From Oscillospiraceae bacterium (lineage in GTDB: Bacteria; Bacillota; Clostridia; Oscillospirales; Oscillospiraceae): 56,296 nt of DNA. Positions 1 to 56,296 of the stretch are shown piece after piece. Each line of letters opens with the position of its first letter. Position 1 is the stretch's first letter. The stretch covers positions 1 to 56,296 of the forward strand of contig JAFQGT010000021.1 in the NCBI GenBank assembly GCA_017415425.1. Reading direction: 5' to 3'. The position numbers and the translations under genes are program-made. Under the pieces are notes generated by a model. That model was not told the DNA's origin. It was given only the letters and a program-made list of their open reading frames with translations, and did not search any database.

Positions 1-2
1 AA

Positions 3-116
3 AAGTGTGGCTTCCAGTATATCAAGACTACCAAATTTGAAACGAGATATGATACCGTGGAGAACTCCATCGAGTACATCCTGTATCATCCTGAAAGGAG
101 AGGATCCCGATGTTGA
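3..116 (+). CDS. C-terminal tail of a GNAT-family N-acetyltransferase (5' end outside the window)
   Basis: An open frame enters from the left edge and stops at TGA 114-116. Its 37 residues begin KCGFQYIKTTKFETRYD and include the KCGF(x)Y element found near the C-terminus of RimJ/RimL-type GNAT enzymes, where the last strands pack on the acetyl-CoA site. The same element appears as KCGMKYEGTH in the next gene, so the two look like tandem, related acetyltransferases. Its stop lies 7 nt inside the next coding region (start 110), which suggests one transcript with translational coupling. Substrate cannot be told. The end (IEYILYHPERRGSRC) lacks the usual final W/R-rich strand, so a slightly truncated tail is possible. 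Confidence 0.6.
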   Translation, partial: KCGFQYIKTTKFETRYDTVENSIEYILYHPERRGSRC

Positions 117-1471
117 CACACAAAGGAACCCAAACTATTGAAACATCCAGACTCATTCTGCGCAGAGCAGTCCGGGAGGATGCAGAGCCGATGTTCCGTA
201 ACTGGGCATCTGATCCGGAAGTCACGAAATATCTGACTTGGCCTACCCATAGCAACACTACCGTATCTGAAATGGTGATTGGGAGCTGGCTTCAGGAGTA
301 CGAAAGGGACAATTACTACCAGTGGATGATCGTGCTGAAAGAAATTGGAGAGCCGATTGGCTCCATCAGCGTGGTCCGGCAGAATGACCATGTGCAAGAA
401 GCGGAGATTGGCTACTGCATTGGATCTCGCTGGTGGCATCAGGGTATTATGACAGAGGCATTGGCTGCTGTGATCGAGTATCTCTTCACAGAAGTCGGAA
501 TGAACCGTGTGGCAGCCAGGCATGATCCCAACAACCCTCATTCGGGTGGTGTCATGAGGAAGTGCGGCATGAAGTATGAAGGCACGCATCGGGCCTGTGA
601 CCGTAATAACCAAGGCATCTGTGATGCCGCACAATATGCGATTCTGCGCAGTGAGTGGAAAAAGCCCAGACACTTTACAGAAGGTATCGCCTATACCGAT
701 GATGCGGAACTGGTTCAGGAGGTCTATCGGCGCTATGATGAAGATAGCCGCTTGAACAAGTCCAAGGCGGCCAGAGTGGAGTTCTTAACGACAGTTCGAT
801 ATATTGAGAAGCATCTGACTCCCGGTGCGAAGATCTTGGATGTGGGTGCAGGCGCTGGAGAGTATAGCCTGTATTTTTCTCGAAAAGGCTATCAGGTTTC
901 TGCTTTGGAACTTGCGGATGCAAACATTGCTGCCTTCCGGGCAAAGATGACCGACGATGATCCCATCGAATTGGTTCAGGGCAATGCGCTGGATCTGAGC
1001 CGGTATGAAAGTGATTCGTTTGATATTGTCCTGCTCTTTGGACCTCTATATCATCTGCATGAGGAAGCGGACAAGCTGCAGTGCATCGAGGAAGCAAAGC
1101 GTGTATGTAAACCGGACGGAAAGATATTCTTTGCATTCATCTCTAACGATATGGTGATCCTAACAATGCAACGGTGTCAGGAAGACTACCTGATGAACGG
1201 CGACTACAACAAGGAGACCTTCCGCCTGGATGATTTTCCGTTTGTATTCCATACTCCGAATCGTTGTAGAGAACTTCTTGATAAAGCTGGTGTTCAGATC
1301 TGCCACGAGGTCGCGTCTGACGGTGCAAGCGAATTGCTGCAGGATCTCGTCAATGGTCTGGACGATGCCGCCTATCAGCAATATCTGCGTTTTCATTTCT
1401 ACATTTGCGAAAAACCTGAATTCCTGGGCATGAGTAACCATTTGCTTTTTGTGGGACGTCCAAAAAGCTAA
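110..1471 (+). CDS. Fusion of a RimJ/RimL-type GNAT acetyltransferase and a class I SAM-dependent methyltransferase
   Basis: A 453-residue protein with two enzyme domains. Residues 10-185 are a GNAT domain: TSRLILRRAVREDAE at the start, the acetyl-CoA pyrophosphate loop around WWHQGIMTEAL (108-118), and KCGMKYEGTH near 151-160. Residues 200-453 are a class I methyltransferase with motif I LDVGAGAGEYS (243-253), an acidic residue after strand 2 (ALELAD), FDIVLLFGPLYHL as motif IV, and a C-terminal extension typical of small-molecule methyltransferases. Each half resembles free-standing proteins, so the join is the unusual feature. The ATG at 110 has AAGGAG about 9 nt upstream and overlaps the end of the preceding GNAT gene. 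A convergent terminator follows. The acceptor is unknown. A small molecule, antibiotic or ribosomal protein are all possible. Confidence 0.82.
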   Translation: MLTHKGTQTIETSRLILRRAVREDAEPMFRNWASDPEVTKYLTWPTHSNTTVSEMVIGSWLQEYERDNYYQWMIVLKEIGEPIGSISVVRQNDHVQEAEIGYCIGSRWWHQGIMTEALAAVIEYLFTEVGMNRVAARHDPNNPHSGGVMRKCGMKYEGTHRACDRNNQGICDAAQYAILRSEWKKPRHFTEGIAYTDDAELVQEVYRRYDEDSRLNKSKAARVEFLTTVRYIEKHLTPGAKILDVGAGAGEYSLYFSRKGYQVSALELADANIAAFRAKMTDDDPIELVQGNALDLSRYESDSFDIVLLFGPLYHLHEEADKLQCIEEAKRVCKPDGKIFFAFISNDMVILTMQRCQEDYLMNGDYNKETFRLDDFPFVFHTPNRCRELLDKAGVQICHEVASDGASELLQDLVNGLDDAAYQQYLRFHFYICEKPEFLGMSNHLLFVGRPKS

Positions 1472-1492
1472 TTACTTGAACAAAATAAAACG

Positions 1493-1534
1493 TGAAACCA
1501 GTTGAGTATAAACCCAACTGGTTTCATGTTTTTT
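1493..1534. terminator. Convergent intrinsic terminator between the GNAT-methyltransferase and ABC exporter genes
   Basis: A 12-bp perfect stem, TGAAACCAGTTG at 1493-1504 and its complement at 1515-1526, is followed by T-rich sequence on the plus strand and preceded by an A-rich stretch. It can therefore end transcription from both sides. Confidence 0.8.
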
Positions 1535-1537
1535 AAA

Positions 1538-3343
1538 TTATGCAAGAATCTTCGCGGTGGTTTCGTCTTCGTACTGGCGGGTGTACAGTTCGTAATAATA
1601 GCCGTGAAGCTTCAGCAGCTCAGAGTGGGTACCTTGCTCCACAATCCGGCCATTTTTGACTACCAAGATCATGTCGGCGTTCCGTACGGTAGAAAGTCGG
1701 TGGGCGATCATCAGGCAGGTTCGGCCTGCGGTAACACCTTCCAGTGCAGATTGGATTTTTGCTTCTGTGAGCGTGTCCACGGAAGCCGTGGCCTCGTCCA
1801 GTATCAATATCTTTGGGTCTGCCAAAATGGCCCGTGCAAAAGAAATCAGCTGCTTTTCACCGGTGGAGAGCAGGTCGCCGCCCTCACCCACATCTGTATC
1901 CAAGCCCTTTTCCAGATGGGCGATGACATCCTCCGCGGAAACGGCGCGGATCGCCTGCCAAATTTGATCCTCTGTTGCATTGGGATTGCCCATCAGCAGG
2001 TTTTCCCGTACCGTGCCTGAGAACAGATGAGGCGTTTGCAGCACATAGCCGATAGAAGAATGGAGCCAAAGCTGGCTGCGCTCCCGCGCATCAGCGCCGT
2101 CAATCAGCACCTGACCCTGGGTAGGCTCGTAGAACCGGCATACCAAGTTGACCAAGGTGGATTTTCCCGCACCGGTTTCGCCAACGATGGCCAAGTGTGA
2201 GCCAAAGGGGACTTTCAAAGAGAAATGCTCCAAAACAGTTTCGTCACCATCGGGATACCGGAAGGTTACATCTTTGAATTCAATGTCGCCTTTCAACTCT
2301 TCCCAGTTTTCCTTTTTGGGATTGAGCATATCGCCGTACTTTTCCACCACCTCCGGTGTGTCTACCACATCGGATTTTACCGCCAGCAAATCTGTGAAAC
2401 GCTCAATGTTGACTTGGGTGGTAATCAGATCGGAAATAATGTCCACCAGCCACCGCAGGGGTTCCATCATGCCCTGCGCATAGGACATAAAGACGGAGAA
2501 CGTACCCAGCTCTTCCGTGGCAATGTAGCCGCCTTTCCACAACACGATGGCCAGGGCAACACTGGATGCCAGGTTCATAGTGCCGGCAAACAAGCCCCGA
2601 AGACGGGAAGCCTGGACGCTCTTTTTTCGCATATTCTGGGTTTCCTCTGTGAAACGGGATTCAATCTTCTCCTCAATACCCAGAGACTTGATGGTTTTGG
2701 CACCGGTAATGCCTTCGTTGAAATTGCTGGTGATTTGGGAGTTGATTTCCCGCACCTCCCGGTTGACGCCGATCAGCCGCTTCTGGAAAATGGCATAAAG
2801 CACCGTCAATAGCGGCAAAATGGACAGAACCATGGCTGCTAGCTTCGGATGCAAAACAATCATAACAACAATGGCACCGATCAGGTAGCTCATACGCCAC
2901 ACGCAGTCTACCAGTGTCCAGGACACCAAACTGCCGATGCGGGAGGTGTCACTCATAAGCCGGGCATGGATGTAACCAACACTGTTTTGGTTGAAATACG
3001 AGAAGGACAGGGTCTGCAGATGGTTGAAGCCCAGCTGCCGCAATTCCCGGTTGGTTCGCATTTCGATGATGATAGCCAAAGCGCAGGAAATGTAATTGGA
3101 TACAGCCGCAACCAAAATGGTCAACAGGTACAGCACTACAAATATCGCAATGGTGTCGAATACACCCATGCCTACATAATGATCCAGGGCGTACCGCTGA
3201 AACAGGGGCAGGATGATGTCCGTTAAGCTTCCTGTCAGGCCGAAGAAAACCATGGCGGCAATCGGCTTTTTCAGCTTGGAAAGGTAGGGGGTGATCCTGC
3301 CAATCCCAAAGAATTTCAGATGTTTGTTCTTTTGCTTCGGCAT
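1538..3343 (-). CDS. ABC exporter half-transporter, second subunit of a heterodimeric multidrug-type pair
   Basis: A 601-residue half-transporter: an N-terminal six-helix exporter domain (about 20-320) and a C-terminal ATPase. Walker A is GETGAGKST (388-396) and Walker B ILILDEA carries the catalytic Glu 517. The ABC signature reads LSTGEKQ (492-498) instead of LSGGQ. The partner upstream has an intact signature but Asp in place of the catalytic Glu, so together they form one normal and one degenerate ATP site. That is the hallmark of heterodimeric exporters such as BmrCD, LmrCD and TM287/288. Its ATG shares one base with the stop of the upstream gene (TAATG) and GGAGGTGACC precedes it, so the two are translationally coupled. 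Drug export is the likely role; the substrate is unproven. Confidence 0.88.
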   Translation of the reverse strand: MPKQKNKHLKFFGIGRITPYLSKLKKPIAAMVFFGLTGSLTDIILPLFQRYALDHYVGMGVFDTIAIFVVLYLLTILVAAVSNYISCALAIIIEMRTNRELRQLGFNHLQTLSFSYFNQNSVGYIHARLMSDTSRIGSLVSWTLVDCVWRMSYLIGAIVVMIVLHPKLAAMVLSILPLLTVLYAIFQKRLIGVNREVREINSQITSNFNEGITGAKTIKSLGIEEKIESRFTEETQNMRKKSVQASRLRGLFAGTMNLASSVALAIVLWKGGYIATEELGTFSVFMSYAQGMMEPLRWLVDIISDLITTQVNIERFTDLLAVKSDVVDTPEVVEKYGDMLNPKKENWEELKGDIEFKDVTFRYPDGDETVLEHFSLKVPFGSHLAIVGETGAGKSTLVNLVCRFYEPTQGQVLIDGADARERSQLWLHSSIGYVLQTPHLFSGTVRENLLMGNPNATEDQIWQAIRAVSAEDVIAHLEKGLDTDVGEGGDLLSTGEKQLISFARAILADPKILILDEATASVDTLTEAKIQSALEGVTAGRTCLMIAHRLSTVRNADMILVVKNGRIVEQGTHSELLKLHGYYYELYTRQYEDETTAKILA

Positions 3344-5148
3344 TACTTGGTCACCTCCTGAATACCGCTTTGGGCTTCGTAGATTTTCTGATAGATACCT
3401 CCGGCGGTTTTCAGTTCGTCGTGGGTACCTTCTTCTGCAATGCGTCCGCCATCCAGCACAATGATCTTGTCAGCTGCGGAAAGGGTAGTAATTCTGTGGG
3501 AAATCAGGATCACACTGGCTTTACCAAAGCGCTGCTGAATGGCTTGGCGGATTTTGGCATCCGTTTGGGTATCCACGGCGGACAGGGAATCGTCAAAGAT
3601 CAAAATGGGGGTATCATTAACCAGCATACGGGCAATGGCGGCGCGCTGCTTTTGTCCGCCGGAGAGGGTAACGCCTCGCTCGCCAACCATGGTATCGTAA
3701 CCGGCGGTGAAGGAGGTAATGGATTCGTCCAGGGCGGCAGCCTGAGCCGCAGCACGGATCGCCTCCATATCCAGTTCGGGTGATGCGATACCGATGTTTT
3801 CTGCAATGGTGCGAGAGAACAGATAAGGCTCCTGCAGCACCATACCAATATTGCGGCGCAGATGAGCGGTGCGAATCTGGCGAATGTCTGTACCGCCGAT
3901 GGTAATTCTTCCGCAACCCTCCTCCAGGGGATACAGCTTATCCAGAAGCAGCATCAATGTGGATTTTCCGCTGCCGGTGCCACCCAAAATGCCCAAGGTG
4001 GTGCCCGCTTTCATTGTAAAATGAATATCGTGGAGAATCTTGGGGCTGTTTTCATAGGCAAAGCTGACATGCTCAAAACAGATATCCCCGTCCATTGGGG
4101 CATCCACGGCATCCGGCGCATCCTGCTCCACAGGAGAATTCATAATGTATGCCACCCGGTCGATGGATACGCCAGCCTTACTCAGCTCGGAGATCATCCG
4201 GCCCAGCTGGCGAATAGGCCACACCATCATGGAGTTGTAGGAAATAAAGGCAATGTATTCACCACTGCGCAGATTTCCACGGACACAGAAGTACGCACCG
4301 AAAATCACAACAAGCATGATCTGAACGCCGGAAAGGATATCCGAAATACTCCAGAACCGGGACAAGGTTTTGCCCATTTTCTCCCACAGAGAAGTATAGT
4401 GGTCGTTTTGCGTTCCAAACTTCTTGATCTCCGCCCGTTCCTGACCAAAGGCACGAACCACCCGAACACCGGTCAGATTTTCCTGCGCCATAGCAGAAAG
4501 CTTTCCCTCGCTTTCGTCGCAGGCTTCAAATCCGTCATGGACCTGATTGTGAAAGTGGAAGGAATACACGATGATGATCGGGGTGGGAATCAATGCAATC
4601 AGCGTCAGCAAAGGGTGCATGGAGAGCATAAAGGTGATGGATAGAACCAGCAGCAGAGCTATGCGGAAAATGGCGGTCAGCTGTTCGGACAAGAAGTTTT
4701 TGGTGGTGTCAATATCCGATGTGCAGCGCTGAATGATGTCGCCGGTGCGGTTCTTCATATGCCAGGAAAAGGGTAGATGCTGGATGTGGGAAAACAGCTG
4801 ATCCCGCATGGTCTTTACCAGAGTTTCCGATGCTTTGGTATTGTACACACGGAAGGCATACTGAGATACCACCTGTACCAACGCAACTGCCAGTACAGCC
4901 AGAGCCATGATCCACAAATGCTGACCCAGGTAGGCAAAGCCGCCGACGCGGTCTACCAATTCCATTACAAAGGCCGGGAAGTCTCCTTCCTCACCACCCA
5001 GGGCACAGTCCACAGCGGCACGGATGATTTGGGGCTGCAGCATATCCGCCAGAGCGGTGATGCCGGCAGCTGAAATTGTAATTAGAAAATAACGCTTGGC
5101 ACCTTTCAAAAAGCGCCACAGCAGGGAAATCGTTTGTTTTTTCTTCAT
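3343..5148 (-). CDS. ABC exporter half-transporter, first subunit of a heterodimeric multidrug-type pair
   Basis: A 601-residue half-transporter with six N-terminal membrane helices and an ATPase domain. Walker A is GGTGSGKST (389-397), the signature is a normal LSGGQ (495-499), and Walker B ends IFDD, with Asp 520 where the catalytic Glu should be. This marks it as the subunit giving the degenerate nucleotide site of a BmrC/TM287-like heterodimer. The start at 5148 is chosen because GGAGA lies 7-8 nt upstream. An in-frame ATG at 5178 sits directly behind a terminator U-run and has no ribosome site. The gene is first in a two-gene operon whose leader contains a short peptide and an intrinsic terminator, so expression is probably controlled by attenuation. 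Confidence 0.88.
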   Translation of the reverse strand: MKKKQTISLLWRFLKGAKRYFLITISAAGITALADMLQPQIIRAAVDCALGGEEGDFPAFVMELVDRVGGFAYLGQHLWIMALAVLAVALVQVVSQYAFRVYNTKASETLVKTMRDQLFSHIQHLPFSWHMKNRTGDIIQRCTSDIDTTKNFLSEQLTAIFRIALLLVLSITFMLSMHPLLTLIALIPTPIIIVYSFHFHNQVHDGFEACDESEGKLSAMAQENLTGVRVVRAFGQERAEIKKFGTQNDHYTSLWEKMGKTLSRFWSISDILSGVQIMLVVIFGAYFCVRGNLRSGEYIAFISYNSMMVWPIRQLGRMISELSKAGVSIDRVAYIMNSPVEQDAPDAVDAPMDGDICFEHVSFAYENSPKILHDIHFTMKAGTTLGILGGTGSGKSTLMLLLDKLYPLEEGCGRITIGGTDIRQIRTAHLRRNIGMVLQEPYLFSRTIAENIGIASPELDMEAIRAAAQAAALDESITSFTAGYDTMVGERGVTLSGGQKQRAAIARMLVNDTPILIFDDSLSAVDTQTDAKIRQAIQQRFGKASVILISHRITTLSAADKIIVLDGGRIAEEGTHDELKTAGGIYQKIYEAQSGIQEVTK

Positions 5149-5179
5149 TTTCGTTCTCCGTTTCTCAATTTTAGGCATG

Positions 5180-5209
5180 AAAAAAGGGCGCAGGCGGAAG
5201 CCTGCACCC
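5180..5209 (-). terminator. Intrinsic terminator (attenuator) in the ABC exporter leader
   Basis: On the minus strand GGGTGCAGGC (5209-5200) pairs with GCCTGCGCCC (5195-5186) across a TTCC loop, giving 10 bp with one G-U pair, followed directly by TTTTTT (5185-5180). It lies downstream of the promoter and leader peptide and about 30 nt before the exporter start codon. It therefore controls read-through into the operon rather than ending an upstream gene. Confidence 0.85.
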
Positions 5210-5234
5210 TCAAAAAACGCAGCAAAGCAAAAGC

Positions 5235-5294
5235 CTATACTGACAGTAAAGGAGCAATACTTCCGGTATGGATCATAGTAACATTCATCAACAT
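5235..5294 (-). CDS. 19-residue leader peptide of the ABC exporter operon
   Basis: A short frame encoding MLMNVTMIHTGSIAPLLSV ends in TAG 25 nt before the attenuator stem. It has a strong Shine-Dalgarno, AAAGGAG, 9 nt before its ATG, and starts about 28 nt after the predicted transcription start. The Shine-Dalgarno segment AAAGGAGCAAT (5310-5300) is exactly complementary to ATTGCTCCTTT (5258-5248) inside codons 13-16 of the same frame. Ribosome position on the leader would therefore decide which RNA structures form. By analogy with bmrB in B. subtilis, the peptide is probably a sensor of ribosome stalling by antibiotics; this is inference. It is too short for ordinary gene finders. Confidence 0.68.
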   Translation of the reverse strand: MLMNVTMIHTGSIAPLLSV

Positions 5295-5310
5295 ATCTAA
5301 TTGCTCCTTT
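5248..5310 (-). promoter_or_regulatory. 11-bp inverted repeat that can sequester the leader-peptide ribosome site
   Basis: AAAGGAGCAAT at 5310-5300 and ATTGCTCCTTT at 5258-5248 are perfect complements 41 nt apart in the leader RNA. The first arm is the leader Shine-Dalgarno and the second arm is coding. A translating ribosome would open this stem and a free RNA would close it. Confidence 0.72.
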
Positions 5311-5328
5311 CTTTCATAATTTACCAGT

Positions 5329-5357
5329 ATCATAGCACCGCCTTACCGCGCTGTCAA
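5329..5357 (-). promoter_or_regulatory. Consensus sigma-A promoter of the ABC exporter operon
   Basis: On the minus strand TTGACA (5357-5352), a 17-bp spacer and TATGAT (5334-5329). Transcription should begin near 5321, leaving a leader of about 170 nt before the first exporter gene. Confidence 0.8.
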
Positions 5358-5363
5358 GGGATT

Positions 5364-5388
5364 GTTCGTGACCGTTACGGTTCGTAAC
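5364..5388. promoter_or_regulatory. Candidate operator between the divergent ABC exporter and XRE regulator promoters
   Basis: GTTCGTGAC (5364-5372) and GTTCGTAAC (5380-5388) are direct repeats 16 nt apart flanking CGTTACG. The segment 5374-5388 is also a perfect palindrome, GTTACG-gtt-CGTAAC. It sits just upstream of the exporter -35 box and about 20 nt upstream of the regulator -35 box, which suits binding by the adjacent helix-turn-helix protein. Binding is not shown. Confidence 0.55.
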
Positions 5389-5409
5389 AGGATTGTTTAT
5401 GGTATTTTG

Positions 5410-5438
5410 TTGATTTTTTGTAAAAAGTTCGGTAAGAT
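5410..5438 (+). promoter_or_regulatory. Promoter of the XRE-family regulator
   Basis: TTGATT (5410-5415), a 17-bp spacer and TAAGAT (5433-5438), ending about 32 nt before the chosen start codon and diverging from the exporter promoter. Confidence 0.55.
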
Positions 5439-5470
5439 GGTGAAAGTTGAGCCGAGAGGAGGTAGAGAAA

Positions 5471-6043
5471 ATGACTCTGGGCGAAAAAATCAGAGAAGCC
5501 AGACGAAAATGCGGATTGTCCCAAGAGCGGCTGGCGGAAAAAATGTCCGTATCCCGATCTGCGATTGCCAAATGGGAAACAGATAAAGGCTTACCGGATG
5601 TGGGGAATCTGAAGGTCTTGGCACGACTTCTGAATGTCAGCGTAGACCATCTGCTGGATGAGGCGGAGACTGTAGACGACCTAGTCATTAGGGAACCGTA
5701 TAACCTTGCTGCTTACGGCTATGGCTGCAGCAAGGTCAAAAAAGATCGGGTCGTACGGGATAAATTCCCAGATGCAACAATTTATCCTTTGCTTGGCCGG
5801 CAGGATGTCGCCAGTTTGGAACTACACGTGGACAACACGCCGGACTGTCGGTCAAATCCATTGGACCGGGTGAAGAACACAGATAAAGCATTTTATTTGA
5901 TAGAAAAGGACGATCAAGAATTACTTGTGATGGTGACTGACGTCTTCATAGAAATCCGTCCCATGGAACAGTCTTTGGAAAGAAGCAGTTTTCGTATTGG
6001 TGGCTGGAACTTTATAAAATGCAATTACGAAATTGGAAAATGA
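5471..6043 (+). CDS. XRE-family helix-turn-helix transcriptional regulator with an unknown C-terminal domain
   Basis: 190 residues from the ATG at 5471, which has GAGGAGG 9 nt upstream. A longer frame from TTG 5447 has no such site. Residues 1-60 are a Cro/C1-type domain: GEKIREARRKCGLSQERLAE, then the recognition helix VSRSAIAKWETDKGLPD and KVLARLLNVSVDHLL. Residues 75-190 resemble no family I can name. They are mixed alpha/beta, with several strands near the end (VTDVFIEIRP, SFRIGGWNFIKC). The gene diverges from the ABC exporter and shares a 110-nt control region with it, so it probably regulates the exporter and itself. The C-terminal part may bind a ligand or simply dimerise. Confidence 0.8.
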   Translation: MTLGEKIREARRKCGLSQERLAEKMSVSRSAIAKWETDKGLPDVGNLKVLARLLNVSVDHLLDEAETVDDLVIREPYNLAAYGYGCSKVKKDRVVRDKFPDATIYPLLGRQDVASLELHVDNTPDCRSNPLDRVKNTDKAFYLIEKDDQELLVMVTDVFIEIRPMEQSLERSSFRIGGWNFIKCNYEIGK

Positions 6044-6051
6044 TACAGCAT

Positions 6052-6079
6052 ACGGCGGAGAAATTCTCCGCCGTTTTTT
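6052..6079 (+). terminator. Intrinsic terminator of the XRE regulator gene
   Basis: ACGGCGGAGA and its complement form a 10-bp GC-rich stem (6052-6073) followed by six T residues, nine bases after the stop codon. Confidence 0.85.
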
Positions 6080-6089
6080 ATACAATAAC

Positions 6090-6119
6090 AGCGTGGTTGA
6101 TCTCCTGATCAACCACGCT
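6090..6119. repeat. Perfect 12-bp hairpin downstream of the transglutaminase gene
   Basis: AGCGTGGTTGAT (6090-6101) is perfectly complementary to 6108-6119 around a CTCCTG loop. It lies 11 nt past the end of the minus-strand transglutaminase frame. On that strand it is followed only by GTTATTG, so it would be a weak terminator at best. It may end that transcript or be a small palindromic element. Confidence 0.6.
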
Positions 6120-6130
6120 AAGTAATACCG

Positions 6131-7015
6131 TTAATATATTTGGGTTATTCTGTATTCTTCATCTGAAGAGTGGGCACTTTCAAGTATGCGAAAGCCATAA
6201 ATATTGCTGTTGACTTTACTCGCTGATATATCATTTGTTACGTCCAGATCCCACCAGGAATTGTTATAGTAGACGCGGTTCCAGGTGTGGCTGGCAGTCG
6301 AGCGGTCATAGGGTGTGCCATCTACAACGTAGCAAGGGATATTTTGGCTACGACAGAGGGCAGCGAAGAGATTAGAGAAGTCGTAGCAGACGCCTTTGCG
6401 GGTGTGTAAAGTTTGACGGATATTGAAATACTGGATAAATGCGTAGTAATCATAATTGTACTCACAGTTATGTATAATCCAGCTATAGATTGCCTGCACC
6501 TTTTCTGCATTGGTATCACAGCCAGCACAGATTTTGTCAGCAAGTTCTTCCGTCTAAGTGTCCCACAGGGTTGCGCCGCCATTGACGAGATAAGGGGCTT
6601 CCGGTTTGCAGACGAAATTATATGCAAAGAGCATTGTAACCAAAATGAGTCCCGATATTGCTAACACGCAAATTTTCGTCAGCAACTTATCCTTGCGTGG
6701 GCGATTGGTAAAGGCAATGAAATACATCAATTCAACGACAAGCGATACCATTGTCATAACCGGGAGTAATCTACGACAGCATACGAAATAGATTAAGTTC
6801 ATAAGAATATCGAGAACCAGGACGATATAAACGATTGCCGTCATAGCCCTTGAACGAGCTTCTGTCATCAGAAAGAGTGTGGGCAATACTGACAGTAAGT
6901 AGAATACTGTCAAGGTTTGTGAGAGAACGAGAAAGTCATTCAGATACAAACCGAGTAGCAGGTTATATGTAAGTGCGACAGCAAAGAAAATGATTCTTGA
7001 TTTTGTAGTCTTCAT
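6131..7015 (-). pseudogene. Membrane-anchored transglutaminase-like protein interrupted by one in-frame TAG
   Basis: Two frames in the same reading phase (7015-6554 and the continuation to 6131) are separated by a single amber codon at 6556-6554. Read through, they give one 294-codon protein. Residues 1-145 contain about five hydrophobic segments (for example TAIVYIVLVLDILMNLIYF). The rest is a transglutaminase-like domain with GVCYDFSNL (Cys about 210), HTWNRVYY (His about 243) and WWDLDV (Asp about 256), the Cys-His-Asp triad. A CAG to TAG change would explain the break. The start at 7015 has AAGGAG 7 nt upstream. Without read-through only the membrane part is made. A GTG at 6499 has no good ribosome site, so the catalytic half is probably not made separately. 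Confidence 0.75.
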
Positions 7016-7055
7016 TTCAAATCTCCTTTATGTAAGAAATCCTTGAAACGAAGAA

Positions 7056-7089
7056 GTGGTCGTACAGAGGGGTAACTCTGTACGACCAC
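7056..7089. repeat. Perfect 14-bp hairpin between the transglutaminase gene and tRNA-Arg
   Basis: GTGGTCGTACAGAG (7056-7069) is fully complementary to 7076-7089 with a GGGTAA loop. It lies 41 nt before the broken transglutaminase start. On the minus strand it is followed by TTCTTCGTTTC, so it could be a second, weak terminator behind the tRNA or a structured 5' leader. No copy of it was noticed elsewhere in the window. Confidence 0.6.
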
Positions 7090-7125
7090 AAACAAAGACC
7101 TAAATCATATCATTTAAGAAAACAA

Positions 7126-7167
7126 CAAACCCGAACGTTTCGCCAATTGGCAAAAGGTTCGGGTTTG
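7126..7167 (-). terminator. Terminator of tRNA-Arg
   Basis: CAAACCCGAAC and GTTCGGGTTTG form an 11-bp stem 8 nt behind the tRNA, with an inner GCCAATTGGC palindrome in the loop. TGTTGTTTTCT follows on the minus strand. Confidence 0.7.
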
Positions 7168-7174
7168 AATGTTT

Positions 7175-7251
7175 TGGTACGCCGAAAGGGACTCGAACCC
7201 CCGACCTACTGGTTCGTAGCCAGTCACTCTATCCAACTGAGCTATCGGCGC
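7175..7251 (-). tRNA. tRNA-Arg (anticodon ACG)
   Basis: The minus strand from 7251 folds as a cloverleaf: acceptor GCGCCGA pairs with TCGGCGT, D-loop AGCTCAGTTGGATAGAG, anticodon stem CTGG/CCAG around CTACGAA (anticodon ACG), and T-arm GGGGGTTCGAGTCCC. The 3' CCA is encoded (7177-7175). The first pair is G-U. A34 would be deaminated to inosine to read CGN arginine codons. Confidence 0.95.
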
Positions 7252-7278
7252 ATAGTGCGCTCAACTAAGCGCCTGCAT

Positions 7279-7307
7279 ATAATAGCACATTAAATCTTGA
7301 AATGCAA
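7279..7307 (-). promoter_or_regulatory. Promoter of tRNA-Arg
   Basis: On the minus strand TTGCAT (7307-7302), a 17-bp spacer and TATTAT (7284-7279), placing the start about 25 nt before the mature tRNA end. It resembles the rpmB promoter (ACTTGCATTT and GCTATnATAT in both). Confidence 0.65.
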
Positions 7308-7357
7308 GTACTTTTTTGAAAAACTACAAAATTTTTATGTTGGAACGTTTTGCTGGC

Positions 7358-7387
7358 TTGACAGTGGATTTACCACTGTTATAGAAT
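7358..7387 (+). promoter_or_regulatory. Promoter of mutY with an internal palindrome
   Basis: TTGACA (7358-7363) is followed by TATAGA (7380-7385, 16-bp spacer) or TAGAAT (7382-7387, 18-bp spacer). The spacer holds a perfect 7-bp inverted repeat ACAGTGG-attta-CCACTGT (7361-7379). Any protein bound there would block RNA polymerase. Confidence 0.68.
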
Positions 7388-7415
7388 GGTTGCAAACTGT
7401 TCGGGAGGTGTACCC

Positions 7416-8474
7416 GTGGATATAAAAGACCGTATTGCCGCGCTGCCGGGGGCATTGCTTCCCTGGTATGAGAAAAACCGTCGGGATCTGCCGTGGCGGC
7501 AGGATCGGGATCCTTATCATATCTGGATATCTGAAATTATGCTGCAGCAAACCCGTGTGGAGGCAGTGAAGAACTTCTACAGCCGTTTCGTTGCCACGCT
7601 GCCGACGATTTCAGCGCTGGCTGCCTGCGATGATGAGCTGCTTCACAAGTTGTGGGAGGGTCTTGGTTATTACAGCCGGGTGCGGAATCTGAAAAAGGCT
7701 GCCATCCGGGTGATGGAGGACTATGGCGGTGTATTTCCACGTGAATACCCGCAAATTTTGGATTTACCGGGCATCGGTGCTTACACCGCGGGGGCGATTT
7801 GCTCCATAGCCTACGATATGCCTACTCCAGCGGTGGATGGTAATGTCCTGCGTGTGTACGCAAGGGTCACTGACGATGCTACGCCTATTGATTTGCCTGC
7901 GTTCAAAAAGGCGACGCAGAAAGCTCTGGGGGCGGTGTACCCAAGGGAGGCGGGGGCGTTTACCCAAGCACTGATGGAACTGGGTGCCACCCTTTGTGGC
8001 CCTAACCGGGCACCGGATTGCGGCAGCTGTCCCTGCAAGGGTTTTTGCTTAAGCTGTGCCAACGGAACGGCAGAGCAACTTCCGGTGAAAAGCCCAAAGC
8101 GTGGACGAAGAAAGGAAGATATGACGGTCTTTCTGCTGCGCTGCAGGGATGAATTTGCTTTGCAAAAGCGTCCTGCCGGTGGCCTTTTGGCGAATTTGTG
8201 GCAGTTTCCCAACACACCCAGTAAGTTGAATACAAATGAGACACTAACTTGGATGGAGGATAATGGGTTAAAACCAAAGGAAATAATAATGCAAATGGAG
8301 CGAAAACACGCATTTACCCATATAGAATGGGATATGCGTGGAGTGTATGTGCGTGTCGCCGATAAAACGCCGGGATATGTCTGGCGCAGCAGGGAACAGA
8401 TCAATGCAGAAACTGCGCTACCTACAGCGTTTCGGCTGTTTTGGGATGAGATCCAGGTTTTTGACGGCCTGTAG
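7416..8474 (+). CDS. mutY: Adenine DNA glycosylase MutY
   Basis: Removes adenine mispaired with 8-oxoguanine in base-excision repair. From the GTG at 7416 the protein has 352 residues. It shows the glycosylase core with catalytic Glu 40 in ISEIMLQQT, the helix-hairpin-helix LPGIGAYTAGAI (117-128), catalytic Asp 141 in VDGNV, four cluster cysteines (194, 202, 205, 211) for a [4Fe-4S] centre, and a C-terminal NUDIX-like 8-oxoG recognition domain from about 230. The first cysteine spacing is seven residues rather than the six of E. coli MutY. GTG 7416 is preferred over ATG 7386 because GGGAGG lies 7-8 nt upstream and 7386 falls inside the -10 box. It is a single-gene unit. Confidence 0.93.
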   Translation: MDIKDRIAALPGALLPWYEKNRRDLPWRQDRDPYHIWISEIMLQQTRVEAVKNFYSRFVATLPTISALAACDDELLHKLWEGLGYYSRVRNLKKAAIRVMEDYGGVFPREYPQILDLPGIGAYTAGAICSIAYDMPTPAVDGNVLRVYARVTDDATPIDLPAFKKATQKALGAVYPREAGAFTQALMELGATLCGPNRAPDCGSCPCKGFCLSCANGTAEQLPVKSPKRGRRKEDMTVFLLRCRDEFALQKRPAGGLLANLWQFPNTPSKLNTNETLTWMEDNGLKPKEIIMQMERKHAFTHIEWDMRGVYVRVADKTPGYVWRSREQINAETALPTAFRLFWDEIQVFDGL

Positions 8475-8534
8475 GCTGCAAAAACAGCGGATATGAAATT
8501 GCCGTAAAATATCCGAAAAAAACGAAAATAGTAT

Positions 8535-8563
8535 TTGACAAAAGCAATATTAACCTATATAAT
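8535..8563 (+). promoter_or_regulatory. Promoter of the yceD-rpmF operon
   Basis: Perfect consensus: TTGACA (8535-8540), a 17-bp spacer and TATAAT (8558-8563), 31 nt before the yceD start. Confidence 0.85.
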
Positions 8564-8594
8564 ATCTAAGCACGACTGTTAGGAGGGGGATACT

Positions 8595-9098
8595 ATGCGA
8601 CTGGACCTGTCTTCTATTATTGACTGTCCCGGTGAGAGCGTTTCCTTTTCCACCAGTGTGGATCTGAGTGATCTTCTGTTTGGTACAAGCTATCCGGTTT
8701 CCGAGCCGGTGCAGGCCAGCGGTACGGTGCGTAATACAGCGGGCGTTCTGGTGATGACCGGTGTGATTACTACTTGTATCCACGGCGTATGCGACCGTTG
8801 CGCTTCTGACTTTGACCGTCGGATGGACATCCCCATTGACGCGGTTTTGGTTGAAGAGCTTGCCAACGAGGAGAATGAAGATGAGTGGGTTTTCCCGCTG
8901 GAGGCAGACACCGCCGATTTGGAGGACATTGTCCGGACGATCTTCGTCCTGAATATGGATTCCAAGTTGCTGTGTAAGGATGATTGTGCAGGTCTGTGCT
9001 GCAGATGCGGCAAGAATCTGAATGAAGGTCCCTGCAATTGCCAGAAGGAGCTCGATCCCCGTTTTGCTGCTTTAAAGCAGCTTCTCAATAAGGAATAA
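8595..9098 (+). CDS. yceD: YceD/DUF177 family protein
   Basis: A 167-residue protein of the DUF177 family, which is nearly always encoded directly before ribosomal protein L32 and is thought to help 23S rRNA or ribosome maturation. It contains the family cysteine pattern in two places: TCIHGVCDRCASDFDR around 57-72, and a C-terminal cluster CKDDCAGLCCRCGKNLNEG that probably binds zinc. A stretch of acidic residues (EELANEENEDEW) lies between. The start has TTAGGAGGGGG 5-10 nt upstream. rpmF follows after 43 nt in the same transcript. Function is by family; no active site is evident. Confidence 0.85.
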   Translation: MRLDLSSIIDCPGESVSFSTSVDLSDLLFGTSYPVSEPVQASGTVRNTAGVLVMTGVITTCIHGVCDRCASDFDRRMDIPIDAVLVEELANEENEDEWVFPLEADTADLEDIVRTIFVLNMDSKLLCKDDCAGLCCRCGKNLNEGPCNCQKELDPRFAALKQLLNKE

Positions 9099-9141
9099 AA
9101 AGAATGCTGTAAAAAGCAGTTTGACCAAGGAGGTGTCATCC

Positions 9142-9327
9142 ATGGCTGTCCCTAAGTGTAAAGTGTCCAGCGCCCGCCGCGATAAGCGCCGTGGTTCCAA
9201 CTGGAAGCTGTCCGCCCCCACTGTGGCTGTTTGCCCCAAGTGTGGCGAGCCCGTTATGCCTCATAGAGCTTGCAAGGCTTGCGGTACCTACAATGGCCGT
9301 CAGGTCCTGGCCGCCAAGGCTGACTAA
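9142..9327 (+). CDS. rpmF: 50S ribosomal protein bL32
   Basis: A 61-residue zinc-ribbon ribosomal protein. It begins MAVPKCKVSSARRDKRR and has CPKC and CKAC pairs for the zinc site, followed by GTYNGRQVL. The start at 9142 is set by AAGGAGGTG ending 7 nt upstream. A longer frame from TTG 9121 would place the ribosome site inside the coding region. It keeps all four cysteines, so it is the zinc-binding (C+) form. It is co-transcribed with yceD and followed by a strong terminator. Confidence 0.96.
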   Translation: MAVPKCKVSSARRDKRRGSNWKLSAPTVAVCPKCGEPVMPHRACKACGTYNGRQVLAAKAD

Positions 9328-9350
9328 GGCTGGAAAAAAGCGTAAGCTGA

Positions 9351-9377
9351 GAGGAAGGCGTTTGCCTTCCTCTTTTT
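9351..9377 (+). terminator. Terminator of the yceD-rpmF operon
   Basis: GAGGAAGGC and GCCTTCCTC form a 9-bp stem with a GTTT loop (9351-9372), followed by five T residues. Confidence 0.85.
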
Positions 9378-9425
9378 CCATTCTGGAATAAAGTGTAAAT
9401 CTTGTGTGAACACACGGAAATTCCG

Positions 9426-9454
9426 TTGATTTGTTTATAAGTTCGTGAGATAAT
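9426..9454 (+). promoter_or_regulatory. Promoter of der-plsY
   Basis: TTGATT (9426-9431), a 17-bp spacer and GATAAT (9449-9454), 30 nt before the der start. Confidence 0.55.
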
Positions 9455-9484
9455 GATTCAGAAGAAGAGAGGAGTGATCCCCTT

Positions 9485-10816
9485 ATGGCAAAGCCTTTGG
9501 TAGCGATCGTAGGCCGGCCCAATGTGGGCAAGTCTATGTTGTTTAATAAACTGACTGGTCGCAGAACCTCCATAGTAGAGGATACTCCCGGCGTCACCCG
9601 GGACAGAATCTACGGTGACTGTGAGTGGTGCGGCAGAAACTTTTCCCTGGTGGATACCGGTGGTATTGAACCGGGTACAGAAAATGATATGCTGCTGTTT
9701 ATGCGCCGCCAGGCGGAGATCGGTATTGAGCTGGCCGACTGCATCGTGATGGTGGTGGATGTACGTTCCGGCGTTACCGCTGCGGATCAGGATGTGGCCA
9801 CTATGTTGCGGAAAGCCGGTAAGCCTGTGGCACTGGCAGTAAATAAGTGCGATTCCATCGGCCCTGTGAATCCGGATGTCTACGAGTTCTATGGTTTGGG
9901 CATCGGTGACCTGTTTGAAGTTTCTGCGGTTCACGGACACGGCACCGGCGATTTGCTGGACTGGTGTCTTGAGCAGTTCCCGGATGCAGACGAGGAAGAG
10001 GAAGACAGCGATATCATCAGGGTGGCTATCGTTGGCAAACCCAATGTGGGCAAGAGCAGCCTCCTCAATCGCATTCTTGGTGAGGAACGGGTAATTGTGT
10101 CCAATGTGGCGGGTACCACACGGGATGCCATTGACTCGGAATTTGAAAATGAAACGGGAAAATATTGCTTTATCGACACAGCCGGTATGCGCCGGAAGAG
10201 CCGTGTGGACGATATAATCGAAAAGTACTCCAATATGCGTACCGTTGCCGCCATTGAGCGGGCGGATGTGTGTCTGATTCTGATTGATGCCAACGACGGT
10301 GTTACCGATCAGGACACCAAGATCGCAGGCCTTGTCCACGAAGCCGGTAAGGCTGCCATCATTGTAGTAAATAAGTGGGATGCGGTTGCGGATAAAGAGA
10401 CCAATACGATGCGGGATAAGGAACTGGCGGTGCGGGACGGCCTCAGTTATATGACCTATGCCCCTGTGGTATTTCTGTCTGCGTTGACCGGATCCCGGGT
10501 GGATAAGCTGTTCCAGGTGATCCAGGATGTCCATCAGCAGAACACCAGCCGCATTACCACCGGTGCGCTGAATTCGATTTTGGCGGAGGCTACCTCCCGG
10601 GTGCAACCTCCCACCGACAAGGGCCGCCGTCTGAAGATCTATTATATGACCCAGGTGGGTACCAAGCCCCCGCATTTTGTGATATTCTGCAACGATGCCC
10701 GATTGTTCCATTTCTCCTATCAGCGGTATCTGGAGAATCAGATCCGTGAGGTGTTTGGCTTGAAGGGTACGCCTGTGCGGATCACCATCCGCCAAAAGGG
10801 TGACAAGGAGGAATAA
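9485..10816 (+). CDS. der: Ribosome-assembly GTPase Der (EngA)
   Basis: A 443-residue tandem GTPase that acts late in 50S subunit assembly. The first G-domain has GRPNVGKS (10-17), DTGG and NKCD. The second has GKPNVGKS (184-191), DTAGM and NKWD. Between them lies an acidic linker (DADEEEEDSD). The C-terminal KH-like domain ends with FCNDARLFHFSYQRYLENQIR and PVRITIRQK, as in the family. Length matches B. subtilis Der. plsY follows after 3 nt with its ribosome site overlapping the der end, so they are one operon, a common pairing in Firmicutes. Confidence 0.96.
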   Translation: MAKPLVAIVGRPNVGKSMLFNKLTGRRTSIVEDTPGVTRDRIYGDCEWCGRNFSLVDTGGIEPGTENDMLLFMRRQAEIGIELADCIVMVVDVRSGVTAADQDVATMLRKAGKPVALAVNKCDSIGPVNPDVYEFYGLGIGDLFEVSAVHGHGTGDLLDWCLEQFPDADEEEEDSDIIRVAIVGKPNVGKSSLLNRILGEERVIVSNVAGTTRDAIDSEFENETGKYCFIDTAGMRRKSRVDDIIEKYSNMRTVAAIERADVCLILIDANDGVTDQDTKIAGLVHEAGKAAIIVVNKWDAVADKETNTMRDKELAVRDGLSYMTYAPVVFLSALTGSRVDKLFQVIQDVHQQNTSRITTGALNSILAEATSRVQPPTDKGRRLKIYYMTQVGTKPPHFVIFCNDARLFHFSYQRYLENQIREVFGLKGTPVRITIRQKGDKEE

Positions 10817-10819
10817 ACG

Positions 10820-11452
10820 ATGGCAATGGCAGCTGTACTCACACTGCTGACCGGTTATCTGCTGGGAAATCTCAATGGTGCTGTCAGTATGTCCGTTCTG
10901 CTGGGAAAGGACGATATTCGCAATCACGGCAGCGGCAATGCAGGTCTGACCAATTTTATGCGCCGCTTTGGCCCCTCCAGCGGACTACTGGTGGTAGGAA
11001 TCGATATGATCAAGGCGATCCTTGCCTGCCTGGTGGGCAAATATCTGCTTGCTTCTCACGGCCTGGGGGATGAAGGCCTGATGCTGGGGGCAGTGGCAGT
11101 AACCTTAGGACACGATTTTCCTGCTCTTTTGGGTTTTAAGGGCGGAAAGGGTGTGCTGTGCGGTGCGGCTATTGCGCTGACTGCAGACTGGCGCTGCGGT
11201 CTGTTGGTAATTGCAATCTTTGCCTTGAGCTTGTGGCTGACTCGCTGGGTATCTGTCAGTTCCATTTTTAGTTCACTTGCCTTTAGCATCAGCTTTGGAC
11301 TTCTCCACCGGGAAAACCCCTTTGTGGCTGTGGCAGGAGTCTTGCTGGGCCTGTGGATTGTATTTATGCACAGAAGCAATATCAAACGATTGGTAAATGG
11401 TACCGAAAAGAAGGCTACTTTTAGCCAATTTCGCAAAAAGAATAAGTCTTAA
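10820..11452 (+). CDS. plsY: Glycerol-3-phosphate acyltransferase PlsY
   Basis: A 210-residue integral membrane enzyme that transfers the acyl group from acyl-phosphate to glycerol-3-phosphate, the first step of phospholipid synthesis. Family motifs are visible: LLGKDDIRNHGSGNAGLTN near 29-47 (motif 1), GHDFPALLGFKGGKGV near 96-111 (motif 2), and a last conserved block HRSNIKRLVNGTE (motif 3). Five to seven hydrophobic helices are spread along it. The start has AAGGAGG 7-8 nt upstream, inside the end of der. A terminator follows. Confidence 0.95.
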   Translation: MAMAAVLTLLTGYLLGNLNGAVSMSVLLGKDDIRNHGSGNAGLTNFMRRFGPSSGLLVVGIDMIKAILACLVGKYLLASHGLGDEGLMLGAVAVTLGHDFPALLGFKGGKGVLCGAAIALTADWRCGLLVIAIFALSLWLTRWVSVSSIFSSLAFSISFGLLHRENPFVAVAGVLLGLWIVFMHRSNIKRLVNGTEKKATFSQFRKKNKS

Positions 11453-11476
11453 ACGCTCAAAAGGAGCAAACATAGA

Positions 11477-11545
11477 ATGCAGGCTCCCGGCTTGGGAGCC
11501 TGTCCTTTTTTGATTTGGAAAGGAATGGCACGATGCTGCAACTGA
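11477..11545 (+). CDS. Possible 22-residue leader ORF overlapping a terminator, before the MacB-like transporter
   Basis: A short frame starting MQAPGLGACPFLIWKGMARC has AAAGGAG about 10 nt before its ATG. It runs straight through the terminator stem at 11480-11502 and its U-tract, and ends 13 nt inside the transporter gene in another frame. Translation of it would melt the terminator and bring ribosomes to the transporter start. The spacing is slightly long and chance is not excluded. Confidence 0.35.
   Translation: MQAPGLGACPFLIWKGMARCCN
11480..11511 (+). terminator. Intrinsic terminator between plsY and the MacB-like transporter
   Basis: CAGGCTCCC (11480-11488) pairs with GGGAGCCTG (11494-11502) and is followed by CC and six T residues. 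The next start codon is only 22 nt away and no separate promoter fits between, so the transporter either relies on read-through (attenuation) or on a promoter inside plsY. Confidence 0.85.
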
Positions 11546-14541
11546 AAAACATAACAAAACACTACGCCTCAGGAAACAATGCGGTGCGAGCGCTGCAGGG
11601 GATCGACCTGCAGTTCCGTCAGCACGAATTTGTGTCGATTCTTGGTCCGTCCGGTTGCGGAAAGACCACGATGCTCAATATTATTGGCGGACTGGACCAG
11701 TATACTGCCGGCGATCTGGTGATCGATGGCCGCTCCACTAAGGATTTTGGCGACCGGGATTGGGACACCTACCGGAATCACTCCATCGGTTTTGTGTTTC
11801 AGAGTTACAATTTAATTCCCCATCAAAGCGTATTGCAGAACGTGGAGTTAGCGCTGACCCTTTCCGGCGTGTCTAAGCGAGAACGGCGCCAGCGGGCAAA
11901 GCAAGCGCTGCAGACCGTAGGATTGGGCGATCAGCTGCGGAAACGCCCCGGCCAGATGTCCGGCGGTCAGATGCAGCGGGTGGCCATTGCCAGAGCGCTG
12001 GTGAACAACCCGGATATTATTCTGGCAGATGAGCCCACCGGCGCATTGGATACCCAAACCAGTGTGCAGGTGATGGAACTTTTGAAGGAAGTGGCCAAGG
12101 ACCGGTTGGTGATTATGGTCACCCACAATCCGGATCTGGCAGAGCGGTATTCTACCCGAATTATCCGTATGCTGGACGGAAAGATCACCAGCGATACTGC
12201 ACCGCTGAATCAGTACGAACTGGCTGCAATCCGGGAACGGGAACAGATGGCGGTGTTTGGTCGTAAACACACCCAGCGCAAACCCTCTATGTCCTTTATC
12301 ACCTCTTTTGGCCTTTCTCTGAAGAACTTGTTTACCAAGAAGGGAAGAACCATACTGACCTCCTTTGCCGGATCCATCGGCATTATCGGAATTGCGCTGA
12401 TCTATGCGGTGTCCCAGGGTATGACTACCTATATCAACACCGTGCAGGAGGATACGCTGGCCTCTTATCCGCTGACCATCGAAGCCACTACGGTAGATCT
12501 GGGAACGTTGATGCAGACTTTTATGGGCGTGGCTTCCGATGATAGTGACCGCCACAAGAACGATGCGGTTTATTCTCAGTCGGTGATTTTCGATATGATC
12601 AACGCCCTCAATAATATCGAATCTACCACAAACGATCTGAAATCGTTTAAGTCATATCTGGAAGCAGAACTGCAAAAGCCGGAAAGCGAAACCGGTTTAC
12701 AGGATGCGCTCACCGGCATTCAGTACACCTATGATATGGACTTTCTGGTCTATACCAAAGACCCCAACGGCAACATCATCCACTCCGATACCCAGGAACT
12801 GCTGAGCAAAGCGATTGCGGAAAATATGGGTATGGATATGAGCTCGATGATGAATATGCAAAACACGATGATACCGTCTTCTATGCCTGCAATGATGCCC
12901 GGAACTGCAAACTTGTGGTGTCAGATGCTCTCCGGCAAGGACGGAAAACCCATCAATCCGGTTCTTGAGAACCAGTACGATGTGATCTATGGCAGCTGGC
13001 CCAACAGCTACAACGAAGTGGTTCTTGTTGTGGATGAAAACAATGAGCTGGATGATATGACCCTGTACGCGCTGGGTCTGGAGACGGAAGAGGAGATCGA
13101 CAAGGTGTTCCAAGCCGTCAAAGATGGCCAGCAAATTGAGACAGAACAAAAAAAGTGGACCTATGAGGAAATCTGCAAAATGGATTTCCGAGTGATCCTC
13201 AGCGCCGATTGCTACGGTTTGGATGAGCAGACCGGCCGGTATGTGGATCTGCGGGAGACCGAAGCAGGTCTGCGATACCTGTATGACAACGCACTGACAC
13301 TGAAAGTGACCGGTATTATCCGCCCCAACGAGGATGCAACCTCTGCTATGCTCAGCGGCTCCATTGCTTACACTCAGGCACTGACCGAGTATGTGGTGGA
13401 GAGAAGCAAGGAAAGCAAAGCGCTGCAGGCGCAAAAAGAGCAGACAGACACAGATATTTTCACAGGTCTTCCTTTCCGGGATAATGCAGACTTGTCGGCA
13501 GAGGACAAGGAAGCAGCTTTCCGGGCGTATATTGAAGAATTGACACCGGAAAAACAGGCGCAGGCCTATGTGACCATTCTGGGAATCCCCAGCCAGGAGC
13601 AGTTGGATGCTGCGGTGGAGCAAACTCTAAGCACAATGGATCGGGAGCAGATGGAACAGTCACTGATCGGTGGCTTCAGCCAACAGGCCGGTATGAACGC
13701 CCAGCAGATCGAAACCTATGTCACTGCTATGAACGACGACGATCTGAAAGAAGTATTCAGCCAGATGATCGCAGAGCAGGTGAAACGGCAGATGCGGCAG
13801 AATGTTCAGGAACAGACCGCTGCTATGAGCCAGGAACAGCTGGTGGCGGCTCTGCAGATGTCAATGGGCAGCTATACCACAGAGCAGTGCGCGGTTTTCT
13901 ATGATGAGGTGTTGGAGTTTGCGCCTACTTCCTATGAAGAGAATCTGCGGACGCTCAGCGATGTGAATCTGAATGAGCCTGCTACCATTAATCTGTATGC
14001 TTCCAGCTTTGAGAACAAAGACTTTGTAGAGCAGGTCATTGCAGAGTATAACAATACGGTGGAGGAGCTCAAGCAGATCCGCTACACCGACTATGTGGGC
14101 ATTATGATGTCATCCGTTACCACCATCATCAATGCCATCACCTATGTACTGATCGCGTTTGTGGCCATTTCCTTGGTGGTGTCCTCTATTATGATCGGTG
14201 TTATTACGCTCATCTCCGTACAGGAGCGGACTAAGGAGATCGGTATCCTGCGGGCAATCGGTGCGTCCAAACGGAATGTGTCCAGTATGTTTAATGCCGA
14301 GACAATGATCATCGGGTTTACCTCCGGCTTGCTGGGCGTGGGTCTGACGTACCTGCTGTGCATTCCTATCAATGCCATTATCCATTATTTGACGGGTTTA
14401 CCCAATTTGAAAGCTATTCTGCCGCCTCAGGTGGCGGTGGTGCTGGTGATCATCAGCGTGCTGCTGACGTTGATTTCCGGCATTATCCCCTCCAGAAGCG
14501 CCGCAAAGAAGGATCCTGTGGTGGCCCTGCGGACCGAATAA
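11533..14541 (+). CDS. MacB-like ABC transporter: ATPase fused to an FtsX-type permease with a very large external domain
   Basis: 1002 residues from the ATG at 11533 (AAAGGAA 7 nt upstream; a TTG at 11515 is less likely). Residues 1-225 are an ABC ATPase of the LolD/MacB type: Walker A GPSGCGKTT, signature MSGGQMQRVAIARAL, Walker B IILADEPTGALDT, H-loop VTHNPDLAE. A first membrane helix near 270-290 follows. About 560 residues then face outward, far more than in MacB. This part has a Met-rich patch (MGMDMSSMMNMQNTM) and a long Gln/Glu-rich helical region. Three more helices form the FtsX domain at the C-terminus. Such proteins drive peptide export or cell-envelope work by mechanotransmission. 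The substrate is unknown and no accessory protein is adjacent. Confidence 0.88.
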   Translation: MLQLKNITKHYASGNNAVRALQGIDLQFRQHEFVSILGPSGCGKTTMLNIIGGLDQYTAGDLVIDGRSTKDFGDRDWDTYRNHSIGFVFQSYNLIPHQSVLQNVELALTLSGVSKRERRQRAKQALQTVGLGDQLRKRPGQMSGGQMQRVAIARALVNNPDIILADEPTGALDTQTSVQVMELLKEVAKDRLVIMVTHNPDLAERYSTRIIRMLDGKITSDTAPLNQYELAAIREREQMAVFGRKHTQRKPSMSFITSFGLSLKNLFTKKGRTILTSFAGSIGIIGIALIYAVSQGMTTYINTVQEDTLASYPLTIEATTVDLGTLMQTFMGVASDDSDRHKNDAVYSQSVIFDMINALNNIESTTNDLKSFKSYLEAELQKPESETGLQDALTGIQYTYDMDFLVYTKDPNGNIIHSDTQELLSKAIAENMGMDMSSMMNMQNTMIPSSMPAMMPGTANLWCQMLSGKDGKPINPVLENQYDVIYGSWPNSYNEVVLVVDENNELDDMTLYALGLETEEEIDKVFQAVKDGQQIETEQKKWTYEEICKMDFRVILSADCYGLDEQTGRYVDLRETEAGLRYLYDNALTLKVTGIIRPNEDATSAMLSGSIAYTQALTEYVVERSKESKALQAQKEQTDTDIFTGLPFRDNADLSAEDKEAAFRAYIEELTPEKQAQAYVTILGIPSQEQLDAAVEQTLSTMDREQMEQSLIGGFSQQAGMNAQQIETYVTAMNDDDLKEVFSQMIAEQVKRQMRQNVQEQTAAMSQEQLVAALQMSMGSYTTEQCAVFYDEVLEFAPTSYEENLRTLSDVNLNEPATINLYASSFENKDFVEQVIAEYNNTVEELKQIRYTDYVGIMMSSVTTIINAITYVLIAFVAISLVVSSIMIGVITLISVQERTKEIGILRAIGASKRNVSSMFNAETMIIGFTSGLLGVGLTYLLCIPINAIIHYLTGLPNLKAILPPQVAVVLVIISVLLTLISGIIPSRSAAKKDPVVALRTE

Positions 14542-14560
14542 AGCTGACAGAATGAACAGG

Positions 14561-14591
14561 AAACCGGAAGGCGTTGCCTTCCGGTTTTTTG
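14561..14591 (+). terminator. Terminator of the MacB-like transporter
   Basis: AACCGGAAGGC and GCCTTCCGGTT form an 11-bp stem with a GTT loop, followed by TTTT. Confidence 0.85.
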
Positions 14592-14602
14592 CTAAATAAA
14601 AC

Positions 14603-14631
14603 AAAAAACGGCATTGCATAACGCAATGCCG
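14603..14631 (-). terminator. Terminator of rpmB
   Basis: On the minus strand CGGCATTGC and GCAATGCCG form a 9-bp stem with a GTTAT loop, followed by TTTTTT. It converges with the transporter terminator just to its left. Confidence 0.85.
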
Positions 14632-14648
14632 TAATTAGCGCAGGGGAA

Positions 14649-14837
14649 TTAGATGGCCCGCTCAACCTTGTTGGAACGGAGGCATCTGGTACAAGCGTAC
14701 ACATGGCACGGAGTACCGTTGACAATGGCCTTGACCCGCTTTACATTGGGCTTCCAGGTCCGATTGGAACGTCTGTGGGAGTGGGAAACCTTAATACCAA
14801 AGGTAACGCCTTTGCCACAATAATCACACTTCGCCAT
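14649..14837 (-). CDS. rpmB: 50S ribosomal protein bL28
   Basis: 62 residues beginning MAKCDYCGKGVTFGIKVSHS and continuing with the family block RTWKPNVKRVKAIVNGTP and CTRCLRSNKVERAI. It has CDYC and CTRC pairs, so it is the zinc-binding form. The start at 14837 follows TAGGAGGTG by 7-8 nt. Upstream in-frame codons lack a ribosome site. It is a single-gene unit with its own promoter and terminator, in the opposite direction to its neighbours. Confidence 0.96.
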   Translation of the reverse strand: MAKCDYCGKGVTFGIKVSHSHRRSNRTWKPNVKRVKAIVNGTPCHVYACTRCLRSNKVERAI

Positions 14838-14899
14838 TCTACTGCACCTCCTATCTGCACAATCAATCATTTTAGTACGCCCCAAACAGGCGCTTAGAT

Positions 14900-14928
14900 A
14901 TGATAGCAGAGATTTTTGGAAAATGCAA
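14900..14928 (-). promoter_or_regulatory. Promoter of rpmB
   Basis: On the minus strand TTGCAT (14928-14923), a 17-bp spacer and TATCAT (14905-14900), about 60 nt before the rpmB start. Confidence 0.6.
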
Positions 14929-14966
14929 GTGTTTTTTTGGATTTTTTTTGTTATTTCAAAATAATA

Positions 14967-14995
14967 TTGATATTCTGCCTTTTGGCAGTTATAAT
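14967..14995 (+). promoter_or_regulatory. Promoter of hprK-rluA with an inverted repeat in the spacer
   Basis: TTGATA (14967-14972), a 17-bp spacer and TATAAT (14990-14995). The spacer contains CTGCC-tttt-GGCAG (14975-14988), a possible small operator. Confidence 0.68.
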
Positions 14996-15030
14996 GTTCA
15001 TAAATAAGGAAGAGAAAGAGGGGGTCCTCT

Positions 15031-15972
15031 ATGATAAATATGTACAGCGTGCCTCTGGCCGCTTTGGTGCGGGAGTTTGATCTGGAAATCGCTTATGCGG
15101 CTACAGACTTTGATACCATTCAGCTGACCGTGGCTGATGTGGCAAGACCCGGCCTGCAGTTGGCCGGCTACTTCGATCACTTCGAGCCTGTGCGCCTGCA
15201 GGTTATGGGCAACGTGGAGGTCAGCTATCTGGAAAAACTTTCAGAGGCGGAGCGGGCTATGACTTTGGACCGATTCTTCTCCTATAGGTCTCCGGCTATA
15301 CTGCTGACCCGCTATAATCCGCTGGACCCTGTATGCCTGAAAATGGCAAAGAAGCACGATGTGACCATTCTGCGCAGTCACGAGGCGACCAGTACCATCG
15401 TCTCGGCGATCATCGCCTATCTGTCGGCAGAACTGGCACCCCGGATTACCCGTCACGGCGTGTTGATGGAGGTCTACGGTGAGGGCGTTTTGGTTCTTGG
15501 CGAGAGCGGCCTGGGCAAGAGTGAGGCTGCTGTGGAACTGCTTAAGCGCGGTCACCGGATGATCGCGGACGATGCGGTGGAGATCCGCAAAGTTTCCGGC
15601 GGTTCGCTAATCGGTTCTGCTCCGGCGCTGATCCGTAACTATGTGGAACTGCGAGGCATCGGCATTGTCAATGTGGCTAAGCTGTTTGGTATGGGCGCGG
15701 TCAAGACAGAAAACGAGATCAATCTGGTTGTGAATGTGGTAAAATGGGACGATCATCAGGTCTACGATCGAATGGGGCTTGAGGATCAGCATATGGATAT
15801 TCTGGGCGTTCAGGTACCTATGAACACCATTCCCATCACGCCGGGTCGTAATCTGGCGGTGATTTTGGAAGTTGCCGCTATGAATAACCGTCAGCGAAAA
15901 ATGGGTTATAATCCAGCTAAGGAATTTACAGAGCAGATGGATAGGTATTTTCAGGAGAACTCTCCTCTGTAA
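15031..15972 (+). CDS. hprK: HPr kinase/phosphorylase
   Basis: A 313-residue bifunctional enzyme that phosphorylates Ser46 of HPr and reverses the reaction, the switch for carbon catabolite repression in Firmicutes. The N-terminal domain (1-125) is followed by the kinase core: conserved His 142 in RHGVLMEVYG, Walker A GESGLGKS (157-164), ADDAVEI with Asp 181, and the C-terminal signature VPMNTIPITPGRNLAVILEVAAMN. Length matches the family. The start has GAGGGGGTCC nearby. The rluA-like gene follows after 12 nt and is co-transcribed. Confidence 0.96.
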   Translation: MINMYSVPLAALVREFDLEIAYAATDFDTIQLTVADVARPGLQLAGYFDHFEPVRLQVMGNVEVSYLEKLSEAERAMTLDRFFSYRSPAILLTRYNPLDPVCLKMAKKHDVTILRSHEATSTIVSAIIAYLSAELAPRITRHGVLMEVYGEGVLVLGESGLGKSEAAVELLKRGHRMIADDAVEIRKVSGGSLIGSAPALIRNYVELRGIGIVNVAKLFGMGAVKTENEINLVVNVVKWDDHQVYDRMGLEDQHMDILGVQVPMNTIPITPGRNLAVILEVAAMNNRQRKMGYNPAKEFTEQMDRYFQENSPL

Positions 15973-15984
15973 ACGGAGCATAGA

Positions 15985-16950
15985 ATGAAAGAATTTACTG
16001 TAGGCGCTAACGATTCCGGTCAACGACTGGATAGGTTTTTAAGCAAGGCAGTACCGCTGCTGCCGGCATCTCTGGCGCAGAAATATATCCGCATCAAGCG
16101 GATCAAGCTTAACGGCGGACGGGCGGATCGGGATACCCGGCTAAACACCGGCGATGTGCTGCAGTTGTACATCAATGACGAATTTTTCGAAAAACCCCGG
16201 GAGGATAACGCCTATCTCACAGTTGCTGCCCCGAAATTGAATATTGTATACGAAGATGAGAACATTCTTTTGGCAGACAAGCGCCCTGGCCTTGTGGTTC
16301 ATCCTCACGACGGTGCGGAGTACGGAAGAACCCTTATCGACCATATTCAGGCGTATTTGTATCAAAAAAAAGAGTGGAGTCCCCGGGGGGAGAACAGCTT
16401 TGCTCCGACTTTGTGTAACCGCATCGACCGGAATACAGGCGGTATTGTGATCGCGGCGAAAAACGCGGAGACTCTGCGGATTTTGAATCAGAAGATCAAG
16501 GATCGGGAGATGGATAAGCGGTATCTGGCCATTGTGGAGGGTACGCCTAAGCCTGCCCGAGGCTCACTGAAGGGGTATCTGTTCAAGGATGCCAAGAAGA
16601 ACCGGGTGTTTGTAACCGATACCCCGCAACCGGGCTCAAAAACCTGCCAGACCAACTATATTACCCTGGCCAGTCGGAATGGTCTTTCACTGGTGGAATG
16701 TGAGCTGATCACCGGCAGAACTCACCAGATTCGTGCTCAGTTTGCCCACGCGGGTCATCCGCTGTTGGGCGACGGCAAGTACGGCAAGCTGGGGAAGGGA
16801 AGTGACCGGACGTACCAGGCGCTGTATTCCTATAAGCTGACATTTCAGTTTACCACGGATGCGGGATGCCTGACGTACTTGAACGGCAAGTCTTTCCGGG
16901 TAGAAAAGGTGGACTTTGCTGAAGAATACTTTCCAAATGTTAAAATCTAA
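15985..16950 (+). CDS. RluA-family 23S rRNA/tRNA pseudouridine synthase
   Basis: A 321-residue synthase with an N-terminal S4-like RNA-binding domain (GQRLDRFLSKAVPLLPASLAQKYIR...) and the catalytic domain. The catalytic motif reads NRIDRNTGGIV around 150-160, keeping the essential Asp; the more usual form in E. coli RluA is HRLDxxTSG. Later family blocks are present (DKRYLAIVEG, ELITGRTHQIRAQFAHAGHPLLGDGKYG). Which uridine it modifies cannot be told from sequence; the group is like RluD/YhcT. The start has GGAG 7 nt upstream. It is second in an operon with hprK. Confidence 0.9.
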   Translation: MKEFTVGANDSGQRLDRFLSKAVPLLPASLAQKYIRIKRIKLNGGRADRDTRLNTGDVLQLYINDEFFEKPREDNAYLTVAAPKLNIVYEDENILLADKRPGLVVHPHDGAEYGRTLIDHIQAYLYQKKEWSPRGENSFAPTLCNRIDRNTGGIVIAAKNAETLRILNQKIKDREMDKRYLAIVEGTPKPARGSLKGYLFKDAKKNRVFVTDTPQPGSKTCQTNYITLASRNGLSLVECELITGRTHQIRAQFAHAGHPLLGDGKYGKLGKGSDRTYQALYSYKLTFQFTTDAGCLTYLNGKSFRVEKVDFAEEYFPNVKI

Positions 16951-16983
16951 AAAACGCAGAAGACATCTTGTCTTCTGCGTTTT
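16951..16983. terminator. Bidirectional terminator between rluA-like gene and mnmA
   Basis: A 15-bp perfect stem, AAAACGCAGAAGACA (16951-16965) and its complement (16969-16983), with A/T tails on both sides. It serves both converging genes. Confidence 0.85.
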
Positions 16984-16984
16984 G

Positions 16985-18055
16985 TTATTCAACAGACCGG
17001 ATAATTCCACCGCCCAATAACTGATCGTCCCAGTATACGGCCACGGTTTGACCTGGGGTGATAGCCCGCTGGGGTGTGTCAAATGCAACCCGGGCAGATC
17101 CGTTTTCCGCCGGGTACACAGTGGCAGGCTGAGGGATATGCCGGTATCTGGCTTTTGCCATAACCCGAATGGGTTCTGTCAGTGTCTCAAAGGGCAGCCA
17201 ATTCCAGTTGTCAGCCAGCAGTGTGGTGGAGTAGAGCGCCTCCTCCGGACCGACTGTGACGGTGTTCTTCTCCATATCCTTGCTGCACACATATACCGGC
17301 GCGCCCATTGCAAGGCCGAGACCTTTCCGCTGCCCCAGGGTGTAGCGGATGGCGCCGGCGTGTTTGCCTACAACATTACCCTCCAGATCCAGAAAGTCAC
17401 CTGCAGGATAGTCCTTGCCGGTGTAACGGCGAATAAAGGCAGCATAATCCCCGTCGGGGATGAAGCAGATATCCTGGCTGTCCTTTTTTCTGGCGGTCAA
17501 AAAACCTTGTTCCGTGGCAATCTGCCGTACCTGTTCCTTAGTCAGTTCTCCAAGGGGAAACTGCACACAAGACAGTTGATGCTGATCAAGACTGGCCAGG
17601 AAATAGGTCTGATCTTTGGCTTCATCCGCGGCCTTGTATAATAGATACCGACCGGTTTTTTCATCCCGGCGAATTCTTGCGTAATGACCGGTAACCAGCA
17701 CGTCACAACCCATATCCAAAGCCTTGTCCAGTAGATAAGAGAACTTAATGTGTTTGTTGCACCGGATACAGGGATTGGGGGTAAGACCCTCCTCATAATC
17801 GCTGATAAATTGGTCAACGACGGCGGCTTTGAAAGCATCTGCGCCGTCAAAACAATAGAAGGGAATCCTCAGTCGAAAAGCCACAGCTTCCGCATCCCGG
17901 ACGCTTTGCCGGCTGTAGTGATCTGCCAGAAGCGACTCGTCACACAACTGCATAATTGCGCCCCGGCACTGGTATCCGGCTTGCATCATAAGATACGCGG
18001 CAACGGAACTGTCCACGCCACCGCTCATGGCAATTAGGGCGTTATGGGGTGTCAT
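16985..18055 (-). CDS. mnmA: tRNA-specific 2-thiouridylase MnmA
   Basis: A 356-residue enzyme that puts the 2-thio group on U34 of tRNA Lys, Glu and Gln. It has the PP-loop SGGVDSS (11-17) for ATP, the two catalytic cysteines Cys 96 (NPCIRCNK) and Cys 197 (SQDICFIPDGDY), GHYARI, and the C-terminal beta-barrel ending RAITPGQTVAVYWDDQLLGGGII. Length and motifs are complete. The start at 18055 has GGGAGGG about 7 nt upstream. It is a single-gene unit. The cysteine desulfurase partner is not nearby. Confidence 0.95.
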   Translation of the reverse strand: MTPHNALIAMSGGVDSSVAAYLMMQAGYQCRGAIMQLCDESLLADHYSRQSVRDAEAVAFRLRIPFYCFDGADAFKAAVVDQFISDYEEGLTPNPCIRCNKHIKFSYLLDKALDMGCDVLVTGHYARIRRDEKTGRYLLYKAADEAKDQTYFLASLDQHQLSCVQFPLGELTKEQVRQIATEQGFLTARKKDSQDICFIPDGDYAAFIRRYTGKDYPAGDFLDLEGNVVGKHAGAIRYTLGQRKGLGLAMGAPVYVCSKDMEKNTVTVGPEEALYSTTLLADNWNWLPFETLTEPIRVMAKARYRHIPQPATVYPAENGSARVAFDTPQRAITPGQTVAVYWDDQLLGGGIIRSVE

Positions 18056-18084
18056 AGCAGATCCCTCCCTTCAAACTTTTTTAC

Positions 18085-18113
18085 AGTTTATCATAAAAGT
18101 ATTGGAAAAGCAA
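18085..18113 (-). promoter_or_regulatory. Possible promoter of mnmA
   Basis: On the minus strand TTGCTT (18113-18108), a 17-bp spacer and TAAACT (18090-18085). The match is weak but well placed. The rest of the AT-rich 18114-18265 interval shows no other feature I can support. Confidence 0.4.
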
Positions 18114-18265
18114 TGCGCCGAAATAGGAATTTAACATTAATATTATGTAAACAAATGCGCGCGAAACATCGTACAAAAGTTGCCAAAAATGCCAAAATAT
18201 GTAAAATACGACAACATTTTGACAAGTTAAAGAGTAACAAAGCTGTAATAAATAAGAAATAATAG

Positions 18266-18294
18266 TTGCATTTTTTAAAATTGTCTGGTATAAT
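18266..18294 (+). promoter_or_regulatory. Promoter of the secreted lysozyme gene
   Basis: TTGCAT (18266-18271), a 17-bp spacer and TATAAT (18289-18294), 34 nt before the GTG start. Confidence 0.78.
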
Positions 18295-18328
18295 ACCGTC
18301 GAAACAAAAGTGAAAGGAGCAAATACCG

Positions 18329-20185
18329 GTGATAAAACAAATTGCCAGTTTCCTGTTAGCAATGGTAATTTTGCTCGGCGTTGTATTGGTAGGAACATCT
18401 CCTGTCGGCGCCGAATCGGCATTTACTACGAGTGACGATTGTATCAGGGTTTTGAAATTAGAGGAAGGCTTCTGCGAGAAGCCCTATTGGGATTATGCCC
18501 AGTATACGGTGGGATACGGCTCACGTTGTCCTACCGATATGATTGAATATTATAAAGAACACGGCATCACGGAGAAAGAAGCAGAGACCCTGCTCCGGAA
18601 TCATCTGGTTGCCATAGAGCGGGATGTAAACAATTTCATCGACAAATACGGCCTGAACTTGAGCCAGAACCAGTTTGACGCGCTGGTTATGTTCTCCTAC
18701 AACTGTGGAACAGCCTGGGTCTATGATACGAAAGGTACATTCCATAACGCCATCAAAAACGGTGCTACCGGCAACAATCTGATTCGTGTCTTTGCTCTGT
18801 GGTGTAAGGCAGGCGGACAGGTCAAGACCTTCCTGCTCAGACGGCGTCTGTGTGAAGCCAATATGTACTTAAACGGTATCTACTCCAAGGAAGCACCGGA
18901 AAATTACTGCTATGTCCTTTATAACGCCAACGGCGGCACAAGCTCGTTATCCAGTCAAGGCTACGATGCGGATCTGACAGCGGAGCCTGTTGCCCTGCCT
19001 ACTTATGAAGGTTATGTGTTCCAGGGCTGGTATACTGCCAAAACCGGCGGAACGAAGGTGGAAGTTCTGGACGCATCTACTAAGAATGTTACATTGTATG
19101 CACAGTGGTTAGACAGTGAAGGTGAAGCACCGGAAGACGACGGTCCTACCGCTGAAAATCCGTTGACGGTAACCGTTACCGCAACAGATGTGAATCTGCG
19201 GAAAGGTGCCGGTACGAACTATTCCATCGTCGGTACTGCCCAGAAGGGGCAGCAGTTTGCTATCACGGAAACCGCCGAAGGCACCGGATATATCTGGGGT
19301 CAGTTCGACGGCGGCTGGATCGCACTGGATTATACCGATTATGAGGAAGCGTTGAAGAATCAGATCACCACACCTCCGGCAACAGAGCCGGACGAGACAA
19401 CTCCGGAAGAAACCGATCCCGAAGAGACGGAGCCTGCGTCTACCGAGCCTGCCGCAACGGAACCCGAGGTCACCGAGCCTCCCGCTACCGAGCCCCAGGA
19501 GCCTGCCAAGGTGACCGGTACAGTAAAAGTGCAGGATTATCTCCGCGTTCGTAGCGGCCCGGGTACCAGTTACGCCATTGCCGGATACTTAAAACCCAAG
19601 CAGAAGGTGGAAATCCTGGAGACCAAGCAGGTGGGCGCTACCAAGTGGGGCAAGATCACCACCGGTTGGATCAGCCTGGACTATGTGATCCTGGATACCC
19701 CCGTTTCCGATGATACTAATTCCGATAAGCCCTCCACAGACGAATCTGTTCCCGATAGCACAACTCCCGATAAGAATGAACCCCTTACCGGTACTGTGAA
19801 AGTCAACGATCTGCTACGTGTCCGTTCCGGCGCCGGTACCACCTATTCTATCGTGGGTTATCTGAAACCCAATGCGAAGGTCACCGTTACGGAGCAAAAG
19901 ACTGTAGGAAGCACCGTGTGGGGCAAGATCGCAACAGGCTGGATCAGTCTGGACTATGTAAAGCTGGATAGTACATCTTCCAATACCACTACCACACAAA
20001 AGGTCACCAAAACAGTCATTGCAGACTGCTTGAATGTCCGTAGCGCACCTGGCACCAACAATCGTGTGGTCAATTACCTATACTACGGAGCAAAGGTGGA
20101 AATTCTAGAGACCAAGAAGGCCGCAGACGGCACACTTTGGGGTAAAATCTCTACCGGCTGGATCTGTATGACCTATGTAAAATAA
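18329..20185 (+). CDS. Secreted GH24-type lysozyme with a Listeria-Bacteroides repeat and four SH3 domains
   Basis: 618 residues. A signal peptide (1-28, ending SPVGA) is followed by a phage-type lysozyme domain (35-185) with Glu 46 (LKLEEGF), Asp 55 and Thr 60 (WDYAQYTVGYG), the expected E-D-T catalytic set of muramidases. Residues 193-260 form an InlB/Flg_new beta-repeat (NANGGT...GYVFQGWYT...VTLYAQW). SH3_3 cell-wall-binding domains follow at about 280-337, 396-454, 487-545 and 560-617, with a Thr-Glu-Pro-rich linker at 345-392. It starts with GTG, AAAGGAG 9 nt upstream. No holin or phage gene is near, so it is probably a chromosomal autolysin or a weapon against other bacteria, not a prophage endolysin. 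Confidence 0.88.
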   Translation: MIKQIASFLLAMVILLGVVLVGTSPVGAESAFTTSDDCIRVLKLEEGFCEKPYWDYAQYTVGYGSRCPTDMIEYYKEHGITEKEAETLLRNHLVAIERDVNNFIDKYGLNLSQNQFDALVMFSYNCGTAWVYDTKGTFHNAIKNGATGNNLIRVFALWCKAGGQVKTFLLRRRLCEANMYLNGIYSKEAPENYCYVLYNANGGTSSLSSQGYDADLTAEPVALPTYEGYVFQGWYTAKTGGTKVEVLDASTKNVTLYAQWLDSEGEAPEDDGPTAENPLTVTVTATDVNLRKGAGTNYSIVGTAQKGQQFAITETAEGTGYIWGQFDGGWIALDYTDYEEALKNQITTPPATEPDETTPEETDPEETEPASTEPAATEPEVTEPPATEPQEPAKVTGTVKVQDYLRVRSGPGTSYAIAGYLKPKQKVEILETKQVGATKWGKITTGWISLDYVILDTPVSDDTNSDKPSTDESVPDSTTPDKNEPLTGTVKVNDLLRVRSGAGTTYSIVGYLKPNAKVTVTEQKTVGSTVWGKIATGWISLDYVKLDSTSSNTTTTQKVTKTVIADCLNVRSAPGTNNRVVNYLYYGAKVEILETKKAADGTLWGKISTGWICMTYVK

Positions 20186-20196
20186 CGGTTTTTTAA

Positions 20197-20228
20197 GGAC
20201 CCGCTGTCTTTGACAGCGGGTCCTTTTT
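20197..20228 (+). terminator. Terminator of the lysozyme gene
   Basis: GGACCCGCTGTC and its complement form a 12-bp stem around TTT, followed by TTTTT. Confidence 0.88.
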
Positions 20229-20243
20229 GCTTGTAACAAAAAC

Positions 20244-20272
20244 TTGAAAAACAGACGTAGATGTGGTAAAAT
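20244..20272 (+). promoter_or_regulatory. Promoter of the smc-leuS operon
   Basis: TTGAAA (20244-20249), a 17-bp spacer and TAAAAT (20267-20272), 74 nt before smc. No other clear promoter was seen in the following 9 kb. Confidence 0.6.
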
Positions 20273-20346
20273 AGTGCGGAATATTAGGAAAATGGGAAAT
20301 AGCAGAAAATTGCAAACTAATGACAGAAAAAAGCAGAGGTAAATGT

Positions 20347-23300
20347 ATGTATCTGAAATCACTGGAAGTTCAGGGATTCAAGTCATTTCCCGATAAAACA
20401 CTGATACGGTTTGGCGATGATATTACCGCAATCGTTGGCCCAAACGGCTCCGGTAAGTCCAATATTTCCGATGCGATCCTGTGGGTTATGGGCGAACAAA
20501 GCACCAAGACACTCCGTGGCTCAAAAATGGAGGATGTGATCTTTGGTGGTACTCAGAAACGGGCAGCGGTAGGTTTTGCGGAGGCAACGCTGACGCTGGA
20601 TAATACGGATCGGGCACTGAGTTACGATGCCGATGAAGTGATGGTCACCCGTCGGTATTACCGTAGCGGCGACAGCGAATACTATATCAACCGGCAGTCT
20701 GCCAGACTTCGGGACATTCACGAGATGTTTATGGATACCGGTCTGGGCAGAGAGGGTTATTCCAATATTGGCCAGGGCAGAATCGACGAGATCCTGTCCT
20801 TGAAGAGTGCTGATCGCCGGGAGATTTTTGAAGAAGCTGCCGGTATCTCCAAGTATCGCCACCGCAAGGAGGAGACGGAACGGAAGCTGGCCCACACAGA
20901 GGATAATCTGCTGCGGATCGGAGACAAGGTTTCCGAGCTGGAGCTGCAGCTGGAGCCGCTGCGTGTGCAGTCGGAAAAAGCAAAGAAATATCTGGAACTG
21001 CGGGATGAGCTGCAGGGCGTGGAAGTGGCTGTTTGGCTGGATAAGCTGGAGAAACTATCTGCTGAGGCCAAGAAAGCAGAGGAGGACTATAACTCTGCGT
21101 CCTTTGTGCTGCAGCAAGCTCACGAGGATCTGGACAAGCTCTATGCCCACACGGAGCAGATGAGCGCTGACCTGCGCCATCAGAATGAGGTGGTTGAGAA
21201 TCTGCGTGTGCAGGTGAGTATGCTGGAAGGCGCTCATCAGCAGATCGACGGACAGATCGCCGTGCTGCGGGGCACAGTGCGAAATAACGAAGAAAATATT
21301 CGCCGGAATCGGGAGGATCTGCAAGGTCAGGAGGACCGCAGCAGCGGTATTACCGCCCAGCTGGAGCAGGCATCTGCCCGCATCGGTGAAATTGATGCTT
21401 TACTGACCGGAAAGAACGGGGAGCTTGCCGCTTTGCAGCAGCAGTTGACCCAGATGACGGCCAACGCGCAGGGCTTGACCAGACAGTTTATGCAGCTGCG
21501 GACACGGGAAGTGCAGTTGTCTGCGGATCTGGCTGCCCGTGAAGCCGACGGAAAAACTCTGGAGACCGGTAGCCGGGAGACAGAGGAACGAATCGCGCAG
21601 TTGCGGGAGGATATGGCTTCCGGAAAGCAAAAGGAAGACCAGGCCGTCGAAGATCTGAATGCCTGCCGGAAGGAACTGCGCAGGGCACAGGATGAGGTGA
21701 CCGCCAACAACAATTCCATTTCCGGTTACACACTTCGTCAGGCCACCCGGGCCAAGCGCCGGGATGAGCTGGCTGAGGAAGTCCAGAAACTCAGAAGCAC
21801 GTTGGAGGGCGTCCAAGCCAAAGTGCGTGTGTTCCGGGCTATGGAAAAGGATTTTGAGGGTTACCAGAAGTCTGTCCGTCAGGTGATGCAGGAGGCCAAT
21901 CGGGGCGCCCTGCGGAATATTCACGGTCCGGTATCTCAACTGATCCGTACCGACGACAGCTATACCGTGGCAATCGAAATCGCTTTGGCCGGTGCAATGC
22001 AGCAGATCGTGGTGGCCAACGAACAGGACGGCAAGGCTGCTATCGCGTATTTGAAGCGCACAGGCGGCGGCCGGGCAACTTTCCTACCCCTGTCTGTGAT
22101 CACCGCCAAGCCTCTGAAGGAAACAGGTCTGGAAGCCTGCCGCGGCTTTGTTGGAATTGCTTCTGATCTTGTAAAGTGCGAGAAGACCTATAACGCAATC
22201 GTAGAAAATCTGTTGGGTCGCATCGTGATTGTAGAGAATATCGATGATGCTATCGCAATGGCGAAAAAATACGGCAACCGATTCAAGATCGTCACATTGG
22301 ATGGACAGGTGATCAACGCCGGCGGCTCGATGACCGGCGGTTCTGTGAATAAAGAGGCCGGTATCCTTAGCCGTGCCAATGAACTGGACAAGCTGGTGGC
22401 CCGGGAGCGGGAGATGACCGCTAGAGTGCAGGAACTGGAAGAGCAGTTTACAGAAGCCCGTCGGGCAGCTGAAGAGGTGGAGTTCCAGTTGAACACCGCC
22501 CGTGAGCAGCTGGCGGAAGCGGAAAAGCAGGTGCTGACGCAAGAGGGTCTGCTGAAACAGCACGAGATCTGGCTGCAGGCGGTGCAGGAAGCGACTGAAT
22601 CCGCCCAACGGGAACTGGATAGTCTCTGCCGCCGGCAGACATCCGATCGGGAGCATCAGGCAGCCATCCGCGCCCAAGTCAAGATCTTTGCGGATCAGCT
22701 GGAAAAGACCAGGCAGGAGATCGCTCTGCTGGAGGGTACCCAGTTGGACGCGGATGCAGCAGTTGCGAAGATCACCGACAGTATGCACACAATTCGAGCG
22801 GAATCTGCCGCATTGGAAGCTGAAAAAGCTACCGCCATCAGCCATATCGGTGATCTGCGGGTGCTGCAGGCAGCCACCGAGGGCGATAAGAATAAAAAAC
22901 TGGCAGATATCGACACCATCTGTGCCGATAACAGCCGATTGGAAGAAGAGATCCGCCAGCAGCTGATCCGACAGGAACAAAATGATGCGCAAATCGCCCA
23001 GACCCGCCAGTCTATGAACGAGGCGCTAACCGAGTACGCTCGGATCGAAGCCTCCCGTTCCAAGGCGGACGGAGAGATCCAAGAGAAGAACAAGTCTATT
23101 TTCAATATGGAACGGGCTTGTGCGCTGCTGGAAAACAAAAAAGAAACCACCGTTATTGAGGAACGGAACACCATCGATAAGCTGTGGGATACTTACGGCT
23201 TGACTCCCGGAACTGCGGTAGAAAAACGGGGTGTAATTGAGTCGGTGGCATCCGGTGTCCGCCGAATCGCGGAACTGAAGCGGAAGATTTCCTCTTTGGG

Positions 23301-23919
23301 AACGCCCAATCTGGGCGCAATCGAGGAGTACGCCCGGGTCAACGAGCGCTATACATATTTGACCGGTCAACGGGATGATGTGTTGGGCGCAAAGAAAGAT
23401 TTGGAAGGCATCATCAAGGAGATCACTCAGCAGATGACAGAGATCTTCGTCACAGAGTTTGCTAAGATCGATCAGTATTTTGGACAGGTCTTTGAAGAGA
23501 TGTTTGGCGGCGGTAAGGGTCAGTTGCTTCTGGAAGATCCGGAAAACCCATTAACCTGCGGCATTGAGATCCGTGTACAGCCTCCCGGAAAGCAGCTTAA
23601 GACCATTACACTGCTCTCCGGTGGTGAGAAAGCCTTCGTAGCTATCGCGCTGTATTTTGCGATCTTGAAGGTTCGTCCCACGCCCTTCTGTATGCTGGAC
23701 GAGATCGATGCGGCGCTGGATGACCGGAATGTGGAGCGATTCTCTTCCTATCTGCGAAATTTGAGCACCAAGACCCAGTTTATTGTTATTACCCACCGCC
23801 GCGGCACGATGGAGGCTTCCGATGTACTCTACGGTGTGACTATGCAGGAGCAGGGTATCAGTAAGCTGCTGCGTCTGGATCTGAATCAGATGGAGCAGTA
23901 TCTGGGGATTATGGAATAA
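20347..23919 (+). CDS. smc: Chromosome segregation protein SMC
   Basis: A 1190-residue condensin ATPase that organises and segregates the chromosome with ScpA/ScpB. The N-terminal head has MYLKSLEVQGFKSF and Walker A GPNGSGKSN (31-39). Long coiled coils follow at about 165-500 and 670-1030. The hinge lies between them (about 510-660, with GGGRATFLPLSVI and VINAGGSMTGGS). The C-terminal head has the signature LLSGGEKAF and Walker B FCMLDEIDAALDD. The start at 20347 is preferred because AGAGGT lies 8 nt upstream and the protein then begins exactly like other SMCs. ftsY follows after 13 nt, the common Firmicute order. Confidence 0.97.
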   Translation: MYLKSLEVQGFKSFPDKTLIRFGDDITAIVGPNGSGKSNISDAILWVMGEQSTKTLRGSKMEDVIFGGTQKRAAVGFAEATLTLDNTDRALSYDADEVMVTRRYYRSGDSEYYINRQSARLRDIHEMFMDTGLGREGYSNIGQGRIDEILSLKSADRREIFEEAAGISKYRHRKEETERKLAHTEDNLLRIGDKVSELELQLEPLRVQSEKAKKYLELRDELQGVEVAVWLDKLEKLSAEAKKAEEDYNSASFVLQQAHEDLDKLYAHTEQMSADLRHQNEVVENLRVQVSMLEGAHQQIDGQIAVLRGTVRNNEENIRRNREDLQGQEDRSSGITAQLEQASARIGEIDALLTGKNGELAALQQQLTQMTANAQGLTRQFMQLRTREVQLSADLAAREADGKTLETGSRETEERIAQLREDMASGKQKEDQAVEDLNACRKELRRAQDEVTANNNSISGYTLRQATRAKRRDELAEEVQKLRSTLEGVQAKVRVFRAMEKDFEGYQKSVRQVMQEANRGALRNIHGPVSQLIRTDDSYTVAIEIALAGAMQQIVVANEQDGKAAIAYLKRTGGGRATFLPLSVITAKPLKETGLEACRGFVGIASDLVKCEKTYNAIVENLLGRIVIVENIDDAIAMAKKYGNRFKIVTLDGQVINAGGSMTGGSVNKEAGILSRANELDKLVAREREMTARVQELEEQFTEARRAAEEVEFQLNTAREQLAEAEKQVLTQEGLLKQHEIWLQAVQEATESAQRELDSLCRRQTSDREHQAAIRAQVKIFADQLEKTRQEIALLEGTQLDADAAVAKITDSMHTIRAESAALEAEKATAISHIGDLRVLQAATEGDKNKKLADIDTICADNSRLEEEIRQQLIRQEQNDAQIAQTRQSMNEALTEYARIEASRSKADGEIQEKNKSIFNMERACALLENKKETTVIEERNTIDKLWDTYGLTPGTAVEKRGVIESVASGVRRIAELKRKISSLGTPNLGAIEEYARVNERYTYLTGQRDDVLGAKKDLEGIIKEITQQMTEIFVTEFAKIDQYFGQVFEEMFGGGKGQLLLEDPENPLTCGIEIRVQPPGKQLKTITLLSGGEKAFVAIALYFAILKVRPTPFCMLDEIDAALDDRNVERFSSYLRNLSTKTQFIVITHRRGTMEASDVLYGVTMQEQGISKLLRLDLNQMEQYLGIME

Positions 23920-23932
23920 AAGGAGCATAGTA

Positions 23933-24838
23933 ATGGCATTTTTTGATAAGATCAAGGCAGGTCTGACCAAAACCAGAGATGCCTTAAGCAATACCCTGGG
24001 CGGCGTGTTCACCGGTTTCTCGGAGATCGACGATGATTTTTACGACGAACTGGAGGAGAGCCTGATTCTGGCGGATCTGGGCGTGGACACCGCCGTAAAG
24101 GCCACCGATCTGTTGCGAAAGGCAGTCCGGGAGCAGCATCTGAAAACCACGGATGAGGCTCGCAGTGCATTGAAGGAGATTCTGGTGCAGATGCTGAGTG
24201 TGGGAGATACCACATTGAATCTGTCCACCAGCCCTGCGGTGATCCTGGTGATCGGTGTTAACGGCGTTGGTAAGACCACCACCATTGGCAAGATTGCTAC
24301 TCAGCTGAAAATGCAAGGCAAAAATGTGCTGCTGGTGGCGGGTGATACCTTCCGTGCAGCCGCTGCGGATCAGCTGGAAATCTGGGCCCAGCGCTCCGGT
24401 GCAGCCATCGTCCGTCAGCACGAGGGCGCAGACCCTGCCTCTGTAGTGTTTGACGGCATTCAGTCTGCTAAGGCAAAGGGCGCGGATGTGATCATCATTG
24501 ATACCGCCGGCCGTCTGCACAATAAAACCAATTTGATGAATGAGCTGAATAAGATCAGCCGGATTGTGGAACGGGAGCTGCCGGATGCGGCCAGAGAAGT
24601 GCTGCTGGTGCTGGACGGCACCACCGGCCAGAACGGTTTGATCCAAGCCAAGCAGTTTAAGGAAATCGCAGGTGTTACCTCCATTGCGCTGACCAAGCTG
24701 GACGGAACAGCCAAAGGCGGTATCGTGATCGCCGTGGCAGATACCCTGCAGATCCCGGTAAAATTTGTTGGAGTGGGCGAGCAGGCTGACGATCTGATGC
24801 CTTTTGAAGCACAGGGCTTTGTGGATGCTCTGCTGTGA
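23933..24838 (+). CDS. ftsY: Signal recognition particle receptor FtsY
   Basis: A 301-residue SRP GTPase that docks ribosome-SRP complexes at the membrane. It has a short amphipathic N-terminus (FFDKIKAGLTKTRDALSN) in place of the long acidic domain of E. coli FtsY. The N-domain follows, and then the G-domain with GVNGVGKTTT (108-117), DTAGRLHN, TKLDGTAKGG and GVGEQADDLMPF. Length is typical of Gram-positives. AAAGGAG lies 8 nt before the ATG. It is second in the smc operon. Confidence 0.97.
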   Translation: MAFFDKIKAGLTKTRDALSNTLGGVFTGFSEIDDDFYDELEESLILADLGVDTAVKATDLLRKAVREQHLKTTDEARSALKEILVQMLSVGDTTLNLSTSPAVILVIGVNGVGKTTTIGKIATQLKMQGKNVLLVAGDTFRAAAADQLEIWAQRSGAAIVRQHEGADPASVVFDGIQSAKAKGADVIIIDTAGRLHNKTNLMNELNKISRIVERELPDAAREVLLVLDGTTGQNGLIQAKQFKEIAGVTSIALTKLDGTAKGGIVIAVADTLQIPVKFVGVGEQADDLMPFEAQGFVDALL

Positions 24839-24847
24839 GGAGAGAGA

Positions 24848-25453
24848 ATGAGAGTAGTACTGGCAAGTAAAAACCGGCACAAGCTGGTTGAAATAAGCAA
24901 AATTACGGAACAATTTGATATGGAACTGGTACTCCAGTCCGAACTGGGTATCGATATTGATGTGGAAGAAAACGGCACCACCTTTGAGGAAAACTCCCTC
25001 ATTAAGGCCAAGGCTGTTATGGAGGCCACCGGCTTGCCTGCATTGGCAGACGATTCCGGCATCGCGGTGGACGCGCTGAACGGAGAGCCGGGAATCTACT
25101 CTGCCCGTTACGGCTTCGACGATTCTCTGGACGATTGGGGACGGTTGGAACTGCTGCTGAAGAACACGGAGCACGTTCCTGACGGTCAGCGGCAGGCACA
25201 GTTTGTCTGCGTGATCACGATGGTGACCCCGGATGGAGAGATTATCCAGGCCCGGGGCGAGATCCACGGAGAACTTCTGCGGGAAGCCCGGGGGGAGAAT
25301 GGATTCGGTTACGACCCGATCTTCTATTACCCGCCTATGGATAAGTCCACTGCGGAAATGTCTGCGGAGGAGAAGAACAAGGTTTCCCATCGAGCCAATG
25401 CGCTGGTAGAATTTTATAAAAAATTGAAGGAGGCAGGCTATGCTGACAAGTAA
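24848..25453 (+). CDS. rdgB: Non-canonical purine NTP pyrophosphatase (RdgB/HAM1)
   Basis: A 201-residue house-cleaning enzyme that hydrolyses XTP, ITP and dITP to monophosphates so they are not built into nucleic acids. Family blocks are complete: VVLASKNRHKLVEIS at the start, TFEENSLIKAKAVMEATGLPALADDSGI with the catalytic Asp, SARYGFD, GENGFGYDPIFYYP, and KNKVSHRANAL at the end. The coding end overlaps the next start by 14 nt, which indicates coupled translation. Confidence 0.95.
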   Translation: MRVVLASKNRHKLVEISKITEQFDMELVLQSELGIDIDVEENGTTFEENSLIKAKAVMEATGLPALADDSGIAVDALNGEPGIYSARYGFDDSLDDWGRLELLLKNTEHVPDGQRQAQFVCVITMVTPDGEIIQARGEIHGELLREARGENGFGYDPIFYYPPMDKSTAEMSAEEKNKVSHRANALVEFYKKLKEAGYADK

Positions 25454-25910
25454 AGAGCGTTCTGAATTAAGAAGTCAGGCAACTGCCATTGATACTACCT
25501 TGATGGTGGGCAAGGGTGGTATTACCGGTGCTTTGATCGCAGAGGCAGAAAATCAGCTGGATACCCGGGAATTGGTAAAGGGTAAAGTGCTGGAGGGCGC
25601 GATGATGACCCCCCGGGAGGTTTGTGATGAATTGTGTGAAGCTACCGGCGCGGAAGGTATTGCGGTGATCGGCACCAAATTCGTGATTTACCGGTTTAGC
25701 GAGAAACTGCAGCAGCAACGCAACCAGAGCGGCCGCGCCAAGCGGAAGGAAACTCCCAGCGGAAAGAAGAACCCCGTCCGCAAGGGCGCTCAAGCCCGCC
25801 GTCAGGCAGCCAGAAAAGTGCGGGAGCAGCGGAATGAGTACTTCCGCCAGCAGGCTATCGATAAGGCAATTGAACGCAGCCGGGAGAAACAGCTGAGAAA
25901 CGAAGACTAA
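25440..25910 (+). CDS. yhbY: YhbY-type CRM-domain RNA-binding protein with a basic C-terminal extension
   Basis: 156 residues. The first 95 are a CRM/YhbY domain (SKERSELRSQA, MVGKGGITGALIAEAENQL with the GxxG-type loop, ELVKGKVL, and IGTKFVIYR), a family linked to pre-50S ribosomes. The last 60 residues are very basic and probably disordered then helical (RAKRKETPSGKKNPVRKG, ARRQAARKVREQRNEYF). Standalone YhbY proteins are usually near 100 residues, so this tail is an addition that may strengthen rRNA binding. It starts inside the end of rdgB and lies next to nadD, as in many Firmicutes. Confidence 0.88.
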   Translation: MLTSKERSELRSQATAIDTTLMVGKGGITGALIAEAENQLDTRELVKGKVLEGAMMTPREVCDELCEATGAEGIAVIGTKFVIYRFSEKLQQQRNQSGRAKRKETPSGKKNPVRKGAQARRQAARKVREQRNEYFRQQAIDKAIERSREKQLRNED

Positions 25911-25931
25911 ATCGGAAAGGGGAGACGAGCC

Positions 25932-27110
25932 TTGGAACGGATCGGGATATACGGCGGTGCTTTCAACCCACCTCACGTGGGACATTTGCGCGCGGCGGAG
26001 TATGCCCAAAGGGAGTTGCAGCTTAGCAAACTCCTGCTAGTTCCATCCGGTACATCTCCCCATAAAGCGCTCCCGCCCAATTCTCCTACAGCTGACCAGC
26101 GGCTGCAGATGCTGCGGCTGGCCGCTAGGGAGCAGATGGAGGTATCCGATCTGGAAGTTGTCCGGGGCGGCATCAGTTACACCTATATGACTGTGGAACA
26201 GCTGAAACAGCAATATCCGGATCAGGAGATGGTTCTGCTGATGGGTACGGATATGTTCCTGTCTTTTGGCAACTGGAAAGAGCCTGAGCGAATTTGGAAA
26301 AATGCATCCTTGGGCGTATTCTACCGGGGAGAACCCCAGGAAATCCAGCAGATTCAGCAGCAGAAAGAGAAAATGGAGTCTGCGGGCGCAACTGTGTATC
26401 TGGTAAAGAATCCGGTGAATCGGATCTCCTCCACCCAACTGCGGCGGATGCTGGCATTCCGTTGTGGCTCGGAGTTTCTGCCCAATGGGGTGGAAACCTA
26501 CATTTGGCAGAACGGGCTTTATGATACCGCAGAGGATTACCGGAAGCTGCCTATGGAGCAGCTGGAGCAGGTGGCGGTGCGCCTGCTGAAACCTAACCGT
26601 GTAGCGCACGTGCTGGGTTGCCGGGATACGGCTGCCGCGCTGGCTAAGCACTGGGGTGCAGATGAGACCGACGCTGCCAGAGCAGGTCTGCTCCACGACA
26701 TTACCAAGGCATTGGACGGCCCGTTGCAGTTGACTTTATGCCGGGAATATGGTATTGTGCTGAGTAGTTTTTTTGAAAATAATCCCAAGACCCTCCACGC
26801 ACTGACCGGCAGTTTGGTAGCGGAGCGGATCTTTGGGGAAAATACATCTGTGGTAGCGGCAATTCGCAGCCACACCACCGGAAAAGCCAAGATGAATTTG
26901 TTGGAGAAGATCATTTATGTGGCCGACTATATGGAGCCAAACCGGGATTTTCCTGGGGTGGAAGACCTGCGGCGACTGGCCTTTGAAAATCTGGATCAGG
27001 CGCTGAAATTGGGTCTTACTATGACGTTGCAACTGCTGAAGACCCAGGGGAGAGAGATCTCTCCGGAATCGGCCCAGGCATTGGCGTATCTGGAAGAAAC
27101 CGGTGTATAA
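25932..27110 (+). CDS. Fusion of nicotinate-nucleotide adenylyltransferase NadD and HD-domain hydrolase YqeK
   Basis: 392 residues. Residues 1-195 are NadD, which makes deamido-NAD from NaMN and ATP: YGGAFNPPHVGHL (7-19) is the nucleotidyl-transfer motif and RISSTQLRR (163-171) the ISST motif. Residues 207-392 are YqeK, a diadenosine tetraphosphate hydrolase family, with RVAHVLG (His 225), LLHDITK (His-Asp 254-255), RSHTTGKAKMNLLEKIIYVADYMEP and the usual end. In B. subtilis the two are adjacent separate genes; here they are one protein. The start is TTG at 25932 after GGAAAGGGGAG; no ATG fits the N-terminus. rsfS follows after 22 nt. Confidence 0.93.
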   Translation: MERIGIYGGAFNPPHVGHLRAAEYAQRELQLSKLLLVPSGTSPHKALPPNSPTADQRLQMLRLAAREQMEVSDLEVVRGGISYTYMTVEQLKQQYPDQEMVLLMGTDMFLSFGNWKEPERIWKNASLGVFYRGEPQEIQQIQQQKEKMESAGATVYLVKNPVNRISSTQLRRMLAFRCGSEFLPNGVETYIWQNGLYDTAEDYRKLPMEQLEQVAVRLLKPNRVAHVLGCRDTAAALAKHWGADETDAARAGLLHDITKALDGPLQLTLCREYGIVLSSFFENNPKTLHALTGSLVAERIFGENTSVVAAIRSHTTGKAKMNLLEKIIYVADYMEPNRDFPGVEDLRRLAFENLDQALKLGLTMTLQLLKTQGREISPESAQALAYLEETGV

Positions 27111-27132
27111 GGGAATAGGAAAGGAAGATGTT

Positions 27133-27495
27133 ATGTTAACTGCAAAAGAGGTTGCCTATCAAGTAACCAAGGCGCTGGATGATAAGAAGGGTATGGACAT
27201 CAAACTGCTGAAGATCGATAAAGTCAGCTCTCTGGCGGATTATTTTTTGATCTGCACCGGCACCTCCAATACCCACGTTAAGACTTTGTGCGATTACGCA
27301 GAGTATACCCTGGACCAGCTGGGTGAACCCCTGCTGGGCCGTGAGGGTCACCGTGGCAACAGCTGGGAACTGCTGGATTACGGTTCTATCGTGGTCCACG
27401 TATTCACCCAGGAAGCAAGAGAATTCTATTCCCTGGAACGCCTGTGGGCAGATGCCGAGCAGGTAGACATCCGGGATATTGTTGTAGAAGAGTGA
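27133..27495 (+). CDS. rsfS: Ribosomal silencing factor RsfS
   Basis: A 120-residue protein that binds L14 on the large subunit and blocks subunit joining when nutrients are short. It shows the family core: KGMDIKLLKIDKVSSLADYFLICTG in two parts, NTHVKTLCDYAEY, REGHRGNSWELLDYGSIVVHVF and REFYSLERLWADA. The start at 27133 follows AAAGGAA by 7-8 nt. An upstream in-frame start at 27103 would overlap the nadD/yqeK end and has no better site. It is co-transcribed with leuS, 18 nt downstream. Confidence 0.95.
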   Translation: MLTAKEVAYQVTKALDDKKGMDIKLLKIDKVSSLADYFLICTGTSNTHVKTLCDYAEYTLDQLGEPLLGREGHRGNSWELLDYGSIVVHVFTQEAREFYSLERLWADAEQVDIRDIVVEE

Positions 27496-27513
27496 GAAAG
27501 AAGGAAATAGGCT

Positions 27514-29937
27514 ATGAACTACGAACATCAGAAGGTAGAAGCCAAATGGCAGAAATACTGGCAGGACAATCACACCTTCCATACGGATGTATGGGATTTT
27601 TCCAAGCCTAAGTACTATGTGCTGGATATGTTCCCGTATCCCTCCGGCGTGGGCCTGCACGCAGGTCACCCGGAAGGCTACACCGCTACGGACATTATGT
27701 CCCGTATGAAGCGGATGCAGGGTTATAATGTGCTGCACCCTATGGGCTATGACTCCTTCGGTCTGCCTGCGGAGCAGTACGCCGTGGATACCGGCAACCA
27801 TCCCAACGGTTTTACACAGAAGAATATTGAGACTTTCTCCAAGCAGCTGAAGGAACTGGGCTTTGACTATGACTGGTCCAAGCTGCTGGCTACCTCTGAT
27901 CCGGAGTTCTACAAGTGGACCCAGTGGATCTTCAAGAAGCTGTACGAGGCCGGCTATGCCAAGCGGGTGGAAATGCCCGTAAACTGGTGTGAGGAGCTGG
28001 GCACTGTGCTTGCCAATGACGAAGTCATCGACGGCAAGTCCGAGCGTGGCGGCTATCCTGTTGTAAAGAAGATGATGATGCAGTGGGTTATTGACCAACC
28101 TGCATTTGCGGAAAAGCTGCTGGAGGGTCTGGAGGAGATCGACTGGCCTGAATCCACCAAGGAGATCCAGCGGAACTGGATCGGCAAGTCCACCGGTGTT
28201 GAGGTGGATTTCCAACTGGTAGGCGGCGGTAGTTTCTCTATCTACACTACCTGTATTGAGACCATTTACGGTATCACCTTTATGGTGCTGGCACCCGACG
28301 GCAAGATCGTGGAAGGTCTTATGGACCGCATTGAGAATGTGGAAGAAGTCAAGGCCTATATTGCCGAGGCTGCCAAGAAGAGTGAGATCGACCGTACTGA
28401 CGCCAGCAAGACCAAGACCGGCTGTCCCTTGAAGGGGATCTACGCCATCAACCCGGTTAACGGCAAGGAAGTTCCCGTGTTTATCGGCGATTTCGTGTTG
28501 GGTAATTACGGTACCGGTGCGGTGATGGCTGTTCCCAGCCACGACCAGCGTGACTTTGAGTATGCCGTTGCCCATAACATTCCTATGATCCAGGTCATTG
28601 ACGGCGCGGATGTGTCCGAGTGCGCTTTTGAAAAGCAGAACTACCTGGGTAAGGGCTGCCGCCTGATCAACTCCCAGGAGTTCACGGGTCTGACCGTGGA
28701 AGAGGCCAAGGAGGCTATCACCTGCAAGCTGGAGCAGGCAGGTGTCGCCAGAAGAAAGAATAACTACCACTTCCGTGAGTGGATCTTTGCCCGTCAGCGT
28801 TACTGGGGTGAGCCTGTTCCCTGTGTCTATACAGAGAACGGCGAGACTGTCTTCCTGCCGGATACGGAGCTGCCTGTTGTCCTGCCGGAGCTGGAGGACT
28901 ACAAGGGCCGCAACGGCCAGGCACCCCTGGAGAATGCCACCGAATGGAAGCAGTACAATAAAGAAGGCATCCAGGGTATCCGGGAGACTTCCACAATGCC
29001 CGGTTCTGCCGGCTCTTCCTGGTACTTTATGCGCTACATCGACCCCAATAATAACAAGACCTTCTGTGATCCGGAGCTTTTGAAGCACTGGATGCCGGTG
29101 GACCTGTACATTGGCGGCCCGGAACACGCGGTGGGTCACCTGATCTACTCCCGTATCTGGACGCAGTTCCTGTATGACCTGGGCCTGTCTCCTGTAAAAG
29201 AACCCTTTAAGAAGCTGGTACATCAGGGTATGATCCTGGGTGAGAACGGCATTAAGATGGGCAAGCGTTTCCCGGAATTTGTGGTCAACCCCAGTGATAT
29301 TGTCCGGGAGTACGGCGCGGATACCCTGCGTCTTTACGAGATGTTTATGGGCCCGCTGGAGGTCTCCAAGCCTTGGAGCACTACCGCTGTGGCCGGCGCA
29401 AGAAAGTTCATCAACCGGGTCTGGAACTTCTTCACTGAGCCTGCCAACATCACCGATACCGATGACGGCAAGCTCACCAAGGTCTACCACCAGACCGTGA
29501 AGAAGGTAAGCTCCGACTTTGAGGCGCTGGGCTTCAATACCGCCATCGCCCAGATGATGGTCTTTGTCAACGAGGTCTATAAGAACGGCACCTGTCCCAG
29601 AGAGTATGCTGAGGGCTTTATCAAGATGATCTCCTGCATCATTCCCCACGCCGGTGAAGAGATCTGGCAGGCACTGGGTCACGAAAATACCATCGCTTAC
29701 GAGAGCTGGCCTACCTACAGTGAAGATAAGTGCAAGGATTCCCAGGTTACCTTTGCTGTGCAGGTCAACGGCAAGATGCGTGGAACTGTGGTGATGGACG
29801 CGGATCTGGACAATGATACCGTGGTTGCCAATGTGCTGGCTGACCAGCGAATCACCGCCTTCCTGCAGAAAAACGGCGGCAATATCGTCAAGACCATCGT
29901 GGTAAAGAACAAGCTGGTGAACCTGATCGTAAAGTAA
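27514..29937 (+). CDS. leuS: Leucyl-tRNA synthetase
   Basis: An 807-residue class I synthetase. The HIGH signature is HAGH (49-52) within PYPSGVGLHAGHPEGY. The editing (CP1) domain spans about 225-420, with STMPGSAGSSWYFMRY after it. The KMSKS loop reads KMGKR (about 580-584) in GENGIKMGKRFPEF, a divergent form that keeps both lysines of the motif frame except the last. The anticodon domain and a C-terminal domain ending KNKLVNLIVK are present. It is last in the smc operon, 18 nt after rsfS. No T-box leader precedes it, so it does not appear to have its own leucine control. Confidence 0.96.
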   Translation: MNYEHQKVEAKWQKYWQDNHTFHTDVWDFSKPKYYVLDMFPYPSGVGLHAGHPEGYTATDIMSRMKRMQGYNVLHPMGYDSFGLPAEQYAVDTGNHPNGFTQKNIETFSKQLKELGFDYDWSKLLATSDPEFYKWTQWIFKKLYEAGYAKRVEMPVNWCEELGTVLANDEVIDGKSERGGYPVVKKMMMQWVIDQPAFAEKLLEGLEEIDWPESTKEIQRNWIGKSTGVEVDFQLVGGGSFSIYTTCIETIYGITFMVLAPDGKIVEGLMDRIENVEEVKAYIAEAAKKSEIDRTDASKTKTGCPLKGIYAINPVNGKEVPVFIGDFVLGNYGTGAVMAVPSHDQRDFEYAVAHNIPMIQVIDGADVSECAFEKQNYLGKGCRLINSQEFTGLTVEEAKEAITCKLEQAGVARRKNNYHFREWIFARQRYWGEPVPCVYTENGETVFLPDTELPVVLPELEDYKGRNGQAPLENATEWKQYNKEGIQGIRETSTMPGSAGSSWYFMRYIDPNNNKTFCDPELLKHWMPVDLYIGGPEHAVGHLIYSRIWTQFLYDLGLSPVKEPFKKLVHQGMILGENGIKMGKRFPEFVVNPSDIVREYGADTLRLYEMFMGPLEVSKPWSTTAVAGARKFINRVWNFFTEPANITDTDDGKLTKVYHQTVKKVSSDFEALGFNTAIAQMMVFVNEVYKNGTCPREYAEGFIKMISCIIPHAGEEIWQALGHENTIAYESWPTYSEDKCKDSQVTFAVQVNGKMRGTVVMDADLDNDTVVANVLADQRITAFLQKNGGNIVKTIVVKNKLVNLIVK

Positions 29938-29966
29938 ACAAAAGCTACAAATAGTTACAAACAATC

Positions 29967-30012
29967 AAGGACATTTTTGTGAATTGTTACAGAAATGTTC
30001 TTGATTTTTATT
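29967..30012 (+). terminator. Terminator of the smc-leuS operon
   Basis: AATCAAGGACATTT and AAATGTTCTTGATT form an imperfect 14-bp stem with an A-T-rich loop, followed by TTTTATTTT. Confidence 0.65.
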
Positions 30013-30029
30013 TTAGTGCTTGTTAAAAT
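30001..30029 (+). promoter_or_regulatory. Possible promoter of the lipoprotein gene
   Basis: TTGATT (30001-30006), a 17-bp spacer and TAAAAT (30024-30029). The -35 box overlaps the terminator stem of the preceding operon. Confidence 0.45.
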
Positions 30030-30123
30030 AATTATAGGTTCAAAAAAATTTTATGAAGCAGCTACGTTATTGATCTGAAGAGAAACAATACACAGGAATA
30101 TATGGAATAGGAGGTAGAATATT

Positions 30124-30843
30124 ATGAAACGATTACTATTACTTTTACTATGTGCCGCGCTGCTTTTGAGCGGATGCGCCTTGTTGGGAAGTCCCGCGGA
30201 CCCCACAGATCCGAAACCCACAGACGCCACAAAATCCACCGCCCCAATCGACCCCACGGACGGCGCACCGGCGCCTACCACTGCAAGTGATCCTACGGAC
30301 GAGGCAACAGAACCCACGGATAATTCCGCGGAGCTTTTTGACCCCGAGCAGGAGACCTGTATCGTGGACGGCCAAGTGCGGGTTATGGGCAAAATGCTGT
30401 TTACCCCACTGATGGGAATGACAGCGGGAAAGTATAATGAATATTTAGGCCACGGCGGCGGTGTTCGGCTGTATAATGCCCAGGGAACGATGTACGGCAA
30501 TGCAGTCAGATTCTTAAATATGAAAGGGAAAGCCATCTTTGAAGAGGGTAAGCTGGTAGGAATGGGGCCCATTGACAACCACGCAGGCTTTGTCTCTGAT
30601 TTTGTTTCCGTGGAATCCGGCGCGCCCTGTATCGTAGCGGAATACTCTGTGGATGTTTACAACGAGGAAGAACAGCTTTATGTTGGCGCGCACAAATACT
30701 GGTACGCGCTTTGGGCGGTAGAGGGCAAAGAACCGGTGTACGGAATTTTGCTGGATCAGGATGGATACACTATGGATGATCTGATCGAACTTGCCAAGAG
30801 TGTTACTTTTACAGAAGACGCATTTGTGGACGAGTACAAATGA
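30124..30843 (+). CDS. Predicted lipoprotein of unknown function
   Basis: 239 residues. A short signal peptide (KRLLLLLLCAALLLSGC) ends in the lipobox LLSGC, so Cys 18 should be lipidated and the protein anchored outside the membrane. Residues 22-70 are a Pro/Thr/Asp-rich repeat-like linker (DPTDPKPTDATKSTAPIDP). The globular part (75-239) has no motif I recognise. It looks like a beta-rich domain, with GKMLFTPLMGMTAGKYNEYLG, GMGPIDNHAGFVSDFVSVE and a helix at the end (MDDLIELAKSVTF). AGGAGG lies 9 nt before the ATG. It stands alone between the leuS terminator and the rpsU promoter. Confidence 0.75.
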   Translation: MKRLLLLLLCAALLLSGCALLGSPADPTDPKPTDATKSTAPIDPTDGAPAPTTASDPTDEATEPTDNSAELFDPEQETCIVDGQVRVMGKMLFTPLMGMTAGKYNEYLGHGGGVRLYNAQGTMYGNAVRFLNMKGKAIFEEGKLVGMGPIDNHAGFVSDFVSVESGAPCIVAEYSVDVYNEEEQLYVGAHKYWYALWAVEGKEPVYGILLDQDGYTMDDLIELAKSVTFTEDAFVDEYK

Positions 30844-30884
30844 GAAACATCCTAAAATTTTTGTCATAAACAGAAAAACCCTGC

Positions 30885-30913
30885 TTGACAAATAGAGAAA
30901 TTCAGAATATAAT
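30885..30913 (+). promoter_or_regulatory. Consensus promoter of rpsU
   Basis: TTGACA (30885-30890), a 17-bp spacer and TATAAT (30908-30913), the full consensus, as expected for a ribosomal protein gene. Confidence 0.9.
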
Positions 30914-30920
30914 AGTCGAG

Positions 30921-30966
30921 CCGATATGGCCCTGAACGCATCCTGGAAGTAACCGGATGCCATCGG
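30921..30966 (+). promoter_or_regulatory. Structured 5' leader of rpsU
   Basis: The short leader can form CCGAT/ATCGG (30921-30925 with 30962-30966) and GGC/GCC, enclosing a second stem GCATCC/GGATGC (30938-30943 with 30955-30960). It abuts the GGAGGG ribosome site, so folding could tune translation. Confidence 0.45.
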
Positions 30967-30980
30967 AGGGAGGGAAAACA

Positions 30981-31163
30981 ATGTCTGAAATTCGCGTTAA
31001 GGAAAACGAATCTCTGGAGAGCGCTCTGCGCCGTTTTAAGCGTAGCTGTGCCAAGGAGGGCGTGATCGCTGAAGTTAAGAAGCGCGAGCATTACGTCAGC
31101 CCCAGCCTGAAGCGTAAGCAGAAGTCTGAAGCTGCCCGTAAGAACAAGAGAAAGTTCTATTAA
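30981..31163 (+). CDS. rpsU: 30S ribosomal protein bS21
   Basis: A 60-residue basic ribosomal protein: [39 protein letters not shown] and the Lys/Arg-rich tail [16 protein letters not shown]. Length and sequence match the family. The start at 30981 follows GGAGGGAGGG; an upstream in-frame codon at 30957 would put this site inside the gene. It is transcribed alone from a consensus promoter. Confidence 0.96.
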
Positions 31164-31183
31164 TATCCCTCTTGACTATGCTC

Positions 31184-31220
31184 AAAAAACCCCGCAGACA
31201 ATTGTCTGCGGGGTTTCTTT
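31184..31220. terminator. Bidirectional terminator of rpsU and the converging hypothetical gene
   Basis: A palindrome CCCCGCAGACAATTGTCTGC plus flanking A and T runs gives a long GC-rich stem usable from either side. The minus-strand gene ends at 31219, inside its right arm. Confidence 0.82.
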
Positions 31221-31911
31221 ATCCAAATTCCCGATACAATCCCACAGCGCCCCGGATACCCAAGGAAACCGCTTCCTTAAGAAGATCGGCAATATCCAAG
31301 TGTGTCCTGGACAGCGTAAAGATGGCTTGATCGTCGGCAGTTTCCACATCATAGTGGCAGTGTAGCGCGTTGTCCTGCAGAGGGAGCGCTCCGGTAAAGT
31401 ACGGTGGCAGCGGCTGTAAGCGGCTTCCGGAAGCGTCCACCGTAACGGTGATCCCATCCAATGCCAGTTCCAGGTAAATGCCTCGCTCCAGCCAGGGTGC
31501 AAAATAATCTCCCAGGGTTCTGTCAAAGGGTGGCGGACTTAGAAAGACCGGGCAGGAAAACGGCTCCGCATAGGCGATGGGAACTGCCACAGGGCAGGTT
31601 AGCTGCCCAATGCAGGCGTCCAAAAATTCCAAGGCTGCCTCTGTTGGCGGTCTTTGAAAGTCCATCAGTACCGCGGAGGGCTGAAATTGTTCGATCAGTG
31701 TTTGCAGCTGCCTGGTAATCCGTTCCGGATCGTGATCTGTCAGCGGCATACTGTCATCTACCAGGATGATGCTGCCTGCAGGCAGCGTCAGGGGCAGATT
31801 GGATAACCCTTTTCCCCAAGAGGAGAAGTGACAGGCCATATACGCTACTGCCCGGTGCGGGTTCTGAGGAATTTCACCGGGGGTCATCGCCAGAAACACT
31901 TGGGAAAACAT
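31219..31911 (-). CDS. Conserved-looking hypothetical protein, possible TIM-barrel fold
   Basis: 230 residues from the ATG at 31911, which has GGAGGTG 7 nt upstream (a TTG 6 nt earlier is less likely). I do not recognise the family. Strand-like segments alternate with helices (GSIILVDDSMPLTDHD, SAVLMDFQRPPTEAALEFLDAC, CPVAVPIAYAEPF, CPVFLSPPPFDRTLGDYF, YLELALDGITVTVD). This is compatible with a glycosidase-like barrel, and acidic residues close several strands (VDD, MDF, AEP). There is no signal peptide or membrane helix. It diverges from yqeG over a 71-nt gap and ends in the rpsU terminator. Codon use matches its neighbours. Confidence 0.7.
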   Translation of the reverse strand: MFSQVFLAMTPGEIPQNPHRAVAYMACHFSSWGKGLSNLPLTLPAGSIILVDDSMPLTDHDPERITRQLQTLIEQFQPSAVLMDFQRPPTEAALEFLDACIGQLTCPVAVPIAYAEPFSCPVFLSPPPFDRTLGDYFAPWLERGIYLELALDGITVTVDASGSRLQPLPPYFTGALPLQDNALHCHYDVETADDQAIFTLSRTHLDIADLLKEAVSLGIRGAVGLYREFG

Positions 31912-31939
31912 AGACAAACACCTCCAGGTGTGCTATACT
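31911..31939 (+). promoter_or_regulatory. Promoter of yqeG-pepP with a palindromic spacer
   Basis: TAGACA (31911-31916), a 17-bp spacer and TATACT (31934-31939). The spacer contains ACACCT-cc-AGGTGT (31919-31932), which also carries the Shine-Dalgarno of the divergent gene. Confidence 0.55.
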
Positions 31940-31982
31940 GTATAATAATAGTACTAGAATTTATGAAAGCAGGTGTCCGGAT

Positions 31983-32495
31983 ATGCGTTTTTCTCTGTTG
32001 CCTGTAGGGATCCTGAACGAGGTAACGGATCTGTCTGAACAAATGCTGAAAAGCTGGGGCGTTCGGTTGCTGATGCTGGATTTTGATAATACTATCGTCC
32101 CTTATACCACAGACCATCCCACCGACGAGATGGAAAGCTGGCTAGAACGGATGCTCTCTTCTAATATTCAGATATGCGTGGTATCCAACAGCCACAATGA
32201 TCGGGTAAAGGCGTTTTGCAAAAAGCGGGACATTGATTGCATTACCCATTCCAGAAAACCATTTCCTAAGGGCATCACGGCCTGTATGACCCGCTACGGC
32301 ATTCCAAGAGAGCAATGCGCCCTTGCAGGGGATCAGATTTTTACCGATGTGCTGGGTGCTAACAGCTGCGGTGTGCGGTCGATTCTGGTCACGCCGATCC
32401 ACAACCATAATTTCTGGCTGAAGGCACGTCACGTGCTGGAAAAGCCGTTTATCTACGCTGCAAGAAAAAGGAGAATCACCTATGAAGAATATTGA
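31983..32495 (+). CDS. yqeG: YqeG family HAD-IIIA phosphatase
   Basis: 170 residues of the HAD superfamily. Motif I is LDFDNTIVPY (both Asp present, about 36-45), motif II is VVSNSHNDR, Lys sits in HSRKPFPKG, and the acidic motif is LAGDQIFTDVLGANS. The family is related to yeast phosphatidylglycerophosphatase Gep4, so a lipid phosphate is a possible substrate; YqeG function in bacteria is not firmly known. The end overlaps the next gene by 14 nt, so translation is coupled. Confidence 0.88.
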   Translation: MRFSLLPVGILNEVTDLSEQMLKSWGVRLLMLDFDNTIVPYTTDHPTDEMESWLERMLSSNIQICVVSNSHNDRVKAFCKKRDIDCITHSRKPFPKGITACMTRYGIPREQCALAGDQIFTDVLGANSCGVRSILVTPIHNHNFWLKARHVLEKPFIYAARKRRITYEEY

Positions 32496-33546
32496 AAAGT
32501 ATCTTTCTTTGCTGGGGGAGCAGGCAGACGGTCTGCTGCTGACCAGCCGTTACAGCCGCCATTATGGCGCGGAGTATGACATTGCTGAGGGCGTTGCCAT
32601 TGTCAGCGCCAATGGCTGCCGCTATTTTACGGACAGCCGCTATATTGAGGATGCGGAAAATGGTATTCGTGGTTTCCAGGTAATTATGACTGACCGAGCT
32701 CATCCCTACAGTCAGCTGATCAACGAAGCCATTGCGGATTTCGGCATTACCACTCTGGGTTTCGAGGAGAACTATCTGACAGTTGCGGAGCTACGTGATT
32801 TTGAAGAGAAGCTGAATGCTAAACTGATTCCTATGCACAAGGGAATCAGCTCCTTCCGCGCAGTGAAGGAGGATTGGGAACTGGACAATATGCGCAAGGC
32901 GCAGGCAATCACCGATAAGGCCTTTTCTGAGATGCTGGGGCGCATCAAACCCGGTATGACTGAAAAGGAACTGCAGGCAGAGCTGATCTACTGCCTGTAC
33001 AAAAACGGCGGTGAGGGTCTGTCTTTTGATCCTATCGTAGTCTCTGGCCCTAACACCAGCCTGCCCCACGGCGTGGCCACTGACCGGGTGATCCAGGAGG
33101 GCGATTTTGTAACGATGGACTTTGGTGTGTTGTATCACGGCTATTGTTCCGATATGACTCGGACTGTTGCTGTGGGCTATGCCACCGAGGAGATGGAAAA
33201 GGTCTATAACACAGTACTGCAAGCCCAGCTGGCAGGTCTCAGCGCTACCCGCGCCGGTGTTGCCGGAAGGGAAGTGGACGCGGCCGCCCGACAGGTGATC
33301 ATAGATGCCGGTTACGGTGACTACTTCGGTCACGGGTACGGCCATAGCCTGGGTCTGGAGGTCCACGAGACGCCCAGCCCCAACGCCGCAAACGATCAGC
33401 CTATGCCTGCAGGCGCGGTGGCATCTGCGGAGCCTGGCATCTACTTGCCCGGAAAATTCGGCGTTCGGATCGAGGATGTGGTGATTTTTACCGCTGACGG
33501 ATATGAAAATATTACCGCAAGCCCCAAAAATTTGATTATTGTCTAA
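32482..33546 (+). CDS. pepP: M24 family Xaa-Pro aminopeptidase
   Basis: 354 residues: an N-terminal creatinase-like domain (1-125) and a pita-bread metallopeptidase domain. Metal ligands are visible in VTMDFGVLYHGYCSDMTRT (two Asp), GHGYGHSLGLEVHETPS (His), AEPGIYLPG (Glu) and VRIEDVV (Glu). It removes an N-terminal residue next to proline. AAAAGGAG lies 8 nt before the ATG. efp follows at 110 nt with its own promoter; the pepP-efp neighbourhood is common in Firmicutes and fits a shared link to proline-rich proteins. Confidence 0.92.
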   Translation: MKNIEKYLSLLGEQADGLLLTSRYSRHYGAEYDIAEGVAIVSANGCRYFTDSRYIEDAENGIRGFQVIMTDRAHPYSQLINEAIADFGITTLGFEENYLTVAELRDFEEKLNAKLIPMHKGISSFRAVKEDWELDNMRKAQAITDKAFSEMLGRIKPGMTEKELQAELIYCLYKNGGEGLSFDPIVVSGPNTSLPHGVATDRVIQEGDFVTMDFGVLYHGYCSDMTRTVAVGYATEEMEKVYNTVLQAQLAGLSATRAGVAGREVDAAARQVIIDAGYGDYFGHGYGHSLGLEVHETPSPNAANDQPMPAGAVASAEPGIYLPGKFGVRIEDVVIFTADGYENITASPKNLIIV

Positions 33547-33564
33547 AAAAATTCAGTTTTCCCC

Positions 33565-33593
33565 TTGCAAAACAGGTATTTTTCGGTTAAAAT
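33565..33593 (+). promoter_or_regulatory. Promoter of efp
   Basis: TTGCAA (33565-33570), a 17-bp spacer and TAAAAT (33588-33593), 63 nt before the efp start. Confidence 0.62.
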
Positions 33594-33655
33594 ATATCAG
33601 CTAACATATTATTATAAAACAGCCCGAAAGGGCATACACTTAGGAGGATATACAA

Positions 33656-34219
33656 ATGATTTCTGCAGGTGATATTAGAAACGGCGTAACCTTTGAACTG
33701 GATGGTAAGGTTATGCAGGTTATCGAGTTCCAGCACGTAAAGCCCGGCAAGGGTGCTGCTTTCGTCCGCGTTAAGATGAGAAACGTCATTACCGGCGGCG
33801 TGACCGAAACCAGCTTGAACCCCTCTGCAAAGTTCCCCACCGCTTACATTGAGCGCAAGAAGATGGAATATTCCTACAACGATGGCAACCTGTACTACTT
33901 TATGGACAGCGAGACCTACGAGCTGCAGCCCATCGACAAGTCCGCTCTGGACGATTCCTTCGGCTTTGTGAAAGAGAACGATGTCTGCACCATTATGAGC
34001 TACAAGGGCAATGTTTTCGGCGTTGAAGTTCCCAACTTTGCAGACCTGGTAGTTACCGCTACCGAGCCTGGTTTCGCTGGAAACACCGCTACCAACACTC
34101 TGAAGCCCGCAACTGTTGAGACCGGCGCTGAGGTAAAGGTGCCTCTGTTTATCAACGAGGGTGACAAGATCCAGATCGACACCCGTACCGGTGAGTATCT
34201 GGGCCGTTCCAAGGCTTAA
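33656..34219 (+). CDS. efp: Elongation factor P
   Basis: A 187-residue factor that frees ribosomes stalled at polyproline. Three beta-barrel domains are present: KOW-like ([21 protein letters not shown]), the middle domain, and the C-terminal OB domain ending [23 protein letters not shown] in two pieces. The tip loop is PGKGAAF with Lys 32, the residue modified in several bacterial groups. No modification enzyme (EpmA, EarP or YmfI) is nearby. AGGAGG lies 8-10 nt before the ATG. Confidence 0.97.
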
Positions 34220-34243
34220 TTAAGAACGATAAGGAGAATTCTT

Positions 34244-34687
34244 ATGACCATTTCTGAGAAGTCCGCTTACTTGAAGGGTTTGATGGATGGCCTGAATCTG
34301 GACACAGAAAAGGCCGAGGGCAAGCTGATCGCAGCGCTGGTTGAGCTGATGGGCGATGTGACCAAGAAACTGACCGATGTGGAGAACACCACCATTGCCA
34401 TCTCCGACGAATTGGACGAGATCGAGGAAGATCTGGACGCCATCGAAGACTTCATCCTGGATGAAGAAGATGAGGACTACGAAGACGACTATGATGATTA
34501 TGAGGATGACGAATTTGAAGACGAAGGCTTTGACTTCGGCGACGAGGATTCCACCATCTACGAAGTAAAGTGCGCTTGTGGCAATGTTATTAACTTTGAT
34601 GAGGAGACTTTGGAGCAAGGCAGCATCATCTGCGATGAGTGCGGCGAAACTCTGGAGTTCACCTTTGATGAGGAAGAAGAGGAATAA
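34244..34687 (+). CDS. Acidic zinc-ribbon protein (CD1247 N-terminal domain type)
   Basis: 147 residues. The N-terminal 60 are helical (EKSAYLKGLMDGLNLDTEKA, LIAALVELMGDVTKKLTD) and resemble the domain named after C. difficile CD1247. Residues 65-100 are almost all Asp/Glu with Tyr and Phe (EEDEDYEDDYDDYEDDEFED). The end is a zinc ribbon, VKCACGNVINF and ICDECGETLEF, giving two cysteine pairs, and then a poly-Glu tail. Function is unknown; the charge and the ribbon suggest binding to a basic partner such as a nucleic-acid-binding protein. It lies 24 nt after efp in the same transcript and before a terminator. Confidence 0.8.
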   Translation: MTISEKSAYLKGLMDGLNLDTEKAEGKLIAALVELMGDVTKKLTDVENTTIAISDELDEIEEDLDAIEDFILDEEDEDYEDDYDDYEDDEFEDEGFDFGDEDSTIYEVKCACGNVINFDEETLEQGSIICDECGETLEFTFDEEEEE

Positions 34688-34697
34688 TCCTGAAAAC

Positions 34698-34729
34698 AAC
34701 AACCCGCTGCTTTGGCAGCGGGTTGTTTA
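34698..34729. terminator. Bidirectional terminator between the acidic zinc-ribbon gene and spmB
   Basis: CAACCCGCTGC and GCAGCGGGTTG form an 11-bp stem with a TTTG loop, with A- and T-rich flanks on both sides. Confidence 0.82.
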
Positions 34730-34755
34730 TATTCAGAAGAGAGCGAACGCCTGGC

Positions 34756-35265
34756 TTACATCAGCAGCCGGACGGTAAGTGATGCTATAAAGAATCCTGT
34801 AAAGTCAGCAATCAATGCCGCGGGAATGGTGTAGCGGCTCTTTTGGATCCCTGCCGCGCCGAAATAAACGCTGACGGTATAGAAGGTGGTTTCCGTAGAA
34901 CCCAGCATCACGGCAACCGTTCTGCCGATCAGAGAATCTACCCCGTGTTCTGCTATCAGTTCCGCGCCTACTGCCAAGGCGGCACTACCGCTGAAAGGGC
35001 GGATTAGCACCAGCAGAGCGGTCTCCGGCGGAATGCCGAAGAACCGAAACACAGGGGACAGGGACTTGCCGATGATTTCCACAGCGCCTGATGCCCGCAG
35101 GGCGGTCACCGCGGTCATTAAAAGCACGAAAGTTGGCACCAGAGTCAGCAGCAACTTTAATCCGTCAGCAGCTCCCTGCAGCAGGATTTGATGGCTGTTT
35201 TCTTTTTTTCGCAGAACCATCACACAGGCGAGCAAAAGGAGCAGAGGAACCAAATAGTCGGTCAT
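34756..35265 (-). CDS. spmB: Spore maturation protein B (nucleoside-recognition family)
   Basis: A 169-residue membrane protein. It has the nucleoside-recognition (Gate) pattern: LLTLVPTFVLLMTAVTALRASG, PPETALLVLIRPFSGSAA and GSTETTFYTVSVYFGAAGI. It is needed with SpmA for dehydration of the spore core. The start at 35265 follows GGAGGAACCC; the longer upstream frame overlaps spmA deeply and lacks this. Its ATG overlaps the spmA stop by 4 nt (ATGA), so the pair is coupled. Its presence points to a spore-forming ancestor or host. Confidence 0.92.
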   Translation of the reverse strand: MTDYLVPLLLLLACVMVLRKKENSHQILLQGAADGLKLLLTLVPTFVLLMTAVTALRASGAVEIIGKSLSPVFRFFGIPPETALLVLIRPFSGSAALAVGAELIAEHGVDSLIGRTVAVMLGSTETTFYTVSVYFGAAGIQKSRYTIPAALIADFTGFFIASLTVRLLM

Positions 35266-35843
35266 GGGTTCCTCCAGATTTTTCTGAAAATACCTGTTGC
35301 CAGAAGTCCCGCTCCGGCAGAGCAAAAGCTGGTGATCCAAACCGGCAGCAAAATATCAAAGGGTGTGGTACAGCCGTGAGCCACCCGGACAGCGGCAACA
35401 GTAGCGGGAATCAGCTGGATGGATGCAGTATTCAATACTACGAGTTTGCATAACTCATCCGATGCCGTGCCGTTACAGTTACGAGAAAGCTGGGTTGCGG
35501 CTTGAATGCCCATAGGTGTTGCAGCGTTGCCAAGACCCAACAGATTTGCGCAGATATTGGCACTGAGGGCGTTGGATAAGCTGGCATTCCTTTTTGTGGA
35601 TGGAAAAATGCGGTGCAGAATCGGATGCATAACACGGGAAATCTTGTCCACCATACCCGCTTTTTCCATCAGTGCGCCCACACCGGACCATAAACACAGA
35701 GAACCGCCGATAGACACCGCCAAGGAGATACCTGCCTGTGCACCTTGACAGATCGCTGCAGCCAGCAAATTTCCCCGCCCCAGGATCAATGCTGCGATCA
35801 CCGAAAGTCCCAGCATTCCGGTCCAAATCCAACTCATAAGCAT
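35262..35843 (-). CDS. spmA: Spore maturation protein A (nucleoside-recognition family)
   Basis: A 193-residue membrane protein with ILGRGNLLAAAICQGAQAGI, SIGGSLCLWSGVGALMEKAG, then SANICANLLGLGNAATPMG, the highly conserved SpmA block, and LNTASIQLIPATVAAVR. It works with SpmB in late sporulation. The second in-frame ATG (35843) is preferred because GGGAGG is then 7 nt upstream; the first (35849) lies directly on that site. A third ATG 6 nt later is also possible. Confidence 0.92.
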   Translation of the reverse strand: MLMSWIWTGMLGLSVIAALILGRGNLLAAAICQGAQAGISLAVSIGGSLCLWSGVGALMEKAGMVDKISRVMHPILHRIFPSTKRNASLSNALSANICANLLGLGNAATPMGIQAATQLSRNCNGTASDELCKLVVLNTASIQLIPATVAAVRVAHGCTTPFDILLPVWITSFCSAGAGLLATGIFRKIWRNP

Positions 35844-35901
35844 ATCCATCCCTCCCGGTAAAAGCTATGCCCAGAAATAAAATATATGGCTGAAAAAACA
35901 T

Positions 35902-35930
35902 TTGACACAAGCCGCAGAAGATAGTATAAT
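35902..35930 (+). promoter_or_regulatory. Consensus promoter of the AbrB-family regulator
   Basis: TTGACA (35902-35907), a 17-bp spacer and TATAAT (35925-35930), 42 nt before the TTG start. Confidence 0.85.
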
Positions 35931-35972
35931 GTGGGAAATCATTCGATGATATTGAATAAGGGGTGTTGTAAA

Positions 35973-36215
35973 TTGAAGTCTATCGGAATTGTCCGTAAAG
36001 TCGATGAGCTTGGGCGAGTCGTGCTTCCAATCGAATTGAGACGTATGCTGGACATTGCAGAACGGGATGAACTGGAGATCTATTTGGATGATGACCGCGT
36101 GGTTTTGAAGAAATGTGAAGCAAGCTGTGTGTTTTGCGGAGCAACCAGTAATTTGCAGACCTATTTTGGTAAAAATGTGTGCAACGAGTGCATCAGCAAT
36201 TTGAAGGACCTGTAA
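35973..36215 (+). CDS. AbrB-family transition-state regulator with a C-terminal zinc-binding motif
   Basis: 80 residues from TTG 35973 (GGGGTG upstream). The protein then begins KSIGIVRKVDELGRVVLP, aligning with AbrB at its first residue. Residues 1-50 are the swapped-hairpin DNA-binding domain (VDELGRVVLPIELRRMLDI and LEIYLDDDRVVLKK). Residues 53-75 hold CVFCG and CNEC pairs, a small treble-clef-like zinc site where B. subtilis AbrB has a different multimerisation domain. AbrB proteins repress post-exponential genes. It is a single gene with a full-consensus promoter, next to but divergent from spmAB. Confidence 0.9.
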   Translation: MKSIGIVRKVDELGRVVLPIELRRMLDIAERDELEIYLDDDRVVLKKCEASCVFCGATSNLQTYFGKNVCNECISNLKDL

Positions 36216-36218
36216 GAA

Positions 36219-36252
36219 AGCCTGCCCTACTGACTGTAGGACAGGCTTTTTG
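36219..36252. terminator. Terminator of the AbrB gene, possibly shared with rsmI
   Basis: AGCCTGcCCTAC and GTAGGaCAGGCT form a 12-position stem with one mismatch, then TTTTT. It ends four bases from the rsmI stop on the other strand. Confidence 0.75.
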
Positions 36253-36256
36253 CTGT

Positions 36257-37087
36257 TTATAGGGTCAGTGCAGCATCATAGACCACATTTTTGGGAAGAT
36301 CCAAATCCTTTGCAGTCTGTTTAACGGCATCTTTTCTGCTAAGCCCTTGTGCCATCAGAGCTGCCACGTGGCTGGCGGCATCCTCGACGGTGGCGATGGG
36401 GGCAGTCGATGGCTGTGCTCCGGCTACAATTAGAACAAATTCTCCTTTGGGCGGCTGCTGTGTGTACAATGCGATGGCATTACCGAGGGTGGTGCGGACG
36501 ATCTCCTCGTGGAGTTTGGTCAGTTCCCGGCACAAGCTGACGGGTCTGTTCTCTCCAAATACTGCGGCCATATCCTCCAGCGTGGTCAGCAGTTTGTGGG
36601 GCGCTTCATAAAAAATCATTGTTCGCTGTTCCGATTGCAAAGATTCCAGATGTTCTTTCCGGCTTTTTTTGGCGGTAGACAGGAATCCTTCAAAGCAGAA
36701 TCGCCCGGTTGGCTGCCCGGAAACACTCAAGGCAGTGATAGCGGCGCAAGGACCGGGAATGGCGATCACGGTAATGCCCGCCTCGGCGCACTCTTTCACC
36801 AGATCTTCGCCGGGATCGGAGATGGCCGGGCTGCCTGCATCGGAAACCAGCGCGCAGGTCTCTCCGGCCAGGATGCGATCCACAATAACAGAACCTTTGA
36901 ATGCCTTGTTATGCTCATAGTAGCTGACAAGGCTTTTTTTGATGCCTAAATGATTCAATAGCTTTAGGGAAACTCGTGTGTCCTCGGCGGCGATAAAATC
37001 TGCCTGCTCCAGAGTCTGTCTGCACCGCTGGGAGATGTCTCCCAGATTGCCGATGGGGGTGGGTACCAGATACAGAATTCCGGCCAT
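36257..37087 (-). CDS. rsmI: 16S rRNA (cytidine-1402 2'-O)-methyltransferase RsmI
   Basis: A 276-residue tetrapyrrole-methylase-fold enzyme that methylates the ribose of C1402 in the decoding centre. Family blocks: YLVPTPIGNLGDISQR at the start, ADFIAAEDTRVSLKLLNHLGI, ALVSDAGSPAISDPGEDLV, IPGPCAAITALSVSGQPTGRF in part, FYEAPHKLLTTLEDM and LCRELTKLHEEIVR. Length is typical. AGGAGG lies 8 nt before the ATG. It follows trmN6 by 12 nt in the same direction. Confidence 0.96.
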   Translation of the reverse strand: MAGILYLVPTPIGNLGDISQRCRQTLEQADFIAAEDTRVSLKLLNHLGIKKSLVSYYEHNKAFKGSVIVDRILAGETCALVSDAGSPAISDPGEDLVKECAEAGITVIAIPGPCAAITALSVSGQPTGRFCFEGFLSTAKKSRKEHLESLQSEQRTMIFYEAPHKLLTTLEDMAAVFGENRPVSLCRELTKLHEEIVRTTLGNAIALYTQQPPKGEFVLIVAGAQPSTAPIATVEDAASHVAALMAQGLSRKDAVKQTAKDLDLPKNVVYDAALTL

Positions 37088-37099
37088 AGGTCATACCTC

Positions 37100-37789
37100 C
37101 TAAATGTGGTAAAGTCTGCGGTAGTAATCGGTTGCGTCACCGTCCGGTGTGTGCAGGCTCTCTTCTTCAATGATAAGTCCTGGTTTTGCACCTTTGCGGC
37201 ATTGTACCAAGATCAGTCCGATGGGACCGTCGGTCCGGTGCCGCAGCAGGATCAGCCGTTTCGGTTCCAGAGAGTGTTGTGAGCCTAATGCGCAAATCTC
37301 TGCCAGTCGCTCCGGCTTGTGCACCAGAAAGAAGTCTCCTCCGTACTTCAGCGCCCAGGCAGCAGCGGAAAACAGCTCCTGTAAGGAGCAGTTGTCCTCC
37401 CGTCTTGCGGTGGGATATACCTTGCTCTGAGGACCGGCGGCGTAGTAGGGGGGATTGGATACGCAACACTGAAAACTGCCGGGAGAGAGAATTGATGGGA
37501 TGGTACGCAGGTCTGCGCATATGCTATGAAGGCGGGAGGAAATACCGTTATTTTCTGCGTTGCGCAGCGCCATCCGGTGAGCGTTCGCGTCCAACTCCAC
37601 ACCGGTTACCCGGCAAGTAGGGTCGGCGGCGCACAGCATAATACCCAGTGTGCCGCATCCGGAACCCAAATCCAGCACAGCGGCATCTTTGGTAAGCTTT
37701 ACAAAGTCTGCCAGCGCAATTGAATCGGTACTTAAGGGAAATGCGTCTTTGCACAGTTCCAACGTAAAGCCGTTTTGCAGCTGTTCCAT
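37100..37789 (-). CDS. tRNA1(Val) (adenine-37 N6)-methyltransferase-like protein (TrmN6/YfiC/YabB)
   Basis: 229 residues from the ATG at 37789, which has GGGAGG 6 nt upstream; the longer frame to 37903 crosses a terminator. It starts LQNGFTLELCKDAFPLSTDSIALADFV, the usual lead-in of this family. It has motif I VLDLGSGCGTLGIML and the amino-methyltransferase motif VSNPPYY for N6-adenine. It lies directly before rsmI, matching the yabB-yazA-yabC (rsmI) order of Bacillus but without the GIY-YIG gene between them. Confidence 0.88.
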   Translation of the reverse strand: MEQLQNGFTLELCKDAFPLSTDSIALADFVKLTKDAAVLDLGSGCGTLGIMLCAADPTCRVTGVELDANAHRMALRNAENNGISSRLHSICADLRTIPSILSPGSFQCCVSNPPYYAAGPQSKVYPTARREDNCSLQELFSAAAWALKYGGDFFLVHKPERLAEICALGSQHSLEPKRLILLRHRTDGPIGLILVQCRKGAKPGLIIEEESLHTPDGDATDYYRRLYHI

Positions 37790-37815
37790 AATGACCTCCC
37801 GTAAAATAATGAAAA

Positions 37816-37860
37816 AATCAGCCTGCGTACTGGGAGCACCCAGCCACGCAGGCTGATAGC
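37816..37860 (-). terminator. Terminator of the ferredoxin gene with a branched stem
   Basis: ATCAGCCTGCGT and ACGCAGGCTGAT (37817-37828 and 37846-37857) form a 12-bp outer stem enclosing CTGGG/CCCAG. On the minus strand TTTTTTCATT follows. trmN6 starts about 27 nt beyond, so read-through may feed it. Confidence 0.75.
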
Positions 37861-37872
37861 AGAATCGGAGAA

Positions 37873-38043
37873 TCAGCCTTCTACGATTGCTTCGGTGGGG
37901 CAATTGTCAGCGCAGCTACCGCAATCAACGCAGATGTCAGCGTCGATGATGTACAGCTCGTCACCCTCAGAGATAGCTTCAACGGGGCAGTTATCAGCGC
38001 AGCTGCCGCACTTCACACAAGCATCAGTAATCTTGTAAGCCAT
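37873..38043 (-). CDS. 2[4Fe-4S] ferredoxin
   Basis: A 56-residue clostridial-type ferredoxin, MAYKITDACVKCGSCADNCP to CVDCGSCADNCPTEAIVEG. Two CxxCxxCxxxCP motifs bind two [4Fe-4S] clusters; each half mirrors the other. It carries low-potential electrons in anaerobic metabolism. The ATG at 38043 has GGAGG 8 nt upstream. It has its own promoter and terminator. The overall charge is strongly acidic, as usual. Confidence 0.96.
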   Translation of the reverse strand: MAYKITDACVKCGSCADNCPVEAISEGDELYIIDADICVDCGSCADNCPTEAIVEG

Positions 38044-38068
38044 GATTTTTCCTCCAGTTAAGATATGT

Positions 38069-38098
38069 TATATGTATTCACAGTCGAATACACATATA
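38069..38098. promoter_or_regulatory. Inverted repeat in the ferredoxin leader
   Basis: TATATGTATTC (38069-38079) and GAATACACATA (38086-38096) match as an inverted repeat at 10 of 11 positions around ACAGTC. It sits between the ferredoxin start point and ribosome site and could be an operator or an RNA hairpin. Confidence 0.4.
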
Positions 38099-38125
38099 TT
38101 CTAGCATGGATTTTATAAAAAGCAA
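38098..38125 (-). promoter_or_regulatory. Promoter of the ferredoxin gene
   Basis: On the minus strand TTGCTT (38125-38120), a 16-bp spacer and TAGAAT (38103-38098). It abuts the divergent clpC promoter. Confidence 0.5.
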
Positions 38126-38154
38126 TTGTTTTTTTGAAAAAAGAATTGTATATT
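38126..38154 (+). promoter_or_regulatory. Promoter of the clpC-like gene
   Basis: TTGTTT (38126-38131), a 17-bp spacer and TATATT (38149-38154), 45 nt before the start. No CtsR-type repeat is evident. Confidence 0.5.
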
Positions 38155-38198
38155 TTCAGACTGCCCTGGAGACAATTTCCAAAGTTAGGAGGGGCACT

Positions 38199-40523
38199 AT
38201 GCGACTGAGTGCGGACGGAAAACAAGTATTGCTGACAGCGGCAGGGCAGGCGCGGAAGCTGGGTCACAGCTATGTGGGAAGTATACATCTGTTGCTTGCT
38301 ATGTTTCAAATCCAAACACCGCCGGGATATTTGCTGGTGGGTGCCGGTTTGGATCGGGAGCTGACAGAGCAAATGGCGACGGTCCTATTTGGTGTGGGTA
38401 CACCTAATTTGCCGCTGCCCCAAGGGTTTTCCGGTACAGTTCGGAAAATCCTGAAAGGTGCAGCCAAAGAGGCGGGCTACCAGGGAAGCCGGCAAGTGAC
38501 GGCAATGCATATTCTGCTATCGCTTCTGCGGATACGAAACTGCGCCGCTGGGGAGCTGCTGATGTTAAACGGCGTGGACCGGGAGGAGCTGTTCCACCGG
38601 ACTGTCGAAAATTTGCAGTGGATAAGATGCACGAAAATCCAGGAGAAAAGGGAGGGGTATTCTACGAAATTATTGGAGCAATTTAGCGAAGATCTGGTAC
38701 AAAAGGCTATGTCTATGGGACCGGTCATCGGACGGGAACGGGAGATTGATACGGTGATCGGAATCCTGTGTCGAAAGAATAAGAACAACCCGGCGCTGGT
38801 GGGTGAACCGGGTGTGGGAAAGACAGCCATCGCTGAAGGATTGGCTCAGCGTATGGCTGCAGGAACGGTTCCCCCTCAGTTGAAAAATAAGCGGCTTTAT
38901 AGCCTGAGTATGGCCAACCTGGTGGCGGGCACCAAGTATCGGGGCGAGTTTGAGGAGCGTCTCCGGGATGTGCTGGCGGAGATCCGCAGGATGGGAGATG
39001 TGATCTTGTTTGTAGACGAGATGCATACCATTGTAGGTGCCGGTGCAGCGGAGGGAGCTATCGACGCGGCCAACATTTTTAAGCCTGCGCTGGGTCGGGG
39101 AGAACTGCAGATGCTGGGCGCCACTACCCGGGAGGAATATCGGAAATTTATCGAAAAAGACCCGGCGCTGGATCGCAGATTCCGGCCGGTGGCGGTGGAA
39201 GAACCGGACCGGGAGGCAACCCTTGCGATCCTGCGGGGAATCAAGCCGGGTTTAGAGCGGCATCACCATATGCGGATCTCTGAAGAGGCGATTCATGAGG
39301 CGCTAAAGCTCTCCTGCCGGTATTTGCCGGAGTTGTTCCTGCCGGATAAGGCCATTGATCTGCTGGATGAAGGCGCATCCCACGCAAGAATGGAGGAACT
39401 GTACTCCGGCAGAGCCGTGCAGCGGCAGGAACTGGAGGCGGAACTGCAGGAGGCTGTTCGGGAAAGTAAATTTGAAAAGGCGGCGCAGCTGCGGGACCGC
39501 ATGCAGCACCTGGCGATCCGTGGGGGAGAGGGAAGACGAAGCAGGGTCGTCACAGGCAATGATATCGCCTGGGCGGTTTCTGCCCGCACCGGCATTCCGG
39601 TGGGGCGGCTTACCGCGGATGAACGGGAGCGGCTGCTGCAGCTGGAACAGATTTTGCAGCGGCAGGTTATGGGTCAGAATGCTGCCATCAGCCAGGTAGC
39701 AGAGTGTGTCCGCAGAGGACTCAGCGGTATCCGTGAGGAGAACCGACCGGTGGCCAGCCTTTTGCTGACAGGTCCTACCGGCGTTGGAAAGACGGAATTG
39801 TGCAGAGCTTTGGCAAGAGAGCTCTATGGCTGCCGGGAAGCGATGATTCGCCTGGATATGACGGAATTTATGGAGAAACATTCGGTTGCGCGGCTCATTG
39901 GTGCACCCCCCGGTTATGTGGGTTATGAGGAGGGCGGTAAGCTGACAGAGGCAGTCCGTCGCAGACCTTACTGTCTGGTGCTGCTGGATGAACTGGAAAA
40001 AGCACACCCCGATGTGTCGGGTATTTTGCTGCAGATTATGGAGGAGGGCGTTTTGACCGACTCCACAGGCCGGCGGGTCAGTTTCCGCAACGCGATCATC
40101 GTAATGACCTCCAACTTGGGGGGAGACCTGCGCAGTGACGGATTGGGTTTTCAGCCTGCGGGACGGGAAGGTCAGACGATGGAGGCACTACGGCAGCATT
40201 TTACACCGGAATTTCTGGGCAGATTGGATGGGGTCGTGTCCTTTGCTCCGTTGGAAAAAAAGACCCTGGAGCAGATTGCGGGTAAATACCTGCGTCAGTT
40301 GGAAAGACGGGTGGCGTCTCAGGGTATTCAGCTGGAGATCCCGGAAGAATTGGCAGGCAGACTTGGTTGCGGAGGAGGAAAACAGGCCGGTGCCAGACAG
40401 ATCCGCCAGCGAGTCCAGCAGCAGGTGGAGGGCCCTTTGTCGATATATTTGCTCAAATGCAGCAAGAAACCCGGCAAAATTAAAATCAAACTGGAAGGGG
40501 AGAAGGTGTCTTTCCAGAGTTAA
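38199..40523 (+). CDS. ClpC-like AAA+ unfoldase subunit of the Clp protease
   Basis: 774 residues from the ATG at 38199 (AGGAGG 7-8 nt upstream). Residues 1-140 are a Clp N-domain repeat (MRLSADGKQVLLTAAGQARKLGHSYVG). AAA-1 has Walker A GEPGVGKT (about 202). A UVR-like middle segment (ELQEAVRESKFEKAAQLRDRM) marks the ClpC/ClpE branch. AAA-2 has GPTGVGKTEL (about 525) and LLDELEKAHPDV. A GLGF tripeptide near 650 is the ClpP-docking loop. It is somewhat shorter than ClpC of about 810 residues. The usual ctsR-mcsA-mcsB partners are absent here, so regulation differs or the genes lie elsewhere. Confidence 0.92.
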   Translation: MRLSADGKQVLLTAAGQARKLGHSYVGSIHLLLAMFQIQTPPGYLLVGAGLDRELTEQMATVLFGVGTPNLPLPQGFSGTVRKILKGAAKEAGYQGSRQVTAMHILLSLLRIRNCAAGELLMLNGVDREELFHRTVENLQWIRCTKIQEKREGYSTKLLEQFSEDLVQKAMSMGPVIGREREIDTVIGILCRKNKNNPALVGEPGVGKTAIAEGLAQRMAAGTVPPQLKNKRLYSLSMANLVAGTKYRGEFEERLRDVLAEIRRMGDVILFVDEMHTIVGAGAAEGAIDAANIFKPALGRGELQMLGATTREEYRKFIEKDPALDRRFRPVAVEEPDREATLAILRGIKPGLERHHHMRISEEAIHEALKLSCRYLPELFLPDKAIDLLDEGASHARMEELYSGRAVQRQELEAELQEAVRESKFEKAAQLRDRMQHLAIRGGEGRRSRVVTGNDIAWAVSARTGIPVGRLTADERERLLQLEQILQRQVMGQNAAISQVAECVRRGLSGIREENRPVASLLLTGPTGVGKTELCRALARELYGCREAMIRLDMTEFMEKHSVARLIGAPPGYVGYEEGGKLTEAVRRRPYCLVLLDELEKAHPDVSGILLQIMEEGVLTDSTGRRVSFRNAIIVMTSNLGGDLRSDGLGFQPAGREGQTMEALRQHFTPEFLGRLDGVVSFAPLEKKTLEQIAGKYLRQLERRVASQGIQLEIPEELAGRLGCGGGKQAGARQIRQRVQQQVEGPLSIYLLKCSKKPGKIKIKLEGEKVSFQS

Positions 40524-40525
40524 CA

Positions 40526-40568
40526 AATAACGCTTGTTCTGAATTTGTTTTAGAACAAGCGTTCTAAA
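40526..40568 (+). terminator. Hairpin after the clpC-like gene, probable terminator
   Basis: AACGCTTGTTCT and AGAACAAGCGTT form a 12-bp stem starting 6 nt after the stop. The following CTAAAATT is a poor U-tract. Confidence 0.5.
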
Positions 40569-40622
40569 ATTCGGTTTTCACGGTATTTTGCAAAAATATT
40601 TGCACTTTTTTGTAAAAAAATA

Positions 40623-40651
40623 TTGATTTTTTGAATTGTATCATTTATACT
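40623..40651 (+). promoter_or_regulatory. Promoter of the dcw cluster
   Basis: TTGATT (40623-40628), a 17-bp spacer and TATACT (40646-40651), directly upstream of the MraZ boxes. Confidence 0.65.
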
Positions 40652-40659
40652 GTCATTAA

Positions 40660-40697
40660 ATGGAGCAAAATGGTAGTAAAGTGGAGCAAAATGGAGT
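40660..40697 (+). promoter_or_regulatory. MraZ-binding repeats
   Basis: Four TGG(A/T)G-type boxes begin at 40661, 40671, 40682 and 40692, with repeat units ATGGAGcaaa, ATGGTAgtaa, GTGGAGcaaa and ATGGAGtgag. Direct repeats with a helical-turn period just before mraZ are the known target of MraZ, which represses its own operon. Confidence 0.72.
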
Positions 40698-40710
40698 GAG
40701 GTGAGCGCAA

Positions 40711-41139
40711 ATGATCGGTAAGTACCCTGCAAAACTGGACGATAAAAATCGTTTGTTTGTCCCGGCAAGATTGCGGGCGGAACTGGGTAATGACTTTTTT
40801 GTCACCTTGGGTGTCAATTGCGGTCATCGTTGCCTCACGGTTTACACCGCTGAAGATTGGCAGACTCTAAGTCAGAATTACAACACTCTGCCTATTTCTC
40901 AGCGCTCTGCAGCCACCAGCTTGATTTTTATGAATGCAACTGAGTGCAATCCGGACAAGCAGTTCCGCTTCGGTCTGACCCAGTTCCTGCTGGACTATGC
41001 AGGCATCGGCAGAGATGTGATGATCGTAGGCCGCGCCGGTCAGGCAGAGATCTGGGATGCGTCAGAATTTAAGAGCTTTGAGGAAGAGAATCTTACTCCC
41101 GAGAAGCTGCTGGCCTCTTTGGAGGCGATCGGTCTATGA
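40711..41139 (+). CDS. mraZ: Transcriptional regulator MraZ
   Basis: A 142-residue protein made of two AbrB-like halves: IGKYPAKLDDKNRLFVPARLR at the start and DKQFRFGLTQFLLDYAGIGRDVMIVG in the second. It binds repeats upstream of its gene and controls the division and cell-wall cluster. AGGTGAG lies 6-10 nt before the ATG. The stop overlaps the rsmH start (ATGA), the standard first pair of dcw clusters. Confidence 0.96.
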   Translation: MIGKYPAKLDDKNRLFVPARLRAELGNDFFVTLGVNCGHRCLTVYTAEDWQTLSQNYNTLPISQRSAATSLIFMNATECNPDKQFRFGLTQFLLDYAGIGRDVMIVGRAGQAEIWDASEFKSFEEENLTPEKLLASLEAIGL

Positions 41140-42071
41140 AAGAATTTCACCATATTTCGGTTTTGCTGGAAGAATGTCTGGATGGCCTTGCGATCAAGCC
41201 GGACGGTGTTTACATTGACGGAACGCTGGGCGGTGCCGGTCACTCCAGCCAGATTGCTAAGCGCCTGACTACAGGACGACTCATCGGCATCGACCGGGAT
41301 CCTGTTGCTCTGGAGGCCGCAGGGAAGCGGCTGGAGCCTTATAAAGATCGGGTGACGCTGGTTCATTCCAACTTCTGCGAAATGGCGCAGGTAGTCAAAG
41401 ATCTGGGACTGAGCGGCGTAGACGGCATATTGCTGGACTTAGGCGTATCCTCTCCCCAGTTGGACGACGGAGACAGAGGTTTTTCCTATATGGCAGATGC
41501 GCCGCTGGATATGCGTATGAACAGCGAAGATACCCTTTGTGCAGACACAGTGGTAAATACCTGGTCTCACGAGGAACTAAAACGGATTCTGTACGATTAC
41601 GGTGAAGAACGGTATGCTCCCAGAATTGCGGCGGCGATATGCCGCAGACGGGAGGAAGCCCCGATCCGCACAACCTTGGAGTTGGTGGATATCATACGCT
41701 CGGCAATGCCCCCTCAGGCCCTTCGGGAAAAGCAACATCCGGCCAAACGTAGCTTTCAGGCCATCCGGATCGCTGTCAATGATGAACTGGGTTCTGTGGA
41801 AAAAGCGATGCAAGATGCCATCCCTCTGCTGAATAAGGGTGGACGGCTGGCGGTGATCACATTTCATTCTCTGGAAGATCGGATAGTGAAAAACGCAATG
41901 ACGGCAGCATCCAAGGGCTGCACCTGTCCTCCCAGTTTCCCGGTGTGTGTCTGCGGTAAAACACCGCAAGTGGAACTGATCAGCAGGAAACCCATCGTGG
42001 CAACGCAAGAGGAGTTGGAGTGCAATCCCCGTTCCCGAAGCGCCAAGCTGCGGGTGTGTGAGAAGTTATAA
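41136..42071 (+). CDS. rsmH: 16S rRNA (cytosine-1402 N4)-methyltransferase RsmH
   Basis: A 311-residue SAM enzyme that methylates N4 of C1402; its partner RsmI, for the 2'-O position of the same base, is also in this window. Family blocks: HHISVLLEECLDGLAIKPDG, DGTLGGAGHSSQI, GIDRDPVALEAA, DGILLDLGVSSPQLDDGDRG, AFQAIRIAVNDEL-type FQAIRIAVNDELGSVEKAM, ITFHSLEDRIVKN, and NPRSRSAKLRV at the end. It starts 4 nt inside mraZ. Confidence 0.97.
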   Translation: MKEFHHISVLLEECLDGLAIKPDGVYIDGTLGGAGHSSQIAKRLTTGRLIGIDRDPVALEAAGKRLEPYKDRVTLVHSNFCEMAQVVKDLGLSGVDGILLDLGVSSPQLDDGDRGFSYMADAPLDMRMNSEDTLCADTVVNTWSHEELKRILYDYGEERYAPRIAAAICRRREEAPIRTTLELVDIIRSAMPPQALREKQHPAKRSFQAIRIAVNDELGSVEKAMQDAIPLLNKGGRLAVITFHSLEDRIVKNAMTAASKGCTCPPSFPVCVCGKTPQVELISRKPIVATQEELECNPRSRSAKLRVCEKL

Positions 42072-42089
42072 CAGAAAGGAGCAGAAGCA

Positions 42090-42566
42090 ATGACACAGCG
42101 TGTAGATGTCCAGTATATACGGTTTTACACAGATGGAAGCGCTGCGCGGCGTACCGCCCATACCGCTTCTGCTATTTCGTCCAGCACCGGAATCCTGCCT
42201 CGCCTTCGCAAGCAGAGAGTTCAGGTGATCCACTTAGACCCCGTTGCGCTGCTGAGTATTGCGGTGGCTGCAGTTATGTTGATCACGATGTTGGTGGGTC
42301 TGGTGCGTTTGCAAAAGATTCAGAAGCAGACGGCTCAGATGGAAGCGTATGTGGAACAGCTGAGCCAGGAACACGAAACTCTGAAACAGGCTTACACAGA
42401 TGCCTGTGACATAGAGGCTGTGGAGAAGACGGCTCTGGCTTTGGGAATGATCCCGGCAGAAGATGCAAAACAGATTGAGGTCTATTTGCCTGCTGTGCAG
42501 GAAGAACCGGAGGCTGTCAGCCTGTGGAACAGAATCGGAACATTTTTATTCGGCTTGTTTGCATAA
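42090..42566 (+). CDS. ftsL: FtsL/DivIC-like cell division protein
   Basis: A 158-residue bitopic protein: a cytoplasmic basic N-terminus (LPRLRKQRVQVIHL), one membrane helix (PVALLSIAVAAVMLITMLVGLV, about 51-72), and then a coiled-coil (RLQKIQKQTAQMEAYVEQLSQ...). Position between rsmH and the penicillin-binding protein, together with this topology, makes it FtsL; sequence alone would only say septum-formation initiator type. It would join DivIB and DivIC in the divisome. A C-terminal hydrophobic end (WNRIGTFLFGLFA) is unusual for FtsL. AAAGGAG precedes the ATG. Confidence 0.78.
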   Translation: MTQRVDVQYIRFYTDGSAARRTAHTASAISSSTGILPRLRKQRVQVIHLDPVALLSIAVAAVMLITMLVGLVRLQKIQKQTAQMEAYVEQLSQEHETLKQAYTDACDIEAVEKTALALGMIPAEDAKQIEVYLPAVQEEPEAVSLWNRIGTFLFGLFA

Positions 42567-42604
42567 TGATTGTCCCGACCGATACACTTTAATAGCAGCT
42601 GCAG

Positions 42605-42633
42605 TGGGCGGCGAGGGATTCCCTTGCTGCCCA
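42605..42633 (+). promoter_or_regulatory. Strong hairpin between ftsL and the PBP gene
   Basis: TGGGCGGCGAGGG pairs with CCCTTGCTGCCCA over an ATT loop: 13 bp with two G-U pairs. No U-run follows (TTTACAGG), so it is unlikely to terminate. It could stabilise or separate mRNA segments. Confidence 0.5.
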
Positions 42634-42664
42634 TTTACAGGTTATGAAGGAAGGTTGGGATGAA

Positions 42665-44995
42665 ATGGCGCAGCAGCACAAAAAGCCTACATACGCACGG
42701 ATTCGGGCAGACAGCGGACAGCACAGAAGGATCCTGTTGGTTTCACTGCTGCTGGGGGTGTTGGCGTTTCTCCCCATAACGTTGCAGCTATACTCTCTGA
42801 TGATCACCAATTATCCCTATTACTCCCGGCTTGCTCTGGACAACCAGACTCGGCTCACAAATGTCACCGCTGACCGGGGCGTGATCTATGATCGGAATAT
42901 GAATATACTGGCCTGTTCGCAAAGTGTGGAGAATTTGTATCTCAATCCCAGAGAACTTCGTCAATCCGGAGCGGATATCGGTGACATCGCCCGGCGGCTG
43001 CATCAGATCCTTGGTGTGGAGGAGAGCAAGGTACGATCTCTGGCGGAAAATCTCCGTTTGCGCTACCAGCAGGTGGCGGCGGGGATTGATGAGCAGACCG
43101 CAGGGAAGATACGGGAATATATTAACGAAAATAATATTCGGGGCATCCATCTGGAACCCAATTCTATGCGGGTGTATCCCTACGGCAGTATGGCAGCGCA
43201 GGTGGTCGGCTTTACCAATGCCTCCAATACCGGTTCGGAGGGTATCGAGGCGGCCTATAATAGCTATCTGGAAGGAACTGCAGGGAAGGTGATCACCACC
43301 AAGGGCAATAACGAAATGGATATGCCCTTTTCCTATGAGGCTTATCTGACCTCCCAACCGGGGAACGACGTGGTTCTGACACTGGATATGACGGTACAGG
43401 CGTGTCTTGAAAAGCAGATGCAGCAGGCCATTGAACGTTACGATGTGCAAAATGGTGCATTCGGTATGGTGATGAATGTGAATACCGGAGAAATTCTGGC
43501 GATGGCCACCCTGGGCAGCTATGATCCTAACAACTATCTGGAAATACAGGATCCTACCCTTGCCGCAGAAGTAGAACAGCTGCGTCTTTCTTATCTTCTG
43601 GAGCCGGAAGGTTCTGTAAAATGGGAGGAAAGCAAAAAAATTTATCAACAGGCGCGGTATGCGGCTCAGCTGAAGCAGTGGCGCAACCGATGTATCTCCG
43701 ACGGTTATGAACCGGGTTCTACCTTTAAGGTGATGACGATGGCAGCAGCGCTGGATTGCGGAGCCATTAGTTTGGATACAAACTTTTTCTGCAGTGGCGC
43801 GGAGCAGATCCCCGGTCGGGCGCAATTGCTCCATTGCTGGCGTTCTACCGGTCACGGAAGTCAAAAAACGCCCCAGGCGCTGCAAAATTCCTGCAACTTG
43901 GCTTTTGCTCATATCGCCTTAAAGTTGGGTGGAGAGCGGTTTTATGAATATGTGGAGAAATTCGGCATTTTGGAAAAAACCGGAATCGACCTTGCCGGTG
44001 AGAGCAAGGGCGTGTTCTTCTCTAAGGAACTGGTGACGGATACGGATAAGTGGGGGACAGCATCCTTGACTTCCGGCTCGTTTGGACAGACATTTAAGTT
44101 GACACCCTTGCAGCTGGTTCGGGGAATCGCCGCGGTGGTAAACGGAGGATATTTGATGGAACCTTATGTGGTATCCCAAGTGGTGGATGCCCAGGGGAAT
44201 TCTGTGTTGGAGCAAGAACCTACAGTGCTGCGCCGGGTGATCTCAGAGGAGACATCCAAAACGATGTGCCAGCTGATGGCATCAGTGGTGGAGGAAGGTA
44301 CTGCCAAAAATGCCAAAGTTTTGGGGTTTTCTATAGGTGGAAAGACCGGAACCAGTGAAAAGATTGACGTTTTTGATGAGAATGGACAGCGCGTACAGGA
44401 TAAAATCGTATCATTTGTAGGGGTTGCGCCAATGGACAATCCGGAGTATATTGTACTAGTAGCGTTGGATACGCCGTCCCGTGCAACAGGGATGTATATT
44501 TCCGGCGGCGTAATGGCGGCACCCACGGTGGGCGCAGTGATGGCAGACATTCTGCCGTATCTGGAAGTCGAGCAAAATTATACGGAAGAGGATGCCGCCG
44601 GCAGGGAGATTTTGTTGCCGGAACTTACCGGAATGACCGCAAAAGAGGCGGAAAAAGCATTAAAAAATCTGGGAATCACTGCCCAGCTGATCGGTGAGGA
44701 AGAAACCGTTACGGCACAGCTTCCGGCGGCGGGAGAGACAGTTCCCGGTAATAGCCAGATCCTGCTGTATTTGGGAGAAGAACCGGAGCAGCGGCTGGTC
44801 ACAGTTCCGAACTTTGTGGGAATGAACAGAGTGCAGGCCGCCCACGCGGCTGGAATGTTGGGTCTGTACATCCTGTCAACCGGAAATGATGATCCTCACG
44901 CGGTGGTTACCGCACAATCAGAACCAAAAGAAAGCAAAATTTCCGTGGGCAGTACCGTCCGACTGGAATTTACCGATATACAATCTGCCGATTAA
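42665..44995 (+). CDS. Penicillin-binding protein (FtsI/SpoVD type) with two PASTA domains
   Basis: 776 residues from the ATG at 42665 (GGAAGG about 10 nt upstream); ATG 42644 is the alternative. A basic N-terminus and one membrane helix (ILLVSLLLGVLAFLPITLQLYSL in part) are followed by the PBP dimerisation domain (NQTRLTNVTADRGVIYDRN) and the transpeptidase. Ser about 354 lies in GSTFKVM, SCN lies near 408 and KTGTS near 559. Two PASTA domains end the protein (from LPELTGMTAKEAEKAL and VPNFVGMNRVQAAHAAG). It cross-links septal or spore peptidoglycan. In Firmicute dcw clusters this place may hold both pbpB and spoVD; here there is one gene for both. Confidence 0.93.
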   Translation: MAQQHKKPTYARIRADSGQHRRILLVSLLLGVLAFLPITLQLYSLMITNYPYYSRLALDNQTRLTNVTADRGVIYDRNMNILACSQSVENLYLNPRELRQSGADIGDIARRLHQILGVEESKVRSLAENLRLRYQQVAAGIDEQTAGKIREYINENNIRGIHLEPNSMRVYPYGSMAAQVVGFTNASNTGSEGIEAAYNSYLEGTAGKVITTKGNNEMDMPFSYEAYLTSQPGNDVVLTLDMTVQACLEKQMQQAIERYDVQNGAFGMVMNVNTGEILAMATLGSYDPNNYLEIQDPTLAAEVEQLRLSYLLEPEGSVKWEESKKIYQQARYAAQLKQWRNRCISDGYEPGSTFKVMTMAAALDCGAISLDTNFFCSGAEQIPGRAQLLHCWRSTGHGSQKTPQALQNSCNLAFAHIALKLGGERFYEYVEKFGILEKTGIDLAGESKGVFFSKELVTDTDKWGTASLTSGSFGQTFKLTPLQLVRGIAAVVNGGYLMEPYVVSQVVDAQGNSVLEQEPTVLRRVISEETSKTMCQLMASVVEEGTAKNAKVLGFSIGGKTGTSEKIDVFDENGQRVQDKIVSFVGVAPMDNPEYIVLVALDTPSRATGMYISGGVMAAPTVGAVMADILPYLEVEQNYTEEDAAGREILLPELTGMTAKEAEKALKNLGITAQLIGEEETVTAQLPAAGETVPGNSQILLYLGEEPEQRLVTVPNFVGMNRVQAAHAAGMLGLYILSTGNDDPHAVVTAQSEPKESKISVGSTVRLEFTDIQSAD

Positions 44996-45010
44996 CAAAG
45001 GAGAATGATT

Positions 45011-46453
45011 ATGAAATTACAGCAGTTGCTCGCAGGGGTAGAAGTGCACAAAATCAATGTGCCTATGGACACTGAAATTACAGATGTGGTATACGACTCC
45101 AGAAAAGTGACCCCCGGCAGCCTGTTTGTGGCGGTTGCCGGTTTTGCCACTGACGGCAATCGCTTTATTCCTATGGCTTTGGAGAAGGGCGCTGTTGCGG
45201 TGGTCACCGCCAAAGAGCAGGAGACGGAAGTACCCTATGTACAGGTGGTCTCCGACCGTATGGCGCTGGCGCAGATCGGTGCAAATTACTTTGGTCATCC
45301 AGCGGAGGCTATGCAGTTGATCGGTATTACCGGCACCAACGGAAAAACCTCCTCCACACTGCTGCTGAAGCACGTTTTGGAACAGGTGCTGGGTGCGAAA
45401 GTGGGTCTGATGGGCACTATGGAGAATATGATCGGCGATCTGCGGATCCCTACGGAGCGAACCACCCCCGAAAGCTTTGAACTGCAGGCGCTGCTGGCGC
45501 AGATGAGGGATGCGGGTTGCACACACGCCATTATGGAGGTATCCTCCCACGCCATCGCATTGGATCGGGTGGCGGGTCTGCACTATACGGTAGGTGCATT
45601 TACCAACCTCACGGAGGATCATCTGGATTTCCACAAGACAATGGAGCATTACTGCGACACCAAGGCAGAATTGTTCCGCCGTTGCGATAAGGCTGTGGCA
45701 AATCTGGACGATGAATGGTTTATGCGGCTGACCCGGAATGCCACCTGCAATCTGCTGACAGCATCGGTGAAGGGGGAAGGGGATCTAAAAGCCCAAGAGC
45801 TGGAGCTGCTTTCCGACGGGATCCGCTTCACAGCGGTGTACGGAGTACAGCAGGTACCGGTTCAACTGCCTATTCCTGGCAAGTTTACCGTTTATAATGC
45901 ATTGACAGTTCTTGGCTGCGCCCTGCAGTTGGGGATCAGCCTTACCGATGCAGCAGTTGCATTGCGGACGGCTTGCGGAGTTAAGGGCAGGGTGGAGGTT
46001 GTGCCTACTCCTGGTAAGGACTATACCGTTCTCATTGACTATGCCCACACTCCGGATGGGTTGGAAAATGTGCTGTCCTCTGTGAGAGGATTTTGCAAAG
46101 GCCGTCTGATCGCGGTCTTTGGCTGCGGAGGAGACCGGGATCCCGTGAAGCGTCCTATTATGGGTCGCATCGGTGTGGAACTGGCGGATTACGCTATCAT
46201 TACCTCCGATAATCCCCGTACGGAAGATCCTATGAAAATCATCGAAGACATTCTGAAAGGGGTGGATTCGTCGAAAAACAACTACGAGGTTTTGGAAAAT
46301 CGCCCGAAAGCAATTCAACACGCTATGGACATTGCCGAGAAAAATGATATAATTGTATTAGCCGGAAAAGGCCACGAGACATATCAGGAGATCTGCGGCG
46401 TGAAACACCATTTGGACGAGCGGGAAGTGGTGGCTGCGTACTTGGAGAAATGA
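45011..46453 (+). CDS. murE: UDP-N-acetylmuramyl-tripeptide synthetase MurE, probably meso-diaminopimelate type
   Basis: A 480-residue ligase that adds the third residue to UDP-MurNAc-L-Ala-D-Glu. ATP site GITGTNGKTSS (105-115), MEVSSHAIALDRV, the carbamylated-lysine region TEDHLDFHKTMEHY, and VLIDYAHTPDGL. The substrate-selecting motif reads DNPRTEDP (about 399), the DNPR form of enzymes that use meso-diaminopimelate; lysine enzymes have DNPA or similar. The start at 45011 has AAAGGAG 7 nt upstream; ATG 45005 is too close to it. Confidence 0.96.
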   Translation: MKLQQLLAGVEVHKINVPMDTEITDVVYDSRKVTPGSLFVAVAGFATDGNRFIPMALEKGAVAVVTAKEQETEVPYVQVVSDRMALAQIGANYFGHPAEAMQLIGITGTNGKTSSTLLLKHVLEQVLGAKVGLMGTMENMIGDLRIPTERTTPESFELQALLAQMRDAGCTHAIMEVSSHAIALDRVAGLHYTVGAFTNLTEDHLDFHKTMEHYCDTKAELFRRCDKAVANLDDEWFMRLTRNATCNLLTASVKGEGDLKAQELELLSDGIRFTAVYGVQQVPVQLPIPGKFTVYNALTVLGCALQLGISLTDAAVALRTACGVKGRVEVVPTPGKDYTVLIDYAHTPDGLENVLSSVRGFCKGRLIAVFGCGGDRDPVKRPIMGRIGVELADYAIITSDNPRTEDPMKIIEDILKGVDSSKNNYEVLENRPKAIQHAMDIAEKNDIIVLAGKGHETYQEICGVKHHLDEREVVAAYLEK

Positions 46454-46464
46454 GGTAAATTTCT

Positions 46465-47826
46465 ATGGGAAGAATCACTCTGGAGCAGGCTGCGATTTGG
46501 TGCGGCGGCCGGATCGATCCCAAATATAAAGAAGTAACCTTTCTGGGAGCCAATAATGACACCCGGAAACTGGAAGAAGGTCAGCTGTTCGTTGCTCTGC
46601 AGGGTCAGCGGGACGGTCACGATTTTGTCCCCGCGGCGCTGGAAAAGGGCGCCGCTGCCGTGCTGTGCACTCACTGCGATGGGGATTATCCTGCTATTGT
46701 GGTGGAAGACACCCGTGTGGCGTTGGGGGATATTGCCCGGGGCGAACGGGAACGCATCGGTATGAAAGTGGTAGGTGTCACCGGTTCCGTTGGCAAGAGC
46801 ACCACCAAAGAGATGATCGCGGCTGTTCTGGAAAGTGCCTTCCGGGTGGGCAAGACCCCGGTCAATCATAACAACGACATTGGTATGCCTATGGCGATCC
46901 TCTCTATGGCAGAAGATACCCAAGTGGCAGTTCTGGAAATGGGTATGAACCACTTCCGGGAGATTGCGTATCTTGCATCCATCGGCAAGCCTGATGTGGG
47001 TGTCATTATCAATATTGGCACGATGCACATTGAGCATCTTGGTTCTATGGAGGGAATTCTGCAGGCAAAGATGGAAATTCTGGAGGGTATTCCGGAGGCT
47101 GGAACGATTGTTCTCAACGGTGACGACCCGCTGCTTTGGGATCAGCGCAAAACCCTGCAAAAGAAAGTGACCTACTTTGGCGTTCGTAACGCTGAATCGG
47201 ATGTGCAGGGGCAGAATGTTCGGCAGGAGGACGATGGTTTGTCCTTTGCTGTCAGGAGCGGTGGTCTGGAGTTCCCTGTGGAGTTGGCGCTGGAGGGAGA
47301 TCATTATGTTTGCGATGCGCTGGCTGCGATTTCAGTGGGTTTGGAGCTGGGTATCCAGCCTAAGCAGATTCGAGAAAGTTTGTCTCAGTTCCGAAATATG
47401 GAAGGGCGTCAGGAGATTTTTGAAGTGGGTGGTTTTACCATTATCAAAGACTGCTATAATGCCGGTCCTGAGTCTATGCAGGCAGCACTGAATGTGCTGG
47501 GTAACCGTCCCGGCCGTCATATTGCGGTGTTGGGCGATATGCTGGAACTTGGTGTGCGAACAGCTGCAGAGCATTATAAGATTGGCAGATTTGCGGCAGA
47601 AAAGGCAGAGGTGCTGCTGGCGTACGGTCCCAATAGCGCCCGTACGCTCCACGGTGCTATTACCGGTGGTATGTCCAATGTGAATGCAAGAGCGTTTACC
47701 GACAAGGAACAAATGGTGCAGGTGCTGCGCCGAATCGCCAAGCCAGGAGATGTACTGTTGTTTAAGGGCAGCCGGGGAATGCGTATGGAACAGGCGTTGG
47801 AGCTGTTCCTGCAGGAAGAGAAATAA
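46465..47826 (+). CDS. murF: UDP-N-acetylmuramoyl-tripeptide-D-Ala-D-Ala ligase MurF
   Basis: A 453-residue ligase that completes the pentapeptide. ATP loop GVTGSVGKSTTKEM (about 104-117), TPVNHNNDIGMPMAIL, VLEMGMNHFREI, then NAGPESMQAALNVL and LGDMLELG, all typical of MurF. 11 nt separate it from murE and 13 nt from mraY. AATGAGGT lies upstream of the ATG. Confidence 0.96.
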   Translation: MGRITLEQAAIWCGGRIDPKYKEVTFLGANNDTRKLEEGQLFVALQGQRDGHDFVPAALEKGAAAVLCTHCDGDYPAIVVEDTRVALGDIARGERERIGMKVVGVTGSVGKSTTKEMIAAVLESAFRVGKTPVNHNNDIGMPMAILSMAEDTQVAVLEMGMNHFREIAYLASIGKPDVGVIINIGTMHIEHLGSMEGILQAKMEILEGIPEAGTIVLNGDDPLLWDQRKTLQKKVTYFGVRNAESDVQGQNVRQEDDGLSFAVRSGGLEFPVELALEGDHYVCDALAAISVGLELGIQPKQIRESLSQFRNMEGRQEIFEVGGFTIIKDCYNAGPESMQAALNVLGNRPGRHIAVLGDMLELGVRTAAEHYKIGRFAAEKAEVLLAYGPNSARTLHGAITGGMSNVNARAFTDKEQMVQVLRRIAKPGDVLLFKGSRGMRMEQALELFLQEEK

Positions 47827-47839
47827 AACGGAGGCTTAT

Positions 47840-48817
47840 ATGACGAGAATACTGATAACAGCAGCTGTTTCAGCTGTTTTAACTGGTGTAATAGGTTATT
47901 TTCTGATCCCGATGCTGCGGGCGTTGAAGGCGGGTCAGTCTATTCGGGAGATCGGTCCCAGTTGGCATAACAGCAAGGCGGGTACTCCTATGATGGGTGG
48001 ACTGATGTTTATTTTGGCAGTGGTGATTTGTCTGGTGATCAATCTCCCGTCTATGGTAGAGAAGACCGTGTATTACGTGTTGGCGCTGGGTCTGTGCTTT
48101 GGCTTGGTTGGCTTTTTGGATGACTTTTTTAAGCTGAAATTTAAGCGGAATTTGGGACTTACCTCCCTGCAAAAGGCTTTGTTGCAGATGGCGGTCTCCG
48201 CACTGTACCTGTACCTGCTGTACAAAGAGGGCAGCCTGACCTGCAATCTGTATTTTCCGTTTGTTGATACCACCATCTACATACATCCGCTGGCATACAT
48301 TTTCTTTGCTATGTTTGTGATGGTTGGCTGTGTCAATGCGGTGAATCTGACAGACGGTATCGACGGCTTGTGCGGCTCTGTGACCGTTCCCGTGATGGTG
48401 TTTTTTGCTGCCGTGGCTGTTGCTGCAGACAAGCTGGATCTGGCGCTGTTGCCCGCCTGTCTGGTGGGTGGACTGATTGCCTATCTGTTCTACAACTGGC
48501 ACCCTGCCAAGGTGTTTATGGGAGATACCGGCTCTCTGTTTTTGGGCGGTATCGTATGCGGTCTGGCATTCGCGCTGAATATTCCTCTCGTCCTGATTTT
48601 GGTGGGACTGGTGTATGTGGTAGAGACGCTGTCTGTGATTCTGCAGGTGGGATATTTTAAGTTGACCCACGGAAAGCGGCTGTTCAAGATGTCTCCTATC
48701 CACCATCATTTTGAACTGTGTGGCTGGAAAGAGGAGAAGATCGTGCTGGTGTTCGCTGCGGTATCTGTGGTGATGTGCCTGATTGCCTGGTTCTCGATCG
48801 CAGGTTATCTGAGTTAA
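47840..48817 (+). CDS. mraY: Phospho-N-acetylmuramoyl-pentapeptide transferase MraY
   Basis: A 325-residue polytopic membrane enzyme that makes lipid I. Catalytic blocks: SKAGTPMMGGLMFI, VGFLDDFFKLKFKRNLGL (Asp-Asp), NAVNLTDGIDGLCG, and KVFMGDTGSLFLGG with HHHFELCGWKE near the end. The start at 47840 follows ACGGAGG by 6-7 nt; the longer frame beginning inside murF is not real. ftsW follows after 18 nt, where murD is normally found. Confidence 0.96.
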   Translation: MTRILITAAVSAVLTGVIGYFLIPMLRALKAGQSIREIGPSWHNSKAGTPMMGGLMFILAVVICLVINLPSMVEKTVYYVLALGLCFGLVGFLDDFFKLKFKRNLGLTSLQKALLQMAVSALYLYLLYKEGSLTCNLYFPFVDTTIYIHPLAYIFFAMFVMVGCVNAVNLTDGIDGLCGSVTVPVMVFFAAVAVAADKLDLALLPACLVGGLIAYLFYNWHPAKVFMGDTGSLFLGGIVCGLAFALNIPLVLILVGLVYVVETLSVILQVGYFKLTHGKRLFKMSPIHHHFELCGWKEEKIVLVFAAVSVVMCLIAWFSIAGYLS

Positions 48818-48835
48818 AATCCGAAAGGAGCATCT

Positions 48836-50005
48836 ATGGCGTTGCAGAGATCTCTGTATGCCAAAGAGAACCGCCGTCCGGATGTCCGGACGGATGAACG
48901 TGTAGATGTAGTATTTTTGTTGTTACTACTGTTGCTTTTGGGTGTGGGCCTTGTGGTTCTGTACTCAGCCAGCTATGCCCAAAGCCGGTATGACAGCGGT
49001 TACGGCAGTGCCACCATATATCTGCGCAAGCAGGCGTTGTGTGCACTGCTGGGACTGTTTGCTATGTGGTGCGCCAGCAGGATTCCGGTAGCGTTTTGGT
49101 ATCACTGGTCCTTTGTGCTTTACGGGGTCAGCATAGTGCTGTTGCTGCTGGTGCTGCTGATAGGGCAATCGGTCAATGGTGCCCGTCGCTGGGTATCCAT
49201 CGGCGGTATCCAGTTTCAACCGTCAGAGATCGCCAAGTTTACCTTAATACTTCTGTTTGCCCGCCTTACCAAAGGCTTTGGCAAGCGAGTGCGGTCCTTT
49301 CGAAAGGGCGTTTTGGGATTTGGCGCAGCACTGATGGGCATTTTGGTCCCGCTGGCGCTGGAAAAGCATCTTTCTGCCATTATGCTGATGGGTATAGTGG
49401 CAGTGGTGATGATGTTTGTGGCGGGAACCTCCGTCAAATGGCTGCTGGCCGGTGCCGGTGCGGCAGTTGTATTCGTGGTGGTGTATGTAAGCCTGATGGG
49501 CTATGCAGGCGACCGGATCACCGCCTGGCTCCATCCGGAGCAAGATCCCTCTGATACGGGATACCAGATTCTGCAATCCCTGTATGCCATCGGCTCCGGT
49601 GGCTTTCTGGGATTGGGATTTGGAAAGAGCAGGCAGAAGTATTTATATCTGCCTTTTCAATACAACGATTATATTTTTGCCATCGTCTGCGAAGAGTTGG
49701 GCCTTTTGGGCGCACTGCTGATTATGGTACTGTTTGCGGCCCTGATTTTGCGGGGCTACTGGATCGCCCTTCACGCCAAAGACCGGTTCTCCTCGGTGCT
49801 GGCAGCGGGGCTGGTTACACTGATTGCCGTTCAGACCATTTTGAATTTGGGCGTGGTGACCAATCTCTTGCCGTCTACCGGTATTGCGCTGCCGTTCTTT
49901 TCCTATGGCGGAACAGCGTTGGCGGTGAATCTGGGGGAGATGGGGATCATTTTGCATATCTCCCGGTATCGGAATCGGGCGGCACAACAGGAGGATACCT
50001 TATGA
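48836..50005 (+). CDS. ftsW: SEDS peptidoglycan glycosyltransferase (FtsW/SpoVE type)
   Basis: A 389-residue protein with about ten membrane helices that polymerises lipid II with its cognate PBP. Conserved SEDS blocks: VVLYSASYAQS, NGARRWVSIGGIQFQPSEIAK, the extracellular loop with WLHPEQDPSDTGYQILQSLYAIG, SGGFLGLGFGKSRQKYLYLP, and LPSTGIALPFFSYGGTAL. Whether it is FtsW or SpoVE in role cannot be told. It overlaps murG by 4 nt. AAAGGAG lies 7 nt before the ATG. Confidence 0.94.
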   Translation: MALQRSLYAKENRRPDVRTDERVDVVFLLLLLLLLGVGLVVLYSASYAQSRYDSGYGSATIYLRKQALCALLGLFAMWCASRIPVAFWYHWSFVLYGVSIVLLLLVLLIGQSVNGARRWVSIGGIQFQPSEIAKFTLILLFARLTKGFGKRVRSFRKGVLGFGAALMGILVPLALEKHLSAIMLMGIVAVVMMFVAGTSVKWLLAGAGAAVVFVVVYVSLMGYAGDRITAWLHPEQDPSDTGYQILQSLYAIGSGGFLGLGFGKSRQKYLYLPFQYNDYIFAIVCEELGLLGALLIMVLFAALILRGYWIALHAKDRFSSVLAAGLVTLIAVQTILNLGVVTNLLPSTGIALPFFSYGGTALAVNLGEMGIILHISRYRNRAAQQEDTL

Positions 50006-51126
50006 ATGTGATTTTTACCTGCGGCGGTACGGCCGGTCATATCAACCCTGCCATCGCGGTTGCCAATAGCTGGAAGGAACGCTATCCTAACAGCAAAATA
50101 CTCTTCATCGGCGGACGTGGTATGATGGAGGAGCAGCTTGTCCCCAATGCAGGCTATGAGATCGTCACGATGCCGGCTTACGGCTTGGAACGGAGTATGG
50201 CCGGATGGGCGATCAAGAATAATATTAAGGCTGTAAAGAGCGTGATCTCTGCCATATCCCGGTGCAAAAAGATCATTCGGGAGTTTGGGGCAGACATTGT
50301 GGTAGGTACCGGCGGCTATGCCAGCTTTCCTGCGCTTTTGGCGGCTACGATGCTGAAAGTGCCTACCTGCGTTCACGAGAGCAATGCAATGCCGGGTCTG
50401 ACCACCCGGATGATCGCTGGCCGTGTGAATAGAGTGCTGGTGTGTTTTCCGGAGTGTATTCGCTACTACAAAGATCCCAGCAAGGTGGAAGTGGTTGGAA
50501 TGCCTGTCCGCCGGGAATTCATCTACACCAAGAAAGAGGACGCCCGCAAGGAATTGGGATTGGACAGCCGACCGGTGGTAATGTCTGCCTTTGGCAGCCA
50601 AGGTGCCAAAGCGATGAATGAAGTAACAGCCAAGCTCTTCCGTTTGGAACAGGATGCGGGATTCCCGTTCCAGCACATCCACGCGGTAGGCAGCTATGGC
50701 TGGGTCTGGATGCCGGACTATGTACGGCAGCAGGGGGTAGATCTGGAGCAGACATCTGCTATCCAAATGAAGGAGTACCTCTATAATATGCCCACGGTGA
50801 TGGCGGCAGCAGATGTGGTCATCGGCCGGGCCGGCGCATCCACCTGCAACGAGATCGCGGCCTCCGGAACGCCCTGCGTGCTGATTCCGTCTCCCAATGT
50901 GACGGATAATCATCAGGAGAAGAACGCCAGGGCTTTGGAACGCAACGGCGCTGCAGTGGTGGTGCTGGAACAAGATTGCACGGCGCAGCGTCTGATGGAC
51001 GAGATCACAGCGCTGATCTCGGATAAAGAACGCAGCAGTGCAATGGGAAAAGCGCTCTATGGGATGGCGGTGCCGGATAGTGCGGAGCGCCTGTGCAATA
51101 TTATGGAACAGTTGGCAAAGAAATAA
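50002..51126 (+). CDS. murG: MurG, UDP-GlcNAc:lipid I N-acetylglucosaminyltransferase
   Basis: A 374-residue GT-B glycosyltransferase that makes lipid II at the inner membrane face. Motifs: FTCGGTAGHINPAIAVAN at the start, VVGTGGYASFPALLAAT, PTCVHESNAMPGLTTR, VMSAFGSQGAKAMNEV, and the UDP-GlcNAc site ADVVIGRAGASTCNEIAASG. AGGAGG lies 7 nt before the ATG inside ftsW. ftsQ follows after 11 nt. Confidence 0.96.
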   Translation: MNVIFTCGGTAGHINPAIAVANSWKERYPNSKILFIGGRGMMEEQLVPNAGYEIVTMPAYGLERSMAGWAIKNNIKAVKSVISAISRCKKIIREFGADIVVGTGGYASFPALLAATMLKVPTCVHESNAMPGLTTRMIAGRVNRVLVCFPECIRYYKDPSKVEVVGMPVRREFIYTKKEDARKELGLDSRPVVMSAFGSQGAKAMNEVTAKLFRLEQDAGFPFQHIHAVGSYGWVWMPDYVRQQGVDLEQTSAIQMKEYLYNMPTVMAAADVVIGRAGASTCNEIAASGTPCVLIPSPNVTDNHQEKNARALERNGAAVVVLEQDCTAQRLMDEITALISDKERSSAMGKALYGMAVPDSAERLCNIMEQLAKK

Positions 51127-51137
51127 AGGAGTAGCCT

Positions 51138-52076
51138 ATGCAGACCAATAAGACAAAGAATATGCGACTGACCGGCAGAAAACCCCGGCGCAGAACAGCC
51201 CCAGAGGGGCAGCCGAAAAAAGTGTCGGACGAGCAGATCGTTTATACCCCTGCCAAACCCTTTAACCGGAATCGTTTTTTATTGCGTTTGCTGACTGTTA
51301 CGGCAGTAGTGCTGGCGCTGGTATTCGGTATGTCCATTTTTTTCAAAGTCCGGACTGTGACCGTTTCCGGTGCGGAAAAGTACAGCGCCTGGGAAGTCAA
51401 GGAGGCATCCGGCATCTCTGACGGAGATGCACTGCTGAGCTTGAGTGAAGCGAAGATCAGCGCCCGGATACGCACCAGTCTGCCCTATGTGGATCGGGTT
51501 CGTGTCGGAATAAAATTGCCGGATACGGTTAAAATTGAAATAACCGAATTGGATGCGGTGTATGCCATCAGTGACAATGTGGGTAAATGGTGGCTGCTGA
51601 ATGTAGATGGCAAAGTGGTGGACAATACCAACGGTGCTGCATCCAAAGGATATACCCGGATCATAGGCGTGGAACTGGCGGATCCGGTGGTCGGACAGCA
51701 GGCGGTGGCTGCAGTGCCGCAGACTGAAGAACCTACCGGTACAGAGACAACAGAAGACCTTATGCCGCCGGTTGCCCTGATACAGCCTGCCCATCAGCTG
51801 GAGGCAGCGATTACAGTACTGGCAGCTTTGGAAGCCAACGGCGTGATCGGATACGTAGAGACCATAGATGTAACCGATCCAGAGCATATAGAGCTTTGGT
51901 ATGAAGACCGGTATCAAGTGTATCTGGGTGATGACAGCCGAATGGAGTATAAGATCTATATGCTCAAGGGCGCGGTTGCGCAAATGGGCGAATACCAGCG
52001 TGGTCAGATGGATATTAGTTTTACTACCTGGCCGGACCGGGTATGGTTTGATCAATTTGAGACAGAAAAATCGTAA
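51138..52076 (+). CDS. ftsQ: Cell division protein FtsQ/DivIB
   Basis: 312 residues: a basic cytoplasmic tail (about 1-50, LTGRKPRRRTAPEGQPKK), one membrane helix (FLLRLLTVTAVVLALVFGMSIFF in part), then a POTRA domain (VRTVTVSGAEKYSAWEVKEAS to LPDTVKIEITE) and a beta domain interrupted by a Thr/Glu/Pro loop (PQTEEPTGTETTEDL). It belongs to the FtsQ-FtsL-DivIC divisome subcomplex. AAAGGAG precedes the ATG. It is last before the ftsZ promoter. Confidence 0.9.
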   Translation: MQTNKTKNMRLTGRKPRRRTAPEGQPKKVSDEQIVYTPAKPFNRNRFLLRLLTVTAVVLALVFGMSIFFKVRTVTVSGAEKYSAWEVKEASGISDGDALLSLSEAKISARIRTSLPYVDRVRVGIKLPDTVKIEITELDAVYAISDNVGKWWLLNVDGKVVDNTNGAASKGYTRIIGVELADPVVGQQAVAAVPQTEEPTGTETTEDLMPPVALIQPAHQLEAAITVLAALEANGVIGYVETIDVTDPEHIELWYEDRYQVYLGDDSRMEYKIYMLKGAVAQMGEYQRGQMDISFTTWPDRVWFDQFETEKS

Positions 52077-52113
52077 ATTCAGAAATTATTTGCTGAAAAA
52101 ATAATAATTTCTA

Positions 52114-52142
52114 TTGACCAAATCGGATTTTCAAGATAGAAT
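52114..52142 (+). promoter_or_regulatory. Promoter of ftsZ
   Basis: TTGACC (52114-52119), a 17-bp spacer and TAGAAT (52137-52142), 74 nt before the ftsZ start. It gives ftsZ expression separate from the dcw operon. Confidence 0.65.
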
Positions 52143-52215
52143 ATACAAGTAATGGTGTAATTACGACAGATTGAAAAGGTCTGTCCTCAAAACGATACAT
52201 AGGAGGAAGAAACAA

Positions 52216-53256
52216 ATGAGCGAAATGTTCCAGGACCGCGTTGTTAAAATTAAAGTGATCGGTGTTGGTGGCGCCGGTAATAACGTCATTAACCGTATGA
52301 TCGAGGCAGGCGTGGAAGGCGTTGATTTTGTTGTTATTAATACCGACAAGCAGGACCTCAATAAGTCTGTTTGTAAGAATAAGGTTCAGATCGGTGAGAA
52401 GCTCACCGGCGGTATGGGCGCAGGCTCCAAGCCTGAGATTGGCCAGAAGTCCGCTGAAGAGAGCCGCGCACAGATCTCCAAGATTCTGGAAAACACCGAT
52501 ATGGTCTTCATCACCGCAGGTATGGGCGGCGGCACCGGCACCGGCGCAGCTCCCATCGTAGCAGATTTAGCCCGTGAGGCCGGCTGTCTGACTGTTGGTG
52601 TGGTAACCAAGCCCTTCAAGTTTGAGGGTGCAAACCGTATGCGTCAGGCTGAGAGCGGTATCGCTGCTCTGCATGAGAAGGTTGACTCTCTGGTCATCAT
52701 TCCCAACGACCGTCTGAAGTATGTGACCGATCAGAAGATCACTTTTGCCAACGCATTCGGCATCGCTGACGATGTGCTGAAGCAGGCTGTGACTTCTATC
52801 TCTGAGCTGGTCGGCTACTCCGATCGTGTTATCATTAATCTGGACTTTGCTGACGTTTCTGCAGTTATGAGAGATGCTGGCCGTGCACATATGGGTGTCG
52901 GTATTGCTTCCGGCCGTGAGAAGGCTGAGCAGGCTGCACTGGCAGCTGTGGCAAGCCCCCTGCTGGAGACCTCTATCAACGGCGCTACCGGCGTTCTGGT
53001 GAACGTGACTGGTTCTACCGAACTGACTCTGGATGAGGTTGAGACCGCTGCAAGCATCGTGCAGGAAGCTGCAAATCCCGAGGCAAATATTATCTTTGGT
53101 GCTACTTCCTCCGATGAGTTTGTGGATGAGATGCGGGTTACTGTCATTGCAACCGGCTTCGAGCAGAAGGAAACTGAGGAGAATACCAAGACTTCCGGTG
53201 TCGGCGGCAAGGCCAATGACGATATCGATGCGATCTTTGATATTTTCAATCGCTAA
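52216..53256 (+). CDS. ftsZ: Cell division GTPase FtsZ
   Basis: A 346-residue tubulin homologue that forms the Z-ring. Motifs: VIGVGGAGNNVINRM, the tubulin signature GMGGGTGTGAAP (about 101-112), NDRLKYV, and the T7 loop NLDFADVSAVM. The core ends near 315. Only about 20 linker residues follow before a C-terminal peptide DDIDAIFDIFNR, compared with the long linker and IPxFLR-type tail of B. subtilis. The start follows AGGAGG by 9 nt. ftsA is not present beside it. Confidence 0.97.
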   Translation: MSEMFQDRVVKIKVIGVGGAGNNVINRMIEAGVEGVDFVVINTDKQDLNKSVCKNKVQIGEKLTGGMGAGSKPEIGQKSAEESRAQISKILENTDMVFITAGMGGGTGTGAAPIVADLAREAGCLTVGVVTKPFKFEGANRMRQAESGIAALHEKVDSLVIIPNDRLKYVTDQKITFANAFGIADDVLKQAVTSISELVGYSDRVIINLDFADVSAVMRDAGRAHMGVGIASGREKAEQAALAAVASPLLETSINGATGVLVNVTGSTELTLDEVETAASIVQEAANPEANIIFGATSSDEFVDEMRVTVIATGFEQKETEENTKTSGVGGKANDDIDAIFDIFNR

Positions 53257-53270
53257 TTGAGATTTACGTG

Positions 53271-53303
53271 GCATCCCGGATCTTGTATCCGGGATGCTTT
53301 TTT
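53271..53303 (+). terminator. Terminator of ftsZ
   Basis: GCATCCCGGAT and ATCCGGGATGC form an 11-bp stem with a CTTGT loop, followed by six T residues. Confidence 0.9.
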
Positions 53304-53325
53304 ACGAGCTTGAAAGGAGAAGGGG

Positions 53326-54075
53326 ATGAACGCATACCGCGCTCTGGCGGCAAGCTATGACCGTTTGACCAACGATGTGGATTATGAAGCTGTCGTAGAG
53401 TTTTATTGGAACATTCTTCAGCGGGAGAAGCTGCAGCCCAGAACTGCTGTGGATCTGGCCTGCGGCACAGGCTCTGTAGCTGTGCTTTTGGCACAAAAAG
53501 GATTACAGGTCACAGCGGTGGATATGTCTGAGGATATGCTGTGTGTGGCTGCCCAGAAGGCTTCAGAACTAAACGATCCTCCTGTGTTTGTGTGCCAGAA
53601 GCTGCAACAGCTGCGTCTGCCCAAGGGGGTGGACTTGGCAGTCTGCGCCTTGGATAGTCTTGACTATATTACAGACCCTGCAGACTGCCGTGAGGCGATC
53701 CAAAGAGTCTATAAGGTGCTCAATCCCGGTGGCTGTTTTATTTTTGATGTGAACACGCCGGAAAAATTGCAGGCTATGGACGGTCAGGTCTTTTTGGATG
53801 AGGATGAGGATGTGTTCTGCATTTGGCGGGGCGAATTTGATCAGAGGTCCAATATTTGTTCCTATGGAATGGACTTGTTTCAGAGAAAAGGTGCTTATTG
53901 GGAGCGCAGCTTCGAGGAACATCGGGAATATGCCTATTCCCCGGAACAGTTAAAAGGCTACTTGAAGGATGCCGGATTTACCGGTATCCAGGTGTTTGCC
54001 GACCGGCGCCTGCAAGATCCGGAGGAAGGCGAACAGCGTATATATCTGAAAGCAAGAAAGGGTAGAATCAAATGA
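53326..54075 (+). CDS. Class I SAM-dependent methyltransferase
   Basis: 249 residues resembling the YqeM/Tam-like group. It starts AYRALAASYDRLTNDVDYE. Motif I is AVDLACGTGSVAVLL, the acidic residue follows in VTAVDMSEDML, and the motif IV region is AVCALDSLDYI. The last third (YAYSPEQLKGYLKDAGF, GEQRIYLKARK) is usual for enzymes that act on small molecules or tRNA. The substrate is unknown. AAAGGAG lies upstream, and the stop overlaps hslO by 4 nt, so the two are coupled. No promoter is visible after the ftsZ terminator, so read-through may drive it. Confidence 0.88.
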   Translation: MNAYRALAASYDRLTNDVDYEAVVEFYWNILQREKLQPRTAVDLACGTGSVAVLLAQKGLQVTAVDMSEDMLCVAAQKASELNDPPVFVCQKLQQLRLPKGVDLAVCALDSLDYITDPADCREAIQRVYKVLNPGGCFIFDVNTPEKLQAMDGQVFLDEDEDVFCIWRGEFDQRSNICSYGMDLFQRKGAYWERSFEEHREYAYSPEQLKGYLKDAGFTGIQVFADRRLQDPEEGEQRIYLKARKGRIK

Positions 54076-54959
54076 ATGACTACTTAGTACGCGGAATGAG
54101 TATGGATGGTTTTGTTAAGGTGGTGGCGATCACCTCTACGGGAATTGTCCGCAGAGCGGCACAGATCCACCATACGACGCCCAATGCTACAGCGGCCTTT
54201 GGACGAGCGCTGACCGCAGCATCTATGATGGGTAATATGCAGAAAGTAGACAATGGCTCTATGACTATGCAGATCAAAGGCGGTGGCCCAATAGGCAGCA
54301 TTGTGTGTGTGTCCGATCCTGTGGGAAATGTGCGGGGCTATGTATACGAACCCTGTGTTCCGCTGGTGGAAAAGCGTCCCGGCAAGCTGGATGTAGGCGC
54401 CACGGTGGGTACGGACGGCACTCTGACCGTTATTCGGGACCTGCAGATGAAAGAACCGTATGTGGGCTCCATACCGCTGGTCTCCGGTGAGATCGGCGAT
54501 GATGTGACGGCATACTTTGCTCAGTCTGAACAGACACCTACGGCTTGCGCGTTAGGCGTGCTGGTGGATCGGGATCAGAGTGTAAAGGTAGCCGGTGGAT
54601 ATCTGATCCAGCTGCTGCCCGGCGCGCCGGACGAGGTGATCGATGTGATTGAGGCCGGTATCAAGCGGGCCGGTTCTGTCACCGCTATGCTGGAGCAAGG
54701 TATGACACCGGAGGATATTCTGGGTCAGGTGTGCGGTGATTTGGGTGTGGTGTTTATGGAGACTACGCCGGTAGAATATAAGTGCTATTGCACACAAGAG
54801 CGTGTAAGTGCCGCTCTGTTAAGTCTGGGCGTTGAAGAGCTGACGCAGATTATGGAAGAAGGGAAGTCCTTCCCTGTGGAATGCCAGTTCTGTGATACGG
54901 TATACACGTTCACCCCGCAGGATATTCAGCAGCTGCTGACACAGCAGCAGGAGGATTAA
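54072..54959 (+). CDS. hslO: Redox-regulated chaperone Hsp33
   Basis: A 295-residue holdase that is switched on by oxidation and unfolding. The N-terminal core contains RAAQIHHTTPNATAAFGR and MTMQIKGGGPIGSI. The C-terminal zinc switch has CYC (about 237-239) and CQFC (about 270-273), so all four redox cysteines are in place. It starts inside the preceding methyltransferase gene, and an ATP-grasp gene follows after 2 nt. Confidence 0.96.
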   Translation: MNDYLVRGMSMDGFVKVVAITSTGIVRRAAQIHHTTPNATAAFGRALTAASMMGNMQKVDNGSMTMQIKGGGPIGSIVCVSDPVGNVRGYVYEPCVPLVEKRPGKLDVGATVGTDGTLTVIRDLQMKEPYVGSIPLVSGEIGDDVTAYFAQSEQTPTACALGVLVDRDQSVKVAGGYLIQLLPGAPDEVIDVIEAGIKRAGSVTAMLEQGMTPEDILGQVCGDLGVVFMETTPVEYKCYCTQERVSAALLSLGVEELTQIMEEGKSFPVECQFCDTVYTFTPQDIQQLLTQQQED

Positions 54960-54961
54960 AT

Positions 54962-55963
54962 ATGGGAATTATCAGTTTTGCATTACAAGGAAATTACGGC
55001 CGTTACTATCGTGACTTGCAGGAACTTTCCAAGAAAGTCAATAAGCCTGCCTGGTTTATGTTCCTGGATACGGCAGTGTGTGTATTGCGCTATGGCTCCG
55101 GTCTGCAGGATTATTTGAATTTTCAGTTTTACAATAAGACCCACGCCCAGAGAAAGACCTATGTGAGCATCGGTTATCTGGATAAGGTAATTACCCAATT
55201 GTCCAATATCAAGTGGTCTCCTTATATTTCCAATAAGACCAATTTCCATAAAAACTACAGTCAGTATACCCGCAGAGATTTTTTTGATCCCGACACAGGT
55301 TATGAGGGCTTTGAGGCGTTCCTTGAGAGAAATCCGGAGTTCATCTACAAACCCCAAATCGGTCAATGCGGTGAAGGTGTGGCAAAGATCACCACAGATC
55401 AAATTAAAGACCGGAAAGAGTTTTATGAAAAGGTAATTGAGCAGAAGGCCTGTCTAGAAGAATTGGTGAAGCAGCACCCGGATTGGGAGGCTCTGTGTCC
55501 CGGTTGCGTGAATACCTTGCGTGTGATTACCGGAGCGGCGGCCGGCAAGTCCTGGCTGCTGTTTGCGGCGACCCGTGTGGGTTCTGGAACCAGCATAGCC
55601 GATAACTTCCATATGGGCGGCAGTGCAGTGCTGATCGATATGGAAACCGGAAAGCTTACCGGTACAGGCATCGATAAAAAACTTAACGATCACGAATGCA
55701 GCGCCACCGGAATCCGCTATGACGGATATGCAGTTCCGTATTGGGAAGAGATCAAGCAGCTTTGCCTGGATGCTGCATTGGTCAATGACCAGATCCACTT
55801 CATTGGTTGGGATGTGGCAATTACACCTAACGGACCTCTACTGATCGAAGGAAATCGTGGCTCCGGCTTTGACCTGCCACAGGTTATGGCCAAACGGGGT
55901 CTGAAGGATATGCTGGAAGGCCTGGTAGCTGATGTAGAGGCAGCGGAGCAAAACAAAAACTGA
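54962..55963 (+). CDS. Sugar-transfer-associated ATP-grasp domain protein
   Basis: 333 residues with an ATP-grasp fold of the type often encoded in polysaccharide clusters. Visible elements are FIYKPQIGQCGEGVAKI (ATP-binding Lys and Gly-rich loop), NTLRVITGAAAGKSWLLFAAT, a metal region around FIGWDVAITPNGPLLIEGNRGSG with Asp, Glu and Asn ligands, and an N-terminal helical part (YYRDLQELSKKVNKPAWFMF). ATP-grasp enzymes join a carboxylate to an amine or thiol; the partner here is unknown. It lies 2 nt after hslO and ends before a hairpin, so it is the last gene of the methyltransferase-hslO group. Confidence 0.82.
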   Translation: MGIISFALQGNYGRYYRDLQELSKKVNKPAWFMFLDTAVCVLRYGSGLQDYLNFQFYNKTHAQRKTYVSIGYLDKVITQLSNIKWSPYISNKTNFHKNYSQYTRRDFFDPDTGYEGFEAFLERNPEFIYKPQIGQCGEGVAKITTDQIKDRKEFYEKVIEQKACLEELVKQHPDWEALCPGCVNTLRVITGAAAGKSWLLFAATRVGSGTSIADNFHMGGSAVLIDMETGKLTGTGIDKKLNDHECSATGIRYDGYAVPYWEEIKQLCLDAALVNDQIHFIGWDVAITPNGPLLIEGNRGSGFDLPQVMAKRGLKDMLEGLVADVEAAEQNKN

Positions 55964-55970
55964 TTTTATA

Positions 55971-55999
55971 AACCCGTCCGACAGACTGTCGGGCGGGTT
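55971..55999 (+). terminator. Terminator after the ATP-grasp gene
   Basis: AACCCGTCCGACAG and CTGTCGGGCGGGTT form a nearly continuous 14-bp stem with one G-U pair, 7 nt after the stop. The downstream T-run is weak (ATTGC, with ATTTTT further on). Confidence 0.6.
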
Positions 56000-56086
56000 A
56001 TTGCACCTAGATTTTTCCTGAAAAAAAGTGGGGAAAAGGGTTGTTCCGGTAGAAGAAAGTTTTTAAGAAAAAATCGGTAAAAGTGC

Positions 56087-56115
56087 TTGACAAAAAGAGC
56101 TTCTATGTGTATAAT
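56087..56115 (+). promoter_or_regulatory. Consensus promoter of the tRNA-Val/tRNA-Asp cluster
   Basis: TTGACA (56087-56092), a 17-bp spacer and TATAAT (56110-56115), about 42 nt before tRNA-Val. The 5' leader contains GTTTCG/CGAAAC, a likely processing hairpin. Confidence 0.88.
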
Positions 56116-56156
56116 GAACCACGTCGCTGAGGTTTCGGCTGAAGCGAAACAGATAT

Positions 56157-56232
56157 GGGAGCATAGCTCAGCTGGGAGAGCATCTGCCTTACAAGCAGGA
56201 GGTCACAGGTTCGAGCCCTGTTGTTCCCACCA
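56157..56232 (+). tRNA. tRNA-Val (anticodon TAC)
   Basis: A full cloverleaf: acceptor GGGAGCA with TGTTCCC, D-loop AGCTCAGCTGGGAGAGC, anticodon stem CTGCC/GGCAG-type around CTTACAA (anticodon TAC), and T-arm ACAGGTTCGAGCCCTGT. The CCA end is encoded at 56230-56232. Confidence 0.95.
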
Positions 56233-56238
56233 AGATCT

Positions 56239-56296
56239 GGCCCGGTGGTGCAGTCGGTTAGCACGCCAGCCTGTCACGCTGGAGGTCGACGGTTCG
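56239..56296 (+). tRNA. tRNA-Asp (anticodon GTC), truncated by the window end
   Basis: Begins GGCCCGGTGGTGCAGTCGG six bases after tRNA-Val, with anticodon loop CTGTCAC (GTC) in stem CCAGC/GCTGG. The T-arm is cut at TTCG by the end of the window. It is co-transcribed with tRNA-Val. Confidence 0.92.

Follow-up and report, generated by a model that had tools for sequence, protein, structure and literature searches.

The window, a 56,296-nt stretch of DNA from an Oscillospiraceae bacterium, carries a two-gene ABC exporter operon on its minus strand. The first gene (3343-5148) encodes a BmrC-like subunit of 601 aa counted from an ATG at 5148, which, with GGAG just upstream, is the likely start; a longer version of the frame begins at 5178, within the tail of the terminator described below. 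The second gene (1538-3343, minus strand) encodes a BmrD-like subunit. Walker B ends in DD (a degenerate ATP site) in the first subunit and in DE, accompanied by the signature LSTGE, in the second, a pair of motifs that we take to mark exporters having one degenerate ATP site. When each gene was compared with solved structures, the highest-scoring bacterial chains among the best 60 were Bacillus subtilis BmrC (YheI, 8t1p_C) and BmrD (YheH, 8t1p_D), respectively; eukaryotic ABCB proteins outscore them. A contig of the same genus (G022) encodes a protein that is 97% identical, and the arrangement recurs in relatives. These matches bear out the heterodimeric ABC exporter proposed in a preliminary description of this DNA. 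By best match, gene order and motifs the exporter appears BmrCD-like, with drug transport as its putative function.

Several other features lie around the operon. An ORF converging on it (110-1471) reads, from its translation, as a GNAT acetyltransferase-methyltransferase fusion. Upstream of the region, at 6089-6120, 7056-7089 and 7178-7251, lie a tRNA gene and strong hairpins resembling terminators. A palindrome, GTTACGAACCGTAAC (5374-5388), sits between the leader promoter and a divergent HTH_3 gene (5447-6043) and is possibly an operator for the product of that gene.

The leader precedes the exporter on the minus strand. Its promoter, TTGACA-17-TATGAT with an extended -10 TG (5329-5357), has 11 of 12 consensus matches, and a simple pattern search finds a similar promoter in 10 of the 11 loci of the window's clade (clade A). 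Downstream lie a strong Shine-Dalgarno (SD) sequence, AAAGGAGCAAT (region 1, 5300-5310), and an ORF of 19 codons plus stop (5235-5294) that runs from an ATG at 5294 to a TAG at 5237-5235 and encodes MLMNVTMIHTGSIAPLLSV. Codons 13-16 contain ATTGCTCCTTT (region 2, 5248-5258), the exact 11-nt reverse complement of the SD. Promoter, frame, SD and complement are all present as the preliminary description had them. It had also recognized a GC-rich terminator stem followed by a U tract; this stem (5211-5184) has 12 pairs rather than 10 and begins 23 rather than 25 nt from the leader stop. By predicted fold, its 5' arm (region 3) occupies 5200-5211, and the loop, the 3' arm (region 4, 5195-5184) and the U tract fall within 5180-5199. 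An SD-bearing leader ORF before an intrinsic terminator, the general layout of a ribosome-mediated attenuator, is therefore present upstream of a putative drug exporter whose best bacterial match and motifs are those of a BmrCD-type heterodimer.

The leader RNA (5322-5170) folds at -53 kcal/mol (z -5.7), with 0 of 200 shuffles as good, and the pairing between its SD and ORF is matched in 0.5% of dinucleotide and 1.5% of codon-order shuffles (200 of each). Region 1 is predicted to form the 5' arm of an anti-antiterminator, and region 2 is predicted to pair with either region 1 or region 3. At gathering score, Rfam returned tRNA only from the window and 18 leader loci, with no family match to the leader.

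Complementarity between the SD and distal codons in orthologous leaders

We collected 179 regions upstream of exporter orthologues, drawn from 119 of 139 loci scoring above 400 bits and from 60 of 67 further places without a locus; the named contigs among the sources are mostly titled as gut metagenome assemblies, the collections overlap, a few contigs are present twice, and three regions are shorter than 300 nt. A unit consisting of an SD, an ORF of 10-60 codons and a terminator occurs in 47 of these regions (45 of the units being distinct), and the other 132 of the 179 contain no such unit by this rule. For L007, the leader is absent from the stretch read. Because the ORF of each unit was picked by lowest pairing energy, which biases the choice toward pairing, we ran ORF shuffles on all 45 units. 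Dinucleotide shuffles that pair as well make up no more than 5% for 35 of the 45 and no more than 1% for 27; with codon-order shuffles, the share stays within 5% for 32.

A long pairing between regions 1 and 2 (1:2) defines a class of 36 of the 45 units, made up of the 37 with an energy of -15 or lower and an anti-SD no more than 30 nt away from the stop codon, minus L195. The latter has an energy of -20, but 45% of its dinucleotide shuffles are as good; it is still included in the 2:3 duplex test, the folding of 37 leaders and the swapped- and shuffled-arm test below. Eight further units were left out for weak or misplaced 1:2 pairing, the energies of excluded units other than L195 ranging from -5 to -16. 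Four of the 36 leaders (L003, L008, L010 and L144) miss the 5% level with codon-order shuffles. Across the class, the ORF is 19-45 codons long, as opposed to the 3-4 codons of vmlR- and cplR-type uORFs; the loop between SD and anti-SD has a median of 41 nt (33-119), the distance from stop to terminator a median of 26 nt (13-64), and the pairing includes the first letters of the start codon in 21 of 36 leaders.

The preliminary description had proposed aligning orthologous leaders for peptide conservation. The reading frame is kept in relatives; the peptides themselves diverge widely, as MLMNVTMIHTGSIAPLLSV, MTKMMTMTQFSLSEFVCAPDVPRV, MNRFAKNERNRLPGERWILRAHFG and MNGIVLKKDFVSQGMMGAFGLIF illustrate, and every ORF still pairs with its own SD. 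Two of the 36 peptides (L141 and L151) start with MIN, like the vmlR uORF (MIN), possibly by chance.

A sequence that does recur is F/L/I/V-A-P, in clade A and in many peptides of a second set of leaders (set 2, below). It could be read as a nascent-peptide arrest motif near the end of the peptide that stalls the ribosome, which then blocks the terminator, as suggested by the precedent of tlrB, for which a drug-dependent arrest motif is described (PMC6851288). However, A-P is the product of GCU CCU-type anti-SD codons and sits where the anti-SD sits; in leaders whose SD differs, the residues at this place differ too. The codon phase of the anti-SD core also varies, each of the three being represented (17, 13 and 4 of 34 leaders), and a ribosome on the last codon would be out of reach of a terminator lying a median of 26 nt past the stop. 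Peptide arrest is thus highly improbable as the mechanism. The leader peptide is not conserved apart from the RNA pairing, and therefore it is probably not the sensor.

Predicted sequestration of the terminator arm by a ribosome at the start codon

The preliminary description saw no single clear antiterminator pairing. We propose one, in which the anti-SD codons are predicted to pair with the 5' arm of the terminator (2:3). Among the 11 leaders of clade A, helices 1:2 and 3:4 are together 90.8% paired, and helix 2:3, which is exclusive of both, is 88.2% paired, each value being reached by 0 of 500 shuffles; these leaders are related to one another, and one aligned member, L001, served as the template for drawing the helices, a choice that favours them. 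Two of five covariation measures for the clade-A 2:3 helix are unexceptional, with 283 and 195 of 500 shuffles as high. Over all families, grouped into 24 clusters, neither the plain 2:3 duplex compared with swapped partners (374 of 2000 permutations as good) nor the longest word common to SD and terminator arm (1127 of 2000) is significant. In leaders belonging to neither clade A nor clade B, the partner of the terminator arm often lies in the middle of the ORF or in the linker instead.

These results bear on another arrangement, in which SD sequestration does no more than limit translation of the leader, the terminator damps expression constantly, and regulation is exerted from elsewhere, for example by the divergent HTH gene. 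The lack of significance of the 2:3 duplex over all families is consistent with such an arrangement, as is the combination of a divergent HTH_3 gene and the palindrome GTTACGAACCGTAAC, an exact copy of which precedes the promoter in 4 of the 11 loci of clade A. The exact palindrome is missing, however, from the other 7 loci, all of which retain the leader, and clade A retains the mutually exclusive 2:3 helix. We regard a constant damper as quite improbable and consider further the 2:3 switch.

To examine it by folding, we folded the nascent transcript as far as the loop of the terminator, kept the ribosome footprint unpaired and computed the cost of freeing region 3. In this kinetics-free model, which assumes one footprint throughout (-15 to +16), the mean cost over 37 leaders was 4.6 kcal/mol without a ribosome and, with a ribosome in place, 9.9 for the start codon, 5.9 for codon 5 and 6.2 for the stop. 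Sequestration of region 3 with the ribosome at the start exceeded that without a ribosome by more than 0.5 in 36 of 37 leaders, and exceeded that with the ribosome at the stop in 30, the reverse holding in 6. In the start state it was greater than for swapped arms (Wilcoxon p 1.2e-4) and for shuffled arms (p 3e-5) over 24 clusters; L144, L195 and L197 are among the leaders whose arm is not exceptional against its own shuffles. Mutually exclusive terminator and antiterminator structures are thus predicted for the window's clade by the percentage paired and over all families by constrained folding.

A scan along the codons of 36 leaders gave a mean of 4.5 kcal/mol without a ribosome, 9.9, 9.9, 9.7 and 8.0 at codons 1 to 4, and about 5-6 from codon 5 onward. 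The window leader shows 11, 11 and 9 at codons 1-3, then 4 or less through codon 15. The maximum falls at codons 1-4 in 26 of the 36 leaders and at a later codon in 10, and these 10 would suit attenuation of the bmrB kind, in which translation slowed anywhere along the ORF, not specifically at its start, favours the antiterminator. The exporter type and gene order, which are the same as those of bmrCD, would suit it as well, and several ribosome-targeting drugs act on bmrB in its published description (PMC4191407). Against it, mean sequestration drops to about 5 kcal/mol from codon 6, and set 2 agrees; the drop is explained by the SD becoming free again to re-pair with region 2. Slowing at any position is therefore an unlikely trigger. 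The folds instead predict an anti-antiterminator broken by a ribosome at the uORF start, as in vmlR- and cplR-type leaders.

Leaders of the same family before other genes

With covariance models of the window clade (R1) and of a broader group (R2), we searched 136 same-genus genomes, among them the window's; two chance matches were excluded from alignment A3 through a stricter threshold. R1 matches 49 of the 136 genomes at E <= 0.01 and R2 matches 49 at E <= 0.001, with bare terminators included among the weak matches. The window's own genome has a single match, the exporter leader copy. Five of 20 R1 matches without loci are not leaders: L259 has no start codon, and L262-L265 are terminators only.

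A leader ORF is present in 33 of 34 further matches examined (set 2), the exception being L285. The 33 include five near-copies (L266 and L278-L281), three leaders preceding BmrCD-type orthologues (L212, L214 and L215) and two from other genera (L220 and L221). Their ORFs are 19-29 codons long in 33 of 33, though 10-60 were allowed, while ORFs of 18-30 codons occur in 0 and 2 of the 33 in the other two frames. In 31 of 33, shuffles that pair as well amount to 5% or less (L253 and L282 being the exceptions). The mean cost of freeing region 3 is 4.2 without a ribosome, 8.0 at codon 1, 7.4 at codon 3, 4.6 at codon 6 and 5.2 at the stop; the start value of 8.0 is a modest excess over the 6.5 of shuffled arms, and the arm lies above the mean of 10 shuffles in only 25 of 33. 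Many set-2 peptides end in Arg, and in L248, L249, L251, L258, L261, L284 and others a small CCCG...CGGG-like hairpin, seen by eye, spans the stop codon and is perhaps a pause hairpin.

The genes behind these leaders are diverse. A second type of ABC exporter follows L250 and L253, by Pfam, and L213, L216, L218, L219, L255, L260, L266, L278-L281 and L283, by reading of translations; in L253, L255, L260 and L266 a further ABC-like ORF comes next. Pfam also identifies GNAT acetyltransferases (L249, L256, L267), S66 peptidases (L254, L257, L282), a methyltransferase (L251), a histidine phosphatase followed by APH (L248), PNP_UDP_1 (L217), GrpB (L252), a metallophosphoesterase (L258), Nudix-HIT (L261) and an ABC ATPase (L220). 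The Pfam scan returned no family for the gene downstream of L284; the gene downstream of L221 is cut by the contig end. Behind L286, the first long ORF (GNAT) begins about 470 nt on. Genes of these types often serve to modify or export small molecules, and their presence favours a drug as the signal rather than the sensing of amino acids.

Beyond the genus, R1 matches 77 of 300 genomes in a family-wide search at E <= 0.05. We take these to be mostly chance terminators, because the scores are weak and four of the 14 matches inspected (L222-L225) were judged by eye to be non-leaders. In an order-wide search, R2 matches 3 of 394 genomes, the window's among them.

Discussion

Sequence features, covariation and predicted energies together indicate that the region is probably a transcription attenuator that senses a ribosome stalled near the start of its leader. 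In a leader without a ribosome, the SD would pair with the distal codons, leaving both terminator arms free and the exporter off. During normal translation, the ribosome would cross region 2 and reach the stop, which lies 23 nt short of the terminator; the terminator would form, the SD would then close, and the exporter would again be off. A ribosome frozen by a drug on the first codons (1-3 in the window leader, 1-4 on average) would cover the SD and free region 2, which could capture region 3 as it emerges, so that RNA polymerase reads through and the exporter is on. This would explain the use of the SD as a pairing arm, since the SD is hidden only until the ribosome moves on. That the switch works in vivo, that antibiotics are its signal, and which antibiotics these are, we infer; the candidates would be drugs that halt ribosomes at initiation or very soon after it (lincosamides, pleuromutilins, streptogramin A and tetracycline).

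The preliminary description took this to be the logic of bmrB with a shorter peptide. The general scheme holds, in that a leader ORF and a terminator precede a heterodimeric exporter with the same gene order and transcription attenuation is predicted, but the leader is not simply a shortened bmrB. The terminator and both alternative structures of bmrB lie inside its 162-nt ORF, at nucleotides 60-162; the role of its anti-antiterminator is called unclear, and the main text never mentions a Shine-Dalgarno sequence (PMC4191407). In the window, by contrast, the terminator stands beyond the end of the ORF, and the anti-antiterminator is predicted to have the SD as its first arm. These distinctions, like those from vmlR and cplR, rest on published descriptions rather than on sequence or fold.

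The switching logic appears to resemble that of vmlR and cplR more than that of bmrB. As described for B. subtilis vmlR, a three-codon uORF lies in a bulge of the anti-antiterminator, with its SD single-stranded before it; a stall on the uORF frees the antiterminator, and the SD and start codon of the uORF are required (PMC9226507). The window leader likewise has its uORF within the predicted anti-antiterminator, and a stall there is predicted to free the antiterminator. Unlike in vmlR, the SD itself pairs, an ORF of 19-45 codons carries the partner strand, and the target is an ABC exporter rather than an ABC-F protein. In Clostridioides difficile cplR, for which retapamulin and lincomycin are the reported inducers, a 5' hairpin sequesters the uORF in the off state and gives way to an antiterminator in the on state (PMC10201436), much as predicted here; that description differs in its three-codon uORF (MRI), in a terminator that also hides the main SD, and in an ABC-F target. 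Escherichia coli toiL-topAI is described as sensing start-codon-stalling drugs, tetracycline and retapamulin, through a uORF, but its targets are Rho and the translation of the following gene rather than an intrinsic terminator (PMC12121999). For tlrB, the published account gives an arrest motif and does not identify an overlapping antiterminator (PMC6851288). LmrC is another drug-sensing uORF (PMC8546547), and a 2010 survey names ABC leaders in other groups (PMC2965389). The new feature is that, in the predicted structures, the SD itself is an anti-antiterminator arm with its partner inside the ORF. In searches of the open-access PMC literature, no title or abstract opening described an anti-antiterminator formed between the SD of a leader and the distal codons of that leader.

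The leader may also be a transferable sensor of start-codon occupancy that is independent of the peptide, a proposal we advance tentatively and hold to be somewhat short of probable. On this proposal, one design placed, within a single genus of gut Oscillospiraceae, before two types of exporter and many enzymes that modify small molecules would amount to a dispersed drug-response regulon without a protein regulator.

The analysis supplies a concrete and testable switching structure for this locus. An SD complementary to the last codons of its own leader, together with a terminator, offers a marker for drug-responsive genes in uncultured gut bacteria. If the proposed mechanism is true, drugs that stop initiation would turn on exporters and modifying enzymes in some gut commensals, and genes of unknown function behind such leaders would be candidates for detoxification.
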